From Tuwongella immobilis (GTDB lineage Bacteria > Planctomycetota > Planctomycetia > Gemmatales > Gemmataceae), in the NCBI RefSeq assembly GCF_901538355.1, contig NZ_LR593887.1:558001-622000 (forward strand): a stretch of DNA of 64,000 nt, given 5' to 3'. Within the stretch, counting starts at the first letter, position 1. Each line of letters starts with the position of its first letter. Below, piece by piece: positions 1 through 64,000 of this stretch. The notes under the pieces were generated by a model. It worked only from the letters and a program-made list of their open reading frames with translations. It was not told where the DNA came from and ran no database searches. Both the position numbers and the translations under genes were made by a program.

Positions 1-126
1 AACGTGGGCGAAGAAGTCGCGGGCATTGTGGCCGATCGGCTTAGCAGTCGGGGCGAAGTGGCACTGGGCGAGCATAAGGACATCACCGCGCAAACTGTAC
101 GGGATATTCTTCGTATGAGCATATGA
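1..126 (+). CDS. 3' end of an unidentified gene (partial)
   Basis: The first frame is open from the window edge to a TGA at 124-126 and gives a charged 41-residue tail containing EEVAGIVADRLSSRGEVAL and ending RMSI. The composition is protein-like and the stop falls immediately before the end of the convergent gene at 127, which supports a real 3' end. The family cannot be recognised from so short a fragment. Confidence 0.5.
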   Translation, partial: NVGEEVAGIVADRLSSRGEVALGEHKDITAQTVRDILRMSI

Positions 127-420
127 TTAAGCGGCATAGCGGGGTAACGCCTCGCGGATGTCCGGCGATTCGAGCAGCCGCGTTTCATGGAAGCGCTGGC
201 CGGTCGAATCGTAAAACAAAATCCGATTTTCATCCGCTGTCCACAGGGCCGAGGTTTGCAACAACCTCGGTCCTTCGACGTGGTAGACCACGCCCGTGAT
301 CCGTGTCCCACGATAAATCGGCGCCCCGAAGAACGGCGTTTGGGCCGGATCGAGGTGATCCCGTCCGCACAGCGTTTGGCGAACATATTCGATCAATTCG
401 GATAACTTGGGCAGCGACAT
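127..420 (-). CDS. small hypothetical protein
   Basis: A 97-residue protein of unrecognised family. I prefer the ATG at 420 (MSLPKLSELIEYVRQ) to the one 11 codons upstream because the protein becomes globular from there. It has an amphipathic helical N-terminus followed by a beta-rich stretch (GTRITGVVYHVEG, ILFYDSTGQRFHETRL). No signal peptide, membrane segment or catalytic motif is visible. It converges without a gap on the gene truncated by the left edge. A cytoplasmic protein is inferred; function is unknown. Confidence 0.55.
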   Translation of the reverse strand: MSLPKLSELIEYVRQTLCGRDHLDPAQTPFFGAPIYRGTRITGVVYHVEGPRLLQTSALWTADENRILFYDSTGQRFHETRLLESPDIREALPRYAA

Positions 421-558
421 CACCGGTTCCAACCGACACCCCCAACCTTGCAAGTGGCCATCCGTTGCGTGTGCCGGTCTGGTATCGACCGGGGCAGGGG
501 GGGAGGCACGGGGGATTTCGGTGGCTGGGGCAATCTCGGCTGGTAACTTGGGTGGGGT

Positions 559-1014
559 TTACCAGTTTTGCGTCTGCCGTAGGGCTTCGTACAAAACGAT
601 GCCCGCGGAGGTCGCCAGATTCAGTGAGCGCACCGCATCGGTCGTCATCGGGATGTCAATCATGCGGTCGGCATAGCGTTCGCGGATGGTCATCGGCAGC
701 CCCCGAGATTCATTGCCGAACAATAGACAATCCCCATCTCGAAACGTCGCCTGGGTATACCGACGAGGAGCGGGATTCTCCACCAGCCATAATTGCGTTG
801 GATCGATGATCGCTTCAAAATCGGCAAAGGTGGCGTGCATGACGACATCCACCGCCGGCCAATAGTCACAACCGGCCCGCTTCAGCGCGCGATCGTCGAG
901 CCGGAAGCCCAAACTGCCAATCAGATGCAGTCGCGTTGCGGTGGCGGCACACATCCGCGCGATGTTCCCCGTATTGGGTGGGATTTCCGGCTCCCACAAA
1001 GCAATGTGTAACAT
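559..1014 (-). CDS. trmL: tRNA (cytidine(34)-2'-O)-methyltransferase, TrmL type
   Basis: A small SPOUT-fold methyltransferase of 151 residues, the usual TrmL length. It is expected to 2'-O-methylate the wobble nucleotide of tRNA-Leu isoacceptors using S-adenosylmethionine. The family motifs are in order: an N-terminal HIALWEPEIPPNTGNIARMC, a central LLFGNESRGLP, and a C-terminal IDIPMTTDAVRSLNLATSAGIVLYEALRQ that forms the trefoil-knot cofactor pocket. The ATG at 1014 begins MLHIALWEPE and has an AGGA upstream; the 18 extra codons before it match nothing in the family. It stands alone, divergent from ftsK. Confidence 0.9.
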   Translation of the reverse strand: MLHIALWEPEIPPNTGNIARMCAATATRLHLIGSLGFRLDDRALKRAGCDYWPAVDVVMHATFADFEAIIDPTQLWLVENPAPRRYTQATFRDGDCLLFGNESRGLPMTIRERYADRMIDIPMTTDAVRSLNLATSAGIVLYEALRQTQNW

Positions 1015-1186
1015 CGGTGTGATCGTTCCTGTCTGCAAACTCGTCAGGACTGCTGCGATGCTTCTCACCGTATCACTCTGGTGGTTTTTTTCACCCTCAG
1101 TCGCTCAGGTTCCCGTGCGGAACGGGGGTTTTGCCGGGACAATAGGATATGGCCTGGAAGACCGTTCATGATCGGAGATCACCCGC

Positions 1187-3661
1187 ATGGCCATCGCCGA
1201 GCGACTACCCCTTTCATCTGCGAATCCCTCCGCTGAGCCGCCGGTTAATCTCCGGTTGGATCTGCATGGCAGTACGCTATTCGGCGGTGCCTTGTTGGTA
1301 TCGGCGTGCCTGGTGGGCAGCTTGTTGGCTCCCAGTCTGGGCGGGCACTGGTTTGGGGCACCCGGCGAATGGCTGGCGTCGCGAATCCTCGGCTGTCTGG
1401 GCGTGGCCACTGCGGCGATGATGCTGGCATGGTGGATGCTCGCTGGCTATCGCTTGGCGGGCATGCGACGCCCCGTCTGGATGAAGCAGATGTTCGGCTG
1501 GCTGTTGGTGATTACCGCCAGCAGTATCACTGCCGATTGCATCTGGCCATCCACCAGCACCGGCCAACTCGGTGGCGGCGGGACGATCGGCTCGGCACTG
1601 CGCTGCTGGCTGGTCTCCAAAGTCGCGTTCGGCGGCATGCATGTGGCGCATTTGCTGCTGCTCATTGCGGGGCTGTCGATTGTCGCGCGGTCGCTGATGC
1701 AATGGTTGCTGCGAACGACTGTGATGCTGACGATCTGGACCGCGATGGTGATGAATCGCGTTGTGCGGATCTTGGTGCGAATGCTGGTGCAGGTGGTCAC
1801 CTACCCCGTGCGATTGGGGCGACATTGGCTGCCGCTGAGCAAGCCGGCCACCGCCCCGACTCCCGCGACATCCACGACTGTGACTCCCACCGCTTCGGCG
1901 ACAGCGACGGCTCCATCGGCGACATCATCCACGACGGCACCAGCGATGCCACCACGTCCGCCGCGTCGTCCGATCGAGCCAAAGTTCCAGCCGATGAATC
2001 TGTTCCCGACAGCATCGCCGGAGAAGCCAACGGAGCAGGGAGAGATTACGGAGTTGCATGCGGAAGCGCTGCCGCCGACCGATCCGGCACGAATCCCGAT
2101 TCATCATCACTCCGCGCCGAAGATTCCGACGGATGCCGAAGCGACGGTCGAGGCGAGTCGGCCGTTCGAGTTGCCGCCGTTGAATATGCTCGACGATGCC
2201 GAGCCGTTCCCGGTCGAGGAACTTGATTCCGTCCTGCGAGAACGAGCCGCCGTGCTGGAGCAATCCTTCACCGACTTCGGCCTGAATATCCGCGTGGTTG
2301 GCATTCATACTGGCCCAGTGATTACGCAATTTGAAGTGGCGCTGGAAACTGGCTTGCGCGTCGCCAAAGTGATGGCGCTGGCAGACGATTTGGCCCGCTG
2401 CCTGCAAGTGCCGAGTGTGCGCATTGTCGCCTCGCTGCCCGGCAAGAACACCGTCGGCATCGAAGTGCCCAATAGCCGGCGTGCCGTGGTGCGCTTGAAG
2501 GAATTGATTCTCGCTTCCGAGGTGAAGGCGGCGAAGGCGAAATTGCCGTTGTTTTTGGGCAAAGACAACGAAGGCAAGCCGTTGGTCTACGATCTTGCGG
2601 ACATGCCACACTTGCTGATCGCCGGTCGAACCGGGACCGGGAAGTCGGTCTGCTTGAACTCGCTGATTACCAGCCTGCTCATGACGCGTAGCCCCGACGA
2701 AGTGCGGATGATTATGATCGATCCCAAGATGCTCGAAATGAACGAGTACGGGAAGATTCCGCACCTGATGATGCCCATTGTGGTCGACATGAAGAAGGCC
2801 GAGGCAGTGCTGAATTGGGCGGTCGAAAAGATGGACGACCGCTACGAAATTCTGGCCCGTGCCCGCGTGCGCAACATCGCTTCCTACAACGAGTTATCGC
2901 ACGATGAAATTCTGGCCCGTGTGCAACCTGCCGACGATGCGGAACGCAAACGCGCCCCGGCCAAGATGCCGTACATCGTCATCATCATCGACGAAATGGC
3001 CGAACTGATGATGATGATGAAAAAAGAGGTCGAAGGGCACATCATCCGCCTGGCTCAGAAATCCCGAGCGGCGGGGATTCACCTGGTGGTCGCCACGCAA
3101 CGCCCCACGGTGGATGTCGTGACGGGGTTGATTAAGTCGAACCTGCCCAGCCGCATCGCCTTCCAAGTCACTAGCCGAACCGATTCGGTGGTGGTGCTCG
3201 ACGAAAAGGGCGCTGAAAAGCTGCTGGGCAAGGGGGATATGCTGTTTTTGGCCCCCGGCACCAGCACCCTGGCGCGTGCCCAAGGGACGTACCTCAGCGA
3301 TCAGGAAATTACGCGGATTGTCGAGCATATCCAAGTCGATAAGCCGAACTTTGAAATGGAATTGCTGACGCTGAAAACCTCGGGCGAACAGGGCGATCCC
3401 GGCGAAGGGGCATCGTTCATGGAACGGGTGCGGGCTCGCGATCCGCTGTACGAACAAGCGATCGAGATTGTCATCCGCGAACAACGGGGCAGCACCTCCC
3501 TGCTGCAACGGGCGATGGGCATTGGTTACGGTCGCGCCGCCCGCTTGATCGATTTCATGGCCGAAGATGGCATTGTCGGCAACTACAACGGCTCACAAGC
3601 CCGCGAAGTCACCTACAAACCCGACGAATGGGAAGCCATCCGCACCGGCAACCACCCGTAA
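1187..3661 (+). CDS. ftsK: DNA translocase FtsK/SpoIIIE
   Basis: An 824-residue septal DNA motor that pumps chromosomal DNA through the closing division site. Several hydrophobic membrane segments occupy roughly residues 25-205, followed by a Pro/Ala/Thr-rich linker (about 215-300). The RecA-like motor follows, with Walker A GRTGTGKS near residue 480 and Walker B (VIIIDEMAEL) near residue 597. At the C-terminus is a winged-helix gamma domain (SLLQRAMGIGYGRAARLIDFM), the part that reads polar KOPS sequences. GGAG precedes the ATG by nine bases. The dinucleotide binding and motor residues look intact. It appears monocistronic. Confidence 0.95.
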   Translation: MAIAERLPLSSANPSAEPPVNLRLDLHGSTLFGGALLVSACLVGSLLAPSLGGHWFGAPGEWLASRILGCLGVATAAMMLAWWMLAGYRLAGMRRPVWMKQMFGWLLVITASSITADCIWPSTSTGQLGGGGTIGSALRCWLVSKVAFGGMHVAHLLLLIAGLSIVARSLMQWLLRTTVMLTIWTAMVMNRVVRILVRMLVQVVTYPVRLGRHWLPLSKPATAPTPATSTTVTPTASATATAPSATSSTTAPAMPPRPPRRPIEPKFQPMNLFPTASPEKPTEQGEITELHAEALPPTDPARIPIHHHSAPKIPTDAEATVEASRPFELPPLNMLDDAEPFPVEELDSVLRERAAVLEQSFTDFGLNIRVVGIHTGPVITQFEVALETGLRVAKVMALADDLARCLQVPSVRIVASLPGKNTVGIEVPNSRRAVVRLKELILASEVKAAKAKLPLFLGKDNEGKPLVYDLADMPHLLIAGRTGTGKSVCLNSLITSLLMTRSPDEVRMIMIDPKMLEMNEYGKIPHLMMPIVVDMKKAEAVLNWAVEKMDDRYEILARARVRNIASYNELSHDEILARVQPADDAERKRAPAKMPYIVIIIDEMAELMMMMKKEVEGHIIRLAQKSRAAGIHLVVATQRPTVDVVTGLIKSNLPSRIAFQVTSRTDSVVVLDEKGAEKLLGKGDMLFLAPGTSTLARAQGTYLSDQEITRIVEHIQVDKPNFEMELLTLKTSGEQGDPGEGASFMERVRARDPLYEQAIEIVIREQRGSTSLLQRAMGIGYGRAARLIDFMAEDGIVGNYNGSQAREVTYKPDEWEAIRTGNHP

Positions 3662-3690
3662 CCTCAATCCCCGCCGCAACAACTCCCCCG

Positions 3691-3721
3691 CCGCGAGTCC
3701 TGGCCCATCCACGACTCGCGG
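3691..3721 (+). terminator. hairpin downstream of ftsK
   Basis: An 8-bp stem (CCGCGAGT/ACTCGCGG) lies 30 bases after the ftsK stop. There is no U-tract, so this is a weak candidate for transcription end or 3'-end protection. Confidence 0.35.
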
Positions 3722-3855
3722 CCGCGGGCATCCCTGTCCGCAACACAAAATCAAGCCGCCGAGAGGTACACGCGGGCGAATGTCATGGAGATGTCATTTC
3801 GGCCATCCATCGCACGCAGCGCGAACCAGCACGACTGAGTCGGGGGTGTTGACAA

Positions 3856-4203
3856 TCAAGCGTTGCGGCTGTTCCGGGAAAGTTGAGCGGACAATGTCAG
3901 CATTGGCACCACATGGGATGATACAGATTCCGAAGCCTCCTTTTGGCACCACGCCTCGATTGCGTCGACCACTTGCTGCGATTCTTGATCTCGTTTCGCG
4001 TGATGCAGTGACTCGGGGCGATCTTGGTAGGATCGTCGCAGCACCGCTTGGCATTCGGGCGATGTGAGTTGAAGCAAATCATCAATGTTGGTTTGCTTCA
4101 ACAAATGAGCAATTTCCTCCCACATGACACTCGGGCAGATGATGCCGCGATCGTGTTGCCGAGCCACCTTCCACAGTTTCTGAACGAGTTCGGCCGTTTC
4201 CAT
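3856..4203 (-). CDS. small hypothetical protein
   Basis: A 115-residue, mostly helical, hydrophilic protein (METAELVQKLWKVARQHDRG at the start). No recognised domain, signal or membrane segment. It is the last of three minus-strand genes (membrane protein, small beta-domain protein, this one), 60 bases after its neighbour, so the three may be cotranscribed. The overlapping ORF at 3794-4054 in another frame is less protein-like and was not called. Function unknown. Confidence 0.5.
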   Translation of the reverse strand: METAELVQKLWKVARQHDRGIICPSVMWEEIAHLLKQTNIDDLLQLTSPECQAVLRRSYQDRPESLHHAKRDQESQQVVDAIEAWCQKEASESVSSHVVPMLTLSAQLSRNSRNA

Positions 4204-4263
4204 CTCAGCAACCTGTTCTTGCGAAATGCTCTGGACATTCCCACGTCGAGTATCGTGAGCGGT

Positions 4264-4584
4264 TCAGTGCGATGCATTGACTTTGCAGACGCGATACCGA
4301 TACGGGGTCAGTTGCTCCAGTAAAATCCGATCGCCGGCTGTGGCACGAGTATCTGCAAAGAACTCTCGGACCCATCCTCGGCGGCGAAAAATCCCCTTTT
4401 CTCGGTCAATATCCGTTTCGACGACACTCGATCCATACTCGACGCAAACGGTACGCGGTGCGATCTGTGATTCGTCCGTGCCGCCAAAGACATCGTCCGG
4501 GAAAAGCTCCAGGCAATCTCTCAGATAAATGTGCTGATTATCGATATTGCCTTGGGTGATTGTGATATATCGAGATACGATCAT
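4264..4584 (-). CDS. small beta-domain protein, possibly DNA-binding pseudobarrel-like
   Basis: A 106-residue protein starting MIVSRYITITQGNIDNQHIY and ending near GDRILLEQLTPYRYRV. The frame is open much further upstream, but that part is antisense to the neighbouring membrane-protein gene, so I start at 4584. From memory, a similar small domain recurs in bacteria, alone or beside restriction or helicase genes, with the same ITQGN, IFRRRGWVREFF and GDxxLLExLxPYRYRV pattern; a B3/EcoRII-N-like pseudobarrel is possible. That link is inference and no nuclease motif is visible here. Confidence 0.55.
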   Translation of the reverse strand: MIVSRYITITQGNIDNQHIYLRDCLELFPDDVFGGTDESQIAPRTVCVEYGSSVVETDIDREKGIFRRRGWVREFFADTRATAGDRILLEQLTPYRYRVCKVNASH

Positions 4585-4700
4585 GATGCGATCCACCCTC
4601 GAAGTTTGTTTGCTTTTGATCCGCATCGATTCCGTCTCTGCGCCAAGGGCACCCACCGTGCCGATGATTGATACCGATGTCGCTGCTCTTGATAGGCGAT

Positions 4701-5096
4701 TTAGCGAAACACTCTCAGCATGCTCTCGGTGGTGGTTAGGAGGGCGATACTTGCGAGAATCCACCCCAGCGTACCCGCGATGTTCAGCAGGACGCCGACG
4801 ATGGGCAATGCCGTCGACATCCCGTTTGTCTTGGCTCGAATCCAGCCGCGAATTCCGAACGAAAAGCCGGTAATCACGAGCACGATCGGCAATCCGACTG
4901 CAATTCGAGCCAGCCAAGCGTGGATGAGGACAACTCCAGGAGTGTGATCGCCATGTGCCCACACCAGAGGAGCCAGAATTGCGATGAGGGGCGATGCGAG
5001 AAACAGCGTCGCACCCACCAGCGACGACGCAAGGCCACACGCGAATCCAGGTTCGAGTCGCAGGACCCGTGGATCTAGTTGAATCTCGGTCATCAT
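4701..5096 (-). CDS. small integral membrane protein
   Basis: A 131-residue protein with about four hydrophobic segments (CGLASSLVGATLFLASPLIA, a second around GVVLIHAWLARIAVG, a third at IVLVITGFSFGIRGW, a fourth at LPIVGVLLNIAGTLGWILAS). The arrangement resembles DUF4190-like proteins but no specific family is certain. The ATG at 5096 (or the adjacent ATG at 5093) is preceded by GAGGA at good spacing, better than the upstream ATG at 5144. It is the first gene of a possible three-gene minus-strand set. Role unknown. Confidence 0.65.
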   Translation of the reverse strand: MMTEIQLDPRVLRLEPGFACGLASSLVGATLFLASPLIAILAPLVWAHGDHTPGVVLIHAWLARIAVGLPIVLVITGFSFGIRGWIRAKTNGMSTALPIVGVLLNIAGTLGWILASIALLTTTESMLRVFR

Positions 5097-5268
5097 GGAG
5101 CATTCCTCGTCCTGGTTGCCTCTCCACACACACCGCACATTCATCCACTGGCATCATCCGCATGGCTGCAATATACCCAGGCAAAATGATTTTCTCAAGT
5201 GGCTGTTGATGGGTTAGAATCGGGCGAGTGGGGTCGCCCGGTTTCGTGGGGGACTTCGGTGCGGGGAG

Positions 5269-6093
5269 TTATTCGGAGCGTTTGTTGGGGGTTGGGATGG
5301 GGCGGCCCATTTTGGTGAGTAGCATCTTCATGTCTTCCCAGACGTCGCGTTTTTTCTCGGGAGAACGCCCCTCCAGCAGGGCGGCGGGGTGGTAGGTCAC
5401 CAGCAGGGGAATGCCGCGATATTCGTGGAATTTCCCACGCAGTGAGGTCACGGATCGGGTGGTGCGCAGCAGATTTTGGGCGGCAGTGCCACCCAGCGCG
5501 ACCAGATATCGCGGTTTCACGGCGGCGATCTGGTCTTCAAAAAACTGGCGGCAATTGTCGCGTTCGGTGGTGGTCGGCACGCGATTGCCCGGCGGGCGGC
5601 ATTTGATGGTGTTGCAAATGTAGACTTCGTCGCGGGTGAGACCGCATGCTTGGATGATTTTGGTCAGCAATTGACCGGCGGCCCCGACAAACGGGAAGCC
5701 GGAGCGGTCTTCATCGGCACCAGGGGCTTCGCCGACAAAGCAAATATCCGGTCGCACGGGACCGACACCGAACACGGTTTTGTTCCGAGTTGCGGACAAT
5801 TCCGGGCAGCGCGTGCAGGATTTGACCTGGGTTTCGAGTGTGGCCAAGGCGATGCGGCGTTCTTCGGGCGTGCGTGGATCATCGTCGGAATCGTCCGGTT
5901 CGTCGAATAGGGTTTGTCGAGTTGGTTCCGGCAGTGGCGCATGGAATTGCGTCGCATCAAAGACCGGCGATGCCGGGGCGATCGGCGGGGGAGCCTGTCG
6001 GCCGACCCATTCGATGCCCGCCGCTTGCAGCGATTCCAAGTGCGTGCGGAGTTGGTCTTCCAGCGATAACTCGTTCGGTTCGGATTCGGCCAT
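5269..6093 (-). CDS. uracil-DNA glycosylase, family 4 (Fe-S type)
   Basis: A 274-residue base-excision repair enzyme that removes uracil from DNA. The N-terminal ~90 residues are acidic and variable. The catalytic domain follows with the paired Cys of CTRCPEL, active-site GEAPGADEDRSGFPFVGAAG, the second cluster region ICNTIKCRPPGNR plus a Cys in ERDNC, and the DNA-intercalation motif TYHPAALLEG. The four cysteines match the [4Fe-4S] ligands of family 4 enzymes. The reading frame stays open to 8244 but that extension is antisense to aguB and the bpX operon, so I start at MAESEPNELS (6093). It diverges from aguB. Confidence 0.92.
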   Translation of the reverse strand: MAESEPNELSLEDQLRTHLESLQAAGIEWVGRQAPPPIAPASPVFDATQFHAPLPEPTRQTLFDEPDDSDDDPRTPEERRIALATLETQVKSCTRCPELSATRNKTVFGVGPVRPDICFVGEAPGADEDRSGFPFVGAAGQLLTKIIQACGLTRDEVYICNTIKCRPPGNRVPTTTERDNCRQFFEDQIAAVKPRYLVALGGTAAQNLLRTTRSVTSLRGKFHEYRGIPLLVTYHPAALLEGRSPEKKRDVWEDMKMLLTKMGRPIPTPNKRSE

Positions 6094-6121
6094 GATGACG
6101 CTCCGGTGATGACGCTCCGGT
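6094..6121. repeat. two tandem 14-bp units in the udg leader
   Basis: The unit GATGACGCTCCGGT is repeated twice and begins a third time (GATGAG) directly upstream of the glycosylase start codon. It falls where the ribosome would load, so copy-number change could alter expression. It may equally be neutral slippage. Confidence 0.7.
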
Positions 6122-6213
6122 GATGAGACACCGTTTCGGCAATGCCGATTTGCAATCGGTGCTGCATTCGTATCATATGCCAGAGTCTTTTGCATTCCCA
6201 GGAGATGCCGGAT

Positions 6214-7116
6214 ATGCCATCGAGTTCCGATTCGTTCACGTTGGGTTTGGTGCAAATGCGGATGAGCACCGAAAAATCGGCGAACCTTCAGGCCGCGATG
6301 CAGCATGTCCGAACCGCTGCGGCGCGCGGTGCCCAGATTATTTGTTTGCCGGAATTGTTCTTGACACCGTATTTCTGTCAAAGCGAAGATTGTAATGTCT
6401 TCGATTTGGCCGAGCCGATTCCCGGCGAGACGACCCAACAATTGGGCGCATTGGCTCGGGAATTGAAGATTGTGCTCATCGCGTCGCTGTTCGAGCGGCG
6501 GATGCCGGGGGTATATCACAACACGGCGGTGATCTTCGATGTGACCGGCGACATTGCGGGGATCTACCGCAAAATGCACATCCCCGATGATCCGTTGTAT
6601 TATGAGAAATACTATTTCACGCCGGGCGATCTTGGTTTCAAGGCGATTCCGACGCATTATGCCAAGATTGGCGTGCTGGTCTGCTGGGATCAATGGTACC
6701 CCGAGGGGGCGCGGCTGACGGCACTGGCCGGGGCCGAGGTGCTGCTGTACCCCACCGCCATCGGGTGGCACCCCAAGGAAAAGGCGCAATACGGCGTGGC
6801 CCAGCATCAGGCGTGGGAAATCTCGCAACGGGGGCACGCGGTCGCCAATGGCATCTATGTCGCGGGAATTAATCGCATTGGCCACGAACCTTCGCCCCCC
6901 GGTGCCACCTCTCCAGATGGCATCGAATTTTGGGGCCAGACGTTCCTGAGCGACCCCCAAGGCGGGATCATTCATCGCGCGAGTGTCGATCAGGAAGAGA
7001 TTATCGTGCTGCCGTGCGAGCGGCGGAAAATGGAAGATGTGCGGCGCAATTGGCCATTCTTCCGAGATCGACGGATCGACGCATACGGTGAGATTACCAA
7101 ACGGGTGCGGGACTAA
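6214..7116 (+). CDS. aguB: N-carbamoylputrescine amidase (nitrilase superfamily)
   Basis: A 300-residue carbon-nitrogen hydrolase expected to convert N-carbamoylputrescine to putrescine, CO2 and ammonia. The catalytic Glu (CLPELF), Lys (YRKMHIPDDPLYYEKYYF) and Cys (VLVCWDQWYPEGAR) are in the expected order, and the tail (RRNWPFFRDRRIDAYGEIT) matches the AguB subgroup. AGGAG sits nine bases before the ATG at 6214; the upstream in-frame ATG at 6205 abuts this site. Arginine decarboxylase (speA, 44.4 kb) lies in the same window; agmatine deiminase was not seen. The start of the bpX operon is 5 bases downstream. Confidence 0.92.
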   Translation: MPSSSDSFTLGLVQMRMSTEKSANLQAAMQHVRTAAARGAQIICLPELFLTPYFCQSEDCNVFDLAEPIPGETTQQLGALARELKIVLIASLFERRMPGVYHNTAVIFDVTGDIAGIYRKMHIPDDPLYYEKYYFTPGDLGFKAIPTHYAKIGVLVCWDQWYPEGARLTALAGAEVLLYPTAIGWHPKEKAQYGVAQHQAWEISQRGHAVANGIYVAGINRIGHEPSPPGATSPDGIEFWGQTFLSDPQGGIIHRASVDQEEIIVLPCERRKMEDVRRNWPFFRDRRIDAYGEITKRVRD

Positions 7117-7121
7117 CGGCC

Positions 7122-7805
7122 ATGGCCACCTTTGCGGAATTTCTGCATTCGCTGCTGATTTGGGGCGAGGTGGCCTTGCTGGAACGTCCCATTCTGACGG
7201 ATGCCGGGCGGGCCGAATCGCTGCAACTGCTGCGGCAAGTGGGCGAACGCCATCTCGATTCGCTCCCCGGCCCGCGATTGGAATTGGCCTGCGAGACCGC
7301 GTTGAGTGTCGCCGAATGGTTTGCCGATCTCTGCTGGTGGATCGTCGCGTCGGAATCGCCGCAATCCCAGGCATGGAATCGTGGCGTGCCCGTGCCGCAC
7401 ACTCCCGCGGAGCATTTCGCCGGCGATTGGATTCTGCGATTTTGCGGCATGCCCGAGCGGCGGCTGCGCTTTCGCCCAATTGATGACCCCGTCCGCACCG
7501 GGTTGGATGCGATGCTGCGTGCGTGGCCGTTTTCCGGTGTGCGCTTTCCCATCGATGCACCGCCGACGACTCCGCTCGATTTCGGTGGCCATCTCGGCAT
7601 GCAATGGCAATATGCCCAGCGATTGCGCGACCAACCACGCCCCGGTTGGCTACCGACCGATCCGGATTTCCGCGAACGCATCGAGTTGGCCTTTGCCCAG
7701 GTGAATCGGCCGATGCCTGGTGCGTTGGATCGGCCAGACGATGCGCCGCCTTCTGCTCCCCTTGAAACAGGAACCGCCACGGGTGATGCACCGAGCCATC
7801 GTTGA
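7122..7805 (+). CDS. bpX-type component of a MoxR-vWA-beta-propeller ternary system (bpX4-like)
   Basis: A 227-residue protein with no signal or membrane segment, rich in Trp, Arg and Pro (VAEWFADLCWWIVASES, HLGMQWQYAQRLRDQPRPGW). Its position directly before the MoxR gene and general character match the small bpX partners of the MoxR-vWA-beta-propeller ternary systems described by Aravind and colleagues. The number (bpX4) is from memory and should be treated as tentative. It begins 5 bases after aguB and its 3' end overlaps the MoxR gene by 20 bases, so translation is probably coupled. No enzymatic motif is visible. Confidence 0.65.
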   Translation: MATFAEFLHSLLIWGEVALLERPILTDAGRAESLQLLRQVGERHLDSLPGPRLELACETALSVAEWFADLCWWIVASESPQSQAWNRGVPVPHTPAEHFAGDWILRFCGMPERRLRFRPIDDPVRTGLDAMLRAWPFSGVRFPIDAPPTTPLDFGGHLGMQWQYAQRLRDQPRPGWLPTDPDFRERIELAFAQVNRPMPGALDRPDDAPPSAPLETGTATGDAPSHR

Positions 7806-8952
7806 TCGACTGCAATCGCAGGTGATGCAGCCGCTGAAAACCCGATTCGTGGGCCGCGAAGAGGTGGTGGACCTCATCGCGTTGGCACTGGTCGCGGGCG
7901 AGCATTTGTTTTTGTACGGTCCCCCCGGCACGGCCAAATCCGCACTCATCCGCGCGTTCGCCCAAGCGGTTGGTGGCAGCTATTTTGAATATCTGCTCAC
8001 GCGATTTTCCGAGCCGAACGAAATTTTCGGCCCCATCGATCTGGTGCGATTGCGTGACGGAATCGTCGCCACGGTGACGCAAGGCATGCTGCCCGAAGCG
8101 GCGTTTGTGTTCCTGGACGAACTCTTCAACGCGAATTCGGCGATTCTGAACAACCTGCTGACCGTGCTGAATGAACGCACCTATCGCCGTGGGGCGGAGC
8201 AGCATCGCTTGCCGTTGCTGTCGCTGTTTTCGGCGTCGAACCATCTCCCCGAAGATGATGCGCTGAATGCGTTATTCGATCGATTTCTGCTCCGGCACCG
8301 CGTGGAGCCGCTCACCCGCGATGCCATGCCGCAACTGCTAATGGCCGGTTGGGAACTCGAACAAACCAAGGGACTGCCCGCCATCGCCGAGCCGCAGCCC
8401 ATCGAATCGCCCGTGACGGTGGACGATCTGCGGCAACTCGGGCAGACCATGCTGCGCGTCGAGCTGGCCCCGATTCGGGATTCGCTGGCGGATGCGATTT
8501 TTAAGGTGCGCGATCTGGGCGTTGCCATCTCGGATCGCCGCGCGGTGAAGATTCTCAAACTGGTCGCTGCTTCCGCGGTGCTGGCCGGACGCATGCAGGC
8601 GAATCCGTCGGATTTCTGGGTGCTTCGCTATGTCTGGGATCGTGAATCGCAGGTGGCACCGCTGCGCAGTTTGGTGCTGGAAATGCTTCGCCAGCATGCC
8701 GCCCAATCGCCCCACGAGGCCGCCCATCCCATGGCCACCATTCCCGAACGGATCACCAGCGAACAGTTGGCCCAAGAATTATCATCCCTGGAACAACAAT
8801 TGAATGCGGGCAAGCCGACGTTGACGCTGTTGGCCCGATTGCGCGAGCAGACAACGCGGCTGGCCGATCGCGCGGCGTGGCTGACCGATCCGGCCGCCCG
8901 ACAAGTCGTGACCCAGCGCATGACCCGACTTCTGGAGCGTCTCGGCACATGA
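7786..8952 (+). CDS. MoxR-family AAA+ ATPase of the bpX ternary system
   Basis: A 388-residue AAA+ chaperone-like ATPase. Walker A GPPGTAKS is at residues 45-52, Walker B (FVFLDELFNAN) near 107-117, with ASNHLPEDDALNALFDRFLLR carrying sensor 1 and the arginine finger region, as in the RavA/MoxR group. The last ~60 residues are a helical, Leu/Arg-rich tail. MoxR ATPases usually act on a vWA partner, here the product of the gene at 9731. I use the ATG at 7786, with AGGA about 12 bases upstream; an in-frame ATG at 7741 is possible. It overlaps the next gene by ATGA. Confidence 0.85.
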   Translation: MHRAIVDRLQSQVMQPLKTRFVGREEVVDLIALALVAGEHLFLYGPPGTAKSALIRAFAQAVGGSYFEYLLTRFSEPNEIFGPIDLVRLRDGIVATVTQGMLPEAAFVFLDELFNANSAILNNLLTVLNERTYRRGAEQHRLPLLSLFSASNHLPEDDALNALFDRFLLRHRVEPLTRDAMPQLLMAGWELEQTKGLPAIAEPQPIESPVTVDDLRQLGQTMLRVELAPIRDSLADAIFKVRDLGVAISDRRAVKILKLVAASAVLAGRMQANPSDFWVLRYVWDRESQVAPLRSLVLEMLRQHAAQSPHEAAHPMATIPERITSEQLAQELSSLEQQLNAGKPTLTLLARLREQTTRLADRAAWLTDPAARQVVTQRMTRLLERLGT

Positions 8953-9734
8953 ATCAAGCGGCGATCAGTTCCCCGACGTCGAATCGGCCGCAAGATCCGC
9001 TGGCCCGGTTGGATATGCCGCGTGCAGCGGTCATTCCCCGAGCGGCGGCGGATCAGTTGGCCGCGTTTCGCACGCATGCGGATCTTCGCTATCGCATCAT
9101 CCATGAGGCGGTTTGGCTGTTTTGGTCGCAGCCCAATCGCGCTTGGATGGAAACGCTGTTGGCCGTCGCCGGGGCACGCTTCTTTGTGCCACAATCGGAA
9201 CGCTGGCACGTCTGGGGGGAATCGCTGCCGACAAGCGAAGTCCCCGATTCCAGCGAGGCACGCCCGTTGGATGGGCTGGTGATTCCCGGTGTGCTGACCT
9301 CGATTCCGGCGTCAGAATTCCCGATCCCGCGAGAACGACTGCAATTGGTCCCCGATACGATTGGCAAACCCCGGCCGATCAGCGCCATGCTGGTGGAACT
9401 GTCAAGTCTGGCGCGATGGGCCGAGCAGACCATCGGTACCGACTTGGCGCGATTTCGAGCGGCCATATCACGCGATCGGGTGATTCTGCGCGGGCGAGAT
9501 CTGCCGTTGATCGGCGAAGAAGTCCGTTTTTGGGGCGAACGGCTGCTTCTGCCATTGTGTTGGACATTGGAGCCGACCTGGGACGAACGAACCCTGCTGG
9601 AATTATGGCAGGTCGATGCCAGCGAGATTGTGCTGCTGCAAACCAGCGAAGTGGTGCGGATTTCGCTGGAGTCGTTCCAGCCGCTCAGTCTGGGCGGACT
9701 TCGATTGGAGATGCGCTCGCGGGGGCGGTCATGA
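8949..9734 (+). CDS. bpX-type component of the ternary system (bpX5-like)
   Basis: A 261-residue soluble protein without recognisable catalytic residues. It has a Trp-rich N-terminal half (IIHEAVWLFWSQPNRAWME, WHVWGESLP) and a beta-rich C-terminal part (ISRDRVILRGRDLPLIGEEV, LLPLCWTLEPTWDE). It is locked in the operon by ATGA overlaps at both ends (with moxR and with the vWA gene), which argues for equimolar synthesis of interacting subunits. Assignment to bpX5 rests on operon position and recall, not on a search. Confidence 0.65.
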   Translation: MNQAAISSPTSNRPQDPLARLDMPRAAVIPRAAADQLAAFRTHADLRYRIIHEAVWLFWSQPNRAWMETLLAVAGARFFVPQSERWHVWGESLPTSEVPDSSEARPLDGLVIPGVLTSIPASEFPIPRERLQLVPDTIGKPRPISAMLVELSSLARWAEQTIGTDLARFRAAISRDRVILRGRDLPLIGEEVRFWGERLLLPLCWTLEPTWDERTLLELWQVDASEIVLLQTSEVVRISLESFQPLSLGGLRLEMRSRGRS

Positions 9735-12625
9735 TTGATCCCTATCGCAGTTATTTGACGATTCCCGCGCCGGTTGCGCTGTGGCTGGGCGGCGTCACCT
9801 GGTCCGCCACGGGCGAAGCGCTGGAATGGCCCGATGGGCGCACCTTTGCACTCACGCCGCAAATTGCGTTATTTCTGGAGGGATTCGCCATGCAAAAGCG
9901 GGTGATTCCCTTTGGGCAGATCGTTGTGTTGCTGGCGTGTTTGGGCCTGAATCGCCAGGCCGAGCAAGAAGGCACCCTGGGCGGGGAGGCGGTGGGATGT
10001 CCGCCCCTGTTTGCGGAGGTATTTCGGCAAACCGGCTCCCAATTGCGCAACGCCGGCGCACTGGCGGGAATGCTCTGCCTGGGCATTCCGCCAGCGCATC
10101 GCGTGCCGGATGGCGGCGGTCGAGCCGTGGCCAGTTGGCTGCAGCAATCGATGTCGCTGGCAACGCTGAGCGTGTCCGATTCCACGACCGTGGTGGAACT
10201 TCCGCGATTATCGCCGCTGGAATTCTATCAACGCATGCGTGCCGGCTGGGAGCGGCTGAGCATTGCCGAGCGCATTCATTGGTTCCAGCATGGCCGCGCC
10301 CCGTTGCCGGAAGTCCCCACCGAGGCGGTGCAACCCGTGGTGGAAGTGCGGCCCACTGCCCAGGAAATGCTCACGGAACTCCTCCAAGAACGCACACGGT
10401 TGAAGCCGGCCCGGCATTTGATGCCACATTTGCAATCGGCTCTGAGTTTTCCGCCACGGAAGTTGGAATCGTCGGAATTGCCGTCGGGCGGGTATTCCGA
10501 TGTGACCAATCGCGGGACACCGGATCGGCTGTTGCTGAGTCAATTTGCGCTCGATGCCGAGGAACTCATTCGCCGGTTTGCGGAGCGGGAGTTGTTGTAT
10601 CATCGCCGCGAAGAATCGCCGCAATCGCACGATGAGACCTTGCTGGTGGTGCTGGATCAAGGCGTGCGAACCTGGGGGAATGTGCGGCTGGGGTTGACGG
10701 CGGCAGTGGCCGTGCTGCTGAATTTGGGCGACCAGCGTGGCATGCGGTTGGAATTGGTCGTCTCCAGCGATCCCGAGAAACGCTATTCCCTGGATGAACT
10801 CGCATTGGCCGAATTGGGCGATCTGCTGGAAGATGCCTCGCTACAACGCTTGCCATTGGCGGCCGTGCAAGGATTATTCCGCGATGCTGAATCGACGCAT
10901 GTTGATCTGGTGGTGTTGACGCATCCGCGCAGTTTGGCCGAAATGCAACAATCCGGGTGGATGCAGGCGATTCCGGCGGATGTGCGATGCTTCGGGCTGC
11001 TGCTGGACGAGACGGGATTACTCCAATTCGGGCCAATTCCCGACGGGCAACTGCAAGTGCGCTCCCGATGCCAACTGCAATGGGATTTCCCCGATGAATC
11101 AGACGCTCCCGAACCCGAGTCCGACGATGGCCGTTGGACCGGGCAGGCCAAGGGCTTTCAGACGCCGTTTTCGCTGCCGTTGTCGGGGGAAATCAGTGGC
11201 CTTTTTTGGACGATCCCCGATGAGCATTTGTTGGTCGTGACGAATCGATCGGAGCTGATTCTGGTCCGGTCGCCCGTGAACAATGCCGATGCTCCGATCG
11301 ATTCGCAAGTGGTGCTGCAAGGGCAAAAACTGCCGCAATTTATGTGCATGCCCCGCCACGATGTGGTGCCATTCGATTTTGTGATGGCCGGTATCGGCGA
11401 GATCTTTTTGGGCATCCATCTGCCGATTCGGGAACGCGAACCGACCGAGCAACCGGTGCTGCTGCGTCTGAATTATGAGCGTCGCACTCTGCATCAACTG
11501 GCATTGGATCGCAGTCGCGGTCGTTGGATGCTGGACAGTGATGCGAATATCGTCCACTGGAATGAGTTCCGCACGATTCGCATTGCGCCGAATTCGCTGG
11601 AGATTCTGTCGCGGGGCGGTCATCGCGATCCCTCCGCTGGCATTTCGTCGGGGATGGTTCGGAGTCGATTTGCATCGGCGAGCTCCCCCCGCCCAAGTCA
11701 GCTGGAGCCACCCATCGGGATTCCATTGGCGATGCAACGCCAGTGGCAATCTCCGACTTGGCCGAAAGAGAATCCCGTCTCGGAAGTGGAGTTGGAGTGC
11801 GATTGTCTGCGGCCCGACGATCGCTTGACCCTGCACGTGGCGGGGCATCTCGAACTGCATGGCAGCCAGCCCATGCGAATCGATGTCAAAGACGACGGGA
11901 TCGTGACGCTGCAGGATTGCTCGTTTGGCCGGGCGGTGCTTCGGCATCCGATTCTGGTGGTGCCAATCTATGTGCCGCGTCGCTTCCCGAATCCGGTATC
12001 GGTGTGGGTTTTCCGGCTGCCGACTTCGGAATTGCCGCAATTGGGAATTCGCGTCTTGCGGCACAATGCCGGAACGTGGATGCCTCCGATTGCCTTGAAT
12101 CTGGATGGCAGCCGAATGGCGTGGATGCCGACGGTTGATCGGCTCGAAATTCTCAATCCGCTGGATGGAACGCTATTTGTTGGGTCGGAGATGAATCCCG
12201 AAATGACCATCGAGCGAGTCGTCTTTCGAGACGGGATGATTCGCGTGGAAACATCGAGATTCGTGTATGAAATCGCCTGGGGATCGCCCGTGTTGCGCGT
12301 GAATAGCTGGCCGAAAGACGAGGCTCCCGAGCTGTTCGGCGAATCGGCATCGGCGGCGGTCACGGAGGCACCCAACGGATTTTGGCGCGTGAGCACGACA
12401 CTCATGGGGCGATTGCAACTTTGCGGCGATTTGCAGGGAAATTGGTTCTTGCGGCGGGAAAGTGTCCGCGAGCATTTTGTGATCCGAGTTAGTGGCGGAT
12501 CGCTCGATCTGTTGGCTCCCGATGGCGAGTATTTCGGGGAGAGGAACAATCGGCCCGAGCATGCCAAACTGGTGTCCGCGCGTCAAATGCGGCAGATTAT
12601 CCATCGCTTTTTTGAAACGACCTGA
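9731..12625 (+). CDS. vWA-like domain / beta-propeller protein of the ternary system
   Basis: A 964-residue protein. Residues 1-270 form an N-terminal region (IPAPVALWLGGVTWSATGEA). A vWA-like domain starts near residue 301 with LLVVLDQGVRTWGN, where DxGxRTW replaces the DxSxS metal-binding (MIDAS) signature, so canonical metal binding may be altered. From about residue 470 the sequence is repetitive beta structure consistent with one or two propellers (repeated xLxxSRCQLQWD, LLVVTNRSELILVRS, RWMLDSDANIVHWNEF). The ATG overlaps the previous stop (ATGA). It is the likely substrate or partner of the MoxR ATPase. The system is proposed to act in conflict or regulation; its target is unknown. Confidence 0.75.
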   Translation: MIDPYRSYLTIPAPVALWLGGVTWSATGEALEWPDGRTFALTPQIALFLEGFAMQKRVIPFGQIVVLLACLGLNRQAEQEGTLGGEAVGCPPLFAEVFRQTGSQLRNAGALAGMLCLGIPPAHRVPDGGGRAVASWLQQSMSLATLSVSDSTTVVELPRLSPLEFYQRMRAGWERLSIAERIHWFQHGRAPLPEVPTEAVQPVVEVRPTAQEMLTELLQERTRLKPARHLMPHLQSALSFPPRKLESSELPSGGYSDVTNRGTPDRLLLSQFALDAEELIRRFAERELLYHRREESPQSHDETLLVVLDQGVRTWGNVRLGLTAAVAVLLNLGDQRGMRLELVVSSDPEKRYSLDELALAELGDLLEDASLQRLPLAAVQGLFRDAESTHVDLVVLTHPRSLAEMQQSGWMQAIPADVRCFGLLLDETGLLQFGPIPDGQLQVRSRCQLQWDFPDESDAPEPESDDGRWTGQAKGFQTPFSLPLSGEISGLFWTIPDEHLLVVTNRSELILVRSPVNNADAPIDSQVVLQGQKLPQFMCMPRHDVVPFDFVMAGIGEIFLGIHLPIREREPTEQPVLLRLNYERRTLHQLALDRSRGRWMLDSDANIVHWNEFRTIRIAPNSLEILSRGGHRDPSAGISSGMVRSRFASASSPRPSQLEPPIGIPLAMQRQWQSPTWPKENPVSEVELECDCLRPDDRLTLHVAGHLELHGSQPMRIDVKDDGIVTLQDCSFGRAVLRHPILVVPIYVPRRFPNPVSVWVFRLPTSELPQLGIRVLRHNAGTWMPPIALNLDGSRMAWMPTVDRLEILNPLDGTLFVGSEMNPEMTIERVVFRDGMIRVETSRFVYEIAWGSPVLRVNSWPKDEAPELFGESASAAVTEAPNGFWRVSTTLMGRLQLCGDLQGNWFLRRESVREHFVIRVSGGSLDLLAPDGEYFGERNNRPEHAKLVSARQMRQIIHRFFETT

Positions 12626-12643
12626 GCCGATTCGGGGGGAACG

Positions 12644-15385
12644 ATGCTGACGTATACGCTGCGATATCGTGAGCCGACCGAAACTGCGCTGGGGTTGTTG
12701 CTGCTGGGGCATTCGGTGGTGACGCTGCGGGCGGTGCTGACGCGACTGGGGACACACCCCTGGCCGGGAATTTTCCGGGTTGCCGATGGCTTTCTGCTTC
12801 GGCCAGCGGGTGGCACGCGGCTGACCATTCCCGGAACAATCCGCCTGCGGGTGGTTGCCGAGCGATTGTGGATGCCCATTGATGCCGAGCTGCTCCCGGC
12901 GTTGCATCCCGAGGAACAATCGGCGTTGGTGCGCTCGCGTGGGGTGATTGTGCTGCCCGGCGGTCGCGTATTGGAATTCGATCCGCAGCAGCCGATTTTG
13001 CCCAGCGATTTGCTGGAAACGCCCCCGCTTCTGCCCAGCGAATGGCGACCACTGCTGAACTTGGAGCCGCTCCCGGATGGCCTCACCCGTTTGGAGCGAT
13101 TATTCCCCGCAGCCTCCGCGGATTCGGTCTTGCAGCCGCCAGACGATCCCATCGCCAGCGAGCCAATCGAACCCAGCGATGCGCCCACACGTCAGGAGCA
13201 AATCACCGCGCGAATTCGGCTGGCCACGGGGAAATTCCTGATGGCGGCTGGTCAGATGCTGGGGATGCGCTCGTTGGCCCAGCGCGGTGCGGAGATGGTG
13301 CAGCGGGCCATGCAGCAAGCTCCGACGTTGATGCGCGAGGTGGTCGGTACTCAGGCGGCGAGTATTGCCGAGCTGCTGAAACGCTTCGAATCCGGCAATT
13401 TGGACGATGCGTTACGACACGCCATTCCCATTGATTCTTCGGGGGCACCGAACTCGGCGACGAATTCCGCTCGACGCGATTTTCGCTTGCCGGAACGATC
13501 GATTCGCTATTCGCTGTCGGATTTATTGCGAGGCAATTCCGGCGGTGGCGGTGGGGGGACGTGGACGCTGGAATCATCGCAATATCAGCAATTGCGCGAT
13601 GCCTACTATCGAGCCGCGACTTTGGCGCAATCGCAAGGCGATTTCCGGCGGGCCGCGCTGATCTTCGGCAAATTGCTCGACGATGTCGCCCAGGCCGCGC
13701 GGGTGTTGTCGCAGGGCGGATACCACCGCGATGCCGCGATTTTGTACCGCGATCGGCTCCATCAGCTCGAACATGCCCTGCGGGAATTTTCCCTCGCGGG
13801 GGATTGGACCGAGGCACTCAAAATCGCCGAGCGATTGCAGGCTTTCGAGCGCATGGGCATCATTTTGCGGCAGTTGGGCCAATTCGAGGCCGCCGATCGC
13901 GCCTTTCTGCGCGCCGCTGAGGCGAAAATCGAGAAATTTCACGACTATCTCGGGGCGGCCACGCTGGTGATGCAGCAAACCGGCCGCTACGAGTGGGGAG
14001 CCGCGATTTTCCAACGCGGGTGGAACCGCCGAGACAAGAGCCTTTCCGATTCGGCATCGGCCATCGGGTGTGCCATTCGATTGAGTGAGTTTCTCGCCTT
14101 CGCACAACCCCGCACGCCGCTGCTCCAATTGTTGGATGAAGTCGATGCCTGGCTGGTATCTTCGGGCAGCGAGAAACTCGCCACACAATGGTATCATCAC
14201 CTGCCGCGACTGGCGGAACTCCCGGTCTTGCAGGAACTTCGGGCGGATCTTCGGGATCGTGCGCTCGTGGGGTTGGCCCGATTCTTGCAGGAACATGCCC
14301 AGACGGAATCCAAGCGTGGCGGAATCGTGGGGCGATTGTTCGTCCGCGATGCCGATTGGCCCGCCGAGATGGTCCGCGATGCGGAATTCGCACTCACCAC
14401 CGCCATTCAACGCCGAAAACGACTCGAATCGCCTCGCTCCCGCGTGTTGTGGGTGCAGTTGACCCGCTCGCGCGTCGATGCCTATGCGAAGACTCCGCAG
14501 GCGCTCGCCGTCGCCGCTCGCGGCGAACTCGTCGTCCACCGTGGGGCCAATCTCGTGGCTTCCCGTTGCGATGGCCGCAGTAGCATTCCGGTGCAGCAAG
14601 TTGCGTGCAATCTCACCGGCGATAACGTCGTTTTGCTCACCGAAGTGGCCAGCGAAATCGATTCCGGGACCGAACTCGAACCGCGACTGGCACTCATCGG
14701 CTATTCCTCCGCCGGTCGCACCGAGATGCATCTCGCGGGCCGATACGATTTCGATTTGTCCGCCGAATCCACGGTTCGATTGCTGCCGCAAATCCGCCTC
14801 GTCGCCAATGCCCAACGGGTGGAACTCGCCAGCGAATCGATTCGCTGGTGGCTCGCCGCCCCCAGTTTGCAAATGCTGCAAGAATTCCCCGCTGGCGATG
14901 GCGAAATTCCGCATTTGAGCTTTGAAGTGACGCGGCAGGCCGGTGTGCGAGAACTGCGAATCTGCGGCAGTATCGCCGAACTGGGCGACCAACGGGTCAA
15001 TCTGGGCTATTGGCCGCAAAAAGCGGTCATCAGCCAGCCGAGCATTCAAACCGTGCTGATCGCCGCAGTCACCGAAGCGGGCGAACTGTATCTGACGCAA
15101 TTGCTTCTCGAGCCCAATCGCCTCTTGGAAGATCGCGTTCTGCGACGCAAAGACGCGGTGCAATTCGTTGATGTGGAATTCCTGCCGAATCAACGTCTCG
15201 CCGTCCTCACCGCCGACCGCCGCATTCTCTTCCTGCGCTGGAGCCGCGAAGGACTCCACGAAGCCGAACCCAGCCAAGCCCTAGAATCCCCGCATCTCCC
15301 GCTAGCGTGTGCGTTTTTCCCCCTGCAATCCGAACTCGCGCTCCTGTTCGATTCCGGCCAACTCGCCATCCTCCCCATCGGCTGA
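12644..15385 (+). CDS. bpX6-like / TPR-like / beta-propeller protein of the ternary system
   Basis: A 913-residue protein, last in the operon, 18 bases after the vWA gene. It has an N-terminal beta-rich module (residues 1-120, bpX6-like by position and recall), an amphipathic Met/Ala/Gln-rich stretch (about 200-255), a run of six Gly near 303, then helical TPR-like repeats from about 310 to 470 (YRAATLAQSQGDFRRAALIF, LAGDWTEALKIAERLQAFER, LRQLGQFEAADRAFLRAAEA). After a helical linker a propeller-like region runs from about 620 to the end. It probably scaffolds the complex. No signal peptide is visible, so a cytoplasmic assembly is inferred. Confidence 0.7.
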   Translation: MLTYTLRYREPTETALGLLLLGHSVVTLRAVLTRLGTHPWPGIFRVADGFLLRPAGGTRLTIPGTIRLRVVAERLWMPIDAELLPALHPEEQSALVRSRGVIVLPGGRVLEFDPQQPILPSDLLETPPLLPSEWRPLLNLEPLPDGLTRLERLFPAASADSVLQPPDDPIASEPIEPSDAPTRQEQITARIRLATGKFLMAAGQMLGMRSLAQRGAEMVQRAMQQAPTLMREVVGTQAASIAELLKRFESGNLDDALRHAIPIDSSGAPNSATNSARRDFRLPERSIRYSLSDLLRGNSGGGGGGTWTLESSQYQQLRDAYYRAATLAQSQGDFRRAALIFGKLLDDVAQAARVLSQGGYHRDAAILYRDRLHQLEHALREFSLAGDWTEALKIAERLQAFERMGIILRQLGQFEAADRAFLRAAEAKIEKFHDYLGAATLVMQQTGRYEWGAAIFQRGWNRRDKSLSDSASAIGCAIRLSEFLAFAQPRTPLLQLLDEVDAWLVSSGSEKLATQWYHHLPRLAELPVLQELRADLRDRALVGLARFLQEHAQTESKRGGIVGRLFVRDADWPAEMVRDAEFALTTAIQRRKRLESPRSRVLWVQLTRSRVDAYAKTPQALAVAARGELVVHRGANLVASRCDGRSSIPVQQVACNLTGDNVVLLTEVASEIDSGTELEPRLALIGYSSAGRTEMHLAGRYDFDLSAESTVRLLPQIRLVANAQRVELASESIRWWLAAPSLQMLQEFPAGDGEIPHLSFEVTRQAGVRELRICGSIAELGDQRVNLGYWPQKAVISQPSIQTVLIAAVTEAGELYLTQLLLEPNRLLEDRVLRRKDAVQFVDVEFLPNQRLAVLTADRRILFLRWSREGLHEAEPSQALESPHLPLACAFFPLQSELALLFDSGQLAILPIG

Positions 15386-15495
15386 TCCGCGGCGGCGATC
15401 CCCTCTGCGGCACGCGGCCCAATCGTCACCCCACGGCAATCTTGGCTGAAGGCCAAGCGAGGCCGCCGACTGTGTTTCGGTTGATGGAATTCTGA

Positions 15496-15663
15496 GTGGT
15501 ATTCACCGACCTCAACAAAGATGGCATCTCGGAGCGGGTGATCGGGGCTGGCCGAGGCGGCGGTCTGCGTGGCCGCGTCGTCGATGCCGACCTTGCCGAG
15601 GAGCTGAACTTCTTCGCCTTTGATCTCGATCAACGCAGAATTGTGATCCTCAGTTGGTTGTGA
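15496..15663 (+). pseudogene. relic of the 3' end of the FG-GAP surface-protein gene
   Basis: This frame reads VFTDLNKDGISERVIGAGRG and then DLAEELNFFAFDLDQR before stopping, nearly the same as the last ~45 codons of the FG-GAP gene at 19.1-19.28 kb. The two share an uninterrupted identical run of about 45 bases (ACCTTGCCGAGG onward). There is a stop just upstream and no start, so it is a remnant of a deleted paralogue or of a duplication. Confidence 0.8.
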
Positions 15664-16220
15664 GCTAGCTCATCGAAAAAGCGCAGATAGCAAACAAGTT
15701 ACGAAATAAGGTGTGGAAATTATTTTTCCGGTTTGGCTCGCATCAGATCATGGGTGACAATTGATGATTGCTGATAAGTTTTTTTGCGGGCAGATCGGTT
15801 GTTTGGATAGACAAATCTAGTTATTTTGGTGGATTTGGATTTCTAGTTTTCGAATTGTCTGACTATCGATTTGTATTGTTGGGAGTAATTTGGGTTCATA
15901 GTACACATTTTGCTCGAGAGCCTGCCAATATGGCAGTCATTCTTCCATTTTTTCAGATTGCATCCATGATGATTCCCATCAATGGGAAAATGAAATATTC
16001 TGCGTCAGCAAGAAATTATACATATAGTGAAAAATATTTTCAATTTTTCAAGATTGCCGACAAAAAAGTTTCTGCTTGATGCTGGTAATTTAGCCACCTC
16101 GACGTATATTTGTGTTTGTGGCGTCGATGAAAAAATCGGTACGCTCATGTCCAGGTTGGTAAAATTCTATACTTTTCGATTTTCTTTTTGGTGTTGTTGT
16201 ATCGAGTGAAGGAATTAGCT
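15664..16220. other. AT-rich leader region without a supported gene
   Basis: About 560 bases of markedly AT-rich sequence in an otherwise GC-rich region. ORFs present (for example 15768-16079) lack ribosome sites and protein-like composition. It ends with AAGGA seven bases before a GTG at 16221. It probably contains the promoter and leader of the large exported protein; no clear -35/-10 pair could be fixed. Confidence 0.6.
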
Positions 16221-16233
16221 GTGAAAAAAAAAG
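16221..16233 (+). promoter_or_regulatory. GTG start followed by an A9 slippery tract, out of frame with the main ORF
   Basis: A GTG at 16221, with an ideal AAGGA site (16209-16213), is followed by nine A (16224-16232). In this frame translation stops after about 50 codons. Removal of one A would read GTG AAA AAA AAG and enter the large downstream frame as MKKKIPSRTKNSSSLATSV, a sensible basic N-terminus. This could be transcriptional slippage, phase variation or a sequencing error. Confidence 0.6.
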
Positions 16234-16263
16234 ATCCCGTCTCGCACGAAGAACTCGTCGTCA

Positions 16264-19200
16264 TTGGCAACTTCTGTTCCACATCCCCGACTTCTTTTGG
16301 AGAAAATGGAGGATCGCGTCACTCCGGCATTTGTCACTTTTGCCGGTGGCGAACTGACCATTGATTTCACCAGCGACAACCAAGTTGTGAATGTCGCAAC
16401 AAACGCGACGACAATCTCACTCTCGAGCAATTTCCCAGTGACAGGGGATGCGGGACCGTTCAATGTTGATGATGTGACGAGGATTGTTGTTATCGATTCG
16501 ACCTCGAAAGCCAACCAAGATATCAACCTGAATGGGAGCGTTGCATACACTCTCGCTGGTGGTTTGGATATCTCGGGTGTTGAGACGGTGACGTTCAACA
16601 CTCCGGTTACTGCAACTGGAAGCTCGGCGATTTCGGTGACTGCTCCACAGAACATCGTCGTGAATGGTGATCTGACTGGTGGGACCGGCGGATTGACGCT
16701 CAATGCACAAGGTTTGAATGAGTCGCTGAATACGATTGGTGTGATTGTCCAAAACGCAGCTCAGGTGAGCGCGACCGATACAGCCAGCGTCTCCGTCACT
16801 GGAAAAAGTGGCGGTGTCGGAAACTTCAACGTCGGTGTGTTGGTCCGGAATGGTACGATCACCTCGGGCGGTATGGGGACGGTCACCGTAACGGGCGTTG
16901 GTGGCGCTCCGTCTGCCGGTGGTTCAAACATTGGTGTGTGGGTCGATGATGGATTGGCGAAGATCACCTCTGGCGGCGGCAATGTCCTCGTCCAAGGCCA
17001 AGGCGGCGGCAATGCTGGCTTTGGGATCTTCAACCACGGGGTGCTTGTCCAATCCAATGCATTTGTCACCTCAGGTGGCAATGGCACGGTCACGATCACA
17101 GGTACCGCAGGGACTGGGAAGGGAGACCTCAATCACGGCGTGTTCGCCGAGGGAGGAAACATCAGTTCGGGGGGAACTGGCAGCATTATCGTGAACGGTA
17201 CTTCTGGTTCTGGCGATGGTTCCACGAACTTGGGAGTCGCTCTCAATTTCGGTGGCACAATTATTTCGGGCGGATCTGTGAGTATCACCGGCACCGGCAG
17301 TGGTGGCGGCGGCCCCCGAAACATTGGTCTCTGGATGGATGGCAGCAGCGAAATCACTGCAGGTGGCTCCGAGACGGTCACCATCAATGCTTCTGCTGGT
17401 AATGGTACAACTGGAGTAGAAAGTTTCGGAGCTTGGATCTTTTCCGGTTCGAAGATCACGTCAAACGGCGGTCCGATCGTTGCCACGTTCTCGGGCAACA
17501 CCAATTCCACGGCTGCGGAAGCGCTGCGGATTGAAGGCGGAGCATCCATCGTTTCGGGTAACGATGCACCGATCTCGATTACTACCGATAGTGTAAACAT
17601 TTTGAATGGCACGATAAACTCCGGTACCGGCACAACAACGATTCAGAATCGCACTGCAAACACGCCGATTGATCTTGGTGGTAAGGATGTCCTCTCAGGA
17701 TCGCTGACTCTTGGACTGTCTGAGGCAGAACTGGGCCGAATCACAGCGGGAACGCTGATCATTGGTCATTCCACGGCAGGACCGATCGCAATCAGCGACA
17801 ATATTGTGCGTACGAACGCCATTGATCTGCAACTGATCGGGCCATCGGTGCAAAGTCAGGTTACTGGTACCGATCTCGATTTAGCCGGGGGGACTCTTTC
17901 CTTTGGGCCGTCGATGAATTTGTTGGCCAACATTGACGGTGTCACTGTCGACACGGAATATGATCGACTCGCAGTCAATGGCAAAGTCAGTCTCTCGGGA
18001 TTATCCGTGCAGTTGAATGGATCGTATACACCGCAAGCGGGTGATACCTTTGATTTAATTGTTGGTACCAACGGTATCAGTGGAAGCTTCGCACAGTCCA
18101 CGACCATTCTGAACAGCGTCTCATTGAATCTGCAAACCACCAGCACCGCTGGTCAAGCTACGCTGCCGGCTACACCTCCAGTGACACCCCCGGTGACACC
18201 GCCAGTGACACCTCCAGTGACACCCCCGGTGACACCGCCAGTGACACCCCCGGTGACACCCCCGGTGACACCGCCAGTGACACCCCCGGTGACACCGCCA
18301 GTGACACCCCCGGCGACACCTCCAGTGACACCTCCAGTGACACCCCCGGCGACACCTCCAGTGACACCCCCGGTGACGCCGCCAGTGACGCCTCCGGTGA
18401 CGCCCCCGGTGACCAATCTGCCCAGTTTTACGATTGGTGCAGGTGTTGGGACTGTGCCGGAAGTAGTGCTGTACAACGCCAACGGCAGCGAGCGGGTGCG
18501 ATTCTTGGCCTACGAAGAATCGTTCCGCGGCGGCGTGACCGTGGCGACTGGCGATCTCGACGGCGACGGAATCCGCGACTTTGTGACGGGTACCGGCAAT
18601 GGCGGCGGTCCGCGCGTGCGGGTGTTCAACGGCATCGATGGATCGGTGATGGCGGATTTCCTGGCCTACGAAGACTCGTTCCGTGGTGGCGTCTGGGTGA
18701 CGATCGGCGATTGGGACGGTGACGGAACCAATGAAATCATCACCGGTGCGGGTGTTGGTGGTGGGCCACGCGTGCGAATCTTCACGATGGACGGCACCGA
18801 ACGGGCGAATTTCTTCACAGCGGAAAGTTCGTTGCGGCAGGGCGTTACCGTCGCTGCAGCCGATTTCGACGGCGACGGTGCCAGCGAAATCGTCACGGGT
18901 GTCGGCAGCGAGGTGCTGATTTTCGCCGGAAAGACGCTGTCATTGACGCGACGATTTGATAGCGGTATTTCTGGCCCGGTGACGGTGACGGCGGATTCGA
19001 ACGAATTGTTCGTCGGCGCCGGCCCCGGCTCGACGGAACTGCGGGCATTCACCCCCGAAGGCATCGCAATCACGGGTGGCACCGCGTTCGAGTCTAACTT
19101 TGTTGGCGGCGCTCGCGTGGCGTTCGTCGATCTCGATGGAGATGGCGTTTCGGAGCGTGTGATCGGGGCTGGCCAGGGCGGTGGACCCCGAATTCGCGTC

Positions 19201-19278
19201 GTCGATACCGACCTTGCCGAGGAGCTGAACTTCTTCGCCTTTGATCTCGATCAACGTGGCGGCGTCTTTGTGGGGTGA
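16264..19278 (+). CDS. large exported FG-GAP/VCBS-repeat protein
   Basis: About 1004 residues. Near the N-terminus is LLLEKMEDRVTPA, the planctomycete exported-protein motif. Residues 20-620 are Gly/Thr/Val-rich beta repeats like adhesins (repeated TSGGxGTVTITG and NxGVxVxxG units). A Thr-Pro-Pro-Val tract (about residues 637-718) is followed by FG-GAP/VCBS units with Ca-binding D-x-D-G-D-G loops (GDLDGDGIRDF, GDWDGDGTNEI, ADFDGDGASEI, VDLDGDGVSER). It is presumably on the cell surface. The uninterrupted frame begins with a TTG (16264) lacking a good ribosome site; the better start is the GTG at 16221, one base out of frame across an A9 tract. Confidence 0.8.
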   Translation: MATSVPHPRLLLEKMEDRVTPAFVTFAGGELTIDFTSDNQVVNVATNATTISLSSNFPVTGDAGPFNVDDVTRIVVIDSTSKANQDINLNGSVAYTLAGGLDISGVETVTFNTPVTATGSSAISVTAPQNIVVNGDLTGGTGGLTLNAQGLNESLNTIGVIVQNAAQVSATDTASVSVTGKSGGVGNFNVGVLVRNGTITSGGMGTVTVTGVGGAPSAGGSNIGVWVDDGLAKITSGGGNVLVQGQGGGNAGFGIFNHGVLVQSNAFVTSGGNGTVTITGTAGTGKGDLNHGVFAEGGNISSGGTGSIIVNGTSGSGDGSTNLGVALNFGGTIISGGSVSITGTGSGGGGPRNIGLWMDGSSEITAGGSETVTINASAGNGTTGVESFGAWIFSGSKITSNGGPIVATFSGNTNSTAAEALRIEGGASIVSGNDAPISITTDSVNILNGTINSGTGTTTIQNRTANTPIDLGGKDVLSGSLTLGLSEAELGRITAGTLIIGHSTAGPIAISDNIVRTNAIDLQLIGPSVQSQVTGTDLDLAGGTLSFGPSMNLLANIDGVTVDTEYDRLAVNGKVSLSGLSVQLNGSYTPQAGDTFDLIVGTNGISGSFAQSTTILNSVSLNLQTTSTAGQATLPATPPVTPPVTPPVTPPVTPPVTPPVTPPVTPPVTPPVTPPVTPPVTPPATPPVTPPVTPPATPPVTPPVTPPVTPPVTPPVTNLPSFTIGAGVGTVPEVVLYNANGSERVRFLAYEESFRGGVTVATGDLDGDGIRDFVTGTGNGGGPRVRVFNGIDGSVMADFLAYEDSFRGGVWVTIGDWDGDGTNEIITGAGVGGGPRVRIFTMDGTERANFFTAESSLRQGVTVAAADFDGDGASEIVTGVGSEVLIFAGKTLSLTRRFDSGISGPVTVTADSNELFVGAGPGSTELRAFTPEGIAITGGTAFESNFVGGARVAFVDLDGDGVSERVIGAGQGGGPRIRVVDTDLAEELNFFAFDLDQRGGVFVG
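18175..18411. repeat. ~20 tandem 12-bp units encoding Thr-Pro-Pro-Val/Ala
   Basis: Near-identical 12-bp units (for example CCTCCAGTGACA and CCCCCGGTGACA) repeat about 20 times, with a few Ala variants and a loose higher-order order of unit types. It forms a stiff proline-rich linker between the adhesin-like part and the FG-GAP part. Such tracts change length by replication slippage in multiples of 12, so the frame is kept. Confidence 0.95.
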
Positions 19279-19292
19279 GAACCTCCCGCATG

Positions 19293-19334
19293 GTCGTGAT
19301 GGGGGCGATGCCATCGGCGGGTTCCCATCACGAC
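19293..19334 (+). terminator. hairpin after the FG-GAP gene
   Basis: A perfect 11-bp stem (GTCGTGATGGG/CCCATCACGAC) with a 20-base loop, 14 bases after the stop. The following bases are only mildly T-rich. It lies between convergent genes; the rest of 19335-19540 holds nothing I can support. Confidence 0.55.
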
Positions 19335-19540
19335 GCTTGTTCTGTGTGAACTCGGTCGATCCTAATTGCCGCTGAATTCTCCAAACCGTGCATCACCGCC
19401 GGTCTTTGAAGATTTCAGCGGCTTCGCACTTGTTGGGGGCGGAGAATAACCACTGCCCGAATTCCGATACTGCATCGCATCGGTTTGGGTTGGAAAGTCC
19501 ATGACCCGAAATGGCTGGCATTGTGTTGGCCGTGCGGGGG

Positions 19541-20482
19541 TTACTGGCTGGCATTGATGCGGGCGAGCCAGTCGGCGAGCGATTGCGTGCGGGCGGCGAG
19601 GGCGGTGTGCGCATCGGCGGCGGATACCGGGTGCAGTTGCAGTGCTTGTTCGGGGCGGAGTTGGGCCAGCAAATCCCAATCGGCCTGGATGACATGCGCG
19701 ATTTTGGGGTAGCCGCCAATCGTCTGACCGTCGCGGCCCAGGATGATGCACTGGCCGTCGTGGGTGACTTGGATGGTGCCCGGCGCGACCGGCTCGGAGA
19801 GGATTTCGCCGTGCGTTCGGCGGAGCGGATCCCCCCGGAGTCGCAGTCCCATGCGGTTGCTGGCCGGGGTAACGTGGAAGATGCGTTCGTTCCAGATCAC
19901 ATCGGCAAATTGCTGCGCGTGCGGTCCGGGAAGGATGCGAAGCTGGGTTGGGGCGGAATTCGTGGTCTGCGAAGCTGCATTCCCGAGAAGCCGCGCACTT
20001 TGAATTTCGGGCAGGTAATTGGTGCGAATCGGCAGCGGAATCGGCAGATTCGCGGGGGTGAGTGGGTTGCCACTGGCGATGGGGGCAAGCGCGGAGGTGC
20101 TGCCCAGAATTTTGGGGGCGATCCAACCGCCGGGAGTGGTCAGGTAGGCCCGCATGCCGATGGGAGTGCCGCCGATTTTGAGCACCTGACCGGCCCGCAA
20201 GAGCATAACGCGACCCGCCGGAATATCGGTATCGTCGATGCGCACATCGAAGGGGGCACCCCAAAGGGCGACAACACAATCCTGGGTGGCACGCAATTGC
20301 GGGCCGCTGAGTGCGATTTCGAGCGCGGTCTGCGGGGGGGAATTGCCCACGAGCGCGTTGGCGATTTTCCAGGCGGCTTGGTCGGCCGCGCCGCCGATGG
20401 GCAGGCCCAAACTGCGCGAGTGGGGGCGGCCCGCATCGACCAGCAGACTATGGGCACCAGGATGCAGCACTTCCAGCGTCAT
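19541..20482 (-). CDS. pxpC: 5-oxoprolinase subunit C / biotin-dependent carboxyltransferase family (KipA/PxpC)
   Basis: A 313-residue PxpC/KipA-type protein, slightly shorter than Escherichia coli PxpC. Family features are the N-terminal LEVLHPGAHSLLVDAGRPHS, the LPIGGAADQAAWKIANALVGN segment, and the C-terminal HVTPASNRMGLRLRGDPL and GTIQVTHDGQCIILGRDGQTIGGYPKIAHVI. With PxpA and PxpB it cleaves 5-oxoproline to glutamate using ATP. The ATG at 20482 overlaps the pxpA stop as ATGA; the 42 codons further upstream are antisense-like. No pxpB gene sits in this operon. Confidence 0.85.
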   Translation of the reverse strand: MTLEVLHPGAHSLLVDAGRPHSRSLGLPIGGAADQAAWKIANALVGNSPPQTALEIALSGPQLRATQDCVVALWGAPFDVRIDDTDIPAGRVMLLRAGQVLKIGGTPIGMRAYLTTPGGWIAPKILGSTSALAPIASGNPLTPANLPIPLPIRTNYLPEIQSARLLGNAASQTTNSAPTQLRILPGPHAQQFADVIWNERIFHVTPASNRMGLRLRGDPLRRTHGEILSEPVAPGTIQVTHDGQCIILGRDGQTIGGYPKIAHVIQADWDLLAQLRPEQALQLHPVSAADAHTALAARTQSLADWLARINASQ

Positions 20483-21174
20483 ACAAATGCCCGAATTTCG
20501 TGGCCGATCGCCAGCAGGGATTGTCGCAACGTGCGGACAAATTCCAATGCCTGCGGATTGTCGCCATGCACGCAAATGGAGCGTACCGCATGCTCGCGGA
20601 TCAGCCATTCCACTTGCTGCACGGCTTCCAGTGCATCGTGGACAAACGCGCCGGGTTCGGAGCGGGGCACCAGCGTTCCATCGGGGCGATAGCGTCGGTC
20701 CGCGAACCCCTCGGCGATGAATGGGCAGCGGCCTTGCGAACCGGCGGCGAGTTGGGAGTTCGGCAGGCCCAACAGTGCCAGTCCATGCTGTTCGGCGAGG
20801 TCGATGATCGGGCGAGCGAAGTCGGCATCGCGGCTCGCTTGGTGATACAAGGCACCGTGCGGTTTCAGGTAGCGAAGTTGACCGCCCAGCCGACGAACCA
20901 GCGCATCGAGTGCCCCGAATTGGTAGGCGAGTTCGTTGGCGAGTTCGTCGGGGGATCGGGCCAATTCGACGCGGCCAAAATGCTCTCGATCGGCATAGCC
21001 GGGGTGCAATCCCAGGGCGATTCCGCGATCGATGGCGACGCGGACGGTTTGGGCAATGCCGATTGGGGTGCCGGCGTGCAGCCCCGCGGCAATGTTGGCG
21101 GATGTCACCAGGGCGAGAATGTCGGCATCTGCCGGGCTACCCTCACCTAAATCGCTGTTCAAATCGATCATCAT
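20479..21174 (-). CDS. pxpA: 5-oxoprolinase subunit A (LamB/YcsF family)
   Basis: A 231-residue LamB/YcsF protein, the 5-oxoproline-binding and ring-opening subunit. The N-terminus MMIDLNSDLGEGSPADADIL matches the family signature, followed by SANIAAGLHAGTP, GLHPGYADREHFGR, YLKPHGALYHQ and the C-terminal ICVHGDNPQALEFV. The start may be either ATG at 21174 or 21171; a third at 21183 adds three residues. It is translated just before pxpC with a 4-base overlap. In most bacteria pxpB sits between or beside the two; here it is absent, so it is either unlinked or replaced. Confidence 0.88.
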   Translation of the reverse strand: MMIDLNSDLGEGSPADADILALVTSANIAAGLHAGTPIGIAQTVRVAIDRGIALGLHPGYADREHFGRVELARSPDELANELAYQFGALDALVRRLGGQLRYLKPHGALYHQASRDADFARPIIDLAEQHGLALLGLPNSQLAAGSQGRCPFIAEGFADRRYRPDGTLVPRSEPGAFVHDALEAVQQVEWLIREHAVRSICVHGDNPQALEFVRTLRQSLLAIGHEIRAFV

Positions 21175-21372
21175 GCTCGACATTGTGCGAATTGGTAACG
21201 ACTCGGCAAGAGAATCATTTCGTTCGGTTTTCCCGGAATCTGCCCGGACTGTCAGATCCCGGATTGCCCAACTGGGGACTTGACGGAGATTCCGATTTGC
21301 GATCGCCCCAAAAGCGGGTTACGATCGAGTGCGACGGCTCACCAAGGCTTTCGCAAATCGGAGAAGGTTGCC

Positions 21373-22659
21373 ATGAGTTCCACCCCACAAAATCGCCGAG
21401 AGTTTCTCGGCTCCGCGCTGGGTGCCGCTGGCTTTGCGATGTCGCTGCCCGCGCTCACCTATCAACATGCGTTCTGTGCGGATACCCCGCCCAGTGAATC
21501 GATTCGGATGGCGTCCATTGGCGTGGGCGGCCAAGGAAAGTCGAATTTGAAGGCGTTTTTGAAGCGGGTTGTTGCCGTGTGCGATGTCGATTCCAAACGA
21601 CTCGCCGAGGCCGCTGACACGGTCAAGAAGGCCAACGGGGATTGTGGGGCGGAAAAAGAGTATCGCCGCTTGCTGGATCGCAAAGATATTGATGCGGTGA
21701 TTGTCTCCACGCCGGATCACTGGCACGCGTTGCCGACGATTGATGCGTGTTTGGCGGGAAAAGATGTCTATTGCGAAAAGCCGCTCACGCTCACGATTGC
21801 CGAAGGGCAAGCGATGGTGAAGGCTGCCCGACAGACGAATCGCATCGTGCAAACCGGCAGTCAGCAGCGATCGGATGATCGCTTTCGCCAGGCCTGCGAA
21901 TTGGTCCGCAATGGCGTGTTGGGCAAGATCCACACGGTGAAAGTCGGCATTCCCAAGGTGAATTTCTCCGGGCCGGCCGTGGCGGATTCGGATGCCCCGG
22001 CGGAACTCGACTACGATTTGTGGCTGGGACCCGCGCCGAAGCGGCCGTACAACTCCAAACGCGTGCATTATCTGTTCCGCTTCTTCTGGGATTACTCCGG
22101 CGGACAGATGACGAATTTCGGTGCCCACCATCTCGATATCGCCCAATGGGGGCTGGGGATGGACGAATCCGGCCCGATCGCTGTGGAAGCCAAGGCGAAA
22201 TTCCATCCGCAGAAATGGTACGAAGTGCCCGAACATTTCGAGGCGATCTATACCTACGCGGGCGGAATCAAGCTGATCTGCTCGCAAAGTCTGCCCGGTG
22301 GAACCGAATTCATCGGCGAGAAGGGCAGCATCTTCGTCACCCGTGGCAAGATTACCGGCACGCCGGAAGAGTTGCTGAAGGCGAAATTGCCCGCTGATGC
22401 CACGAAGTTGTACGTGTCGAAGAATCATCATCAGAACTTTTTGGATTGCATTCGTTCCCGGAAATTGCCCATCTGCGATGTGGCGATTGGGCACCGCTCG
22501 GCGACGGTGTGCCATCTGGGGAACATTGCCATCCGCCTGGGGCGTGCGATTCAGTGGGATCCGAAGACGGAAACCATTGTCGGCGACTCGGATGCAGCGG
22601 CTTGGGTGGCTCGCCCCTATCGGGCACCTTGGAAACTCCCGGAATTGAAATCGGTCTAA
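21373..22659 (+). CDS. Gfo/Idh/MocA-family oxidoreductase with Tat signal
   Basis: A 428-residue NAD(P)-dependent oxidoreductase. It starts MSSTPQNRREFLGSALGAAG, a twin-arginine (Tat) signal, so it is exported folded with its cofactor. The Rossmann domain follows (MASIGVGGQGKSN, AVCDVDSKRL), with VSTPDHWHALPTIDACLAGK and the catalytic-region CEKPLTLTIAEG, then the C-terminal alpha/beta domain. Exported members of this family are greatly expanded in planctomycetes and are thought to act on sugars or inositol-type substrates; the substrate here is unknown. GGAGAAGG precedes the ATG; the 31 codons upstream are not protein-like. Confidence 0.88.
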   Translation: MSSTPQNRREFLGSALGAAGFAMSLPALTYQHAFCADTPPSESIRMASIGVGGQGKSNLKAFLKRVVAVCDVDSKRLAEAADTVKKANGDCGAEKEYRRLLDRKDIDAVIVSTPDHWHALPTIDACLAGKDVYCEKPLTLTIAEGQAMVKAARQTNRIVQTGSQQRSDDRFRQACELVRNGVLGKIHTVKVGIPKVNFSGPAVADSDAPAELDYDLWLGPAPKRPYNSKRVHYLFRFFWDYSGGQMTNFGAHHLDIAQWGLGMDESGPIAVEAKAKFHPQKWYEVPEHFEAIYTYAGGIKLICSQSLPGGTEFIGEKGSIFVTRGKITGTPEELLKAKLPADATKLYVSKNHHQNFLDCIRSRKLPICDVAIGHRSATVCHLGNIAIRLGRAIQWDPKTETIVGDSDAAAWVARPYRAPWKLPELKSV

Positions 22660-22698
22660 GCGATGCGCTTAGCGGAACCTGGTATGGAGAATCGGACC

Positions 22699-23205
22699 AT
22701 GCGCATTCGGATTCGAGCTTGGTTGGCCGCGTGTTTGGGACTCGGAATGAGCTTCCCGGCACTCGCACAAGAAGGAACGAGTTGCGATACGTGCAGCACC
22801 GGCATTGTCGCCGGCAGCGGGTGGTTTGGTCCTGATGGCAAAGTGCGGATGATTGTCCGCGATACGCTGTATGGGCCGGTGATTGGCGGCGCTCCGATTG
22901 GCACCACCGGCCACATCACCCAGGCACCGTATGAAGTCCGTTGGCCGACTCCGCCGGTGAGTCCGTACCATCTGATTCCGACGCCGACTTATGTGCCCAA
23001 AGCACCGGAAGTCGCGCCGAAGCCAGCTCCAGTCGCGCCGAAAGTCGATCCGGTCGCGCCGATGCCGCCAAAGGTGGAACCGAAGATCGAACCGAAAGTG
23101 GAACCGAAGGTCGAGCCGAAAGTCGACCCCGCGGTTCCGCCCAAAGTCGATCCGGCGAAGCCCGCCAAACCGAAGATCGGCGATCTGCCCGATTTGAATT
23201 CGTAA
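22699..23205 (+). CDS. secreted Pro/Lys-rich protein
   Basis: A 168-residue protein with a signal peptide (MRIRIRAWLAACLGLG, likely cleaved after PALA). The mature N-terminus has a Cys pair (CDTCSTG) and a short globular stretch, and the last 70 residues are a low-complexity Pro/Lys/Val/Glu tail with KVEPK and PKVDP repeats. The ATG at 22699 has GGAG upstream; another in-frame ATG at 22684 is possible. The tail resembles periplasm- or wall-spanning spacers. It follows the oxidoreductase by 39 bases. No family recognised. Confidence 0.65.
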   Translation: MRIRIRAWLAACLGLGMSFPALAQEGTSCDTCSTGIVAGSGWFGPDGKVRMIVRDTLYGPVIGGAPIGTTGHITQAPYEVRWPTPPVSPYHLIPTPTYVPKAPEVAPKPAPVAPKVDPVAPMPPKVEPKIEPKVEPKVEPKVDPAVPPKVDPAKPAKPKIGDLPDLNS

Positions 23206-23232
23206 TCGGTTGACTGATTGCGAACCAATGCC

Positions 23233-23269
23233 CACCCCGCGACGCTCCGCTTGGATGCATCGCGGGGTG
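23233..23269. terminator. bidirectional hairpin between convergent genes
   Basis: A perfect 10-bp stem CACCCCGCGA/TCGCGGGGTG with a 17-base loop between the 3' ends of the genes at 22699-23205 (+) and 23314-24549 (-). Confidence 0.65.
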
Positions 23270-23313
23270 CTGCTCGTTTGGCGTGTCGAATTCGGCATCG
23301 TGCGGCGAGGCAG

Positions 23314-24549
23314 TCAATTGACCCAGAGTGCGAAGCCGAAGAATTGGCCACCAAAGACATCTTGCAGCCGTCGCCACACTTCCGGGCGGGTCATTGGCCC
23401 GTTCTCCAGATAGGGAGTGGCGGCGGTGCCTTGAATCCAGCGAAGAATCTGAAAATCGCGTGGCTCCAGAAACACCCGCCGCAGATTCAGACCGCGTTTC
23501 TCGCTGGTCCCTCGCCAGAAGGGAATCAGCCGCTTCCCGGCAAGAATGTCGCTCATTTCCTGCGTAAACAGTTGCCACGATTGGATTTGCTCATCGGTCA
23601 TGGTCGCGCCAAATGGCCCGGTTTGTACTGCGTTGGGCAGCCATTCGTGATCGTTGTCGGTTTCCGCGACAATGAATTTCCACGAGGCGCGGCTCAACTC
23701 AAATGTCCGCTCGAAATGTTCGAGTGCCCGCTTCATCCGTTCCGGGGATTGCATCGGCAGTCGGGCAATCTGTTGCAGGGCGACCAGAATATCGATCAAA
23801 TCCGCGTTGCCGATGTTGTACAGTCGATCATTTTCATTCAATTTTCGCAGGAATTCGTGGGGTGTCTTCACATCGGCGAAGAACAGCAAGCCGGATGTCT
23901 CGAAGAATTCCTGGGCATCGTGCGCGAGCATGACTTCCGAGATGCCCAAGAGCAAATGGCAGTATCCGCGAAACCAATCGACATCGCCGCGATCGAATTT
24001 CACTTCCAGACGTTCTTCGGCAGGGATGGCACGCCCACCAGACAAATACCGGGCGATGATATTCCGCAGATTGGACTCGGGCTTGCCATCGCCGGTGAGG
24101 TCCAACTGAATGTCCAAAATTCGGATGCTGAGGGTGACTTTGTCATCGGTGACCCGCCCGAAACTTGCCTCCGCCTTGGTGAGTTCGGATTGCATATCCA
24201 GCAGAATGCGGCGGATGTCTTGCAGAGACGCCGTTTCGGGCTTGGAATTTTCCGGCACGGGGAGTCGCAGAAAGGGGATATCAATGAGTGGTCGAACGGG
24301 GTTGCCCGGCGTAAAGCGATGCAATCCCTGGCCGAGTCGCTCGATGCTGCGGAGGAACTGGACAATTCCCAGGCTGAAGGCGGCCTCGGAATCGGCGGGA
24401 TTGGCCGCAAGTCGTTTTACCATCGCGGTTTCCGCCGCTTTTAACTCGCCGCGATGCAAGTAGGCTTCCACTTCTGCCGGGGCTGCCGTCGCAGTCGAGG
24501 AGCCAACGAAGAGACAAATCAATAGCGGTCCCAGCCATGCGTTGCGCAT
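23314..24549 (-). CDS. exported hypothetical protein with TPR-like N-terminus
   Basis: A 411-residue protein. It has a signal peptide (MRNAWLGPLLICLFVGSSTA) and a short TPR-like helix pair (EVEAYLHRGELKAAETAMVK, AANPADSEAAFSLGIVQFL). The remainder is a helical domain with several Trp/Phe-rich segments and no catalytic motif I recognise. The next gene upstream encodes a membrane protein 32 bases away and is probably cotranscribed. A periplasmic location is inferred. Function unknown. Confidence 0.7.
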   Translation of the reverse strand: MRNAWLGPLLICLFVGSSTATAAPAEVEAYLHRGELKAAETAMVKRLAANPADSEAAFSLGIVQFLRSIERLGQGLHRFTPGNPVRPLIDIPFLRLPVPENSKPETASLQDIRRILLDMQSELTKAEASFGRVTDDKVTLSIRILDIQLDLTGDGKPESNLRNIIARYLSGGRAIPAEERLEVKFDRGDVDWFRGYCHLLLGISEVMLAHDAQEFFETSGLLFFADVKTPHEFLRKLNENDRLYNIGNADLIDILVALQQIARLPMQSPERMKRALEHFERTFELSRASWKFIVAETDNDHEWLPNAVQTGPFGATMTDEQIQSWQLFTQEMSDILAGKRLIPFWRGTSEKRGLNLRRVFLEPRDFQILRWIQGTAATPYLENGPMTRPEVWRRLQDVFGGQFFGFALWVN

Positions 24550-24581
24550 GTGGTTATCCTCTGTGAATTCGGAAAATCAGT

Positions 24582-25193
24582 TCAGGATTCGAGCGATGGC
24601 GCCGATGGATCGGCTTGCCGACGTTGCCAGATCGTCCAACCGCAGATGAGAACCGTCCCCAAGACGGCGGTGCTGTAAGTGGTCAGATGGGCCGCCGTGA
24701 GAATGATCATCGCCTGCCGCTGCTCGGCGGGAAGGCCCAATCGCCACGGTTCACCCAGTTCCAACCCCAAGACATCCACCGTTCGCGCAGTGATGCATCC
24801 GACCAGGAGCGTATTGACTGCCATCCCCAACAGAAGAAGGATCAAGGGGTTGCGCAATTGGCGAATCGTCCGCGGTGGGCGCTTCCCGATTGTCGCCGAT
24901 AGCCCGACGGCAATCCCCGCAGCCAGTCCGCCTGGCCAACCGCCCAGAAATCCCCAAAGCAATGCCAACAGCGTGGGATGGTCCACTCCCGGAATCGGTG
25001 CATGGGCACGCGTGAAATAGTCGGGACAGAATCGGACACTGATTTGATCTTGCAGCATTCCGTAAGCAATGAATGCGAGCAAGCAGACGGCGAGATGGCG
25101 AAGCAGTAGCGATCGACCGAGAAATCCCACGAGCAATGCCACGCTGACCGTCACCGCTTGAATCAGAATCCGATCCACGGTTATTGGTTCCAC
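24582..25193 (-). CDS. integral membrane protein of unknown function
   Basis: A 203-residue protein with about five membrane segments (ILIQAVTVSVALLVGFLG, HLAVCLLAFIAYGML, LLALLWGFLGGWPGGLAAGI, NPLILLLLGMAVNTLLVGC, TTYSTAVLGTVLICGWTIW). It has a Gly-rich third helix but no transport or enzyme signature. It lies between a DUF2237 gene and the exported protein at 23314, all on the minus strand. Confidence 0.65.
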   Translation of the reverse strand: MEPITVDRILIQAVTVSVALLVGFLGRSLLLRHLAVCLLAFIAYGMLQDQISVRFCPDYFTRAHAPIPGVDHPTLLALLWGFLGGWPGGLAAGIAVGLSATIGKRPPRTIRQLRNPLILLLLGMAVNTLLVGCITARTVDVLGLELGEPWRLGLPAEQRQAMIILTAAHLTTYSTAVLGTVLICGWTIWQRRQADPSAPSLES

Positions 25194-25224
25194 GCAGCAT
25201 TACCCCACGAATGGAATGCGGGTT

Positions 25225-25593
25225 TCACTCAGAAAGTGCGTGCGATTTTAAATCTTCCAAATCGACAAATTCCAGCGACGAAATGTGGGTCGCTTCGAGA
25301 ACCACCGGCGGTGCCACACCCGCTTCCAGGGCTTCCTTCCAACGCTGGGCACACAAGCACCAGCGGTCGCCGGGCTTCAACCCCGGAAAGCCATACGCCG
25401 GGAAGGGGGTGATCAGATCGTTCCCCCGCGAGCGGGAAAATTCCAGAAATTCCCGCGTCACCTGAGCGCAAACGACATGGATGCCCAAATCGTCCGCGCC
25501 AGTCGTGCAACACCCATCTCGATAATATCCTGTTAGCGGATTCATCGAACAGGTCTTTAATTCGGTGCCAAGGACATTCTTTGCAGTCGCCAT
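25225..25593 (-). CDS. DUF2237 family protein
   Basis: A 122-residue protein with the family features: KNVLGTELKTCSMNPLTGYY, a conserved CCTTGADDLGIHVVCAQVT segment, then LKPGDRWCLCAQRWKEALEA and PPVVLEATHISSLEFV. Several conserved Cys residues suggest metal or redox binding, but the biochemical role of the family is not established. It is 18 bases downstream of cysE on the same strand. Confidence 0.88.
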   Translation of the reverse strand: MATAKNVLGTELKTCSMNPLTGYYRDGCCTTGADDLGIHVVCAQVTREFLEFSRSRGNDLITPFPAYGFPGLKPGDRWCLCAQRWKEALEAGVAPPVVLEATHISSLEFVDLEDLKSHALSE

Positions 25594-25611
25594 GGGAGTC
25601 CAGTCGGTATC

Positions 25612-26562
25612 TCAAATAAAGTACATCAAGCCTTGGTCGCCCTTGTTGGCGTTGGACCCGCGCAGCCGCAGCGACGGTTTCTCCAGCACCACAACCGTAT
25701 CTGGGGCAACACTATGCGTCAACCAGACGCTGGAGCCAATGACCGAACGTGCCCCCACGATCGTTTCACCACCCAAAATGGTGGCGTTGGCGTAGACAAT
25801 CACTTCATCTTGCAGAGTCGGGTGACGCTTGGTGCCGCGAATGAGCTGCCCATCGCTATCCGTCCGGAAGCTGAGCGCTCCGAGCGTAACCCCTTGATAA
25901 ATCTTCACATGCGATCCAATATCGCAGGTTTCGCCAATCACAACACCCGTACCGTGGTCGATGAAAAAGCTGTGGCCAATCGTCGCTCCGGGGTGGATGT
26001 CGATCCCCGTTTTGGAGTGTGCGTATTCGGTCATCATCCGCGGAATAAATGGCACACCCAGCTGACGCAATTCGTGGGCAATGCGATAAATCGTAATCGC
26101 TTCCAGGCCCGGATACGAGAAGATAATTTCGTGGTGACTCTTGGCGGCAGGGTCACCCCGATACGCGGCCTGCACATCCAGTTCGAGCACCGCTCGCACC
26201 TTGGGCAATCGCCGAAGCAGTTCCACGGCCTTGCTTTGCGCCAATGCCTCGAAATCGGTATGCGGGGCTTCGCGACACAATTCGTGTCGCAGAGCGCGGG
26301 CGATTTGTTGCGTCAGCTTATCATGCAATCCGTCGATAATGCTGCCAACGTAATATTCGACGTTGCCGATATGCAGATTCTGTCGCTGGCCGAAGCCCGG
26401 ATACAGCACCTCGAACAGATCCCGCACAATTTCAACCACCACGTCGCGACTGGGCAACGGCTCGTGACCCAAATGATTGATGTGGCTACACTCGGTGTAG
26501 CTGGCCACCAGCGCCTCAGTGATTGCCGACAATCCTTCCTTCAAATTCAAGTCAGTGGCCAT
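25612..26562 (-). CDS. cysE: serine O-acetyltransferase (CysE/EpsC type)
   Basis: A 316-residue enzyme that makes O-acetylserine from serine and acetyl-CoA, the first step of cysteine synthesis. After an N-terminal helical region it has the left-handed beta-helix hexapeptide repeats ([60 protein letters not shown]). Catalytic His residues are in DIHPGA and FIDHGTG. The ATG at 26562 begins [10 protein letters not shown]; the ORF continues upstream without protein-like features. There is no clear ribosome site. It resembles the longer bacterial SATs more than the 270-residue enteric CysE. Confidence 0.9.
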
Positions 26563-26878
26563 GGGAGGGTTCGCTCGCAAAAAGATCAGCAGCCCTGTTC
26601 GGATGGTAGGCGGCCGGATCGTACCGGTCAACGGATTGTATGGAATCCATCGGCGGAAATCCCCACCGCAATTCATGCCATTTTGCCCGGCTTCTCACAA
26701 CTCGACTGAAATCTCGACTGCTGGAAAACTCAGCACGCTTTGCTCGAATCTTAGGCGGTAACGAATCCAGAACCACGATTCAAAATCGCGAAGAAAAGAA
26801 ATTTTTGCGATCATAAATCGTGATCATGTAATGGTTTAAGTCAATTGAGTGGAGCAGTGTTTTCGAGAAATCATCGAC
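26563..26878. other. non-coding stretch between cysE and the first sRNA gene
   Basis: About 315 bases, AT-rich toward the right. It should hold the leftward cysE promoter and any activator site for the rightward sRNA promoter at 26879. No convincing ORF was found. Confidence 0.5.
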
Positions 26879-26895
26879 TGGCACACCAGATGCAT
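26879..26895 (+). promoter_or_regulatory. sigma-54 promoter of sRNA copy 1
   Basis: TGGCAC-N5-ATGCAT. The GG and GC dinucleotides are exactly 12 bases apart, as in -24/-12 promoters. One base departs from the consensus TTGCA. The predicted +1 is at about 26905. Confidence 0.8.
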
Positions 26896-26904
26896 TTGTT
26901 TTCA

Positions 26905-26984
26905 TTCGGCGAGAGCCTGAATCAGTCACCCGAAATGTACGGCCATGGGAGAGGTGGTACGACGTTTCGGGTGACTTTATTTTT
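26905..26984 (+). ncRNA. sigma-54-driven small RNA, copy 1
   Basis: The predicted ~80-nt RNA begins TTCGGCGAGAGCC, a 5' hairpin with a GAGA tetraloop. After a short linker comes a long hairpin: an outer 11-bp stem GTCACCCGAAA (26925-26935) with TTTCGGGTGAC (26965-26975), an internal loop, and an inner CCA/TGG stem closing the loop TGGGAGAGG. The stem is followed by TTTATTTTT, so the hairpin doubles as a Rho-independent terminator. The three other copies share promoter, 5' hairpin and apical loop but have different stem sequences that still pair. Confidence 0.85.
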
Positions 26985-27299
26985 GCGCTGCTGGTAGCAA
27001 TTCAATCGACCATTCTGGCCGAAATTCCATTCCCAACTGTTTGATGCATTTCTCACCATGCTGGATTTATTCCAGTCTCCCGATATTTCTGACCGCCGAT
27101 GATTTCGATGGTCACGAATCTGCGAAGCTGCCAGTTCGGATGCCTGGAATGTGTGCATGTCGTGCATGCAAAGCGAGCGGCAAGCGATGAGCGAATTCCG
27201 GAGCATCGCTTCGATATGAAAAGAAGTTTCTGTCGTAACCTGTTGTCAAGTCATGAGTTGAATCGATTCAAAAGTTGCGATTCGGAATTTTTTTGGGAT
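26985..27299. other. spacer between sRNA copies 1 and 2
   Basis: About 315 bases without a supported gene. A short self-complementary TGCATG-TCG-TGCATGCA cluster lies near 27153-27170 and could be a protein-binding site. Otherwise nothing was found. Confidence 0.5.
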
Positions 27300-27316
27300 T
27301 GGCGCGCAGGTTGCAT
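27300..27316 (+). promoter_or_regulatory. sigma-54 promoter of sRNA copy 2
   Basis: TGGCGC-N5-TTGCAT, a full match to the -24/-12 consensus with GG and GC 12 bases apart. The predicted +1 at 27326 falls two bases before CGGCGAGAGCC. Confidence 0.88.
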
Positions 27317-27325
27317 CTATAGTCA

Positions 27326-27406
27326 TTCGGCGAGAGCCTGAGAGGTCATCCGAAACGCACGGCCATGGGAGAGGTGGTACGGCGACTCGGATGACCTATT
27401 TTTTTT
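27326..27406 (+). ncRNA. sigma-54-driven small RNA, copy 2
   Basis: An ~81-nt RNA starting TTCGGCGAGAGCC. The terminator hairpin has outer stem GGTCATCCGA (27344-27353) with TCGGATGACC (27387-27396), then CGC/GCG, a 3x3 internal loop as in copy 1, CCA/TGG, and the loop TGGGAGAGG. It ends in eight T (27399-27406). Relative to copy 1 the outer stem carries compensatory changes (CACC/GGTG to CATC/GATG) while the loop and 5' hairpin are unchanged. Confidence 0.87.
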
Positions 27407-27898
27407 GCCCGAGCATATCTCGTATGATTGTCTTGTTATTAGTTGGTGGCGAGTTACCGCAAATTCTGTCGCCAATCCATTCACACCGATTGAAAAGATT
27501 CATATTCAGCTGATTGTTTCAGATCGGTCGCCAATCGATCCGTGGGGCTGACCCAATTCTATTTTGCAAGATAATTGAACGATGATTGGCGACTGATTCC
27601 GCAACCCAAGCGATGCCGCCAGGACGTAGCCGGAAGGAAACTCGGCCAATCGGCCTGCGACTCGAGCGGCGAGTGCAACATCGTCAGAATTTGCCGCGAT
27701 CCGATCAGGATGTTCGGTCGATCAGCTCCGAATGATCCATGCTTGAAGTGTGCGCGTCGATTGCATGAGTTGTGAGCAGAACTACGGGTTCCAATTCGAG
27801 TCGAATTGGCCGAGAGAAGAAAAAGAAAATGTCGTAAATCGTTATTTGGATTGGGTTTGCGATTGAATTGCAAGTGGAATGCGAAGAATTTTGAGTTT
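27407..27898. other. spacer between sRNA copies 2 and 3, with repeated GTCGCCAAT sites
   Basis: About 490 bases without a supported gene. The 9-mer GTCGCCAAT occurs at 27468-27476 and 27527-27535, and its complement ATTGGCGAC at 27585-27593, a possible activator-binding arrangement 300-450 bases upstream of the copy 3 promoter. The ORF at 27806-28066 runs through the sRNA and is not believed. Confidence 0.5.
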
Positions 27899-27915
27899 TG
27901 GCACCGTGATTGCTC
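27899..27915 (+). promoter_or_regulatory. sigma-54 promoter of sRNA copy 3
   Basis: TGGCAC-N5-TTGCTC matches the -24/-12 consensus (TTGCW), with GG-GC spacing of 12. The predicted +1 is at 27925. Confidence 0.88.
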
Positions 27916-27924
27916 TCTGTGTAT

Positions 27925-28006
27925 GTCGGCGAGAGCCTTATCGATCACCCGAATTCGACGAACTATGGGAGAGGTAGTTCGGTTGGATTCGGGTGATCGC
28001 ATTTTT
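27925..28006 (+). ncRNA. sigma-54-driven small RNA, copy 3
   Basis: An ~82-nt RNA with TCGGCGAGAGCC at the 5' end. The terminator hairpin has outer stem GATCACCCGAAT (27943-27954) with ATTCGGGTGATC (27987-27998), and an inner stem GAACTA/TAGTTC directly closing TGGGAGAGG. The inner stem differs completely from copies 1 and 2 yet pairs perfectly, which is strong evidence for selection on RNA structure. It ends GCATTTTTG. Confidence 0.87.
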
Positions 28007-28345
28007 GCCAACTCCACATCTGCAATTGATCCAAACTCATTGATATTCAGTGGTTCCGTGAGTTGAAACGGATTCCAATCGTCGCATCGGTTCCTTGGGA
28101 GTCGCGATTTCCCCATTCATGCAGACGCATTGTCAGGTCGGATTTCGAAATCTTGTGCCACGCCGTTGAGTTGGGATTGGGGACGATTTCAGGCCGACTC
28201 GTCTGCTTGGGGCGCATCGGGTGCCACTCGGCGAAGCAAAATGCTGGGCATGAATGCATGGGATGCGGGCAGTTCTGCGAGCAGATTGGGCAGTTCGCAG
28301 CCAAATCATATGGGGATCGTTGGATGTATTCACAAGAAAAAAGAA
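28007..28345. other. spacer between sRNA copies 3 and 4
   Basis: About 340 bases without a supported gene. ORFs on both strands (28063-28413, 28047-28433) lack ribosome sites and have implausible composition. Confidence 0.45.
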
Positions 28346-28393
28346 AAAACGCCTCGCATGAAGCCCTTACGGGACAAGCATTTGAGGCGTTTT
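28346..28393 (-). terminator. strong hairpin with T-rich tail on the minus strand
   Basis: A 10-bp stem AAAACGCCTC/GAGGCGTTTT encloses a 28-base loop. Read on the minus strand the stem is followed by TTTTTTCTTTTTTC, a classic intrinsic terminator tail; on the plus strand only TTTT follows. It would end a leftward transcript starting at or beyond ~28400, but no leftward gene is evident. It may instead insulate copies 3 and 4. Confidence 0.6.
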
Positions 28394-28423
28394 GGAGAGA
28401 GATACAATCGTGATTCGTTGCCT

Positions 28424-28440
28424 TGGCACACAAGTTGCAT
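28424..28440 (+). promoter_or_regulatory. sigma-54 promoter of sRNA copy 4
   Basis: TGGCAC-N5-TTGCAT, a full -24/-12 match with GG-GC spacing of 12. The predicted +1 is at 28450. Confidence 0.88.
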
Positions 28441-28449
28441 TATGTGTTG

Positions 28450-28524
28450 TCGGCGAGAGCCTTCGGTACACTCGGTTGCATCCAGCTATGGGAGAGATGG
28501 CTGGATGCGCCGTGTGTTCATTTC
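28450..28524 (+). ncRNA. sigma-54-driven small RNA, copy 4
   Basis: An ~75-nt RNA, the most diverged copy. The 5' hairpin TCGGCGAGAGCC is kept. The main hairpin has a 9-bp upper stem GCATCCAGC (28478-28486) with GCTGGATGC (28500-28508) and a lower ACAC..CGG/CCG..GTGT stem. The loop TATGGGAGAGATG keeps the UGGGAGAG core but ends in A instead of G. The 3' tail is short (CATTTCT), so termination may be weaker than in the other copies. Confidence 0.83.
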
Positions 28525-28910
28525 TAAGTTGCAATATCCTGCCTTCCCATCCAAAAGTCAAGAACTTTTCGCGGAAAATTCTCGAATTGTTCAACTTTGA
28601 CAAATCCTAAAAATTTCGGCAATTGCTGGGAACTTATTTCTCACCTGGACCGTCACACCTGAGAACTATTCTTCCAGATCCCAACGCGTTTCAATCCTGA
28701 GATTTCGAATGCCGAAATTGGGACGATTTCTCATAGCGAAATGTCTTGAAGTCGCGTAACCTCTTTGTATCTCAATCAGGGATCCGGTTGAATGTTGCCG
28801 TGCTCGGGGACGCATCCTCGCAATGGTTTGCTGGATCGCCCCGCCTCCACGAATGTGGAATCTGAGAAGGTCTGTTCGACGTTGCGCCACACCGTCAGGA
28901 AGGATCTCAC
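28525..28910. other. non-coding stretch upstream of the kinase gene
   Basis: About 385 bases, presumably the kinase promoter and leader. The minus-strand ORF at 28666-28923 is unsupported. No further sRNA copy is present here. Confidence 0.45.
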
Positions 28911-30959
28911 TTGAGCAGCACATTCTCTTGCCCAGACGATTTGCTGTTACGCGCTTGGCGACTCGGAACGGTCCCCGTTCCAGCCCGACAAGCGCTGGAT
29001 TTGCACTTATCCAGTTGCCCGGCCTGTCGCGCGCGCCTCGGTCAATTGCTCAGCCGTTCGATTCCCACGACCGTGGTGGACGCACGCACCACACCCACGG
29101 TGGAAGTCCGTGTGCAAGTCTTGGCATCGCCTCAACTTGCGTCGCCGGTGTTTCCAGCCGAACCTGCGACCTGGGAATTGCATCCGACCGAACCGCCCAC
29201 ACAATTAGGGCGCTATCAAGTTGGAAAGTTAATTGCCACCGGTGGATTTGGGTTAATCTACCAAGCATACGATCCTCAGCTTTGCCGGATGGTCGCCGCC
29301 AAGATCCCGCGTTATGCGGGGGCGGAATTTGCTCGCAAGAAATGGCAGCAGGATTTTCTCGCCGAAGCGCAACGGCTTGCCAGCATTCACCATCCGTACA
29401 TTTGCCCCATTTACGATATCGGTCTCCAAGATGATCTGATCTATGTGATTATGCCGTTGTTCCGCGGCGCATCGCTGGCTCAAGTCCTCGAATCCGATAC
29501 CCGATTGCCGCTATCATCGATCCTTCAGATATTTATTCATTTGCTTGAGGCATTGCAAGCGGTTCATCGTCTGAATCTCATCCATCGCGATCTGAAACCA
29601 GCGAATATCGTCTTCGATGAACAACGTCGCCCATGTTTGACGGATTTCGGCTTGGCATGTCAAACGACAATCGCAACTGCCAATCCGGTCAATCCTTCCA
29701 GCGGAGTCGGTACTCCGGCGTATATGGCTCCGGAGCAGCGGAACCCCCGAATCGGCCCGGTGTCCGTCCGCACGGATTTGTACAGCTTAGCCCGGATTAT
29801 TGTCGATTTGTTAGATCATTCCGTTGGCAAATGCTCGCAAGAAGGCTATCGTTCGACACTCGTGTTGCCATCTCAGATTCCACCGGGATTGGACTGGATT
29901 CTTCAGAAAGCGCTGAATCCGGCAATCGAACAACGATTTGCAAGCGCTGAAGAATTGCTGCAAGCGGTCCAAGGTTGGATGCTCTCGTGTGGCATGGGCT
30001 ATTCGCAGCCATCCGCTGAAGCTGTGACTCGCACCTTTTCAAGCCAAGTGGAGACGGTTCCCGATCTGCGATTGCAAAATCCCTCTTCCACAGCGGTTCA
30101 CCAGCCGATCGTTACGGATCCGAAACCCAATCCTGAGAATGTGTTACAGCCATCTCGGGTGCGGATTCCTTTTTTCAAGAGTCTGGTGATTGGCTCGTTG
30201 ATGCTGACGGTGCTGGTGATCTGTGTCATGTGGTTGACCACTTCGCATGAGAAGTCGCGGTTGTCGGTTGCGGGGAAATCGGGGGCTGAGTCGGAGCTGG
30301 GGCGTAACATTCCCAAGAATTGGGAAGTTCTGCTCTTGCGCGATCACGGGGTGACCTCCCATCCATTGGAACTGGATGCGCCGGGAGCATTGCCCGCGCG
30401 GGCCGGAGATCGATTATATTGGCGATTGCAAGCGCAGACACCGCTATATTGGTATGTGGTTTGGATTGGTCGGCAGCAGAGTGTTGTGCCGTTGTTCCCG
30501 TGGCGGGACCAGAAATGGGACGCAACCGTTGAAATACCAAGCATTTATGGTCCAAGTTCGCTCGAGGCCCATCAGGGGTGGCCGTTGCCGACGCATTTGG
30601 GGTCGCATGGCACGCTGGTGGTCTGGGGACAGAAGACCCCGCGGCTGAATGGTCGGACTGTGCCGCTCGAACTGCACAAGATCCAAGAATTGCAACAATT
30701 GATCGATGAAGAGTATCTGACGAATCAACAAGGATTCCGATTTGAGTTTTGCCGCAATGCTCGGACGCAGCAATTGATTCGATTGGACCAGATTCTTGCG
30801 CCGGTACATCCGACGCCCGCTCGTCCCGCATCGGAATCCGCGTGGCATCGATCGCTACTCGAACAGATTGGGCCGTCGGCGGAATGGTTGGGGGCGATTA
30901 CCCTGCCGATTGCGAACGCGCCTCGCCTGCCGAATCCCCCATTGCGCGAATCGCGTTGA
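28911..30959 (+). CDS. membrane Ser/Thr protein kinase with zinc-finger-like N-terminus
   Basis: A 682-residue Hanks-type kinase. It starts at a TTG (MSSTFSCPDDLLL) with AGGAAGGA just upstream. Residues 32-39 form H-x3-C-x2-C, as in the anti-sigma zf-HC2 fold. The kinase domain spans about 100-355: Gly loop TGGFGLIYQAYD, Lys131 in AAKIPR, HRDLKPAN, DFGLAC and APEQR. A membrane helix (SLVIGSLMLTVLVICVMWL) lies near 424, followed by an extracytoplasmic beta-rich domain of ~230 residues containing RAGDRLYWRLQAQTPLYWYV. It likely senses an external signal. Its last 62 bases overlap the convergent peroxiredoxin-like gene. Confidence 0.9.
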   Translation: MSSTFSCPDDLLLRAWRLGTVPVPARQALDLHLSSCPACRARLGQLLSRSIPTTVVDARTTPTVEVRVQVLASPQLASPVFPAEPATWELHPTEPPTQLGRYQVGKLIATGGFGLIYQAYDPQLCRMVAAKIPRYAGAEFARKKWQQDFLAEAQRLASIHHPYICPIYDIGLQDDLIYVIMPLFRGASLAQVLESDTRLPLSSILQIFIHLLEALQAVHRLNLIHRDLKPANIVFDEQRRPCLTDFGLACQTTIATANPVNPSSGVGTPAYMAPEQRNPRIGPVSVRTDLYSLARIIVDLLDHSVGKCSQEGYRSTLVLPSQIPPGLDWILQKALNPAIEQRFASAEELLQAVQGWMLSCGMGYSQPSAEAVTRTFSSQVETVPDLRLQNPSSTAVHQPIVTDPKPNPENVLQPSRVRIPFFKSLVIGSLMLTVLVICVMWLTTSHEKSRLSVAGKSGAESELGRNIPKNWEVLLLRDHGVTSHPLELDAPGALPARAGDRLYWRLQAQTPLYWYVVWIGRQQSVVPLFPWRDQKWDATVEIPSIYGPSSLEAHQGWPLPTHLGSHGTLVVWGQKTPRLNGRTVPLELHKIQELQQLIDEEYLTNQQGFRFEFCRNARTQQLIRLDQILAPVHPTPARPASESAWHRSLLEQIGPSAEWLGAITLPIANAPRLPNPPLRESR

Positions 30960-31512
30960 GCAGCGTTTCGATGCTGGGCCGCTCCGTCGGATCGGGCGAT
31001 GAGGCCGACCAGCGGAGGATGCGGTTTTGATCGATCAGAAAATCGCCGCCGAGTTGCAGTAAATCCTCGCCTTCAAATGGTTTCTTGACCTTCCAGCCGC
31101 TCCACATCAAACGAAGATACCGCCATAACACACTTGGGAGGAAAAATTTTCCCCAGTTCGTGCGTTGTAACCCCATGGCAGAATAGGCTTTGCGCTCCGG
31201 ATCGCCGAAGACGGGCACGGGCCACGATCGCATGCCAAGGTAAGCTTGGAGATTTTTGGCCCCGCTCATGCAGACCACCACAATGCCCGTGTTGGTTTGC
31301 TCGAACTCGGCCAGTGCATCGCACACCTCGACCAGGTGTGCTTGACAGGGCATTCAGGCCAGATGACGCAGGAAGATTAATAGCGTTGCCGTGCGATTCT
31401 CCACACATTGGGACAATCGCCGCAGGCTGCCATCTGGCTGCATCAGGGCGAAATCGGGGATCAAATCGCCGGGTTGCGGGGGGCGGGGCACGATGGTATC
31501 CTCAAGCGGCAT
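30898..31512 (-). CDS. peroxiredoxin-like protein, probable selenoprotein (in-frame UGA at 31356-31354)
   Basis: Read through one in-frame TGA, this gives 204 residues of AhpC/TSA-like thioredoxin fold: PGDLIPDFALMQPDGSLRRL, then TLLIFLRHLA-(UGA)-MPCQAHLVEV, then VVVCMSGAKNLQAYLG, VPVFGDPERKAYSAMGL and LGGDFLIDQNRILRWSAS. The UGA falls at the peroxidatic position (residue 53) of what is usually a CxxC motif in this family, giving U-x-x-C with Cys56. The downstream part alone (from 31353) would lack the first beta strands and the active site. A bSECIS-like hairpin follows the UGA. The ATG at 31512 lacks a strong ribosome site. A recent nonsense mutation is the alternative. Confidence 0.72.
31321..31341 (-). 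promoter_or_regulatory. bSECIS-like hairpin downstream of the UGA codon
   Basis: On the mRNA strand, a perfect 8-bp stem GCACACCU/AGGUGUGC encloses the 5-base loop GGUCG. It starts 12 bases after the UGA, so the loop begins about 21 bases downstream. Bacterial SECIS elements place a loop G within roughly 16-37 bases of the UGA, and the Escherichia coli fdhF loop also contains GGUC. Confidence 0.65.
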
Positions 31513-31590
31513 CAGAGTTTGTTGATTTTATCCCCGCCAGAATTGGCTTGCCACGATTTTTCCCCTTCTTTTTCTTGCGGAGACTCGGTC

Positions 31591-32892
31591 ATGCGCGGCA
31601 TTGTGCCAATTGTTCTTGGAATGAGTCTCCTTGTCGGAATAAACCCCGTGCATGCGTTGGAGCCGGACGAAATCCTGGTTCTCAGCAATCGGAATGTCCC
31701 GGCCAGTCAACAACTTGCGATGCATTATCTTCAGGCCCGCAACGTGCCAGCGGCCAATCATTTGCCGTTGGATGTGCCGACGGTTGAGGATGTATCGTTG
31801 GCACAGTATCAGAGCAATCTGGTAGCGCCGATTCGGGCCAAGCTCAAGGACTTACCCAAAATTCGTTGTCTGCTGCTGATGTACGGGCTGCCGTTGCGGG
31901 TGGGGGCGACGCCGATTGATGCTGCGACTCAGACGCAAGTGGCGATGCTGCAACGGGATCTGGATCAAGTCCGCAACCAGCTCGAAGCGGCGAAGAAGGC
32001 CAATGAGATGGCGACGGTCGCGGATCTTCAGAAGAAAGAACAACAGTATCGGCAGCAGATTGGTCAGCTTTCGATGCGGGAATCGGTGGCATCGGTCGAT
32101 TCGGAACTGATGCTCGTGCATTGGGATCAATATCCTCGCAATCGTTGGGTCATCAATCCGTTGTACTGGCAATTGCCGGTATCGGAGCAGACGAAGGCGA
32201 AGCCGATTTTGATGACGTGTCGGTTGGATGGTCCTACGGTTGAGATTGTCCGACGGTGTATCGATCAGGCGATTGCGGTGGAGCGGACGGGGCTTGCCGG
32301 CAAGGTCTATGTCGATGCTCGGGGGATTCGCTATGACGCAAAGTCTGATACCGGAGGCGGTTATGGCGGATATGATGAATCGATGCGGGAAATGGCGGCG
32401 CTGCTGAAATCGACTGGAAAATTAGATGTGATCTTGAATGACAAGCCCGAATTGTTCACGCCGGAATCGTGTCCTGAATGTGCGCTGTACTGCGGCTGGT
32501 ATTCGCACGCGCAATTTATTGACAGCAATCGATTTGTTCCGGGGGCAATTGCCTGGCATCTGGCCAGCTCGGAAGCGGTTTCCCTGAAACGAGTTGGGGC
32601 AAAGTATTGGTGCAAAAATCTGCTGGAAAAGGGAGCGATTGCCACGCTCGGGCCAGTCGCGGAGCCGTACACGATTGGTTTCCCCAAGCCGGCGGAGTTT
32701 TTTGGGATGTTGGCCACCGGAAAGGTTTGCCTGGTCGAAGCTTACGCACGCACGACGTTGTTGACCAGTTGGATGGGTGTGCTGGTGGGCGATCCGTTGT
32801 ATCGGCCGTTTGCGAAAAATCCGATCGTCGAAGAGTCAGCGGTGAAAGCGAGTCCAGTTGGTGGCCAACCACTGACACCGCGGCGACGCTAA
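31591..32892 (+). CDS. exported TIGR03790 family protein
   Basis: A 433-residue protein with signal peptide (MRGIVPIVLGMSLLVG, cleavage near VHA) and the TIGR03790 pattern: DEILVLSNRNVPASQQLAMHYLQARNVP, RCLLLMYGLPLRV, a coiled-coil insert (about 115-160, LQRDLDQVRNQLEAAKKANE), then DGPTVEIVRRCIDQAI, GKVYVDARGI, SCPECALYCGWYS and a C-terminal GDPLYRPF. The family is common in planctomycetes and of unknown function. GGAG lies nine bases before the ATG. The longer ORF upstream overlaps the divergent selenoprotein-like gene and is not used. Confidence 0.85.
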   Translation: MRGIVPIVLGMSLLVGINPVHALEPDEILVLSNRNVPASQQLAMHYLQARNVPAANHLPLDVPTVEDVSLAQYQSNLVAPIRAKLKDLPKIRCLLLMYGLPLRVGATPIDAATQTQVAMLQRDLDQVRNQLEAAKKANEMATVADLQKKEQQYRQQIGQLSMRESVASVDSELMLVHWDQYPRNRWVINPLYWQLPVSEQTKAKPILMTCRLDGPTVEIVRRCIDQAIAVERTGLAGKVYVDARGIRYDAKSDTGGGYGGYDESMREMAALLKSTGKLDVILNDKPELFTPESCPECALYCGWYSHAQFIDSNRFVPGAIAWHLASSEAVSLKRVGAKYWCKNLLEKGAIATLGPVAEPYTIGFPKPAEFFGMLATGKVCLVEAYARTTLLTSWMGVLVGDPLYRPFAKNPIVEESAVKASPVGGQPLTPRRR

Positions 32893-32898
32893 GTCATT

Positions 32899-33510
32899 TC
32901 ATGAATTGACTTTCGGGCGGCTGAGCAAGACGGTGGCCTTCCACAAATATTGCAAGCCGCTAAAGAGTGTCATGCCAATGGTGGCCCACACCAATGGAAT
33001 GTACAGCCATTGATGGAGCGTGCCGCCGATCTCGGACCAGCCCCATTCCAGGCGGAAGGTTTGCACGCTGAGAAAGACGATCAGCATGACGCATTGCAGA
33101 ATCATCTTCCATTTGCCGTAACGGTCGGCCCCGAAAGCGATTCCGGCTTGTTCGACGATGCCGCGGATGCCGGTGATGAGCAGTTCTCGGCCCACCACCA
33201 CCGCCACCATCCAGGGGGCGATTTGGGCATCGGGGATGGGGATGAGGTAGATGAACGCGCCGCAGATCAGCACCTTATCGATGAGCGGATCCATGTTGCG
33301 GCCAAAGCTACTGACGAGATTGGCACGCCGCGCCCAAACTCCGTCCAGCCAATCGGATAGGGCGGCGATTCCGAAGACAATCAGCCCGGCAAACCACCAT
33401 TCGTAGGCAATGCAAACGAACAGAACAATGGCCCAAAATAGCCGGCTGAGCGTCAGGATATTTGGGCCAGTCCAGATTCCCGGATCGGGGTTTGTCGCGG
33501 GGATGTTCAT
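32899..33510 (-). CDS. pgsA: CDP-diacylglycerol-glycerol-3-phosphate 3-phosphatidyltransferase
   Basis: A 203-residue integral membrane enzyme that makes phosphatidylglycerophosphate, precursor of phosphatidylglycerol and cardiolipin. The CDP-alcohol phosphotransferase motif D-G-x2-A-R-x8-G-x3-D-x3-D is complete (LSDWLDGVWARR, then FGRNMDPLIDK). Five to six membrane segments are visible. It begins six bases after rimO on the same strand, so the two are probably cotranscribed, an arrangement seen in other bacteria. Confidence 0.93.
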   Translation of the reverse strand: MNIPATNPDPGIWTGPNILTLSRLFWAIVLFVCIAYEWWFAGLIVFGIAALSDWLDGVWARRANLVSSFGRNMDPLIDKVLICGAFIYLIPIPDAQIAPWMVAVVVGRELLITGIRGIVEQAGIAFGADRYGKWKMILQCVMLIVFLSVQTFRLEWGWSEIGGTLHQWLYIPLVWATIGMTLFSGLQYLWKATVLLSRPKVNS

Positions 33511-33516
33511 GCGATG

Positions 33517-34866
33517 TTACCAGGGCTGTCCGATGGATCGTCCGGCCAAGTCGTAGCCGTCGGCGGCGGTGACTTTGAGCTTCACGAAGTCGCCGGGGGA
33601 TAGTTTCTTGCCTTTGACGCGGACCAGACCGTCGATGTCGGGGGCATCGGCGATGCTGCGGGCCAGCCAATGGTTGGGCACTTCGGGATCGGGGCCATCG
33701 ATGATGACCGGGATTTCGCGGCCGACTTGCTTTTCGCTCCAGGCGAAGGCGACTTCTTGCTGAACGGCCATGAGTCGTTCGCGGCGGGCCTGTTTTTCGT
33801 CTTCGGGCAGGTGGCCATCGAGTTTGATGGCGGGGGTGCCTTCCTCGCGGGAGTAGGTGAAGACGCCGGCACGCTCGAAGGCGGATGCTTTGAGGAACTC
33901 GGCGAGTTCTTCGACATCGGCCTCGGTTTCGCCGGGGAAGCCGACGATAAACGTCGTGCGCATCGCCAGTTCCGGCACTTTGTCGCGCAATCGGCCCAAC
34001 AGATCGACGGTGGACGCTTTGGTGACGCGGCGTTGCATGCGCTTGAGCATGCGATCGTTGATATGCTGAAGCGGCATATCCAAGTATGGGATGATTTTCT
34101 GGGAGCCGGCCCAGGTATCGAGCAATTCGTCACTAATATGCTCAGGATAGGCATATAGCAGGCGAATCCATTCGATATTCGGCACTTGATCGAGTTGGCG
34201 GAGTAGTTCGGGGAGCCGCACTTCGCCGTAAAGATCTTTCCCGTAATAGGTTGTGTCTTGGGCGACGATGATGAGTTCGCGCACGCCATCGGCGGCCAGT
34301 TCGTTGGCTTCGCGGATGACTTCTTCCATGGGCTTGGTGACGTGTTTGCCGCGCATCTTGGGGATGGCGCAAAATGTGCAGAGTCGGTCGCACCCTTCGC
34401 TGATCTTCAGATAGGCGTAGTGGCGGGGGGTGACTCGCAGTCGGGCAGTGTCTTCCAGTGCGCGAATCGGGGCGGGGCGGAAGAGGCTGCGTTGTTCGCG
34501 TTGTTGGGCGACGGCGCGGTCCACCACCTCGGCAATGTCTTCGCGGCCGAAGACGCCGACGATTTGATCGACTTCGGGGACTTGCTGCAGGAGCATGTCT
34601 TTTTCGCGTTCGGCCAAGCAGCCAGCGACGACGACCGAGCCGATTCGGCCCTGTTTTTTCAGGTCGAGCATTTCGCGGATGACCGACAACGATTCTTGCC
34701 GGGCGGGTTCAATGAAACCGCATGTGTTGATGACGACGACATCTGCGCCATCCGCGTTGGATTGGGGGGCGTATCCGCCTTGGGCGAGTTTTCCGAGCAT
34801 GCGTTCGGAGTCGACCAAATTCTTGGGACAACCCAGCGAGACAAACGCGAAGGTCTTTTCTGCCAT
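33517..34866 (-). CDS. rimO: ribosomal protein S12 methylthiotransferase
   Basis: A 449-residue radical-SAM enzyme that methylthiolates the conserved Asp of ribosomal protein S12. The UPF0004 domain is N-terminal (FVSLGCPKNLVDSERMLG), the radical SAM Cys motif is CDRLCTFC, and a C-terminal TRAM domain ends near GYDLAGRSIGQPW. The ATG at 34866 (MAEKTFAFVSLG) matches the family start; the 26 codons before it do not. The IPKMRGKH segment after the Cys motif is typical of RimO rather than MiaB. Confidence 0.94.
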   Translation of the reverse strand: MAEKTFAFVSLGCPKNLVDSERMLGKLAQGGYAPQSNADGADVVVINTCGFIEPARQESLSVIREMLDLKKQGRIGSVVVAGCLAEREKDMLLQQVPEVDQIVGVFGREDIAEVVDRAVAQQREQRSLFRPAPIRALEDTARLRVTPRHYAYLKISEGCDRLCTFCAIPKMRGKHVTKPMEEVIREANELAADGVRELIIVAQDTTYYGKDLYGEVRLPELLRQLDQVPNIEWIRLLYAYPEHISDELLDTWAGSQKIIPYLDMPLQHINDRMLKRMQRRVTKASTVDLLGRLRDKVPELAMRTTFIVGFPGETEADVEELAEFLKASAFERAGVFTYSREEGTPAIKLDGHLPEDEKQARRERLMAVQQEVAFAWSEKQVGREIPVIIDGPDPEVPNHWLARSIADAPDIDGLVRVKGKKLSPGDFVKLKVTAADGYDLAGRSIGQPW

Positions 34867-35045
34867 GAAGCCATACCACCGGGGAAGATCGTGCAGAGGC
34901 AAGCAATTCGTTTTAGTATAGAGAACGTCCCGTCCATCAGCCAAGAGACGCTCTCCAGTTGGGGGAGCGGAGTCGGGAAAAAATCATGAAAATTTCCGCG
35001 CAACGACTCAGCGCCGGTCCGCATCTCCCAAAGTAGGCAGGAGGA

Positions 35046-35636
35046 ATGACCGTGACAGACGCCCATGCACAACCCGAACATTATGCCGATTATCTGCGGA
35101 TGTTGGCGCGATCGCAGATTACCTCGCGGTTGCAGGCCAAGCTCGATGCCTCGGATATCGTGCAGCAAACCCTTCTGCAGGCGCATCGCAATCAGCATCA
35201 ATATCGCGGCCAAACCGAGGCGGAATGGGTGGGCTGGCTGCGGGTGATTCTGGCCAATGTGCTGGCCACGGAATTGCGAAAATTCCATACGCAGGCTCGC
35301 GATCCGGCCCGGGAAATGTCCATCGAAGCCTCGCTGGATCATTCGGCCTCGCGGTTTGACAATCTGCTGGCGGCAGATCAGACCTCGCCCAGCGAACGGG
35401 CGGGCCGCAGCGAACAGCGGTTGCAACTGGCGCGAGCGTTGGCGCAATTGCCCAACGATCAGCGAGAAGTGATCGAACGGCACCATCTGATGGGGTGGAC
35501 GATTGCCGAGGTCGCGGAGCAGATGCAAAAGAGCAAACCGGCGGTGGTCGGGCTGCTATTCCGCGGGCTGAAACGATTGCGGGAATGCCTCTCGGATCAA
35601 GAAGGGAGCACCCATGCCACGAAATCCTCGGGATGA
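35046..35636 (+). CDS. ECF-like RNA polymerase sigma factor (planctomycete type)
   Basis: A 196-residue sigma factor. Region 2 has DASDIVQQTLLQAHRNQHQYRG and EAEWVGWLRVILANVLATEL; region 4 has LPNDQREVIERHHLMGWTIAEVAEQM and a helix-turn-helix ending KPAVVGLLFRGLKRLRE. It matches the planctomycete sigma group TIGR02984. The gene overlaps the downstream kinase by 23 bases, and kinase-linked ECF factors are thought to be controlled by phosphorylation rather than an anti-sigma factor. It diverges from rimO. Confidence 0.9.
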   Translation: MTVTDAHAQPEHYADYLRMLARSQITSRLQAKLDASDIVQQTLLQAHRNQHQYRGQTEAEWVGWLRVILANVLATELRKFHTQARDPAREMSIEASLDHSASRFDNLLAADQTSPSERAGRSEQRLQLARALAQLPNDQREVIERHHLMGWTIAEVAEQMQKSKPAVVGLLFRGLKRLRECLSDQEGSTHATKSSG

Positions 35637-38034
35637 CTCCACGCAAGATGCCACGCCGCGGGCGGATTCGCAATCGGGGGCGGGGGGCACGATGGACGAA
35701 CGCTTGGCCGAAGTGCTGTTGCAGTACATGGAGCAGGTGGAATCTGGCAGTGCCCCGGACCCGGTGGAACTGCTGGCTGCTCATCCCGAATTAGCGACGG
35801 AGTTGCAGGAATTCTTCTCCGCACGCGAGCAATTGGAGGGGATCGCGCCCAATCGGCGCATCCGCTCCAATCCCGTACGAACCCCTGCCGCCGCGCCGAC
35901 AGAGGGAATGGGTCGATTGGGGGATTTTCGACTCATTCGTGAAATCGGTCGCGGCGGCATGGGCGTCGTGTACGAAGCGGAACAGCTTTCGCTGGGTCGG
36001 CGGGTGGCGCTGAAGGTGCTGCCGTTTGCTGCCTCGTTCGATCCGCGATCGTTGCAACGCTTCCAAAACGAAGCCCGAGCCGCTGCTTGTTTGCATCATA
36101 GCAACATCGTGCCGGTGTTTGCCGTCGGCAACGAGCGTGGCACGCACTATTACGCGATGCAATTCATTGATGGGCAAAGCCTTTCGTCGCTGATTCAATC
36201 GCTGCGGCGAGAGCGCGGGCTGGACGAAGAAGTTCCGCTGCCCACGCCCTTGCAGACCCCCGTGCAGACGCCGTCGCAGGCGGGAACGGCGACGATTCCG
36301 AATGCGGTTGGGCCTACGGAACCGACGCGGAAATTGCATAGCACCCAGACAATCGTTCGGCTGATTCGCCAGGCGGCGGAAGCGCTGGAGCATGCCCATC
36401 AGACTGGCATCATTCATCGGGACATCAAGCCGGGCAATCTGCTGCTCGATCCGTTGGGCCAATTGTGGGTGACGGATTTTGGCTTGGCTGTGTTCCGCGT
36501 CGGCAACGGACTCACCCAGACCGGCGAAGTCGTTGGCACGATTCGCTACGCCAGTCCGGAACAGGTGCAGGGGAAACCCGGATTAATCGATCATCGCACG
36601 GATATCTATTCGCTCGGCGCGACGCTGTACGAATGGCTGACGCTGCACGCCATTTTCGAGGGGAACGACCGCGAAGCTCTGTTGCGGCGCATCACGCAGG
36701 ACGAGCCGTTTCCGCCGCGGCATTGGGATCGCTCGATTCCCACCGCGCTGGAAACGATCATTCTCAAAGCGTTGGCGAAATCGCCCGGCGAACGCTACGC
36801 CACCGCGCAAGAATTCGCCGATGATTTGGGACGATTTTTGAACGATCAGCCGATTTTGGCCCAACGGCCCAATCTGCTGGATCGCGCAATGAAATGGAGT
36901 CGGCGGCATCGCGGCGTGGTGGCGACCACCGCCTTTGCGCTGGTGGTGGGCGTGATCGGCCTGGGCATCTCCACCGCGCTGGTGGCGACGGCATACGACC
37001 GCGAGCGCGACCGCGCCCAAGAAGCGGAAACGGAACGCCAGAAAGCGGAAATCCAACGGCAGAACGCCGAAGCCAGTCTGCGCGATGCCCGCAAAGCCGT
37101 CGATCTATTCACCGAACTGACCGAACAGGAATTATCTCGCCGACCGGAGATGGATTCCGCCCGACGGCGCGTGCTGGAAGCGGCGATTCTGTTCTATCAG
37201 GATTTCATCGATCGCCATCAAGACAATCCGACGATTCAGCAGGAATTGGAAGACAGCCGCGCGCGGCTTCAGCAGGCCATCGAACAAGTGACGCTCATTC
37301 AAGGGGTGGGGCGCTATCGGTTGCTCAATTGGCCGCCGGTGCAGGAAGATTTGCAATTGTCGTCCGCACAACTGGCTGCCGCGCGGCGACTCGATCAGAC
37401 GTATGGCCCCAGCCCGGAATTGTATCAACAACTGCGGAATCGGACCGAAGACCAACGGCGACAAGCGATTGCGACGCATCTGGCCCGCTACGAACGCGAA
37501 TTGCAAGGCGTGCTGACCCTGGAGCAGCAACAACGCTTGCAAGAGATTGCCCTGCAAACCCGTGGCCCGATGGCGGTGCTGGAATCGCCCACGTGCGATA
37601 CGTTGGGGCTGACCGCGCAACAACGACAGCAGATTCGGGATGTGATTGATGATGCTTGGTTTTCGTCACGGGGCGGGCCAATGGACGGTGGCCGACCGCC
37701 ATTCGCAGACGGTGGCCGATCGTTCGGCGGTCGCGGTGGTCGAGATGGTGGCGGCCCCGGTCGCGATGGTGGGCCGCCTCGAGATGGCGTTCCTGGCGGA
37801 CTGGGTGGACCAGGTCGCGACGGTGGACCGGGCGGACCAGGCGGACCGGGCGGCGGCTTCCCGGGTGGGCCGTTTGGCGGAATGCGATTCGGCAATGCCG
37901 ATGCGTTGATGGAACGTGTGTTGGAGATTCTCTCGCCCAAGCAGCAAGCGATCTGGAAGACGCTGGTTGGGCAACCCTTCAGGCCGATTGCATCGGCTCC
38001 CGGAATTCCTCGGAATTTTCCAAAAGGACCCTAA
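35614..38034 (+). CDS. Ser/Thr protein kinase with membrane helix and Gly-rich tail
   Basis: An 806-residue kinase. AAGGGAG precedes the ATG, which lies inside the sigma-factor gene. The kinase domain covers about 100-415: Gly loop IGRGGMGVVYEAE, catalytic VALKVLPF, HRDIKPGN, DFGLAVF, and a Pro/Thr-rich insert near 210-235. A membrane helix (VVATTAFALVVGVIGLGIS) is near 435, followed by a coiled coil (DRERDRAQEAETERQKAEIQ) and helices. The last ~120 residues include a Gly/Pro/Arg/Asp-rich stretch of GGPGRDGG-like repeats. The same composition occurs in the CotH protein encoded three bases downstream. Confidence 0.9.
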   Translation: MPRNPRDDSTQDATPRADSQSGAGGTMDERLAEVLLQYMEQVESGSAPDPVELLAAHPELATELQEFFSAREQLEGIAPNRRIRSNPVRTPAAAPTEGMGRLGDFRLIREIGRGGMGVVYEAEQLSLGRRVALKVLPFAASFDPRSLQRFQNEARAAACLHHSNIVPVFAVGNERGTHYYAMQFIDGQSLSSLIQSLRRERGLDEEVPLPTPLQTPVQTPSQAGTATIPNAVGPTEPTRKLHSTQTIVRLIRQAAEALEHAHQTGIIHRDIKPGNLLLDPLGQLWVTDFGLAVFRVGNGLTQTGEVVGTIRYASPEQVQGKPGLIDHRTDIYSLGATLYEWLTLHAIFEGNDREALLRRITQDEPFPPRHWDRSIPTALETIILKALAKSPGERYATAQEFADDLGRFLNDQPILAQRPNLLDRAMKWSRRHRGVVATTAFALVVGVIGLGISTALVATAYDRERDRAQEAETERQKAEIQRQNAEASLRDARKAVDLFTELTEQELSRRPEMDSARRRVLEAAILFYQDFIDRHQDNPTIQQELEDSRARLQQAIEQVTLIQGVGRYRLLNWPPVQEDLQLSSAQLAAARRLDQTYGPSPELYQQLRNRTEDQRRQAIATHLARYERELQGVLTLEQQQRLQEIALQTRGPMAVLESPTCDTLGLTAQQRQQIRDVIDDAWFSSRGGPMDGGRPPFADGGRSFGGRGGRDGGGPGRDGGPPRDGVPGGLGGPGRDGGPGGPGGPGGGFPGGPFGGMRFGNADALMERVLEILSPKQQAIWKTLVGQPFRPIASAPGIPRNFPKGP

Positions 38035-38037
38035 TTC

Positions 38038-40152
38038 ATGGCGGCGCGCATTTCACGCATCCGACAGCTCGCCCTCGGTTGGGCGATGCTGGGTGGGTTT
38101 GGCTGGCTATTGGTGAGCGACACTCCGACGCAGGGGAAGGCTCCACAATCGGCCAGCGAATTCTACCAAGCCAATCAAATTCGACCGATCGAACTGATCA
38201 TCCAGCCGGATGACTATGCCGCCATGGAGCCAAAAGGCGGCGCGCGTGGTCCCGGCGGCTTCCCCGGTGGTCCGGGTGGTCCGGGTGGCGGGTTCCCCGG
38301 TGGCCCGGGTGGTCCGGGTGGCGGGTTCCCCGGTGGTGGTGGCTTGCCGATGCCGCCAAATCAGCCGATGCCGCCGCAAGTCGAGCGGAATCAGCCCGAA
38401 GCGCGACCAGACCGACTTCCCGCGCGACCGCAGGCCGATTCAGCCGATCCCCGTCGCGAGCAAATCCCGCCGATTCCCGGCGGTCCGGGTGGTCCTGGCG
38501 GTGGCGGGTTCCCGGGTGGTCCTGGCGGTGGCGGGTTCCCCGGTGGTCCGGGTGGCGGTCCTGGCGGTGGTCGGGGGCCGGGTGGGCCGGGCGGGTTTGG
38601 GTTGGAGTTTGAATATGTCAAAGCGACCGCAAAAATCGATGGCCAAACGCTCAAAGATGTCGGGGTGCGCTACAAGGGGAATTCCTCGTACATGAGTTCC
38701 TCGCGGTCGTTGAAGCGGCCGTTCAAGATCGATCTGAATCACTATGTCGAAGGGCAGAAATTCGCCGAGTTGACCATGCTGAATCTGGGCAATAACGCCA
38801 TGGATTCGACGATGATCCGCGAGACGCTGGCCTACGAAGTCTTTCGAGCGGCGAAAGTTCCCTGTTCCCGAACCACCTTCGCTCAGGTGTTTCTGACCGT
38901 TCCGGGGAAGATCGAACGAACGGAATTGGGACTGTATACCATCATCGAAGATGTCGGCAAATCGTTCCTGAAGGAGCATTTCGACTCGGCCAAGGGGATG
39001 CTGCTCAAGCCAGAGCGGGCCCATGGGATTCCGCATCTGGGCAATGATTGGGCGAGCTACGAATCGGTGTACGAGCCGAAACTCAATGGCGATGACAAGG
39101 ATTTGCGGAAGGTGCTGATCGATTGGACGAAGTTGATCCATCAGGGGACCGATGCGGAGTTCAAAGCGACGCTGCCCAAGCTGATGAATATGGACAATTT
39201 TCTGCGATTCCTGGCGGCAACGGTGATTGAAGCGAACATGGATAGCATGCTGGGGATGGGGCACAATTTCTACCTGTATATTCACCCCAAGACAAAGCAG
39301 GTGAACTGGATTCCGTGGGATTTGAACATGTCGTTTGGCGGCTTCGGGATGCTGCAAATGACGAGCGGGCAAGCGAATCTGAGCATTCGCCAACCGTACT
39401 CGATGCGAAATGTCTTGATCGAACGGGTGCTCAAAGACCCGGAATGGGATGCGCAATATCGGGAAATCCTGCGGGAACTGCTGCGTGACGGCTTCACCGA
39501 GAAAGAACTGCATGGCCGCATTGATGAACTCACCAAGCTCATCCGCCCAGTTCTGGATACCGAATTGAAGAATCGCCCGATGGGGCAGGGGATGCCCGGC
39601 GGCGGCTTCCCGGGTGGTCGTGGCGACCGTGGTGGCCGAGGCGGTCAACCCGGCGGTCCCGGTGGCGGCTTCCCTGGCGGTCCCGGTGGTCCCGGCGGTC
39701 CCGGTGGCGGTTTTCCGGGGGGGCCCGGCGGTGGTCCGGGGGGACGTGGGCCGGATCTGAAGACCTTTGTCACGCAGCGGATTGCCTCGGTGACGGCGCA
39801 ATTGGAAGGAACATCGCAAGGGGAAGTTCCGCGTGGTGGATTTGGTCCCGGCGGACGTGGTCCTGGCGGTGATCGTGGTGGCTTCCCCGGCGGTCCGGGG
39901 GGTGGCTTCCCGGGTGGCGGCTTCCCGGGGGGACCTGGCGGGGGCTTGCCAGGTGGGCCGGGGGCGGTGAATCCGAATGGAAATCCGAATGGAAATGCGG
40001 GGGTGCCGGTGCGGCCGATTCGTCAGGGGGGCAACCCGCCGGCGAATGCCCCGAATGCGGCTCCGCAAGGGCGACCGGAGCGACCCGCGGATGGAAATCG
40101 GCTGCCGACGCGTCCCATTGGCAATCCTCGGCCTGTGGAACCGATGTCATGA
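38038..40152 (+). CDS. CotH-family protein with Gly/Pro-rich repeats
   Basis: A 704-residue exported protein. A hydrophobic N-terminal signal (LALGWAMLGGFGWLLVS) is followed by RPIELIIQPDDYAAME, the CotH entry motif. A ~125-residue low-complexity insert of GGPGG and GGGFPGG repeats splits the N-terminus from the CotH kinase-like core (about 200-510): GVRYKGNSS, KRPFKIDLN, GLYTIIEDVGKSFL, MLLKPE and WIPWDLNMSFGG. A second Gly/Pro-rich block follows residue 515. CotH of Bacillus is an atypical protein kinase. Three bases separate it from the kinase gene upstream and an ATGA overlap joins it to DUF4956. Confidence 0.88.
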   Translation: MAARISRIRQLALGWAMLGGFGWLLVSDTPTQGKAPQSASEFYQANQIRPIELIIQPDDYAAMEPKGGARGPGGFPGGPGGPGGGFPGGPGGPGGGFPGGGGLPMPPNQPMPPQVERNQPEARPDRLPARPQADSADPRREQIPPIPGGPGGPGGGGFPGGPGGGGFPGGPGGGPGGGRGPGGPGGFGLEFEYVKATAKIDGQTLKDVGVRYKGNSSYMSSSRSLKRPFKIDLNHYVEGQKFAELTMLNLGNNAMDSTMIRETLAYEVFRAAKVPCSRTTFAQVFLTVPGKIERTELGLYTIIEDVGKSFLKEHFDSAKGMLLKPERAHGIPHLGNDWASYESVYEPKLNGDDKDLRKVLIDWTKLIHQGTDAEFKATLPKLMNMDNFLRFLAATVIEANMDSMLGMGHNFYLYIHPKTKQVNWIPWDLNMSFGGFGMLQMTSGQANLSIRQPYSMRNVLIERVLKDPEWDAQYREILRELLRDGFTEKELHGRIDELTKLIRPVLDTELKNRPMGQGMPGGGFPGGRGDRGGRGGQPGGPGGGFPGGPGGPGGPGGGFPGGPGGGPGGRGPDLKTFVTQRIASVTAQLEGTSQGEVPRGGFGPGGRGPGGDRGGFPGGPGGGFPGGGFPGGPGGGLPGGPGAVNPNGNPNGNAGVPVRPIRQGGNPPANAPNAAPQGRPERPADGNRLPTRPIGNPRPVEPMS

Positions 40153-40865
40153 TGGATTTGCTTCCCGAACGTAGCCTGTCGCCGAGCGTGGTGGATTCCG
40201 CTCGGTGGAGCGAATTCTCCTTGGCATGGGAGTCACCGACCATGTCGATTCTCAGCCGCATGCTGCTGGCGTTGGCGTTTGGCGTGGCCGTGTCGATGCT
40301 GTATCGCATCACCGGCCCGCAGGATCGCGGAAATCGCTCGCGGCTGGCCTCGTCGCTGGTGTTGCTCTCGGTGCTGATCGCCATGGTCACGCAGGTGGTG
40401 GGCGATAGTGTGGCGCGGGCGTTTAGTCTGGTCGGGGCGTTGTCGGTGGTCCGCTTTCGCACGCCGCTGGAAGATACCCGCGACACTGCTTTTGTGCTAT
40501 TCGCCGTGATTTTGGGCATGGCCGTGGGCGTGGGGCAGCCGTTGCTGGCGGGGATTGGCTTCGGGATTGGTGCCATTGCCGCTGCGGGATACCGATTCCA
40601 CGCCGGAAGCGATCTGCCCCGCAGTTGGCAGGTGGAAATTAGTCGAACGGCGGCCTTGGCTACCGCTTCGGCGGATCTCACCGATACGCTGCGTGGCTTC
40701 TGCACCAAGGTGGAATGCTGGGCGACTCGCATCCACAAAAAAGGCGAATGCACGGAGTTCCGCTACCAAATCACCCCGCGAATCGATCTCGACCCGTCCG
40801 AAATCATCGCCCTGCTGACCGCGATTGACGGCGTTCAGTCGGTCGAAATCTCGCCGAGTAAGTGA
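40149..40865 (+). CDS. DUF4956 membrane protein
   Basis: A 238-residue protein with four to five membrane segments (SMLLALAFGVAVSML region, LASSLVLLSVLIAMVTQVVG, TAFVLFAVILGMAVGVGQPL, AGIGFGIGAIAAAGYRF) and the family signature GDSVARAFSLVGALSVVRFRTPLED. A soluble C-terminal domain of about 85 residues (EISRTAALATASADLTDTLR onward) resembles a small alpha/beta fold. CotH and DUF4956 genes commonly occur together with a VTC-type polyphosphate polymerase; none is seen here. The ATG overlaps the cotH stop. Confidence 0.88.
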   Translation: MMDLLPERSLSPSVVDSARWSEFSLAWESPTMSILSRMLLALAFGVAVSMLYRITGPQDRGNRSRLASSLVLLSVLIAMVTQVVGDSVARAFSLVGALSVVRFRTPLEDTRDTAFVLFAVILGMAVGVGQPLLAGIGFGIGAIAAAGYRFHAGSDLPRSWQVEISRTAALATASADLTDTLRGFCTKVECWATRIHKKGECTEFRYQITPRIDLDPSEIIALLTAIDGVQSVEISPSK

Positions 40866-41054
40866 ATCCAGGCCGCATCGTCTCGACTTTGTTGGTGGGA
40901 GATGCGGCCTTCTTGTGCATCAATTCTAACGGTTGCGACAATTCCCGGTTGTGGGTGGTGGGGGTGGCGGATCTCAGGGCGTTGCTTTCGCTTGAGCAGC
41001 GGGGCGATTCCCGACGACATCCAGACTATCCGATTTCACCGGGAGCTTGCGACC

Positions 41055-41588
41055 ATGCGCGATGGTGTTCGTTCGTTGTTACTGGCGACCGTTTTGTTGT
41101 CCGGAATGACTCTCGGAACGGGGACGGTTCGCGCGGAGGGGCCGCCTCGGCCGTTGACGGCGGAGCAGGTCGTTCGCATGTCTGCGGAAGAATTGGAGTG
41201 CCGATTTCGCAACGGTCGTTGTGTGGCGATGCCGGAAGGATTTGCCAAAGGACGGCCGATCTGGATCACGGGCAGCAAACTCGCCATGCCCGCCGCTCGA
41301 CTGACGCGAACGATTTGGCAGGGCAAAATCATCCGCGACGACGGCACGATTCGCAATCGCATTCTTGGGCTGCCAATTTTCACGGCGGAGTTGTCGTTCC
41401 AGGCGTCGTGGTTGGATGGCCAGCCGTGTCAGGTGATGGACTACGAGCCGACCTCCAAAATTTTTGCCGCGGTGCGCGATGAAGTGCGTGAAATTGCGCC
41501 GGGAATCTTTTTGGGCATCACCTGGTTGCGAGACACGCCACAACCCCGTCGCGCCATGTTCTTTGTGCTCGCCCCCCGAAATCCCTGA
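41055..41588 (+). CDS. exported hypothetical protein
   Basis: A 177-residue protein with a signal peptide (MRDGVRSLLLATVLLSGMTL, cleavage near VRA-EG). The mature part starts with a helix (LTAEQVVRMSAEELECRFR) and continues as a beta-rich domain (IWQGKIIRDDGTIRNRILGL, CQVMDYEPTSKIFAAVRDEV) ending in TWLRDTPQPRRAMFFVLAP. The layout recalls small lipid- or heme-binding barrels but no family is certain. GGGAG lies ahead of the ATG at 41055; the 51 codons before it are not used. A terminator follows. Confidence 0.65.
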   Translation: MRDGVRSLLLATVLLSGMTLGTGTVRAEGPPRPLTAEQVVRMSAEELECRFRNGRCVAMPEGFAKGRPIWITGSKLAMPAARLTRTIWQGKIIRDDGTIRNRILGLPIFTAELSFQASWLDGQPCQVMDYEPTSKIFAAVRDEVREIAPGIFLGITWLRDTPQPRRAMFFVLAPRNP

Positions 41589-41609
41589 CCAGACGGGCGG
41601 GATTCGGGG
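41574..41609 (+). terminator. hairpin at the end of the exported-protein gene
   Basis: CCCCGAA-ATCCC pairs with GGGATTCGGGG (one bulged A) across the stop codon of the gene at 41055. Confidence 0.5.
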
Positions 41610-41649
41610 AGCGCAATCGTCCAACTTGGAGGCATGCGGGTGGGCCCGA

Positions 41650-44022
41650 TTACGGGGCTGATTCGCCCGTCTCCAACCAAGCCTGGAGCAATTCCGGAGA
41701 GGGATCACCCAATCGACGCAGCAGTGTGGTGCGCTGATCGGGCTTCAGTCGGAATCGTGGGCCGGGGGCTTGGTGATCCCGTTTCAGCAGCGTGATCCCC
41801 TGATCGTAGGCGATTCGCTGTTCGTCCGGATCGCCGACGGTGAACCACACTTCGAGCAAATCCCGTCGCAATGACAACTCCCGACTCGGATCGCGTCGAA
41901 TCACTTCCTGCAAGGCTTGTTCCGCGAGTTGGAATCGCTCGGGACGTTTGGCTTTGGAATTTTTCGCCAGATGCAGCCAAGTCTCGAATGCCAATTCGTA
42001 GGTTTCGGCGGAAACTTGGTCAATCGCTTGCAACTCGGCCAAGCGATCACCGAGGAGTTTTCCGAGTTGGGTGGCGTCGTTCAGAATCTTGGAATTGCCC
42101 TTGGGATCGTAGACGGCCTGCGCCAGTTTGAAGTCCCAGCGTTCGCGGAGCATGCGGAGATGCTCTTGCCGGAGCTTGGCGTTGGAAGGATCGTTGTACA
42201 CAGCATTGGCCAACGGTTGGATCAGCCCGCGTTGCAAATAGTTGTCGGCACCGGCGGCCATGAGTGGCTTATCGGCGGGAGTCGCCAGTTCGATCCAGGT
42301 GCGCTTCTCGGCCATCACCTTTTGGATGACCTCGGCGCGGATGCGCTGCATCGCCCCCAAGGACATCGATGCTGGAATCAACGCCAGCATCAGAAAGCCA
42401 ACCCACCAGGGGAACACAATCGCCGCGCTGAGAATTCGGCGGAGTAATCCCGGACGCGGGACGCCGTTGCTGGCGGTCGTGGAAGCGCTGCCGTCGGTAG
42501 TCGCGGCGGGGATTCCATCCGTCGGAATGGTGGCGGCGGCGCGTGGCAAGCCGTGGAGCAGTCCGAGAATCACCGCCACTGGGGTGAGCGCGGCAAGACT
42601 GCCGCTGGCATCCTGGAGCGCGAGCAACCCCATCACGCCGACAATCCCCAAAGCCAGCGAACGGGCCAATGGCCGAATCGCCAATTCCAACGATTCGTAA
42701 AGCGTGAAGGTGCCGAACCAGAGCAGCCCTCGAAACGCGGCAATCAAGCCGGCTCGCAGGATAATCTGCTTGCCGCTGTCGGTGGGCAGATCGGTGACGG
42801 CCAAGACAAATCCCAGCAGCAGTCCGATCATGCCGGCAATGGTAAATTCGCGTCGAAGGGCGAGTGAGATCGTCGTTTCGGGATGGTCGGTGGGGGCGGT
42901 GGGAATTCGCCAGGCTCGCAGCACCGGAATCAGCCCGACGAGCAGCAGCAAGCCGGTGGCGGGAATGCCGACGGTCAACGTCAGGGTCAGCCAGAACGAT
43001 TGGGCCGGTGTGGGCGGCTGATCGCTGGTGGCGGGCCAGTTGACGGTGAGTGCGGCGAGGTCGTTCCCGGGGCCGAATCCCAGCCAGGGCGATTCGGCGA
43101 TGCGTTGCCACGCGGTCTGTCGGGCTTCGCTCCAGGTGGGGTCGATTCCGGGAATCGGAATCGTCAGCGCAGCGACGACGATCAGCAGCATGGTTGCGAG
43201 CAAGATGGAAATTCCCATGCGGGCTTGAATCGCCGCTAGCAGCATGCGCATCAGATACGGTAACAGCAGAATTGCGATGGCCGGGAATGCCGTCATGGCT
43301 ACGGGGAGCGCGGAGCGGAAATCTGGGCCTCGGAAGGCATGCGAGATTTCGCCCAGCAGAATGCCTAGCGATTGACTGAGCAAGCAGGCGAGCAAGACGG
43401 CGAGCATGCCGGGCCTCGCCTCGTGGGGCAGGTTGGCCGCCAGGATCAGCATTCCGGCCAGACTGAGCCACTCCCAGGTGGCATAGATTCCGGGATGGAC
43501 ATAGCCACTAAGCGATGCACTGACAAGCGTGAGTGCGGCGATGCCGGTGAAGAGTAGCGAAAGCAGCCCGCCGAATTGCAGCCGCTTGCCGACAAGTGCG
43601 CCGAAGATGCCCACATACGCGACGCTCAGAAAGGTGAGTAGTTGCAGAATCAGCGAGCCGAGCCCCATTGTTGGATCGGTCCGCGCCAGTGCGGTGCTGC
43701 CTAGCAGCGAGCGGGCGACCAGCAGAATCGTGAGCAATCCCGCCAGACCGAACCAGCGTGGCGCACCCGTCGCGGCGGTCGAGGGGCCATCCGATCGGGG
43801 GCGGGGCGGGGTCGTTCGGCGTCCGAGACGCTGCTCGGCGGCGGAAATCGTCGGCAGATCCAAATCCGCCGTGTCGGAAGAATCGACATCGTTCGTGGAG
43901 GCGTTCGTGGCAATTCTCCTTGGCTGAATCGGCAGCGGTGCCCGGCGGGAACCCCCGCCACGCATTCTGGGGACGAATGAATCGATCCCCGGTCGTCGCC
44001 CGTGACGGGCAGATGGGGCCAA
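41650..44022 (-). CDS. large membrane protein, O-antigen ligase/polymerase-like, with helical C-terminal domain
   Basis: Up to 790 residues. After a charged N-terminal ~85 residues there are about 12 membrane segments (for example LAGLLTILLVARSLLGSTAL, SLLFTGIAALTLVSASLSGY, IPATGLLLLVGLIPVLRAW). The periplasmic loop with ESPWLGFGPGNDLAALTVNW matches the Wzy_C/O-antigen ligase signature, in which a conserved Arg/Gly-rich loop joins glycans to lipid. The last ~190 residues are a soluble helical TPR-like domain (EQALQEVIRRDPSRELSLRR). The start is uncertain: no ATG has a good ribosome site; 44022 and 43965 are the candidates. A role in cell-surface glycan assembly is inferred. Confidence 0.72.
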   Translation of the reverse strand: MAPSARHGRRPGIDSFVPRMRGGGSRRAPLPIQPRRIATNASTNDVDSSDTADLDLPTISAAEQRLGRRTTPPRPRSDGPSTAATGAPRWFGLAGLLTILLVARSLLGSTALARTDPTMGLGSLILQLLTFLSVAYVGIFGALVGKRLQFGGLLSLLFTGIAALTLVSASLSGYVHPGIYATWEWLSLAGMLILAANLPHEARPGMLAVLLACLLSQSLGILLGEISHAFRGPDFRSALPVAMTAFPAIAILLLPYLMRMLLAAIQARMGISILLATMLLIVVAALTIPIPGIDPTWSEARQTAWQRIAESPWLGFGPGNDLAALTVNWPATSDQPPTPAQSFWLTLTLTVGIPATGLLLLVGLIPVLRAWRIPTAPTDHPETTISLALRREFTIAGMIGLLLGFVLAVTDLPTDSGKQIILRAGLIAAFRGLLWFGTFTLYESLELAIRPLARSLALGIVGVMGLLALQDASGSLAALTPVAVILGLLHGLPRAAATIPTDGIPAATTDGSASTTASNGVPRPGLLRRILSAAIVFPWWVGFLMLALIPASMSLGAMQRIRAEVIQKVMAEKRTWIELATPADKPLMAAGADNYLQRGLIQPLANAVYNDPSNAKLRQEHLRMLRERWDFKLAQAVYDPKGNSKILNDATQLGKLLGDRLAELQAIDQVSAETYELAFETWLHLAKNSKAKRPERFQLAEQALQEVIRRDPSRELSLRRDLLEVWFTVGDPDEQRIAYDQGITLLKRDHQAPGPRFRLKPDQRTTLLRRLGDPSPELLQAWLETGESAP

Positions 44023-44209
44023 TCTCGGAACTCATTCCGCGTTCCGATGTTCGAATTGTGATGGGCATTGCGCGAATTTGCAAGATTATGCCGAAAATCC
44101 GGCGGATTGTGCAGGGCATCTCCGACGCGATTGCGCCCAGAATCCGGCCTCCGGAATCCGCCAGCCGCAAGATTCCCAAATATGCGTTGGGAAATTTTTC
44201 CGCGTCCGG

Positions 44210-44237
44210 TTGCTACCCGGTTGTCAACGCGTATGAT
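44210..44237 (+). promoter_or_regulatory. sigma-70-like promoter for speA
   Basis: TTGCTA and TATGAT with a 16-base spacer. Transcription would start near 44244 and leave a leader of about 190 bases before the speA ATG, long enough for a regulatory structure, although none is obvious. The rest of 44023-44437 holds no supported gene. Confidence 0.45.
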
Positions 44238-44437
44238 GCACAATGTTTCGGCGCGGTAGCCACTCCAATTTGCCGATGCTCAGCGTGGATCGCACGTTGC
44301 ATCCCGGCGATGAATCGCTACGGGATCCATTGTCGTTTCAGGCCGGACCGCATTCACCGCAATTGCTCCGAATCTGCGGTGAGGGCCAGCGGGATTTGAA
44401 TCGTGGTGGAATCGGTTTTTTGGGTAGAGGGCTTTTG

Positions 44438-46378
44438 ATGACCAAGAGCGCGGAACGTCGCGGAACTCCATCGGCAAATGGATTATCCCAGCCATGGAAA
44501 GTTCAGGAATCGGTCGATTTGTATGGGATCAAGAACTGGGGCAAAGGCTACTTTGGCGTGAACAAAGCCGGCCACGTGGTGGTGTACCCCACCAAAGATT
44601 CTTCCCAGGTAATCGACCTCAAGGATTTGGTGGACCAGTTGCAAAAGCGGGACATTCAATTGCCCATTTTGCTGCGGTTCACTGATATTCTGCGCCATCG
44701 CATTGGGGAAATTGCCGATGCGTTTCACACGGCCATCAAAGACGCCAAATACAACGGCGAATATTGCTGCGTCTACCCGATCAAGGTCAATCAGCAGCGG
44801 CACGTCGTCGAAGAGATCATCGATTTCGGCAAGCCATTCAAGTTCGGCCTGGAAGCGGGCTCGAAGCCGGAACTGCTCGCCGTCTTGGCGATGACCAGCT
44901 CGTCGACGCCGATTATCTGCAACGGCTTCAAAGACGAAGAATTCATCAAGATGGTGGTGCTGGCCCGCAAGCTCGGCAAGCAGATCATTCCGGTGGTCGA
45001 AAAAGCGACCGAACTCGAAATGATCGTCAAGTATGCCGAAGAGTTGGGCGTTCGCCCGATGATTGGCGTGCGGGTCAAACTCGCCACGCGCGGGGCGGGT
45101 CGCTGGCGGTCGAGCGCGGGCTATCGCTCGAAGTTCGGTTTGACCCTGACCGAAGTGTTGGAAGCGGTTGAATACCTGAAAAAGCACGACATGGCCGATT
45201 GCCTGAAGCTCGTGCATTTTCACATGGGTTCCCAGATTACCAACATCCGCAAGGTCAAGGATGCGCTGACGGAAGCCGCGCGCATCTATGTCGAACTGGC
45301 GCGAGTCGGCGGCGGGGTGGAATTCCTCGACGTGGGCGGCGGGTTGGGCATCGATTACGACGGCTCGCAAACCGATTTCGAATCGTCGATCAACTACACG
45401 CTGCAAGAATACGCCAATGACGTGGTGTATCGCATCAAAGCGGTCTGCGATGATGCCGGGGTGCCGCATCCGACGATTATTTCCGAATCGGGCCGTGCGG
45501 TGGTCGCGTACCATAGCATGCTGATCTTCGATGTGCTGGGTACTTCGAATTTCGATCGTTGCGAAGCGCCGGAGACCATCCCCAAGGATGCGCCGCAGCC
45601 GTTGTCGGATCTGTTCAGCATCTACCGCGATCTGAACAAGAAGAACTACACTGAAAGCTATCACGACGCGGCCCAAGCCATGGAAGAGGCGCTGAACCTC
45701 TTCAATCTTGGCTATTTGAGCCTCGAAATGCGAGCGCAGGCGGAGCGGCTCTACTGGGCCGTCGGCAAGAAGCTGCAACGGCTCGTCAGCGAAATGGACT
45801 TTGTGCCCGAAGAATTGCAGGGGTTGGATACGCTGCTGTCGGACACCTATTTCTGCAACTTCTCCGTGTTTCAGTCGATGCCGGATAGTTGGGCGATCAA
45901 GCAATTGTTCCCGATTATGCCGATTCACCGACTCAACGAGCGCCCCACGCGACGGGCGGTGCTCGGCGACATTACCTGCGATTCGGACGGAAAAGTCGAT
46001 CAGTTCATCGACTTACGCGATGTCCGCAGCACGCTGGAACTGCACGAACACACCGGCGAACCGTACTATCTCGGGGCGTTCCTGTTGGGAGCGTACCAGG
46101 AGATTCTCGGCGATCTGCACAACCTGTTCGGAGATACCAACGCCGTGCATGTCTCGGTGGATGAAGACGGCAAGTTCAGCCTGGATGAGGTCATCAAGGG
46201 CGATACCGTCCGCGAAGTGCTTCACTATGTGCAATATTCGGGAGACGAACTTTCGACCCGGATGCGCAAAGAAGTCGAAAAGGCGGTGCGAGGCAACAAG
46301 CTCTCCGTGACGGAATCGCGTCAGTTCTTGCGATTCTACGAATCGGGGCTGGATGGATACACCTACCTCGAAGAATAA
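44438..46378 (+). CDS. speA: biosynthetic arginine decarboxylase
   Basis: A 646-residue PLP enzyme of alanine-racemase fold that converts arginine to agmatine. The family start QPWKVQESVDLYGIKNWGKG and GYFGVNKAGHVVVYP is followed by the PLP-Lys motif YCCVYPIKVNQQRHVVEEI, FGLEAGSKPELLAVLA, the His motif KLVHFHMGSQITNI, EFLDVGGGLGIDYDG, SESGRAV, and the C-terminal catalytic Cys region with ITCDSDGKVDQFIDL. I use the ATG at 44438 (MTKSAERRG); 65 codons upstream are open but not family-like. With aguB (6.2 kb) this suggests the agmatine route to putrescine. Confidence 0.94.
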   Translation: MTKSAERRGTPSANGLSQPWKVQESVDLYGIKNWGKGYFGVNKAGHVVVYPTKDSSQVIDLKDLVDQLQKRDIQLPILLRFTDILRHRIGEIADAFHTAIKDAKYNGEYCCVYPIKVNQQRHVVEEIIDFGKPFKFGLEAGSKPELLAVLAMTSSSTPIICNGFKDEEFIKMVVLARKLGKQIIPVVEKATELEMIVKYAEELGVRPMIGVRVKLATRGAGRWRSSAGYRSKFGLTLTEVLEAVEYLKKHDMADCLKLVHFHMGSQITNIRKVKDALTEAARIYVELARVGGGVEFLDVGGGLGIDYDGSQTDFESSINYTLQEYANDVVYRIKAVCDDAGVPHPTIISESGRAVVAYHSMLIFDVLGTSNFDRCEAPETIPKDAPQPLSDLFSIYRDLNKKNYTESYHDAAQAMEEALNLFNLGYLSLEMRAQAERLYWAVGKKLQRLVSEMDFVPEELQGLDTLLSDTYFCNFSVFQSMPDSWAIKQLFPIMPIHRLNERPTRRAVLGDITCDSDGKVDQFIDLRDVRSTLELHEHTGEPYYLGAFLLGAYQEILGDLHNLFGDTNAVHVSVDEDGKFSLDEVIKGDTVREVLHYVQYSGDELSTRMRKEVEKAVRGNKLSVTESRQFLRFYESGLDGYTYLEE

Positions 46379-46405
46379 TCGAGCATAGATCGGATTGAAT
46401 GCGAG

Positions 46406-46446
46406 CCGCCCGAATCTGCCTGCGACTGCGGGTCGGATTCGGGCGG
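46406..46446 (+). terminator. strong terminator after speA
   Basis: A perfect 11-bp stem CCGCCCGAATC/GATTCGGGCGG with a 19-base loop, followed by TTTG, 27 bases after the speA stop and before the convergent S46 gene. Confidence 0.7.
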
Positions 46447-46564
46447 TTTGCGTTACCCGGCAACGACTTGCGACTACGACTTGGAGTGCGACGGGGGCCG
46501 AGAATGGTGGTGAGAATCGGCCCGGAGTGGGAGCGGACCGATTCTCACCGAGAGAGGGCAGGGG

Positions 46565-48661
46565 TTATTTGCCGCCCGTGATTTCGGCGATCAACGCGGG
46601 GCAATCGTACAATTTTCGCAGCACTTCCAGAATGCCCGCCGAATGCACGGCGATGTGTCTCGCTTGCACATCCGTGTAGACAAAGTTGCGGACCAGGCCA
46701 TGGCGGTTGCGATCGAAATTGATGCCGATGAACTCGCCGGCGCGATTCAGCACCGGACTGCCGGAGTTGCCGCCAATGGTGTCTGCGGTGGAGACAAAAT
46801 TGAACGGCACGGCCAGATCGAGCTTGGCTTTGCCTTGTTTCCAGCGTTCCGGCAGATTGAACGGCTCGCGGAATTGCAAGCGTTCGGCTTTTTCAAACAA
46901 ACTGCCGAAGGTGGTATGGAATGGCAGATCGACCCCATCGACTTGGTAGCCAATGGTTCGGCCGTAAGCCAAACGCAGCGTGAAGGTTGCATCGGGGGCG
47001 ACTTCGCGGCCGTACACTGTGAATCGGGCTTTGGCCAGGGCCGCGTAGCCTTGGCGTTCGGGTTCTTCGACTTCGGTTTCGTAGCGTTTGCGGACGGCTC
47101 GCGCTTCGGGGTCGATGAGTCGGGCCAAGAGAATCATCTCATCGCGGCTATCGTCAATGGCTTTGGCACCGCCATCGGCCAGTCGTTTTCGCTCGGCGGC
47201 ATCGAACAATTTGCTGCCGTTGAGGAGTTCTTCCACGCGGGCGGGAATCGATTTGCCGCTGAGAATTTTGACGACAAGCGGTGATCCGCCGCCGAGTTGC
47301 TCGGCCAAGAAGGTCAACGATTGTTGCAAGCGGACTCGTTCCAATTCCTTTTCGATGGGGGCATCGGAAAAGAGCGACAATCGCAGCGATTCCAAATTGC
47401 TCTCGCGGAATTCCCGCAAGCGTTCGGCATTGGGTTTGGTCGATTCGCTGGCCAATCGCACCAGCATGCGGGCATGGGCGAATAATTCCGAGGCAAACGC
47501 ATCGCCGCGTTCCAGCAGGGAGAATTCGACTTCCATGGGAGCAAGGGTTTTCTGAGCGGTTTCAATCGCTTCGATGGCTTTGGCCAATTCCGCGCGGTCG
47601 GCGGCGGTCAATTTCGGCGATTGGGCCAGTGCCAATTCGGACTGCAATTTTTGTCGCAAAATCGCGGGATCGAGCAATCCCTGGAATTGGCCGCTGAATG
47701 CCTTGCGGGCGTTGGCCACGCGATGCAAGGCGGATTGGGCAATGCGGGCATTCGCCGGATCGCGTTCGCCGAACTGCAACAGCGCCGCTTCCGCCGCTCG
47801 CAAGCGATTGAGCGTATATGGCAGCGTGACATCGCGTCGATGTCGAAGCTTCGCCACGGTTTCCAGGCGATTGGTCGTTCCGGGGTGGCCGGTGACAAAC
47901 ACCACATCATCCGCGGTCGGGCCGGTGGTGCTCCACTTCAACCAATGCGGCGGCTTGACCGGCTGATTGTTGTCATATGCGCGGAAAAAGCAGATATCCA
48001 GCGAGTGGCGGGGGTATTCAAAATTGTCGACATCGCCGCCGAAACTGGCGATTTCGCTTTCCGGAGCAAACACCAATCGAACGTCCGTATATTTGCGATA
48101 GCGATACAGGTGATAGACCGCCCCCTGATAGAGCGTGACCACATCCGACCGCAATCCCGTGGCATCGAGCGATTCTTTCTCGATGGCCGAAATCACCGCC
48201 CGACGTGCCGCAAAGGCTTCTGCTGCTGCCATTTCCGGCTTGACGGCCGCATTCACTCGATCGGTGACATCCTGAATCGATTGCAGAATGTTGATTTCCA
48301 GATCCGGGCATTTGCGTTCTTGCTCCCGAGTGGGGGCATAGAAGCCGTTCTTGAGCAAATCGTCTTGGGCGGTGCTGAGTTTTTGCAGGAAATCCGACCC
48401 GACATGGTGATTGGTGATAATCAGACCATCGGGCGAGACAAAACTGGCCGAGCCACCGGAATTGAAGCGAATCGACGCGAGCTGGGCATGTTCCAACCAT
48501 TGCGGCGTGAGGGCAAATTGATACTTCTCTTGGAGTCGAGCGGTGGGCGGTTCGTTGAGCAGCCACATGCCTTCATCGGACCAACTGGACATCGGGAACG
48601 CTCCAATCAAGATGCAAGCGAAGAGACCGGCCAACCGCGAACCGGGTCGTCGGCGTGTCAT
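46565..48661 (-). CDS. S46-family serine dipeptidyl-peptidase (DPP7/DPP11 type), exported
   Basis: A 698-residue periplasmic peptidase. After a signal peptide (RLAGLFACILIGAFPMSSWS) comes DEGMWLLNEPP, then the chymotrypsin-fold catalytic His in GLIITNHHVGSDFLQ, Asp in the SFGGDVDNFEYPRHSLDICF segment, and Ser in TIGGNSGSPVLNRAGEFIGI. A long helical insert lies between the two barrel halves, as in family S46. These enzymes release dipeptides from peptide N-termini. The ATG at 48661 has GGAG nine bases upstream; the 40 codons before it overlap the neighbouring gene and are not signal-like. Confidence 0.92.
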   Translation of the reverse strand: MTRRRPGSRLAGLFACILIGAFPMSSWSDEGMWLLNEPPTARLQEKYQFALTPQWLEHAQLASIRFNSGGSASFVSPDGLIITNHHVGSDFLQKLSTAQDDLLKNGFYAPTREQERKCPDLEINILQSIQDVTDRVNAAVKPEMAAAEAFAARRAVISAIEKESLDATGLRSDVVTLYQGAVYHLYRYRKYTDVRLVFAPESEIASFGGDVDNFEYPRHSLDICFFRAYDNNQPVKPPHWLKWSTTGPTADDVVFVTGHPGTTNRLETVAKLRHRRDVTLPYTLNRLRAAEAALLQFGERDPANARIAQSALHRVANARKAFSGQFQGLLDPAILRQKLQSELALAQSPKLTAADRAELAKAIEAIETAQKTLAPMEVEFSLLERGDAFASELFAHARMLVRLASESTKPNAERLREFRESNLESLRLSLFSDAPIEKELERVRLQQSLTFLAEQLGGGSPLVVKILSGKSIPARVEELLNGSKLFDAAERKRLADGGAKAIDDSRDEMILLARLIDPEARAVRKRYETEVEEPERQGYAALAKARFTVYGREVAPDATFTLRLAYGRTIGYQVDGVDLPFHTTFGSLFEKAERLQFREPFNLPERWKQGKAKLDLAVPFNFVSTADTIGGNSGSPVLNRAGEFIGINFDRNRHGLVRNFVYTDVQARHIAVHSAGILEVLRKLYDCPALIAEITGGK

Positions 48662-48773
48662 GGGGGGAATCTCCAAAGGAATCGCGGGACCAAAACGCAA
48701 GCACGACTCCCAGCGGCCACCTTCCGGGGAAGGGACGCGAAGAGTCGTGCATCCATACCTGCCGCGGAATGAA

Positions 48774-49217
48774 TCATCCACGGTTTTTGATAATCATCAC
48801 CTGCACAATGTCGAGGGCGGTATCGCCGTTAATATCCAGCGATTTTTGCAATTTGTCCAAGAAGTCTTTTTCTTCGTCTTCCACCACGCCATCGGCCAGC
48901 ACCAAATCGCAGGCGTTGGCGAACGCGGTGTCGCGCAGTTCATCGGGCAGCGTTTCGGTGGCTTTGGCCAGGAACTTGTCCAGACCTTCGCGTTTGAGCA
49001 TGCCGATGAGGCGGTTCATCATGTTGTTGAACTTGTCGCCGCTCCAGTTTTCAAACAATTTCATCCGGGCGATGATCGTGACCAGCCCCGAGGCTTCTTC
49101 ATCGGAGATGTGCCCATCAGAGGCGACCGCGCACAGCAGAATGCCGGCAAACGATTCGGCCTTGGTCAACGATTTGTTGGCGGAATGCCCACCGAAGATA
49201 TTGTCGAACAAGCCCAT
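48774..49217 (-). CDS. TerB-like helical protein
   Basis: A 147-residue all-helical protein beginning MGLFDNIFGGHSANKSLTKA. It has two TerB-like repeats with acidic signatures: FAGILLCAVASDGHISDEEA and ANACDLVLADGVVEDEEKDF. These DGxxxxEE motifs fit the TerB/DjlA metal-binding helical fold associated with stress and membrane-linked systems. CAGGAG lies ten bases before the ATG at 49217. It lies 112 bases upstream of the S46 gene on the same strand. Confidence 0.8.
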   Translation of the reverse strand: MGLFDNIFGGHSANKSLTKAESFAGILLCAVASDGHISDEEASGLVTIIARMKLFENWSGDKFNNMMNRLIGMLKREGLDKFLAKATETLPDELRDTAFANACDLVLADGVVEDEEKDFLDKLQKSLDINGDTALDIVQVMIIKNRG

Positions 49218-49349
49218 GACCCTGAACTCCTGAACTGAGTAGACGTGCCGGGCCGATCGACGCACCGATCGCTCGGAATGCGTACCACTGTAATCGCATC
49301 GATTTGCCAGTCAAGCACAACCCCTCTCAGGATCGGCAAAATCCGCAGA

Positions 49350-49601
49350 CTACTTTTGCAAGATTAGCTTGTTTCGTCGGGTGATCCGCAGGCGATAGCG
49401 AACCCCTTCGTGTTCAATCCAAATTTCACGGCTGGCACCAAACAGGCTCGCCGCGTTGACCACCGGCGTTGGGCCACTGCTGGCCGCTGCGAGTTCCGCG
49501 TCGTCGGTGACGTCTTCATGCGCGTCATCAGGTGTGTTGGGGGAGGACTCCGAATCCATCGATTCCGAAGCGCGGATCGGTCGGGGTTGGGATTCAGTCA
49601 T
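49350..49601 (-). CDS. hemP: hemin uptake protein HemP family
   Basis: An 83-residue protein. The first ~45 residues are acidic and disordered. The last ~35 match HemP: ASLFGASREIWIEHEGVRYR followed by LRITRRNKLILQK, which is the whole family domain. HemP proteins are linked to heme/iron uptake and in some bacteria bind DNA to activate uptake genes. The ATG at 49601 is chosen because the 43 codons upstream are not protein-like. No heme transport genes are adjacent. Confidence 0.82.
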   Translation of the reverse strand: MTESQPRPIRASESMDSESSPNTPDDAHEDVTDDAELAAASSGPTPVVNAASLFGASREIWIEHEGVRYRLRITRRNKLILQK

Positions 49602-49905
49602 GAGCGGTTCTCGACAAAGGAAATCCGAGTTTCCCTTACCGTACCGATATTGAGATTCAGTGTCAATAATCTCCGTCCGGAAAATCGAATCTCGCAAATT
49701 CTCTTTCCACACGCTTGACAGCCGAATCAATCACGCTACGCTGATATGCAGAGGATGAGACTCGATCTCAATTGTCGAGCCGTCCCCCACAATTAGTTGA
49801 CCTCCTCGAGTCTGCTCCGCTACCGTCGTGTCGATTCGACACATCCGTTCGCAATGCGGCTCGGGATTCCTTAAAACCATGTGGTTTTTCTCGGAGTCTC
49901 GTGTC

Positions 49906-50886
<981 letters not shown>

Positions 50887-50896
50887 GGCGAGTCGG

Positions 50897-51103
50897 ATGA
50901 TTCGACTGATTGGCTTGGGCGTGTTGCTTGGCATCCTCGGCTGCGGTTCTTCGACCGTGCCACCGACGAGCAGTCCGCGAAAAATGACCTGGGCAGAATT
51001 CCAAAAGATGCCGCCCGAAGACCGCAACGACCCGATGCTGCAGCAATACTTGGACGACGACGCCAAGAAAAAGCTGGAGGCGATGCGGAAACGATCCAAG
51101 TGA
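50897..51103 (+). CDS. small lipoprotein
   Basis: 68 residues with a lipobox (MIRLIGLGVLLGILGCGSS, acylated Cys17) and a short charged helical tail (MTWAEFQKMPPEDRNDPMLQ). Such small lipoproteins are commonly encoded just after DUF1559 genes; the 10-base spacing and shared terminator suggest one transcript. Function unknown. Confidence 0.75.
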   Translation: MIRLIGLGVLLGILGCGSSTVPPTSSPRKMTWAEFQKMPPEDRNDPMLQQYLDDDAKKKLEAMRKRSK

Positions 51104-51141
51104 ACCAGCCACCTGGGGAGGTTGCTGCCCTTCACTTTGCC

Positions 51142-51177
51142 ACCCCACGAATCGGGAACCCGATCCGTGGGGTTTTC
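51142..51177 (+). terminator. intrinsic terminator of the DUF1559-lipoprotein pair
   Basis: Stem ACCCCACG/CGTGGGGT with an extra inner pairing (ATCGGG/CCCGAT), followed by TTTTC. Confidence 0.75.
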
Positions 51178-51256
51178 TGTTGCGCATCGCTCGATCCACG
51201 ACGGCCCAAGCCAACACCCGCCAATCGATCGCATTCGCAATTCCATGCAAATGAAC

Positions 51257-51319
51257 GAGCCACCTGATCGGGTGAATCAATCTCCAAATGATGGAGCCGC
51301 CTGATCGGGTGAATCAATC
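51257..51319. repeat. 26-bp direct repeat at the left edge of the toxin cassettes
   Basis: GAGCCACCTGATCGGGTG plus AATCAATC at 51257-51282 recurs at 51294-51319 with one mismatch, separated by 11 bases. It lies just before the truncated Hint coding sequence, so it may mark the recombination or deletion point that removed the body of the parent toxin gene. Confidence 0.8.
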
Positions 51320-51351
51320 GTCGCACCCTTGGCGAGCATCGCGGCTGGGCA

Positions 51352-51563
51352 GAGCATCCGTTCTTTTCGGAGCATCGCGGTTGGGTGTCGGCGTCGGAGC
51401 TTTCCGCGGGCGATCGACTGCTGGGTCACGATGGATGCTGGGTACCGCTCGACGGTATCGAGATTGGCGACTCCTGGTCGGTGGTCTACAATCTGCGTGT
51501 CGCCGAGGACCACACCTATTTCGTCGGCTGCGACGAGTGGGGCTTCAGCCTCTGGGCGCACAA
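51352..51563 (+). repeat. Hint-stub repeat, copy A
   Basis: About 212 bases encoding the C-terminal part of a Hint (intein-like) domain, nearly identical (roughly 93% by eye) to 53135-53346 and without gaps. Identity stops abruptly at the codons after WAH, where the two toxin domains begin. Confidence 0.9.
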
Positions 51564-52218
51564 TCAGAGTTGCGGCGACTTCATCAACGAATTGGAGCAG
51601 GCAGGGACGATCACCAAGCAGAGGGCGGCTGCAATGCTGGCCGACCCTGCTTTCCAGAAGCTGTACGACGAGTTCATCGCCCTTCGTGGCCCGAACGCGG
51701 CGGCAGAACTTTTGGGCAATCCCGCTCTGGCTGGTGGCTCACGGGGTGATCTGGCATCGATGCTCCGACGCGGGATGCAGGAGGTCGATCCGACAATCAA
51801 GACTGACATGCTCCGCAACGCACCTGGAGCGGCCCACGGTGGGGAAGGACTTCCCGGTTTGACCCCAGGCGGGGTGTGGCTCGATAAAGCCACCGGTAGC
51901 GTTGGTAGAGTGCCACAAGAGGTGGCCAGTCAACTTCGCGGTCGCAGCTTCACGGATTGGCGGAACTTCCGTCAGGAGTTCTGGAAGGCAGTCGGGGCAG
52001 TACCAGAGCTTCTCGCCCAGTTCAAGCCGGACAATCAAGCTCGTATTCTGGCAGGGAAGCCGCCGACCGCGCCGAAGGCGGGTCATCTCGGGAACCGGCG
52101 GGGGTTTGAACTGGATCACATGGACCCGCTGGACATCACCGGGCCGCGTGGCGTCTACGACCTCGACAACATCATGGTGGCCCCTGCCAAGGTGAACCTG
52201 TCGTTTGAGTCGTTCTGA
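51385..52218 (+). CDS. displaced polymorphic-toxin cassette: Hint C-terminus fused to a colicin-E/pyocin-S type DNase
   Basis: The frame is open from 51313; a GTG at 51385 is the first usable start but no ribosome site is evident. Residues 1-60 are the end of a Hint domain (SASELSAGDRLLGHDGCWVP, then AEDHTYFVGCDEWG and WAHN). After a helical linker, the last ~100 residues follow the nuclease domain of E-group colicins: GRVPQEVASQLRGRSFTDWR, NFRQEFWKAVG, then RRGFELDHMDPLDI and YDLDNIMVAP. The general-base His (ELDH) and Asn are present, but the first metal His is Asp and the two C-terminal metal His (HxxxH) are missing. It is probably a 5'-truncated, possibly inactive cassette swapped from a larger toxin. 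Confidence 0.7.
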   Translation: MSASELSAGDRLLGHDGCWVPLDGIEIGDSWSVVYNLRVAEDHTYFVGCDEWGFSLWAHNQSCGDFINELEQAGTITKQRAAAMLADPAFQKLYDEFIALRGPNAAAELLGNPALAGGSRGDLASMLRRGMQEVDPTIKTDMLRNAPGAAHGGEGLPGLTPGGVWLDKATGSVGRVPQEVASQLRGRSFTDWRNFRQEFWKAVGAVPELLAQFKPDNQARILAGKPPTAPKAGHLGNRRGFELDHMDPLDITGPRGVYDLDNIMVAPAKVNLSFESF

Positions 52219-52241
52219 CGAACAACAAGGGGGAGGATTGC

Positions 52242-52661
52242 ATGATACGGGAGACACCGGGGCGTCAGGAGTTGATCGATCTCGTCGACGAATACCGAGA
52301 TCCTTCAAGCCGTGGCCGTCGAGAACCGCTGGCCGAGAGGCTTACAGGCCATCTTCCCGGCACAGATGTCCTGAACCTTTGCCAGTCGGACTTGCCGTCC
52401 GAAACAATTGTGGACTTCTGCTTGGGATTTGAGGGGGCCAAGAAGGTGCTTGACCGGGCTGGGATGCTGGAGTTGGTCAAATCCATTCGATCTCCTCAAC
52501 TGACTTCCGAAGCCGACGACATGCTGATGCTCGAAACCTTTATCTTCAACTGCCGTCATCCAGCCGGCACGGACCTGATCTACTACCCGGATGAGGTGTT
52601 CGGAGAAGGAGTGACGGCGACGGACGAAATGATCGTTGACCGGGCATTGGCGGGAAGTTGA
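52242..52661 (+). CDS. colicin E/pyocin immunity protein (Im family) with N-terminal extension
   Basis: A 139-residue acidic protein, 23 bases after the DNase cassette with GGGGGAGGA before the ATG. The C-terminal ~65 residues match Im7/Im9: MLELVKSIRSPQLTSEADD, then the toxin-contact signature HPAGTDLIYYPDEVFGEG, equivalent to the HPSGSDLIYYP of colicin immunity proteins, including the paired Tyr. It should bind and neutralise the adjacent nuclease. The first ~75 residues are an additional helical region not present in enteric Im proteins; it begins MIRETPGRQELIDLVDEY and could be a second, decayed Im-like helix set. Confidence 0.8.
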   Translation: MIRETPGRQELIDLVDEYRDPSSRGRREPLAERLTGHLPGTDVLNLCQSDLPSETIVDFCLGFEGAKKVLDRAGMLELVKSIRSPQLTSEADDMLMLETFIFNCRHPAGTDLIYYPDEVFGEGVTATDEMIVDRALAGS

Positions 52662-53071
52662 TTCAGCCTAATTCGGCGGTTCTCGCCTGCTGCCGCCGTG
52701 CTGATCTGATGACGGGCGGAACCGAACCCTACCTTGTATTCGTGTCGATCCCGGTGGCAACCCCTGCCCACGCAAGCTCATCCGCGCGGCCAAGGCCACG
52801 GAATGGGAGCGCGGTGGGAACCTGCCGCCGTAGTGAACTGCACGTCGTCTTTCCCCGCCTTCGGCATGTCGCTAAAGCCGGGGGACATTCTCGGGATCAC
52901 CGAATTGCGGGTGCAGAAAACTTGGGCGGGACTCCTGCCGGGCTTGGGACTCCTCACCTCTGCGTTCCCAGTTCTTTTTGGGAATCTCAACGGGATCATC
53001 TGGACCCGCGGCCCGGCGACCGCACAAAATTTGATCCGACACCGTTCGCTTGCTCGCACCGTTCGCGTTGA
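52662..53071. other. degenerate stretch between toxin cassettes
   Basis: About 410 bases with ORFs in several frames, none convincing. The plus-strand ORF at 52734-53099 has one hydrophobic segment (WAGLLPGLGLLTSAFPVLFG) but no ribosome site. It is probably debris of a parent toxin gene. Confidence 0.45.
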
Positions 53072-53122
53072 CACTGCCCCGCGAAGATCCTTTGGCTGAC
53101 GCACGCTGACGGTCGCCGGATC

Positions 53123-54022
53123 GTGACGTCTGGGGAGCATCCGTTCTTTTCGGAGCATCGCGGTTGGGTGTCGGCGTCGGAGCTTTCCGCGGGCGATCGG
53201 CTGCTGGGTCACGATGGATGCTGGGTGCCGCTCGCTGGCATCGAGTTGAGCGACACCTGGTCGGTGGTCTACAATCTTCGTGTCGCCGAGGCCCACACCT
53301 ATTTCGTCGGCTGCGACGAGTGGGGGTTCAGCGTCTGGGCGCACAACGTCTACAAGGACGTGTTGGACGCTCACGGCAACGTGGTGAAGACCGCTGCGGA
53401 AGTGCAAGCAGAAGTAGCCACCATGTTCCGTCGAGTTGGCACAAGTCAGCGGTTCGCTGACGAGATGGCTGCGGCCTACGCCGCACCCGGCAAGCCGGGC
53501 AACCTCCTTCACGCCATGCTGGAGCTAGAGGTGGCCACCCTTCCTGCTCCAGCGGCACTCGCCGGTGCAAAACCAACGCGGTCGGCGATGGATGCCGCCG
53601 CAGCGGTGCGAGATGCGGAAGCTCGGCTCTTTTCGATGGTGGATCAAACAAAGCCCGGCATCGACATCATGGGCGAAGTCCTGCCCGATGGCGGACTTGA
53701 CTTCATGCTCCGAGGGGTAATCAAGGACACTGGGGAGCGTGGCACTCTGAGCGGCAACTACATGTTCGAGAGGATGATGGAACATTTCGCCGCTCAGGGT
53801 ACGCCTATTCGGACCATAAACGGCAACTGGACTTACGAGTCGAACCTCGGCCTGTTCAACCGATTGACACGGGTTGGGTTGACACCTACTGAAGCCGCCG
53901 GTGGGACTATAACTGCTGAATGGGCGCATCGCATCGGCTATACGCAGGTTCAGGAAGTCGTGATCCACAAGGGAACTGTTGGCAATTACTCCCACGTAAC
54001 TGCCAAGTACGGTCGGCCCTGA
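53123..54022 (+). CDS. displaced polymorphic-toxin cassette: Hint C-terminus fused to an unknown toxin domain
   Basis: The frame is open from 53072 and reads KILWLTHADGRRIVTSGEHP, a Hint-domain segment; the first start is a GTG at 53123 without a ribosome site. Residues 1-75 are the Hint C-terminus, ending VWAHN at the autocleavage point. The ~225-residue payload is unlike the first cassette: an Ala/Glu-rich helical part (TAAEVQAEVATMFRRVGTSQ), then GIDIMGEVLPDGGLDFMLRG, NYMFERMMEHFAAQGTPIRT and a C-terminal AEWAHRIGYTQVQEVVIHKG. No known nuclease or transferase motif is certain; ER/H/W residues near the end may be catalytic. A small gene follows that is probably its immunity partner. Confidence 0.68.
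   Translation: MTSGEHPFFSEHRGWVSASELSAGDRLLGHDGCWVPLAGIELSDTWSVVYNLRVAEAHTYFVGCDEWGFSVWAHNVYKDVLDAHGNVVKTAAEVQAEVATMFRRVGTSQRFADEMAAAYAAPGKPGNLLHAMLELEVATLPAPAALAGAKPTRSAMDAAAAVRDAEARLFSMVDQTKPGIDIMGEVLPDGGLDFMLRGVIKDTGERGTLSGNYMFERMMEHFAAQGTPIRTINGNWTYESNLGLFNRLTRVGLTPTEAAGGTITAEWAHRIGYTQVQEVVIHKGTVGNYSHVTAKYGRP
53135..53346 (+). repeat. Hint-stub repeat, copy B
   Basis: Second copy of the ~212-bp Hint C-terminal segment (see 51352-51563). It gives the shared sequence needed for toxin-tip exchange by homologous recombination. Confidence 0.9.
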
Positions 54023-54040
54023 CAACCGGAGGCCACTCGA

Positions 54041-54328
54041 ATGACCAACTTGGACGACAAATTGATCTCCGAACTTCGCGCACTCGCAACAGCGGGGGCG
54101 AGTGTTCCTGAGTTGCTCCGGTTCTTATGGAACCGCCTCGGAAGTGAAGCCGCTTACGGGACAACCTTGGCGAAGTATTTCATGAGAGCGTTTCATCTTC
54201 CCCTCAGAGCGGTCGCTCCCGTAGGGGGATGGAGTCCGGATTCTGAAGGTGGAGTGGCAGATGAGGTGATTACTCAGGCGATACACCCATTGATGCTCGA
54301 AACAAAATCACAATGGGCAGCCAAGTAG
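54041..54328 (+). CDS. probable immunity protein for the second toxin cassette
   Basis: A 95-residue protein with CGGAGG nine bases before its ATG, 18 bases after the toxin stop. It starts with a helical region (DDKLISELRALATAGASVPE, LLRFLWNRLG) and has a central AYGTTLAKYFMRAFHLPLRA. Size, position and lack of export signal fit an immunity protein; the call rests on context since no family is recognised. Confidence 0.55.
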   Translation: MTNLDDKLISELRALATAGASVPELLRFLWNRLGSEAAYGTTLAKYFMRAFHLPLRAVAPVGGWSPDSEGGVADEVITQAIHPLMLETKSQWAAK

Positions 54329-54568
54329 TGCTGTGATGTGTACACGTACAGTACAAAAAGTCTGTAACGAGTAAGTTTGCACGGGAGTTCGGCTTGCGGC
54401 TCCCGTGATTGGCATCGAGCGAGCGAACGAACGAAGCCCGGCAGCCGCACCCTTTGTTTGTTCGCTCGCAATGCTCGCCGAGTCGTCGCAGTCGATGGGC
54501 TATAATGGACCCCGGAAATCGGACCACCGGCTAAGCTACAAAATCCGGCGGTCCATGAGGGGGAATCG

Positions 54569-54859
54569 ATGGCGAAAAAGCGGCAGCGGCACTCGGCCGA
54601 GTTCAAGGCGAAGGTGGCTTTGGCGGCGCTGAGAGGGGACAAGACGGTCAACGAGCTGGTCGGACAATTTGGTGTCCACCCAACTATGATCCACGCTTGG
54701 AAAAAGCAACTTCTTGATGGAGCGAGCGAGTTATTCGCCAGGGGGACTCCGAAGCCTGAGCAGTCCGAAGGCCCCGGAACTGGGGAGTTGTTCGAACAGA
54801 TCGGCCGATTGAAAATGGAACTGGAGTGGATCAAAAAAAAAGCTGAGCGGCTCGCCTGA
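54569..54859 (+). CDS. IS3-family transposase OrfA
   Basis: A 96-residue DNA-binding subunit with the IS3/IS911 helix-turn-helix (MAKKRQRHSAEFKAKVALAA, then TVNELVGQFGVHPTMIHAWK) and a C-terminal Leu-rich coil (ELFEQIGRLKMELEWIKKK). It ends in an A9 tract (54833-54841). The orfB frame is open back through that tract, so a one-base slip would give a fused OrfAB with the canonical junction WIKKKLSGSPEMLRGLIEP. Confidence 0.92.
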   Translation: MAKKRQRHSAEFKAKVALAALRGDKTVNELVGQFGVHPTMIHAWKKQLLDGASELFARGTPKPEQSEGPGTGELFEQIGRLKMELEWIKKKAERLA

Positions 54860-54860
54860 G

Positions 54861-55649
54861 ATGCTCCGGGGGTTGATCGAGCCGAACCACAAGAAATTAA
54901 GCGTCCGCCGACAGTGCGAGCTACTTGGGCTGAACCGCTCGGGATACTACCATGAGCCGGCCGGGGAGAGTCCTGAAAACCTGGAGTTGATGGGGGTAAT
55001 CGACCGGATCTACACCGACTCGCCGTTCTACGGATCGCGCAAGATGGCTGTGGAATTGAGTCGGCTTTCGGGGCGAGAGATCAACCGAAAGCGGGTCCAG
55101 CGACTGATGCGCCAAATGGGCATTGAAGCGGTCTCCCCGAAGCCGCACTCCAACAAGCCATGCCGAGGACACCAGGTCTACCCGTACTTGCTCCGAGGCG
55201 TCGCCGTCGAGCGGGTGAATCAGGTGTGGAGTGCGGACATCACGTACGTGCCGATGCCCCAAGGGTTTATGTACCTGGCGGCCGTGATCGACTGGTACAG
55301 CCGGTTCGTGATCGGCTGGAAGTTGTCGAACACGCTCGACGGCTCGTTCTGCCTGGATCTGCTCATGGATGCATTGGGAGTTGGTCGCCCCGAGGTGTTC
55401 AACACCGACCAAGGGGTCCAGTTCACGGCCCAGGCGTTCACAACCGCCTTGGAGCAAGCAGGCGTGGCGGTGAGCATGGACGGCAAAGGGCGTTGTCTGG
55501 ACAACGTGTTCATCGAACGGCTCTGGAGGAGTGTGAAGCACGAGGATATCTACCCACGCTGCTACGAGAGCGTTCCCGAGTTGGCCGAGGGGCTCGGGAG
55601 ATACTTCGAGTTCTACAACCACCGGCGGATCCACCAAGGCTTGGGATAA
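54861..55649 (+). CDS. IS3-family transposase OrfB (DDE integrase)
   Basis: A 262-residue catalytic subunit. It has the HTH_21-like start (LIEPNHKKLSVRRQCELLGL, NRSGYYHEP) and a retroviral-type integrase core with the DDE triad: WSADITYVP, NTDQGVQFTA and VFIERLWRSVKHEDIY, followed by FYNHRRIHQGLG. The ATG is one base after the orfA stop, so OrfB could be made by reinitiation as well as by slippage into OrfAB. The complete C-terminus suggests an undamaged enzyme. Confidence 0.93.
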   Translation: MLRGLIEPNHKKLSVRRQCELLGLNRSGYYHEPAGESPENLELMGVIDRIYTDSPFYGSRKMAVELSRLSGREINRKRVQRLMRQMGIEAVSPKPHSNKPCRGHQVYPYLLRGVAVERVNQVWSADITYVPMPQGFMYLAAVIDWYSRFVIGWKLSNTLDGSFCLDLLMDALGVGRPEVFNTDQGVQFTAQAFTTALEQAGVAVSMDGKGRCLDNVFIERLWRSVKHEDIYPRCYESVPELAEGLGRYFEFYNHRRIHQGLG

Positions 55650-55808
55650 GCCACACCAGCATCAGTGTATCATGGAATCAGATAAGCAGTCACTGATCGG
55701 TATAGCTTAAGTTTCGCACATTTTGGTCTGGCAATTGGGGTCCACTTCAGGTCCACTTCAGGATTGGCTGGAGCATCGGACTGCGGTTACTCGACATGGG
55801 ACTCGAAG

Positions 55809-56210
55809 ATGCAAGATCGGATCCAGGAGCTTCTCAATCGACCGATCCACGACCGCAACGGTGTCATTCGCTGGGCAGCCGAGGTTGCGTTCATGCTGCG
55901 AGAATTCCGCATGCTCCTTCTGGGAGAGCAATTGGAGTTGCAGAAACGCTTAAACGACCTGGCGATTTGGTATCTGTCTCCGGCCATTGCAAAACATTGT
56001 CCGCCCGTCACGTTTGCGACAAGTGTTCCGTTTGACTTTATAAACCAGCATCCCAAATCGCCTGCCGAGCATTTGTATCACCACTACTGCGATCTGCTCG
56101 TCACCATCGCGTGGGCCGTTCTACGCTATGAGCCTGGCCGCATTGTACCCAACATCCGTGCCGGCTTGCGGCCCTTGAACCCCGGCTCCAGACGGCTCAC
56201 GCGATGGTGA
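55809..56210 (+). CDS. hypothetical protein beside the IS element
   Basis: A 133-residue helical protein (MQDRIQELLNRPIHDRNGVI, RWAAEVAFMLREFRMLLLGE, then LYHHYCDLLVTIAWAVLRYE). No domain is recognised. The ribosome site is weak and a start at 55764 is also open. It converges with the CBASS operon. Composition is protein-like, but it could be the remnant of a gene cut by the IS. Confidence 0.45.
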   Translation: MQDRIQELLNRPIHDRNGVIRWAAEVAFMLREFRMLLLGEQLELQKRLNDLAIWYLSPAIAKHCPPVTFATSVPFDFINQHPKSPAEHLYHHYCDLLVTIAWAVLRYEPGRIVPNIRAGLRPLNPGSRRLTRW

Positions 56211-56266
56211 CGAGCAGAATGGACGCGAAGTCACGGGCAAAATTGCCCGCGATCACCTCCGCGCAG

Positions 56267-57265
56267 TCATGTCTGAGCCGAACGAGCTGGGGGCACCAAG
56301 TCGGGGGTGAACCGTGGGGCCGGTGCAAACAAGAATCGCTGACTGATCTCTCGCTCGTAAATCCTTGCGGCCTGCTCGCCTAGTGACTTAAGCTCGGCAA
56401 CCACGGTGGCGTCGTCTATGGTGAACCGACCGGGCACAGTGACGTTGTTCACCCGTAGCATCCGGTGGTTGGTCATCAGCCGAGCCTGCCCGATTGCCCC
56501 CTCGACCTGACCCTGCATGAAGAGTCTAACAGCACCCTTTCCCCATCTGAGGATGCCGCCGCGTCTCCGACGGGTGGAGACATGGAAGGGTTCAGTGGTA
56601 GTGCCAATGCTAAGCAGTTCGACCCGCTCAATCGGCTGCTTTAGCACGCATGTGGCCTCCAGCAGGCCGATCATCGCCGGGCAGTTGGCCCAGACGCCGC
56701 CATCGATGTAACAGCCACCGCCGGCCGCGGTGTAGGCCGGGTAGTAAGTCGGTGCGGCGGCCGTGCCAAGCGCGACGGTCACGGCGGGTAGCAGGTAGTC
56801 TTGCTTGAACTCCGGCCGGTGGGCGGTTTTGAACAGTTGCGGCCCGCCCCTGTCCGCATCGAAAGCCGGAATGACCAGCCGCACCTTCGAGTCGCCGAAC
56901 CTTTGATCTTTCACGACATCCTCGATAACCTGCTTGAGCACCTGCTGGGAATGTTTCGGCCGGAAGACGTGCTTAAGCGTCCACCAAGCGTGCCCGAGCA
57001 GCCAGAGCCGCGGGAATGGAAAGATCCGCGCTCCCTGTTCCAGATAAAGCCGCAGGATGCGCTCGGCTGGAATGCCGAGACCGAGGGCGACCGCGATGAT
57101 TCCGCCGGTGCTGGTACCGGTGATCAGGTCGAAATACTCCCACAGCCGCTTACCGGTCATCCGCTCCAGTTCGGCAAGCATAGCGGCGGTGTAAGTTCCC
57201 ATGATCCCGCCTCCGTCAAGCGACAGGATGCGGAACGATTGGGTCGAGGGCGTAGGATCTTGCAA
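56267..57265 (-). CDS. capV: patatin-like phospholipase, CBASS effector (CapV-like)
   Basis: A 332-residue effector expected to degrade membrane phospholipids when activated by a cyclic nucleotide, killing the infected cell. The oxyanion motif ILSLDGGGIMGTY comes first, then the nucleophile motif GTSTG (Ser52) and the DGG dyad at Asp188 (CYIDGGVWANCP). It starts at a TTG (57265), one base after the stop of the E2-like gene, with AGGAG about ten bases upstream; any later ATG would remove the oxyanion loop, and the upstream extension overlaps the E2 gene. It is third in the CBASS operon. Confidence 0.88.
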   Translation of the reverse strand: MQDPTPSTQSFRILSLDGGGIMGTYTAAMLAELERMTGKRLWEYFDLITGTSTGGIIAVALGLGIPAERILRLYLEQGARIFPFPRLWLLGHAWWTLKHVFRPKHSQQVLKQVIEDVVKDQRFGDSKVRLVIPAFDADRGGPQLFKTAHRPEFKQDYLLPAVTVALGTAAAPTYYPAYTAAGGGCYIDGGVWANCPAMIGLLEATCVLKQPIERVELLSIGTTTEPFHVSTRRRRGGILRWGKGAVRLFMQGQVEGAIGQARLMTNHRMLRVNNVTVPGRFTIDDATVVAELKSLGEQAARIYEREISQRFLFAPAPRFTPDLVPPARSAQT

Positions 57266-57266
57266 G

Positions 57267-57713
57267 TTACACGTGCTCCTGAGTGACTCGGCGGTATGAT
57301 CGGTCGTGGCTCGGCTCGTGCCCACCGCCGTGCCATTTTCCAGTGGCGTGCCACAGCTCGTAATAATGAAGCCACACTGCGGCCCATGGGATAATCGTGT
57401 CCGCGATATACATGTCGGCCGCCCACTCCTTCTCCAGAAACAGACAAAGCCGCTCCTGTTCGAACATGTGGGGTATCGACTTCGACTGCGCACGGACGAC
57501 GAGCTGCGGGGTAAGCACCCACGTCCGCGGTTTCTTATTCTGCCGATAGTCCACGCGGATACGGTATGTTTCCGCCAGGGCGTTCGGGGTTATGTCCCCC
57601 TCTGCAACAAAGTATGAATGACCGCGCATCCGGGCCGTGAAGCCCGGCAGCAAGTTAATTCTCTGCATCTGACGGAAGACGGAAATCTCCCCGCGATACG
57701 GGTTAGCTACCAT
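57267..57713 (-). CDS. CBASS-associated bacterial E2-like protein
   Basis: A 148-residue protein resembling the stand-alone E2 ubiquitin-conjugating-like component of short type II CBASS. It has a beta-rich N-terminus (TYRIRVDYRQNKKPRTWVLT), then HMFEQERLCLFLEKEW with candidate catalytic Cys90, IADTIIPWAAVWLHYYELWH, and the tail GKWHGGGHEP seen in this family. E2-like partners are thought to modify or prime the CD-NTase. No E1/JAB partner is encoded. It overlaps the CD-NTase gene by 11 bases and abuts capV, so all three are translationally linked. Confidence 0.8.
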   Translation of the reverse strand: MVANPYRGEISVFRQMQRINLLPGFTARMRGHSYFVAEGDITPNALAETYRIRVDYRQNKKPRTWVLTPQLVVRAQSKSIPHMFEQERLCLFLEKEWAADMYIADTIIPWAAVWLHYYELWHATGKWHGGGHEPSHDRSYRRVTQEHV

Positions 57714-58857
57714 AGAACGTGTGACCCTGAACCTTGATCGCGGACGGCAGCGACGCTGGCACCAGCATCCGGGTATCGCGCGAAACGTGGAGCGTGCTGT
57801 TGCTGCGGGCTACCTCGATCGGGGCGAATGCATCCTGGATCGCCTCAACAGCCGGGTCTCCAAACAGGGCTTCAAGCTCCTTCGCGATAACGGGCACTCC
57901 TTTCAGTTCGGGTAGCTTCTGCCAGCGGTCGCGCAGGTCGGCAATTGCGAGTTTGAACGCCTCGAAGCACTCCGGCTTTGATTGCCACTTTTCCGAGATG
58001 ATCTCCTGGTCGTTCACCGGATTCTTTACTACTGGGCACTCGACCGCGAACAGAGCGTGCATGCGGTCGATGATGATTTGCACCGCCTCGTAGGGGGCGG
58101 GGTCGCCGTCGTAAAAGTCGGCTGCGAGCTGAGTGAGAACGATCGAAGGCGTGACTAGCTCCTCCCGCCCGTGGAACTGCATGTCGCGCCACCGTTTCAG
58201 TAGCTGGACGGCTCGCTTTAGCGGTTTTTTCAGGTGGTACGGCTCCGGGTTGGGCACTGGAGCGACGCTGCCATCCGACATGTAGATGACGGCCTGTTTC
58301 TCCCGCAAGATCTTCACCTTCTTGCACATCTCCTCGAACCACTTGGCGAATCCCTTCGGGTCGCTCGCCTTCCATTTGCCGTCAGGGCCGGGCATGTCGG
58401 GGATGTAGATGCTGGTCTCGCTGGTGGCACCGCCCAAGATCGCTGGCACTACGTCGAGGTGAAACTTGTTCGGAAAGTTGATCCGGATGCACCGCTGCTT
58501 CGGTTTGATGATGTCCTTGAAAACTGGACTCGCGGCCAACCGACTCCAGACGAGATCGAATACCTGCCGTGGAGTCATCGACTTCGCAGCACTGAGTTGG
58601 CAGATGATGTCGAGGTCGTGTTCGGTCCGGTTCAGTGGCCGCACCGTTGTCTCGATTAGCATCGAGCCCTGGTGGTAGACGCGGGGTGAGTACTGGCGAA
58701 CCGGGCTGTCCTCGTGAATAAGCCACGCACCGACTTCTTCGTGCTTGGTGCGGGCAAGTTCGAACTGGTCTACGGGGAGTTGGAGCCGGAAGCAGATGGC
58801 CTGCAATGCGGCGTTGATGTGAGTGATCTTGGAAATCGCCGGTGGGTTCATCGACAT
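57703..58857 (-). CDS. CBASS CD-NTase (cGAS/DncV-like nucleotidyltransferase)
   Basis: A 384-residue enzyme that makes a cyclic oligonucleotide signal on phage infection. The nucleotidyltransferase core has the Gly64-Ser65 of YHQGSMLIETTVRP, acidic pair Asp81/Asp83 (EHDLDIICQL) and third acid Asp135 (FHLDVVPA). A helical C-terminal lobe follows. GAGG lies ten bases before the ATG at 58857. It is first in a three-gene operon with the E2-like protein and the phospholipase, which fits a short type II CBASS. The product nucleotide cannot be predicted. Confidence 0.88.
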   Translation of the reverse strand: MSMNPPAISKITHINAALQAICFRLQLPVDQFELARTKHEEVGAWLIHEDSPVRQYSPRVYHQGSMLIETTVRPLNRTEHDLDIICQLSAAKSMTPRQVFDLVWSRLAASPVFKDIIKPKQRCIRINFPNKFHLDVVPAILGGATSETSIYIPDMPGPDGKWKASDPKGFAKWFEEMCKKVKILREKQAVIYMSDGSVAPVPNPEPYHLKKPLKRAVQLLKRWRDMQFHGREELVTPSIVLTQLAADFYDGDPAPYEAVQIIIDRMHALFAVECPVVKNPVNDQEIISEKWQSKPECFEAFKLAIADLRDRWQKLPELKGVPVIAKELEALFGDPAVEAIQDAFAPIEVARSNSTLHVSRDTRMLVPASLPSAIKVQGHTFYGS

Positions 58858-59363
58858 TCGAAACGGCCTCTGTGGGAAATGGTGCCGACCGAAAATGGCC
58901 CGGCACTTTGTCGGGAAACGTTGGCAGTGCGGGCGGGGTCGTCAGTTCGGCCGGGTGCGTCACGATGTCTATCACGCCATCGCGGGGCGATCCACGCCTC
59001 GCATCAGGGTCGGACGGTGCAGCGGAATTTTTTGTAGACGCCGCGAACCCGTTCTATACGTTAAACGTATTGGTGTTAGGCAAGGTACACCTACTCCACA
59101 GTTGCGATTGAGTACGTTATACGCAGGCCGCGTGCCAATCTCGCGCCTTTACCACTATTTTTTGTAAGTCTCTCGCCCGCAAGCACATCCGTCTATCTTC
59201 ACTCGTTCTACACAATTGAGCGTCTGGAGTAAGCCTGCCGATTTGACGGCCTTTATGCAGCGTGGCAACCAAAACTGGCAGTCTGTACGAGGGAGGGGTT
59301 GGCCTCAGAGAGCCTAGGCCGATGCGGCACCGAACGCGTGATCCAATCATAATCTTTCGCCGT
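58858..59363. other. intergenic region upstream of the CBASS operon
   Basis: About 505 bases; should contain the leftward CBASS promoter. Apart from the palindrome at 59056 nothing is supported. ORFs here are short and lack ribosome sites. Confidence 0.5.
59056..59070. promoter_or_regulatory. palindromic site upstream of CBASS
   Basis: ATACGTTAAACGTAT is a perfect 7-bp inverted repeat around one base, 200 bases upstream of the CD-NTase start. A half-related GTACGTTATACG lies about 50 bases to the right. It is a candidate operator for the defence operon. Confidence 0.4.
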
Positions 59364-60062
59364 TCACACCTTCGGCCGCGTTTCGACAGCCTTCCCCATG
59401 AGGAAGGCGAATTCCTTCTCAAACCACTCCTGGAAGGCCGGTAGTCGCGGCAGCTCGACTAGCGTGGCGGGCGCGGCCACGCTGAGGCTACGGTCGTGCT
59501 CATACGGTGAGAGCACCAGTTCGCGGTGGTCGAAACTCACGCCGCAATACCACGGCGCGGAATCCACGTCATACGCGACGACGATCGCGTGCTTGTGGAT
59601 GGCCTTCACCCGGATCTGTTCCAGTTTGGCGAAGGTGTTCTGGATCTTCTTCTTGACCTGCTCCTTGGTGTAGTCCGGAAACCGCTCCTTGATGAGTGCG
59701 ACCAGTTCGTCGTTCTTGTAGTTCGGAAGGATGATGCGAATGCGTCCGCCGCGGTCCAACATCTTCTTGAGCTGCACCTCGTGCTGGTTAATCCAAGTGT
59801 CGAAGTAGTGGACCACGATGTCGAGGTTCGAGCAGCCGGCGAAGAACTGCGTCCACGGCACCTTCCCGAAATTGTCGAACACGGCAGAGGGTGAGTTGCC
59901 GCCGGGAGACACGCCTGACAGGTTGCCCATCACGGCGTCGCTCACCGCCTTCACCAGCTCGGCCCGCTCTTCGTTCGCGCGAATCTGGTTGACCTTCTTC
60001 AGGACGACGAACGACGTGACGAACAGCAGGAAGATCGGGATCAGGTTGGCAGTGATCGCCAT
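59364..60062 (-). CDS. membrane-anchored PLD-like domain protein, N-terminus damaged
   Basis: From an ATG at 60062 this gives 232 residues: a membrane helix (MAITANLIPIFLLFVTSFVV), a helical linker, then a PLD-like alpha/beta domain (QFFAGCSNLDIVVHYFDTWI, GGRIRIILPNYKNDELVALI, then KAIHKHAIVVAYD and PWYCGVSFDHRELVLSPYEH). No complete HKD motif is seen. Upstream, a GTG at 60228 with a strong GGAGGA site starts MSAPTKDLLAEMQKLFV, then an in-frame TGA (60177-60175), then a second helix (VSVLAVLALAAVFYFAGYHL) in the same frame; a frame change is needed to join the main ORF. The gene is probably a two-helix membrane protein with two lesions. Confidence 0.55.
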   Translation of the reverse strand: MAITANLIPIFLLFVTSFVVLKKVNQIRANEERAELVKAVSDAVMGNLSGVSPGGNSPSAVFDNFGKVPWTQFFAGCSNLDIVVHYFDTWINQHEVQLKKMLDRGGRIRIILPNYKNDELVALIKERFPDYTKEQVKKKIQNTFAKLEQIRVKAIHKHAIVVAYDVDSAPWYCGVSFDHRELVLSPYEHDRSLSVAAPATLVELPRLPAFQEWFEKEFAFLMGKAVETRPKV

Positions 60063-60261
60063 CACGAACGAGTAGAAGACGTAGGAGCTGCGCCCCGGAT
60101 CGGGGTTCGCAGGCAAGGTGGTAGCCAGCGAAGTAGAACACGGCAGCCAGCGCGAGGACTGCGAGTACCGAGACTCACACAAAGAGCTTCTGCATCTCCG
60201 CCAGCAAGTCCTTCGTCGGCGCGCTCACATCCCGTCCTCCCGGTCTGTTTTGGTAGGTGCT

Positions 60262-60311
60262 CACCCGATTGTGCGAGGTGCGGTTGAGGACCGCACCAGC
60301 ACAATCGGGTG
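60262..60311. repeat. large inverted repeat (cruciform-capable)
   Basis: CACCCGATTGTGC (60262-60274) pairs with GCACAATCGGGTG (60299-60311), and TGCGGT/ACCGCA forms a second stem inside. There is no U-tract on either side. A further stem-loop (CTGGGGGC/GCCCCCAG, 60380-60417) follows. Role unknown: terminator cluster or recombination structure. Confidence 0.7.
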
Positions 60312-60441
60312 ATCGTCGCTGAGCATGGGGGCGGCGGGGCTGAATCGCCCCGAGAGTTGTTCGGGATTTCGGGGTTATTCTGGGGGCAATCCTGCAGAGT
60401 TTCCTGCACGCCCCCAGCATCTCATGGCGACTCAAATGAGA

Positions 60442-60466
60442 AACCCCCTGCAATTGCAGGGGGGGT
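60442..60466 (-). terminator. palindromic terminator beside the tRNA-like fragment
   Basis: AACCCCCTGCAATTGCAGGG plus GGGTT is a near-perfect palindrome that reads as a terminator on the minus strand, just after the tRNA-like 3' end at 60471. Confidence 0.55.
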
Positions 60467-60470
60467 TCCA

Positions 60471-60500
60471 ATACACCCGATAGGATTCGAACCGATCACC
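60471..60500 (-). other. tRNA 3'-end fragment, candidate attachment site
   Basis: On the minus strand, GATCGGTTCGAATCCTATC looks like a T-arm with the TTCGAAT loop (one stem mismatch), followed by CGGGTGTA, a plausible acceptor 3' strand. No ACACCCG acceptor 5' strand or anticodon arm is found upstream, so only the 3' part of a tRNA gene is present, as left by site-specific integration of a mobile element. Confidence 0.5.
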
Positions 60501-60879
60501 TTCGGTTCCGTAGACCGTGTCACACCAGTTGCAACCTCTGATGGAATCGGAGGTTGTGACGACCAGCGGTTCCTTGGCGTAGTGCCGGGCGTAGTGAACT
60601 CGGCAGATGGTCCCTTGGCAGAAACTCCGCTCCCATCGGCGACCAAACCGGCGACATCAAGCGTGGATCTCCCGACACTCCTCGCCGCACTCGCCGCATT
60701 GCCAATCGAACAACGACAAGCACTGGCGGTGCTTCTCTCTGGACGGGAGGGAGATAAGTGAGAAGGAGGGCTTCGTCATGAGATTGCCATGGAGTAGATT
60801 CTGTTATTACTCTGATTTACTATGGATTTGATCACCTCATGTAAGCTCAGAGTGCAATCGATAAATATAAATATCCAAT
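60501..60879. other. stretch between the tRNA-like fragment and the restriction gene
   Basis: A plus-strand frame ends at 60761 with a protein-like tail (LPTLLAALAALPIEQRQALA, then VLLSGREGDK) but has no credible start. It resembles tails often seen next to integrase/tRNA junctions and is at most a fragment. The last 100 bases are AT-rich. Confidence 0.4.
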
Positions 60880-63800
60880 CTATTGATTATTATTGTGGGT
60901 GTGTGAAAATACGTCGCCCAATTTCGTTACGTGGACGAATTTCGCGGGTTGTTGGATTCCTTCTCCAAGTGCCTTGAAGTGGGCTTTACCGCATTCGAGC
61001 TTTCCTTGTTCGGTCCCTCTGAGGTCGAAGTCGAACAGTGATGATTTCGTCTCGACCACGAAATACAAACGCTCCTTGCCATCCTGCTCGATCAACACGG
61101 CCCAGTCTGGTTCGTAGAAGCCAAGCGGAGTCGGCACGCGGAACCAACTCGGTAGTTTCGCGTAGACCTTCACCGCCACATTGTTCTCCAATGCCTCGGC
61201 GAACGACTTCTCCACGCTGGAATCGTAGACGATATGTTCGTGCGTGCCTTTCGTCGATTCCAGCATGTTCTTTAGGTAGCCAGAGAGTTTCTGCGTTTCG
61301 AACAACTCCTGGGCGTAGTAATCCTTGTCACCCAACTTCTGGTAGCGGATGCCGTCGACCAGCGCGAGCCGTTTGGCGTTGTTGATACACGACACTGCGA
61401 GTTCGATGAACTGCTGCGGGTTGTATCGGAAGTCTTTCAACCGACCGCTTTCGGTCAGGATGCGGGCGATGCTCTTCCGCGTCAGTTGCGTCTTATCCTG
61501 AAGTTCCGTGATGAGATCCGGCAACTCGATGTCATTTTCTTCTAGAGTGGTTGGAGATGTGACTTCTGTCTCCGTGGCTGCGACACCGCCCTTGTTGATG
61601 TCGAGTTCTGCCTTGCGGAAATGCACGCGGGCCTTCGTCACTGGCGGGCCGCCCGCGATTGCTTTCACGGCATCAGAGATCAATTGTTCGCTATCAAACT
61701 GCACGCGATACGTCGTCTTGTGCTTGATGCGATCCCACAAAGCCTTGAACGCCTCGCTATGTAGCACCGCGCGGCGAGACTTGGTCATCATCCGATCATT
61801 GGCGTTCTTGATGTCAAGTTTCCCGGCCAGCTTGCGAAGAATGTCCTGAATCGCGTCGGCATGCGGTTTGAACTCTTCCGGCAGTTGGACATTGCCATCC
61901 TTCAACGCTGTGCGGAGCTTGTCCTGCACCTTGCCCTTCGTGTCGAGATAGCCCGCTTGTTTCAGTTGGCCCCACAGTTCCTTCGACTTCTCGAAGCCGA
62001 GCGGCTGGTGTCCGCCCTGGCCATCGGGCACGGCCACCGCCGCGAACTGGTGTTCTTCCACCATGCCGAACTTAATGCCGGTGTCCGCTTCGATTTCCTT
62101 CTGCAAGTTCTCCGCGAACTCCTCGTAGCTCTCCGTGGCGACCACCGTGAGCGTGTTTGTCTCGAAGCCCCGGATGCGGTTGCCGGTTTGATCGACGCAT
62201 AGCCGAAGCCCCCGGCCGATGGTCTGCCGGCGTTCACGCTCCGTGCCCATCTCGCGGATGGCACAAATCTGGAAGACGTTCGGGTTGTCCCAGCCTTCAC
62301 GAAGTGCCGAGTGGCTAAAGATGAACTTCAGCTTCGTCTCGAAGCTCAGCAACTTCTCCTTGTCGCGCATGATCAGGCTGTAGGCCCGCTCTGCGTTCTC
62401 GCGGTTGCCGACGTTGTTCTCGGCCGTGTTCTGAACCACACCTTTCTTGTCGATGGAGAAATAACCGTCATGAACCTCGGTGGCCGTACTCGTCGCGTCG
62501 ATTCCCTCAAAGAGAATCTTGTAGTTCGGGTGCTTCACGAGGTTCGCATATTCTTCTTCGAAGATATGGGCGTATTCTCCTTTCTGCGGGTTGCCCTCGG
62601 CGTCGTACAAGCGATACTTCGCTACTTCGTCGATGAAGAAAAGGCTCAGGACCTTGATTCCCTGCGGGCGAAGCTGGAGTTCCTTGTCGAGATGCTCTTT
62701 GATTGTTCTGCGAATCATCTGCCGCTTGAGAGCGGTTTGATCTACATCGCCGATGGCTTCGTGCAGTTTCAAATAGTGCTGCTCACCTGGTGCATGGACT
62801 TCCACATACTCCGCGTCTTTCTTCGCGCTGATCTCGCCGATGCGGTAGTTGTTGTAAATCGCCCGGCCGGTGAGTTGCTCCAGGTCTTCGCCGCCGGACA
62901 CCTGCTCGAGCTTCCGCGACACCGTTTTCCCCTGCGGTTTGTCGAGTTCCAGTGTGGCGACCGGCGGTCTACCCTTCGCGGTCTTGATTGACACCACACG
63001 TACATACGGCTTGTTGTGCCCGTCTTCCACTTCCAGCGATGCTACCTCGATCTGTTTCACCAACTTCCGCTGATACGCATCGACGGCGTCGAGCCGATAG
63101 ACCATCGCGTGCTTATCGATGTGCGTGGCGGAATAGCGGAGCGTGCAGAGCGGGTGCATACCGTCGAGCGCTTCTTTGCCGCGACCGTCGAGGCCGCCGT
63201 CCACGCTTTGCGGTTCATCGACGATGATGATGGGCCGCGTCGCTTGGATCAGGTCGATCGGCTTTTCATCGTTGATATCCTCGTGTGACTTATAGAGGTT
63301 GTTCAAGTCCTTCTTGTTGATCGCGCCGACAGTCACGACCATCACTTGCAGCTGCGGGCTTGTGGCGAAGTTCCGCACCTGGCCCAGCTTCGACGAATCG
63401 TAGATGAAGTAGTTGTTCCCCTTCGAGAACGGCACGTTCCCGTACAGGCCGCGAAAGTGGTCTTCGGTGATTTCCAGCGTCTTGAACACGCCTTCCTTGA
63501 TGGCGACGCTCGGCACGACGATGACGAACTTCGTGAAGCCGTAATCGCGGTTCAGTTGGAAGATGGTGCGGAGGTAGACGTAAGTTTTGCCAGTGCCGGT
63601 TTCCATCTCCACGGTGAAGTTGTATTTGCTCGGCTCCAGTTCCTCGGTCGGCTTGAGACCGTGGCGCAGTTGCACGTCCCGCAGGTTCGCCAGCAGTTCC
63701 GTATCGAGCAATTGCAGGCGATTGCCGATGCCGAGGTCGCTGTTGTCGTCCGCGAAAAGCGAGTTCGGGTCGCGCGGCATCGTGACCGTGAACTCCGTCC

Positions 63801-63888
63801 GGCAGACTTCCTGACCGCGAAACAGGTCGCAGACCGCATTGACCGCGGCGGCCTGATAATCGAGGTTGCTTTCAAAGTGGAGCTTCAT
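60880..63888 (-). CDS. res: type III restriction enzyme, Res subunit
   Basis: A 1002-residue ATP-dependent nuclease subunit. The N-terminus LHFESNLDYQAAAVNAVCDL is typical, with helicase motif I METGTGKTYVYLRT, motif II IIVDEPQSVD, motif III region LRYSATH, and motif VI TIGRGLRLCVDQTGNR. A C-terminal PD-(D/E)xK nuclease is visible at EPDWAVLIEQDG followed by LYFVVETKSS. It cleaves DNA after translocation from unmethylated sites together with Mod. The ATG at 63888 has GAGG six bases upstream. It follows mod by seven bases. Codon use (more AAG, GAG, TTC, ATC) looks unlike the housekeeping genes, consistent with transfer. Confidence 0.93.
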   Translation of the reverse strand: MKLHFESNLDYQAAAVNAVCDLFRGQEVCRTEFTVTMPRDPNSLFADDNSDLGIGNRLQLLDTELLANLRDVQLRHGLKPTEELEPSKYNFTVEMETGTGKTYVYLRTIFQLNRDYGFTKFVIVVPSVAIKEGVFKTLEITEDHFRGLYGNVPFSKGNNYFIYDSSKLGQVRNFATSPQLQVMVVTVGAINKKDLNNLYKSHEDINDEKPIDLIQATRPIIIVDEPQSVDGGLDGRGKEALDGMHPLCTLRYSATHIDKHAMVYRLDAVDAYQRKLVKQIEVASLEVEDGHNKPYVRVVSIKTAKGRPPVATLELDKPQGKTVSRKLEQVSGGEDLEQLTGRAIYNNYRIGEISAKKDAEYVEVHAPGEQHYLKLHEAIGDVDQTALKRQMIRRTIKEHLDKELQLRPQGIKVLSLFFIDEVAKYRLYDAEGNPQKGEYAHIFEEEYANLVKHPNYKILFEGIDATSTATEVHDGYFSIDKKGVVQNTAENNVGNRENAERAYSLIMRDKEKLLSFETKLKFIFSHSALREGWDNPNVFQICAIREMGTERERRQTIGRGLRLCVDQTGNRIRGFETNTLTVVATESYEEFAENLQKEIEADTGIKFGMVEEHQFAAVAVPDGQGGHQPLGFEKSKELWGQLKQAGYLDTKGKVQDKLRTALKDGNVQLPEEFKPHADAIQDILRKLAGKLDIKNANDRMMTKSRRAVLHSEAFKALWDRIKHKTTYRVQFDSEQLISDAVKAIAGGPPVTKARVHFRKAELDINKGGVAATETEVTSPTTLEENDIELPDLITELQDKTQLTRKSIARILTESGRLKDFRYNPQQFIELAVSCINNAKRLALVDGIRYQKLGDKDYYAQELFETQKLSGYLKNMLESTKGTHEHIVYDSSVEKSFAEALENNVAVKVYAKLPSWFRVPTPLGFYEPDWAVLIEQDGKERLYFVVETKSSLFDFDLRGTEQGKLECGKAHFKALGEGIQQPAKFVHVTKLGDVFSHTHNNNQ

Positions 63889-63895
63889 GACGACC

Positions 63896-64000
63896 TCACA
63901 GGCTGCGAACATTCGTCAGCCCGTGTTGGGCGAGAATGGCCGTCAGGTTGGTTTTTCCGATATCGTCCTCAAAGGCGCTATCTCGGAAGACGGCTTGCGA
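63896..64000 (-). CDS. mod: type III DNA methyltransferase, Mod subunit (C-terminal end only)
   Basis: The last 34 residues of a gene cut by the window edge: SQAVFRDSAFEDDIGKTNLT followed by AILAQHGLTNVRSL. This is the usual C-terminus of Mod proteins (VFRDSxFxDDxxKTN). Mod methylates the recognition site and provides target specificity to Res, encoded seven bases downstream. Confidence 0.82.
   Translation of the reverse strand, partial: SQAVFRDSAFEDDIGKTNLTAILAQHGLTNVRSL

Follow-up and report, generated by a model that had tools for sequence, protein, structure and literature searches.

The Qrr small RNAs (sRNAs) of Vibrio are placed under a sigma-54 activator, and CcsR1-4, the cuckoo RNAs of Rhodobacter, are four related, arrayed sRNAs that share one constant loop motif, much like the locus described here, except that their motif is C/U-rich and their promoters are of other types. 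RepG of Helicobacter, encoded in a single copy, reads a G-repeat with its terminator loop and, to our knowledge, involves no sigma-54. CsrB and RsmX, RsmY and RsmZ are RNAs that titrate the translation repressor CsrA.

The array analyzed here lies in a window, by which we mean the whole 64,000-nucleotide stretch of planctomycete DNA under study. It is like Qrr in comprising several apparently redundant sRNAs, which in the case of Qrr act on the mRNA 5' UTR according to PMC2680268, and in its sigma-54-type promoters, as predicted from motif and spacing. It differs from Qrr in lacking an Rfam Qrr match, in its loop and its phylum, and in that the terminator loop is here the proposed seed. LhrC of Listeria (PMC4132741) is a multicopy sRNA with a redundant short loop motif, present also in the terminator loop, that blocks translation at the start region. 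Its CU-rich UCCC faces a G-rich Shine-Dalgarno sequence, whereas the array would set a purine-rich loop, GGGAGAG, against a CU-rich site, the mirror image; the sigma-54-like promoters set the array further apart. RepG (PMC8295292) acts on a simple-sequence site within the leader of an mRNA, as is proposed here. With CsrB and RsmX, Y and Z (PMC7652899) the array has in common hairpin loops that contain GGA, a tandem arrangement of hairpins in some relatives, and the presence of CsrA; unlike the described sponge families, the array has no match in Rfam.

Architecture of the four-unit array

The preliminary description placed four units at 26879, 27300, 27899 and 28424, and all are present there on the plus strand. 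Zero-mismatch matches to TGGCRC-N5-WTGCW occur at these four positions and nowhere else in the window, with 10 bases between GG and GC in 4/4 units. The features, with sRNA starts predicted by promoter spacing, are as follows.

25612..26562, minus strand: serine O-acetyltransferase gene, divergent, start ATGGCCACTGAC (neighbor also in many relatives)
26879..26894, plus strand: unit 1, sigma-54-type -24/-12 element (pattern match)
26905..26985, plus strand: unit 1, predicted sRNA, predicted start through T-run (promoter spacing, fold, model)
26907..26917, plus strand: unit 1, CGGCGAGAGCC (exact match)
26947..26953, plus strand: unit 1, loop GGGAGAG (exact match)
27300..27315, plus strand: unit 2, sigma-54-type -24/-12 element (pattern match)
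27326..27406, plus strand: unit 2, predicted sRNA (fold, model)
27328..27338, plus strand: unit 2, CGGCGAGAGCC (exact match)
27367..27373, plus strand: unit 2, loop GGGAGAG (exact match)
27899..27914, plus strand: unit 3, sigma-54-type -24/-12 element (pattern match)
27925..28007, plus strand: unit 3, predicted sRNA (fold, model)
27927..27937, plus strand: unit 3, CGGCGAGAGCC (exact match)
27967..27973, plus strand: unit 3, loop GGGAGAG (exact match)
28424..28439, plus strand: unit 4, sigma-54-type -24/-12 element (pattern match)
28450..28525, plus strand: unit 4, predicted sRNA with weak T-run (fold, model)
28451..28461, plus strand: unit 4, CGGCGAGAGCC (exact match)
28490..28496, plus strand: unit 4, loop GGGAGAG (exact match)

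Each unit contains CGGCGAGAGCC exactly once, with no other zero-mismatch site in the window, and ATGGGAGAG likewise has one exact copy in each unit and none besides, a total of four reached by 0/100 shuffles. The expected spacing of 12 bases after the GC fits the named starts 26905, 27326, 27925 and 28450; CGGC follows after 13, 13, 13 and 12 bases. Units 1 to 4 each surpass all 200 of their own shuffles in fold energy (z -5.07, -5.23, -7.27 and -4.81), and the long hairpin with the conserved loop is seen in all four. A 5' mini-hairpin, GGC-GAGA-GCC, had also been proposed; unit 4 and the relative L033 are predicted to form it, whereas the best fold of units 1-3 pairs this stretch with the T-run region. 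Units 1-3 have a clear T-run and unit 4 a poor one, matching the three of four copies originally reported. A pattern scan of the organism's own genome (G000, one contig of 6,690,754 bases) revealed no copy beyond the four, and the covariance model returned a fifth match only at E 0.64.

An RNA family with covarying stems

The four units belong to a genuine RNA family. Scanning public genomes by pattern yielded 83 stretches, all of which were read, and a single true homolog was retained: L033, from a Planctomycetota MAG, which shares promoter, GGCGAGAGCC, loop and T-run with the window units. At E 0.01, a covariance model built from five sequences (R1) matched 65/102 genomes of the order. A second model (R2), built from 51 sequences with seed input from 44/81 sources at E up to 1e-6, matched 98/397 genomes of the class, namely 84/95 in the window's own family (f1), 0/7 in f2 and 14 elsewhere. 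Laxer filters added weak matches (E 0.05) in 7/11 of the f1 genomes previously missed, of which one or two may be chance, since the four weakest have E 0.018 to 0.046; f2 and f5 still gave 0/7 and 0/3. From 109 model matches, 100 were kept after leaving out nine with E of at least 0.23, and the removal of two weak matches (L147:615 and L146:7426) left 98 hits, among which L198, clearly false, is still counted. Copies number 1 to 4 in most genomes, with a maximum of 9 model matches, and some f1 loci carry two such hairpins in tandem.

In alignment A6, which was fitted to the structure, a caveat on its covariation figures, 92.5% of cells are paired and 20/24 pairs have changed on both sides; cells with both-side changes number 241 versus 64.5 in shuffles, and slid versions are at most 44.2% paired. 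A five-sequence MAFFT alignment has 9/24 covarying pairs and 90% pairing versus at most 41.9%, so the stem changes with pairing kept, noted earlier between copies, are real. Of the 98 model hits, 91 have GGGAGAG and a further 6 GGAGAG, the model itself favoring this loop, and f1 loci mostly read (A/U)GGGAGAGG. Stems that vary around a constant loop support the earlier view that selection acts on RNA fold and loop. The proposal of a separate planctomycete RNA family likewise finds support in homologs from most f1 genomes, with covariation and sigma-54-like elements. Rfam contains no family match for the window array or the f3 loci described below, and for the loci of eight relatives just distant, low-scoring matches, mostly to microRNA models. 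Neither this RNA nor a similar planctomycete sRNA family is described among the matches listed from the open-access literature, an absence short of proof, and the family is apparently undescribed.

Putative sigma-54 promoters accompany the RNA in relatives as well as in the window. TGGY-N9-GCH occurs within 75 bases upstream of 62/104 hits (1/105 dropped as too close to a contig end) versus 283/5200 in the control, with the model start following at a fixed distance of 25-27 bases in 36/62 cases. Counted by locus, with a stricter form of the element allowed up to 250 bases upstream, 72/84 carry one versus 312/3360 (9%) in the control. A T-run of four or more closes 69/98 hits, and the hairpin is probably a built-in terminator, as had been suggested. 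The general marks of a trans-acting sRNA, its own promoter and an intrinsic terminator, are thus both predicted from the DNA. A search for a common upstream activator word gave weak candidates only, the best being CTTTGCGA in 8/62. In L122 and L123, an extra hairpin-like stretch with GGGGGAGAGGTGG or similar lies just upstream of the RNA promoter and is perhaps a decayed copy.

Among the 14 matching genomes outside f1, 11 were read, and 8 matches (L203-L207 and L210-L212) look real by loop and promoter, the promoters of L204-L206 being judged by eye; L202, L208 and L209 do not. Five loci of a second family, f3, have one sigma-54-like element and a GC-rich 5' domain followed by hairpins with the loop (A/U)GGGAGAGG, in number 4 (L203), 1 (L207), 1 (L210), 7 (L211) and 1 (L212). 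The GC-rich domain (AAGGGCGAGCGGG-type), recognized by eye as common to all five and situated between the element and the hairpins, has no Rfam match and may form another functional portion of a longer RNA.

The loop complement in mRNA leaders

The preliminary description expected loop complementarity near start codons. For the exact complement of the loop this is borne out in the organism's own genome, of which 1.2 Mb was read with 633 genes from a simple self-written caller; for the longer CCTCTCCC, found in 3 leaders (0.7 expected), and for other genomes, the signal is weak or absent. CTCTCCC occurs between -60 and +25 in 19/633 leaders versus 2.6 expected, same-letter permutations reaching 0 to 7. 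Between -60 and +3 the count is 16/633 versus 1.71 (log10 P -10.3), which ranks CTCTCCC second of the 11,904 7-mers seen, behind CCCCATG, and first among words free of ATG. Against an intergenic background it ranks twelfth (16 versus 3.70 expected, log10 P -5.7), the 11 words above it holding or overlapping ATG or resembling a Shine-Dalgarno sequence. By position, 6 sites fall at -120 to -60, 16 at -60 to +3 and 5 at +3 to +66; other bins are mostly near or below 1.7, with 3 at 300 to 363. In a scan along units 1-4, the loop complement is the best-enriched word, and most leader sites do not use the eighth loop base.

The GAGA tetraloop, also put forward as a pairing site, fares poorly: the complements of GGCGAGAGCC are not clearly enriched in leaders (GGCTCTCGCC 0, CTCTCGCC 2 versus 0.8, GCTCTCG 4 versus 3.1), and GGCGAGAGCC was rejected as a seed. 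Anti-Shine-Dalgarno hairpins were rejected as the cause of CTCTCCC, as GGGAG in the same leader shows no association (2/16 versus 81/617). A crude signal-peptide score led to the rejection of a regulon of secreted proteins as well (7/19 versus 195/633, P 0.62). The genes with CTCTCCC, whose names were partly assigned here, with seven checked, include two sulfatases, planctomycete cytochrome-type proteins, two xylose-isomerase-like proteins and one amidohydrolase.

In genome G094, 30/33 CTCTCCCATG sites were fetched, two of which are the RNA genes themselves; 12/28 of the remainder pass a strict gene-start test versus 103/1468 ATGs. Here CTCTCCC adjoins start codons, and many sites read, by eye, as a Shine-Dalgarno-like stretch, CTCTCCC and ATG in succession. 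Enrichment of a seed complement at translation starts, a general sRNA trait, is thus found in the own genome and G094 and is weak or absent elsewhere. For instance, CTCTCCC is found in 2/122 leaders of G072 versus 0.68 expected and in 4/310 of the pooled f1 loci versus 1.53 (RNA genes masked) or 3.11 (unmasked), the two together giving 6 versus 2.21 (P 0.025). G103, which is free of the RNA, has 0/213 (0.8 expected), as fits pairing. G115, an RNA-bearing f3 genome, has 0/129 (0.42 expected); the own-genome fold enrichment would give 3.9 (P 0.02). Duplex energies of loop and leader showed no clear excess over shuffled loops, the real count being reached by 5/27 shuffles at -13 and by about half at -11 and -12. 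Whole-genome counts of CTCTCCCATG were rejected as support, because CTCTCCCATG exceeds CCCTCTCATG also in genomes where no RNA was found (33 versus 19 summed over f2; 38 versus 2 in G104). In G104, CTCTCCCATG is clustered on C1, for example at 5682899-5683793 (4 sites within 900 bases) and 5845444-5845687 (3 within 250); these clusters have no R2 match and could be repeats or a divergent hairpin array.

Base pairing and competing explanations

We favor trans base pairing of the loop with mRNA leaders by four paralogous, sigma-54-driven sRNAs, at a probability of about 0.5; the data from the own genome and from G094 support pairing as such well. Each sRNA, of ~80 nt, would be transcribed from its own sigma-54 promoter and closed by a hairpin serving as terminator and active site together. 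The invariant GGGAGAG would act as seed for CUCUCCC in many mRNA leaders, usually no more than ~60 bases from the start codon and in some cases immediately next to the AUG, and pairing would block ribosome binding and so repress translation. More gene copies, or more hairpins per transcript, would supply a higher dose of the same seed. We infer transcription, its dependence on sigma-54, an inducing signal, the pairing and the repression from these features. In a broader form, which we put forward tentatively and would place below an even chance, the RNA might be a global planctomycete riboregulator: sigma-54-driven, with a seven-base loop that is both terminator and seed, reading CUCUCCC near the start codon of ~2-3% of mRNAs (as in the 16/633 leaders), its dose set by gene copies (as many as 9 model matches in one genome) and hairpin number (1 to 7 per RNA). 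The clear promoter, terminator and loop open post-transcriptional control in this phylum to direct tests, the seven-base word names a candidate regulon, and a new role for sigma-54 in planctomycetes is possible.

The strongest rival is a protein sponge, in which the loops would titrate CsrA, or another RNA-binding protein, and sigma-54 induction would free CsrA-bound mRNAs; it owes this place to CsrA without FliW, GGA loops and the f3 hairpin arrays, and we consider it unlikely while taking it seriously. CsrA is found in 102/102 genomes of the order, a universality that makes its presence non-discriminating, and FliW, a protein that antagonizes CsrA in other bacteria, in 0/102. The tandem hairpins with the same loop, up to seven in L211, have a sponge-like look, and two or more occur in some f1 loci. 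However, each window unit has one GGA hairpin, and its other conserved piece, GGCGAGAGCC, lacks GGA. Several groups other than the window copies read AGGGA, fitting ARGGA, the core of the consensus that SELEX gave for CsrA (PMC7652899). The window copies read UGGGA, not ANGGA, in loops of 7-9 nt (UGGGAGAGG or UGGGAGAGA; WGGGAGAGG in the family) rather than the ANGGAN hexaloop, and the GAG kept after GGA is not asked for by that consensus. A sponge also leaves CTCTCCC in leaders unexplained. Base pairing and a CsrA sponge may both be true, and if CsrA is the partner, the family would add a Csr sponge to a phylum for which no description of one was found in the literature searched. The CsrA set itself is unusually large, with seven matches in G000, two of which read as intact CsrA-like proteins, and up to nine in relatives, and has no known antagonist, FliW being absent.

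It is improbable that the hairpins are terminators or small repeats spread through intergenic DNA with no trans function. The T-runs that close most of them suit such a reading, as do dispersed copies in G094 with no clear promoter (L167, L169, L170 and L172); against it stand the few copies per genome, the conserved position in many genera, the promoter-like elements at fixed distance, and stems that change around a constant loop.

Open frames clustered across 81 loci place a serine O-acetyltransferase gene next to the RNA or in its vicinity in at least 26, a lower bound since some genes, including that of the window, were miscalled on the opposite strand, followed by L-threonylcarbamoyladenylate synthase (19) and a SecA-like protein (17); nine loci have formylmethanofuran formyltransferase instead. 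Because neighbor genes differ between loci, the position of the RNA is partly conserved and not fixed, and the acetyltransferase gene is a recurrent neighbor and at most a candidate part of the system. That the RNA is a local regulator of this adjoining gene, its loop pairing with the start region, is very improbable: in the window an 11-base duplex is possible between GGCCAUGGGAG of units 1 and 2 and CUCCCAUGGCC at the acetyltransferase start, but such pairing is absent in 13 other loci, so that the gene was rejected as a single conserved target, the starts in 14 acetyltransferase-adjacent loci share ATGGC only and not CUCCC, and in genus g7 and others the RNA is located elsewhere. Within the array, the interval between units 3 and 4 contains at 28341-28393 an inverted repeat with A- and T-rich ends (aaaacgcctc ... 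gaggcgtttt), noted by eye, which looks like a bidirectional terminator directly before the unit 4 promoter.
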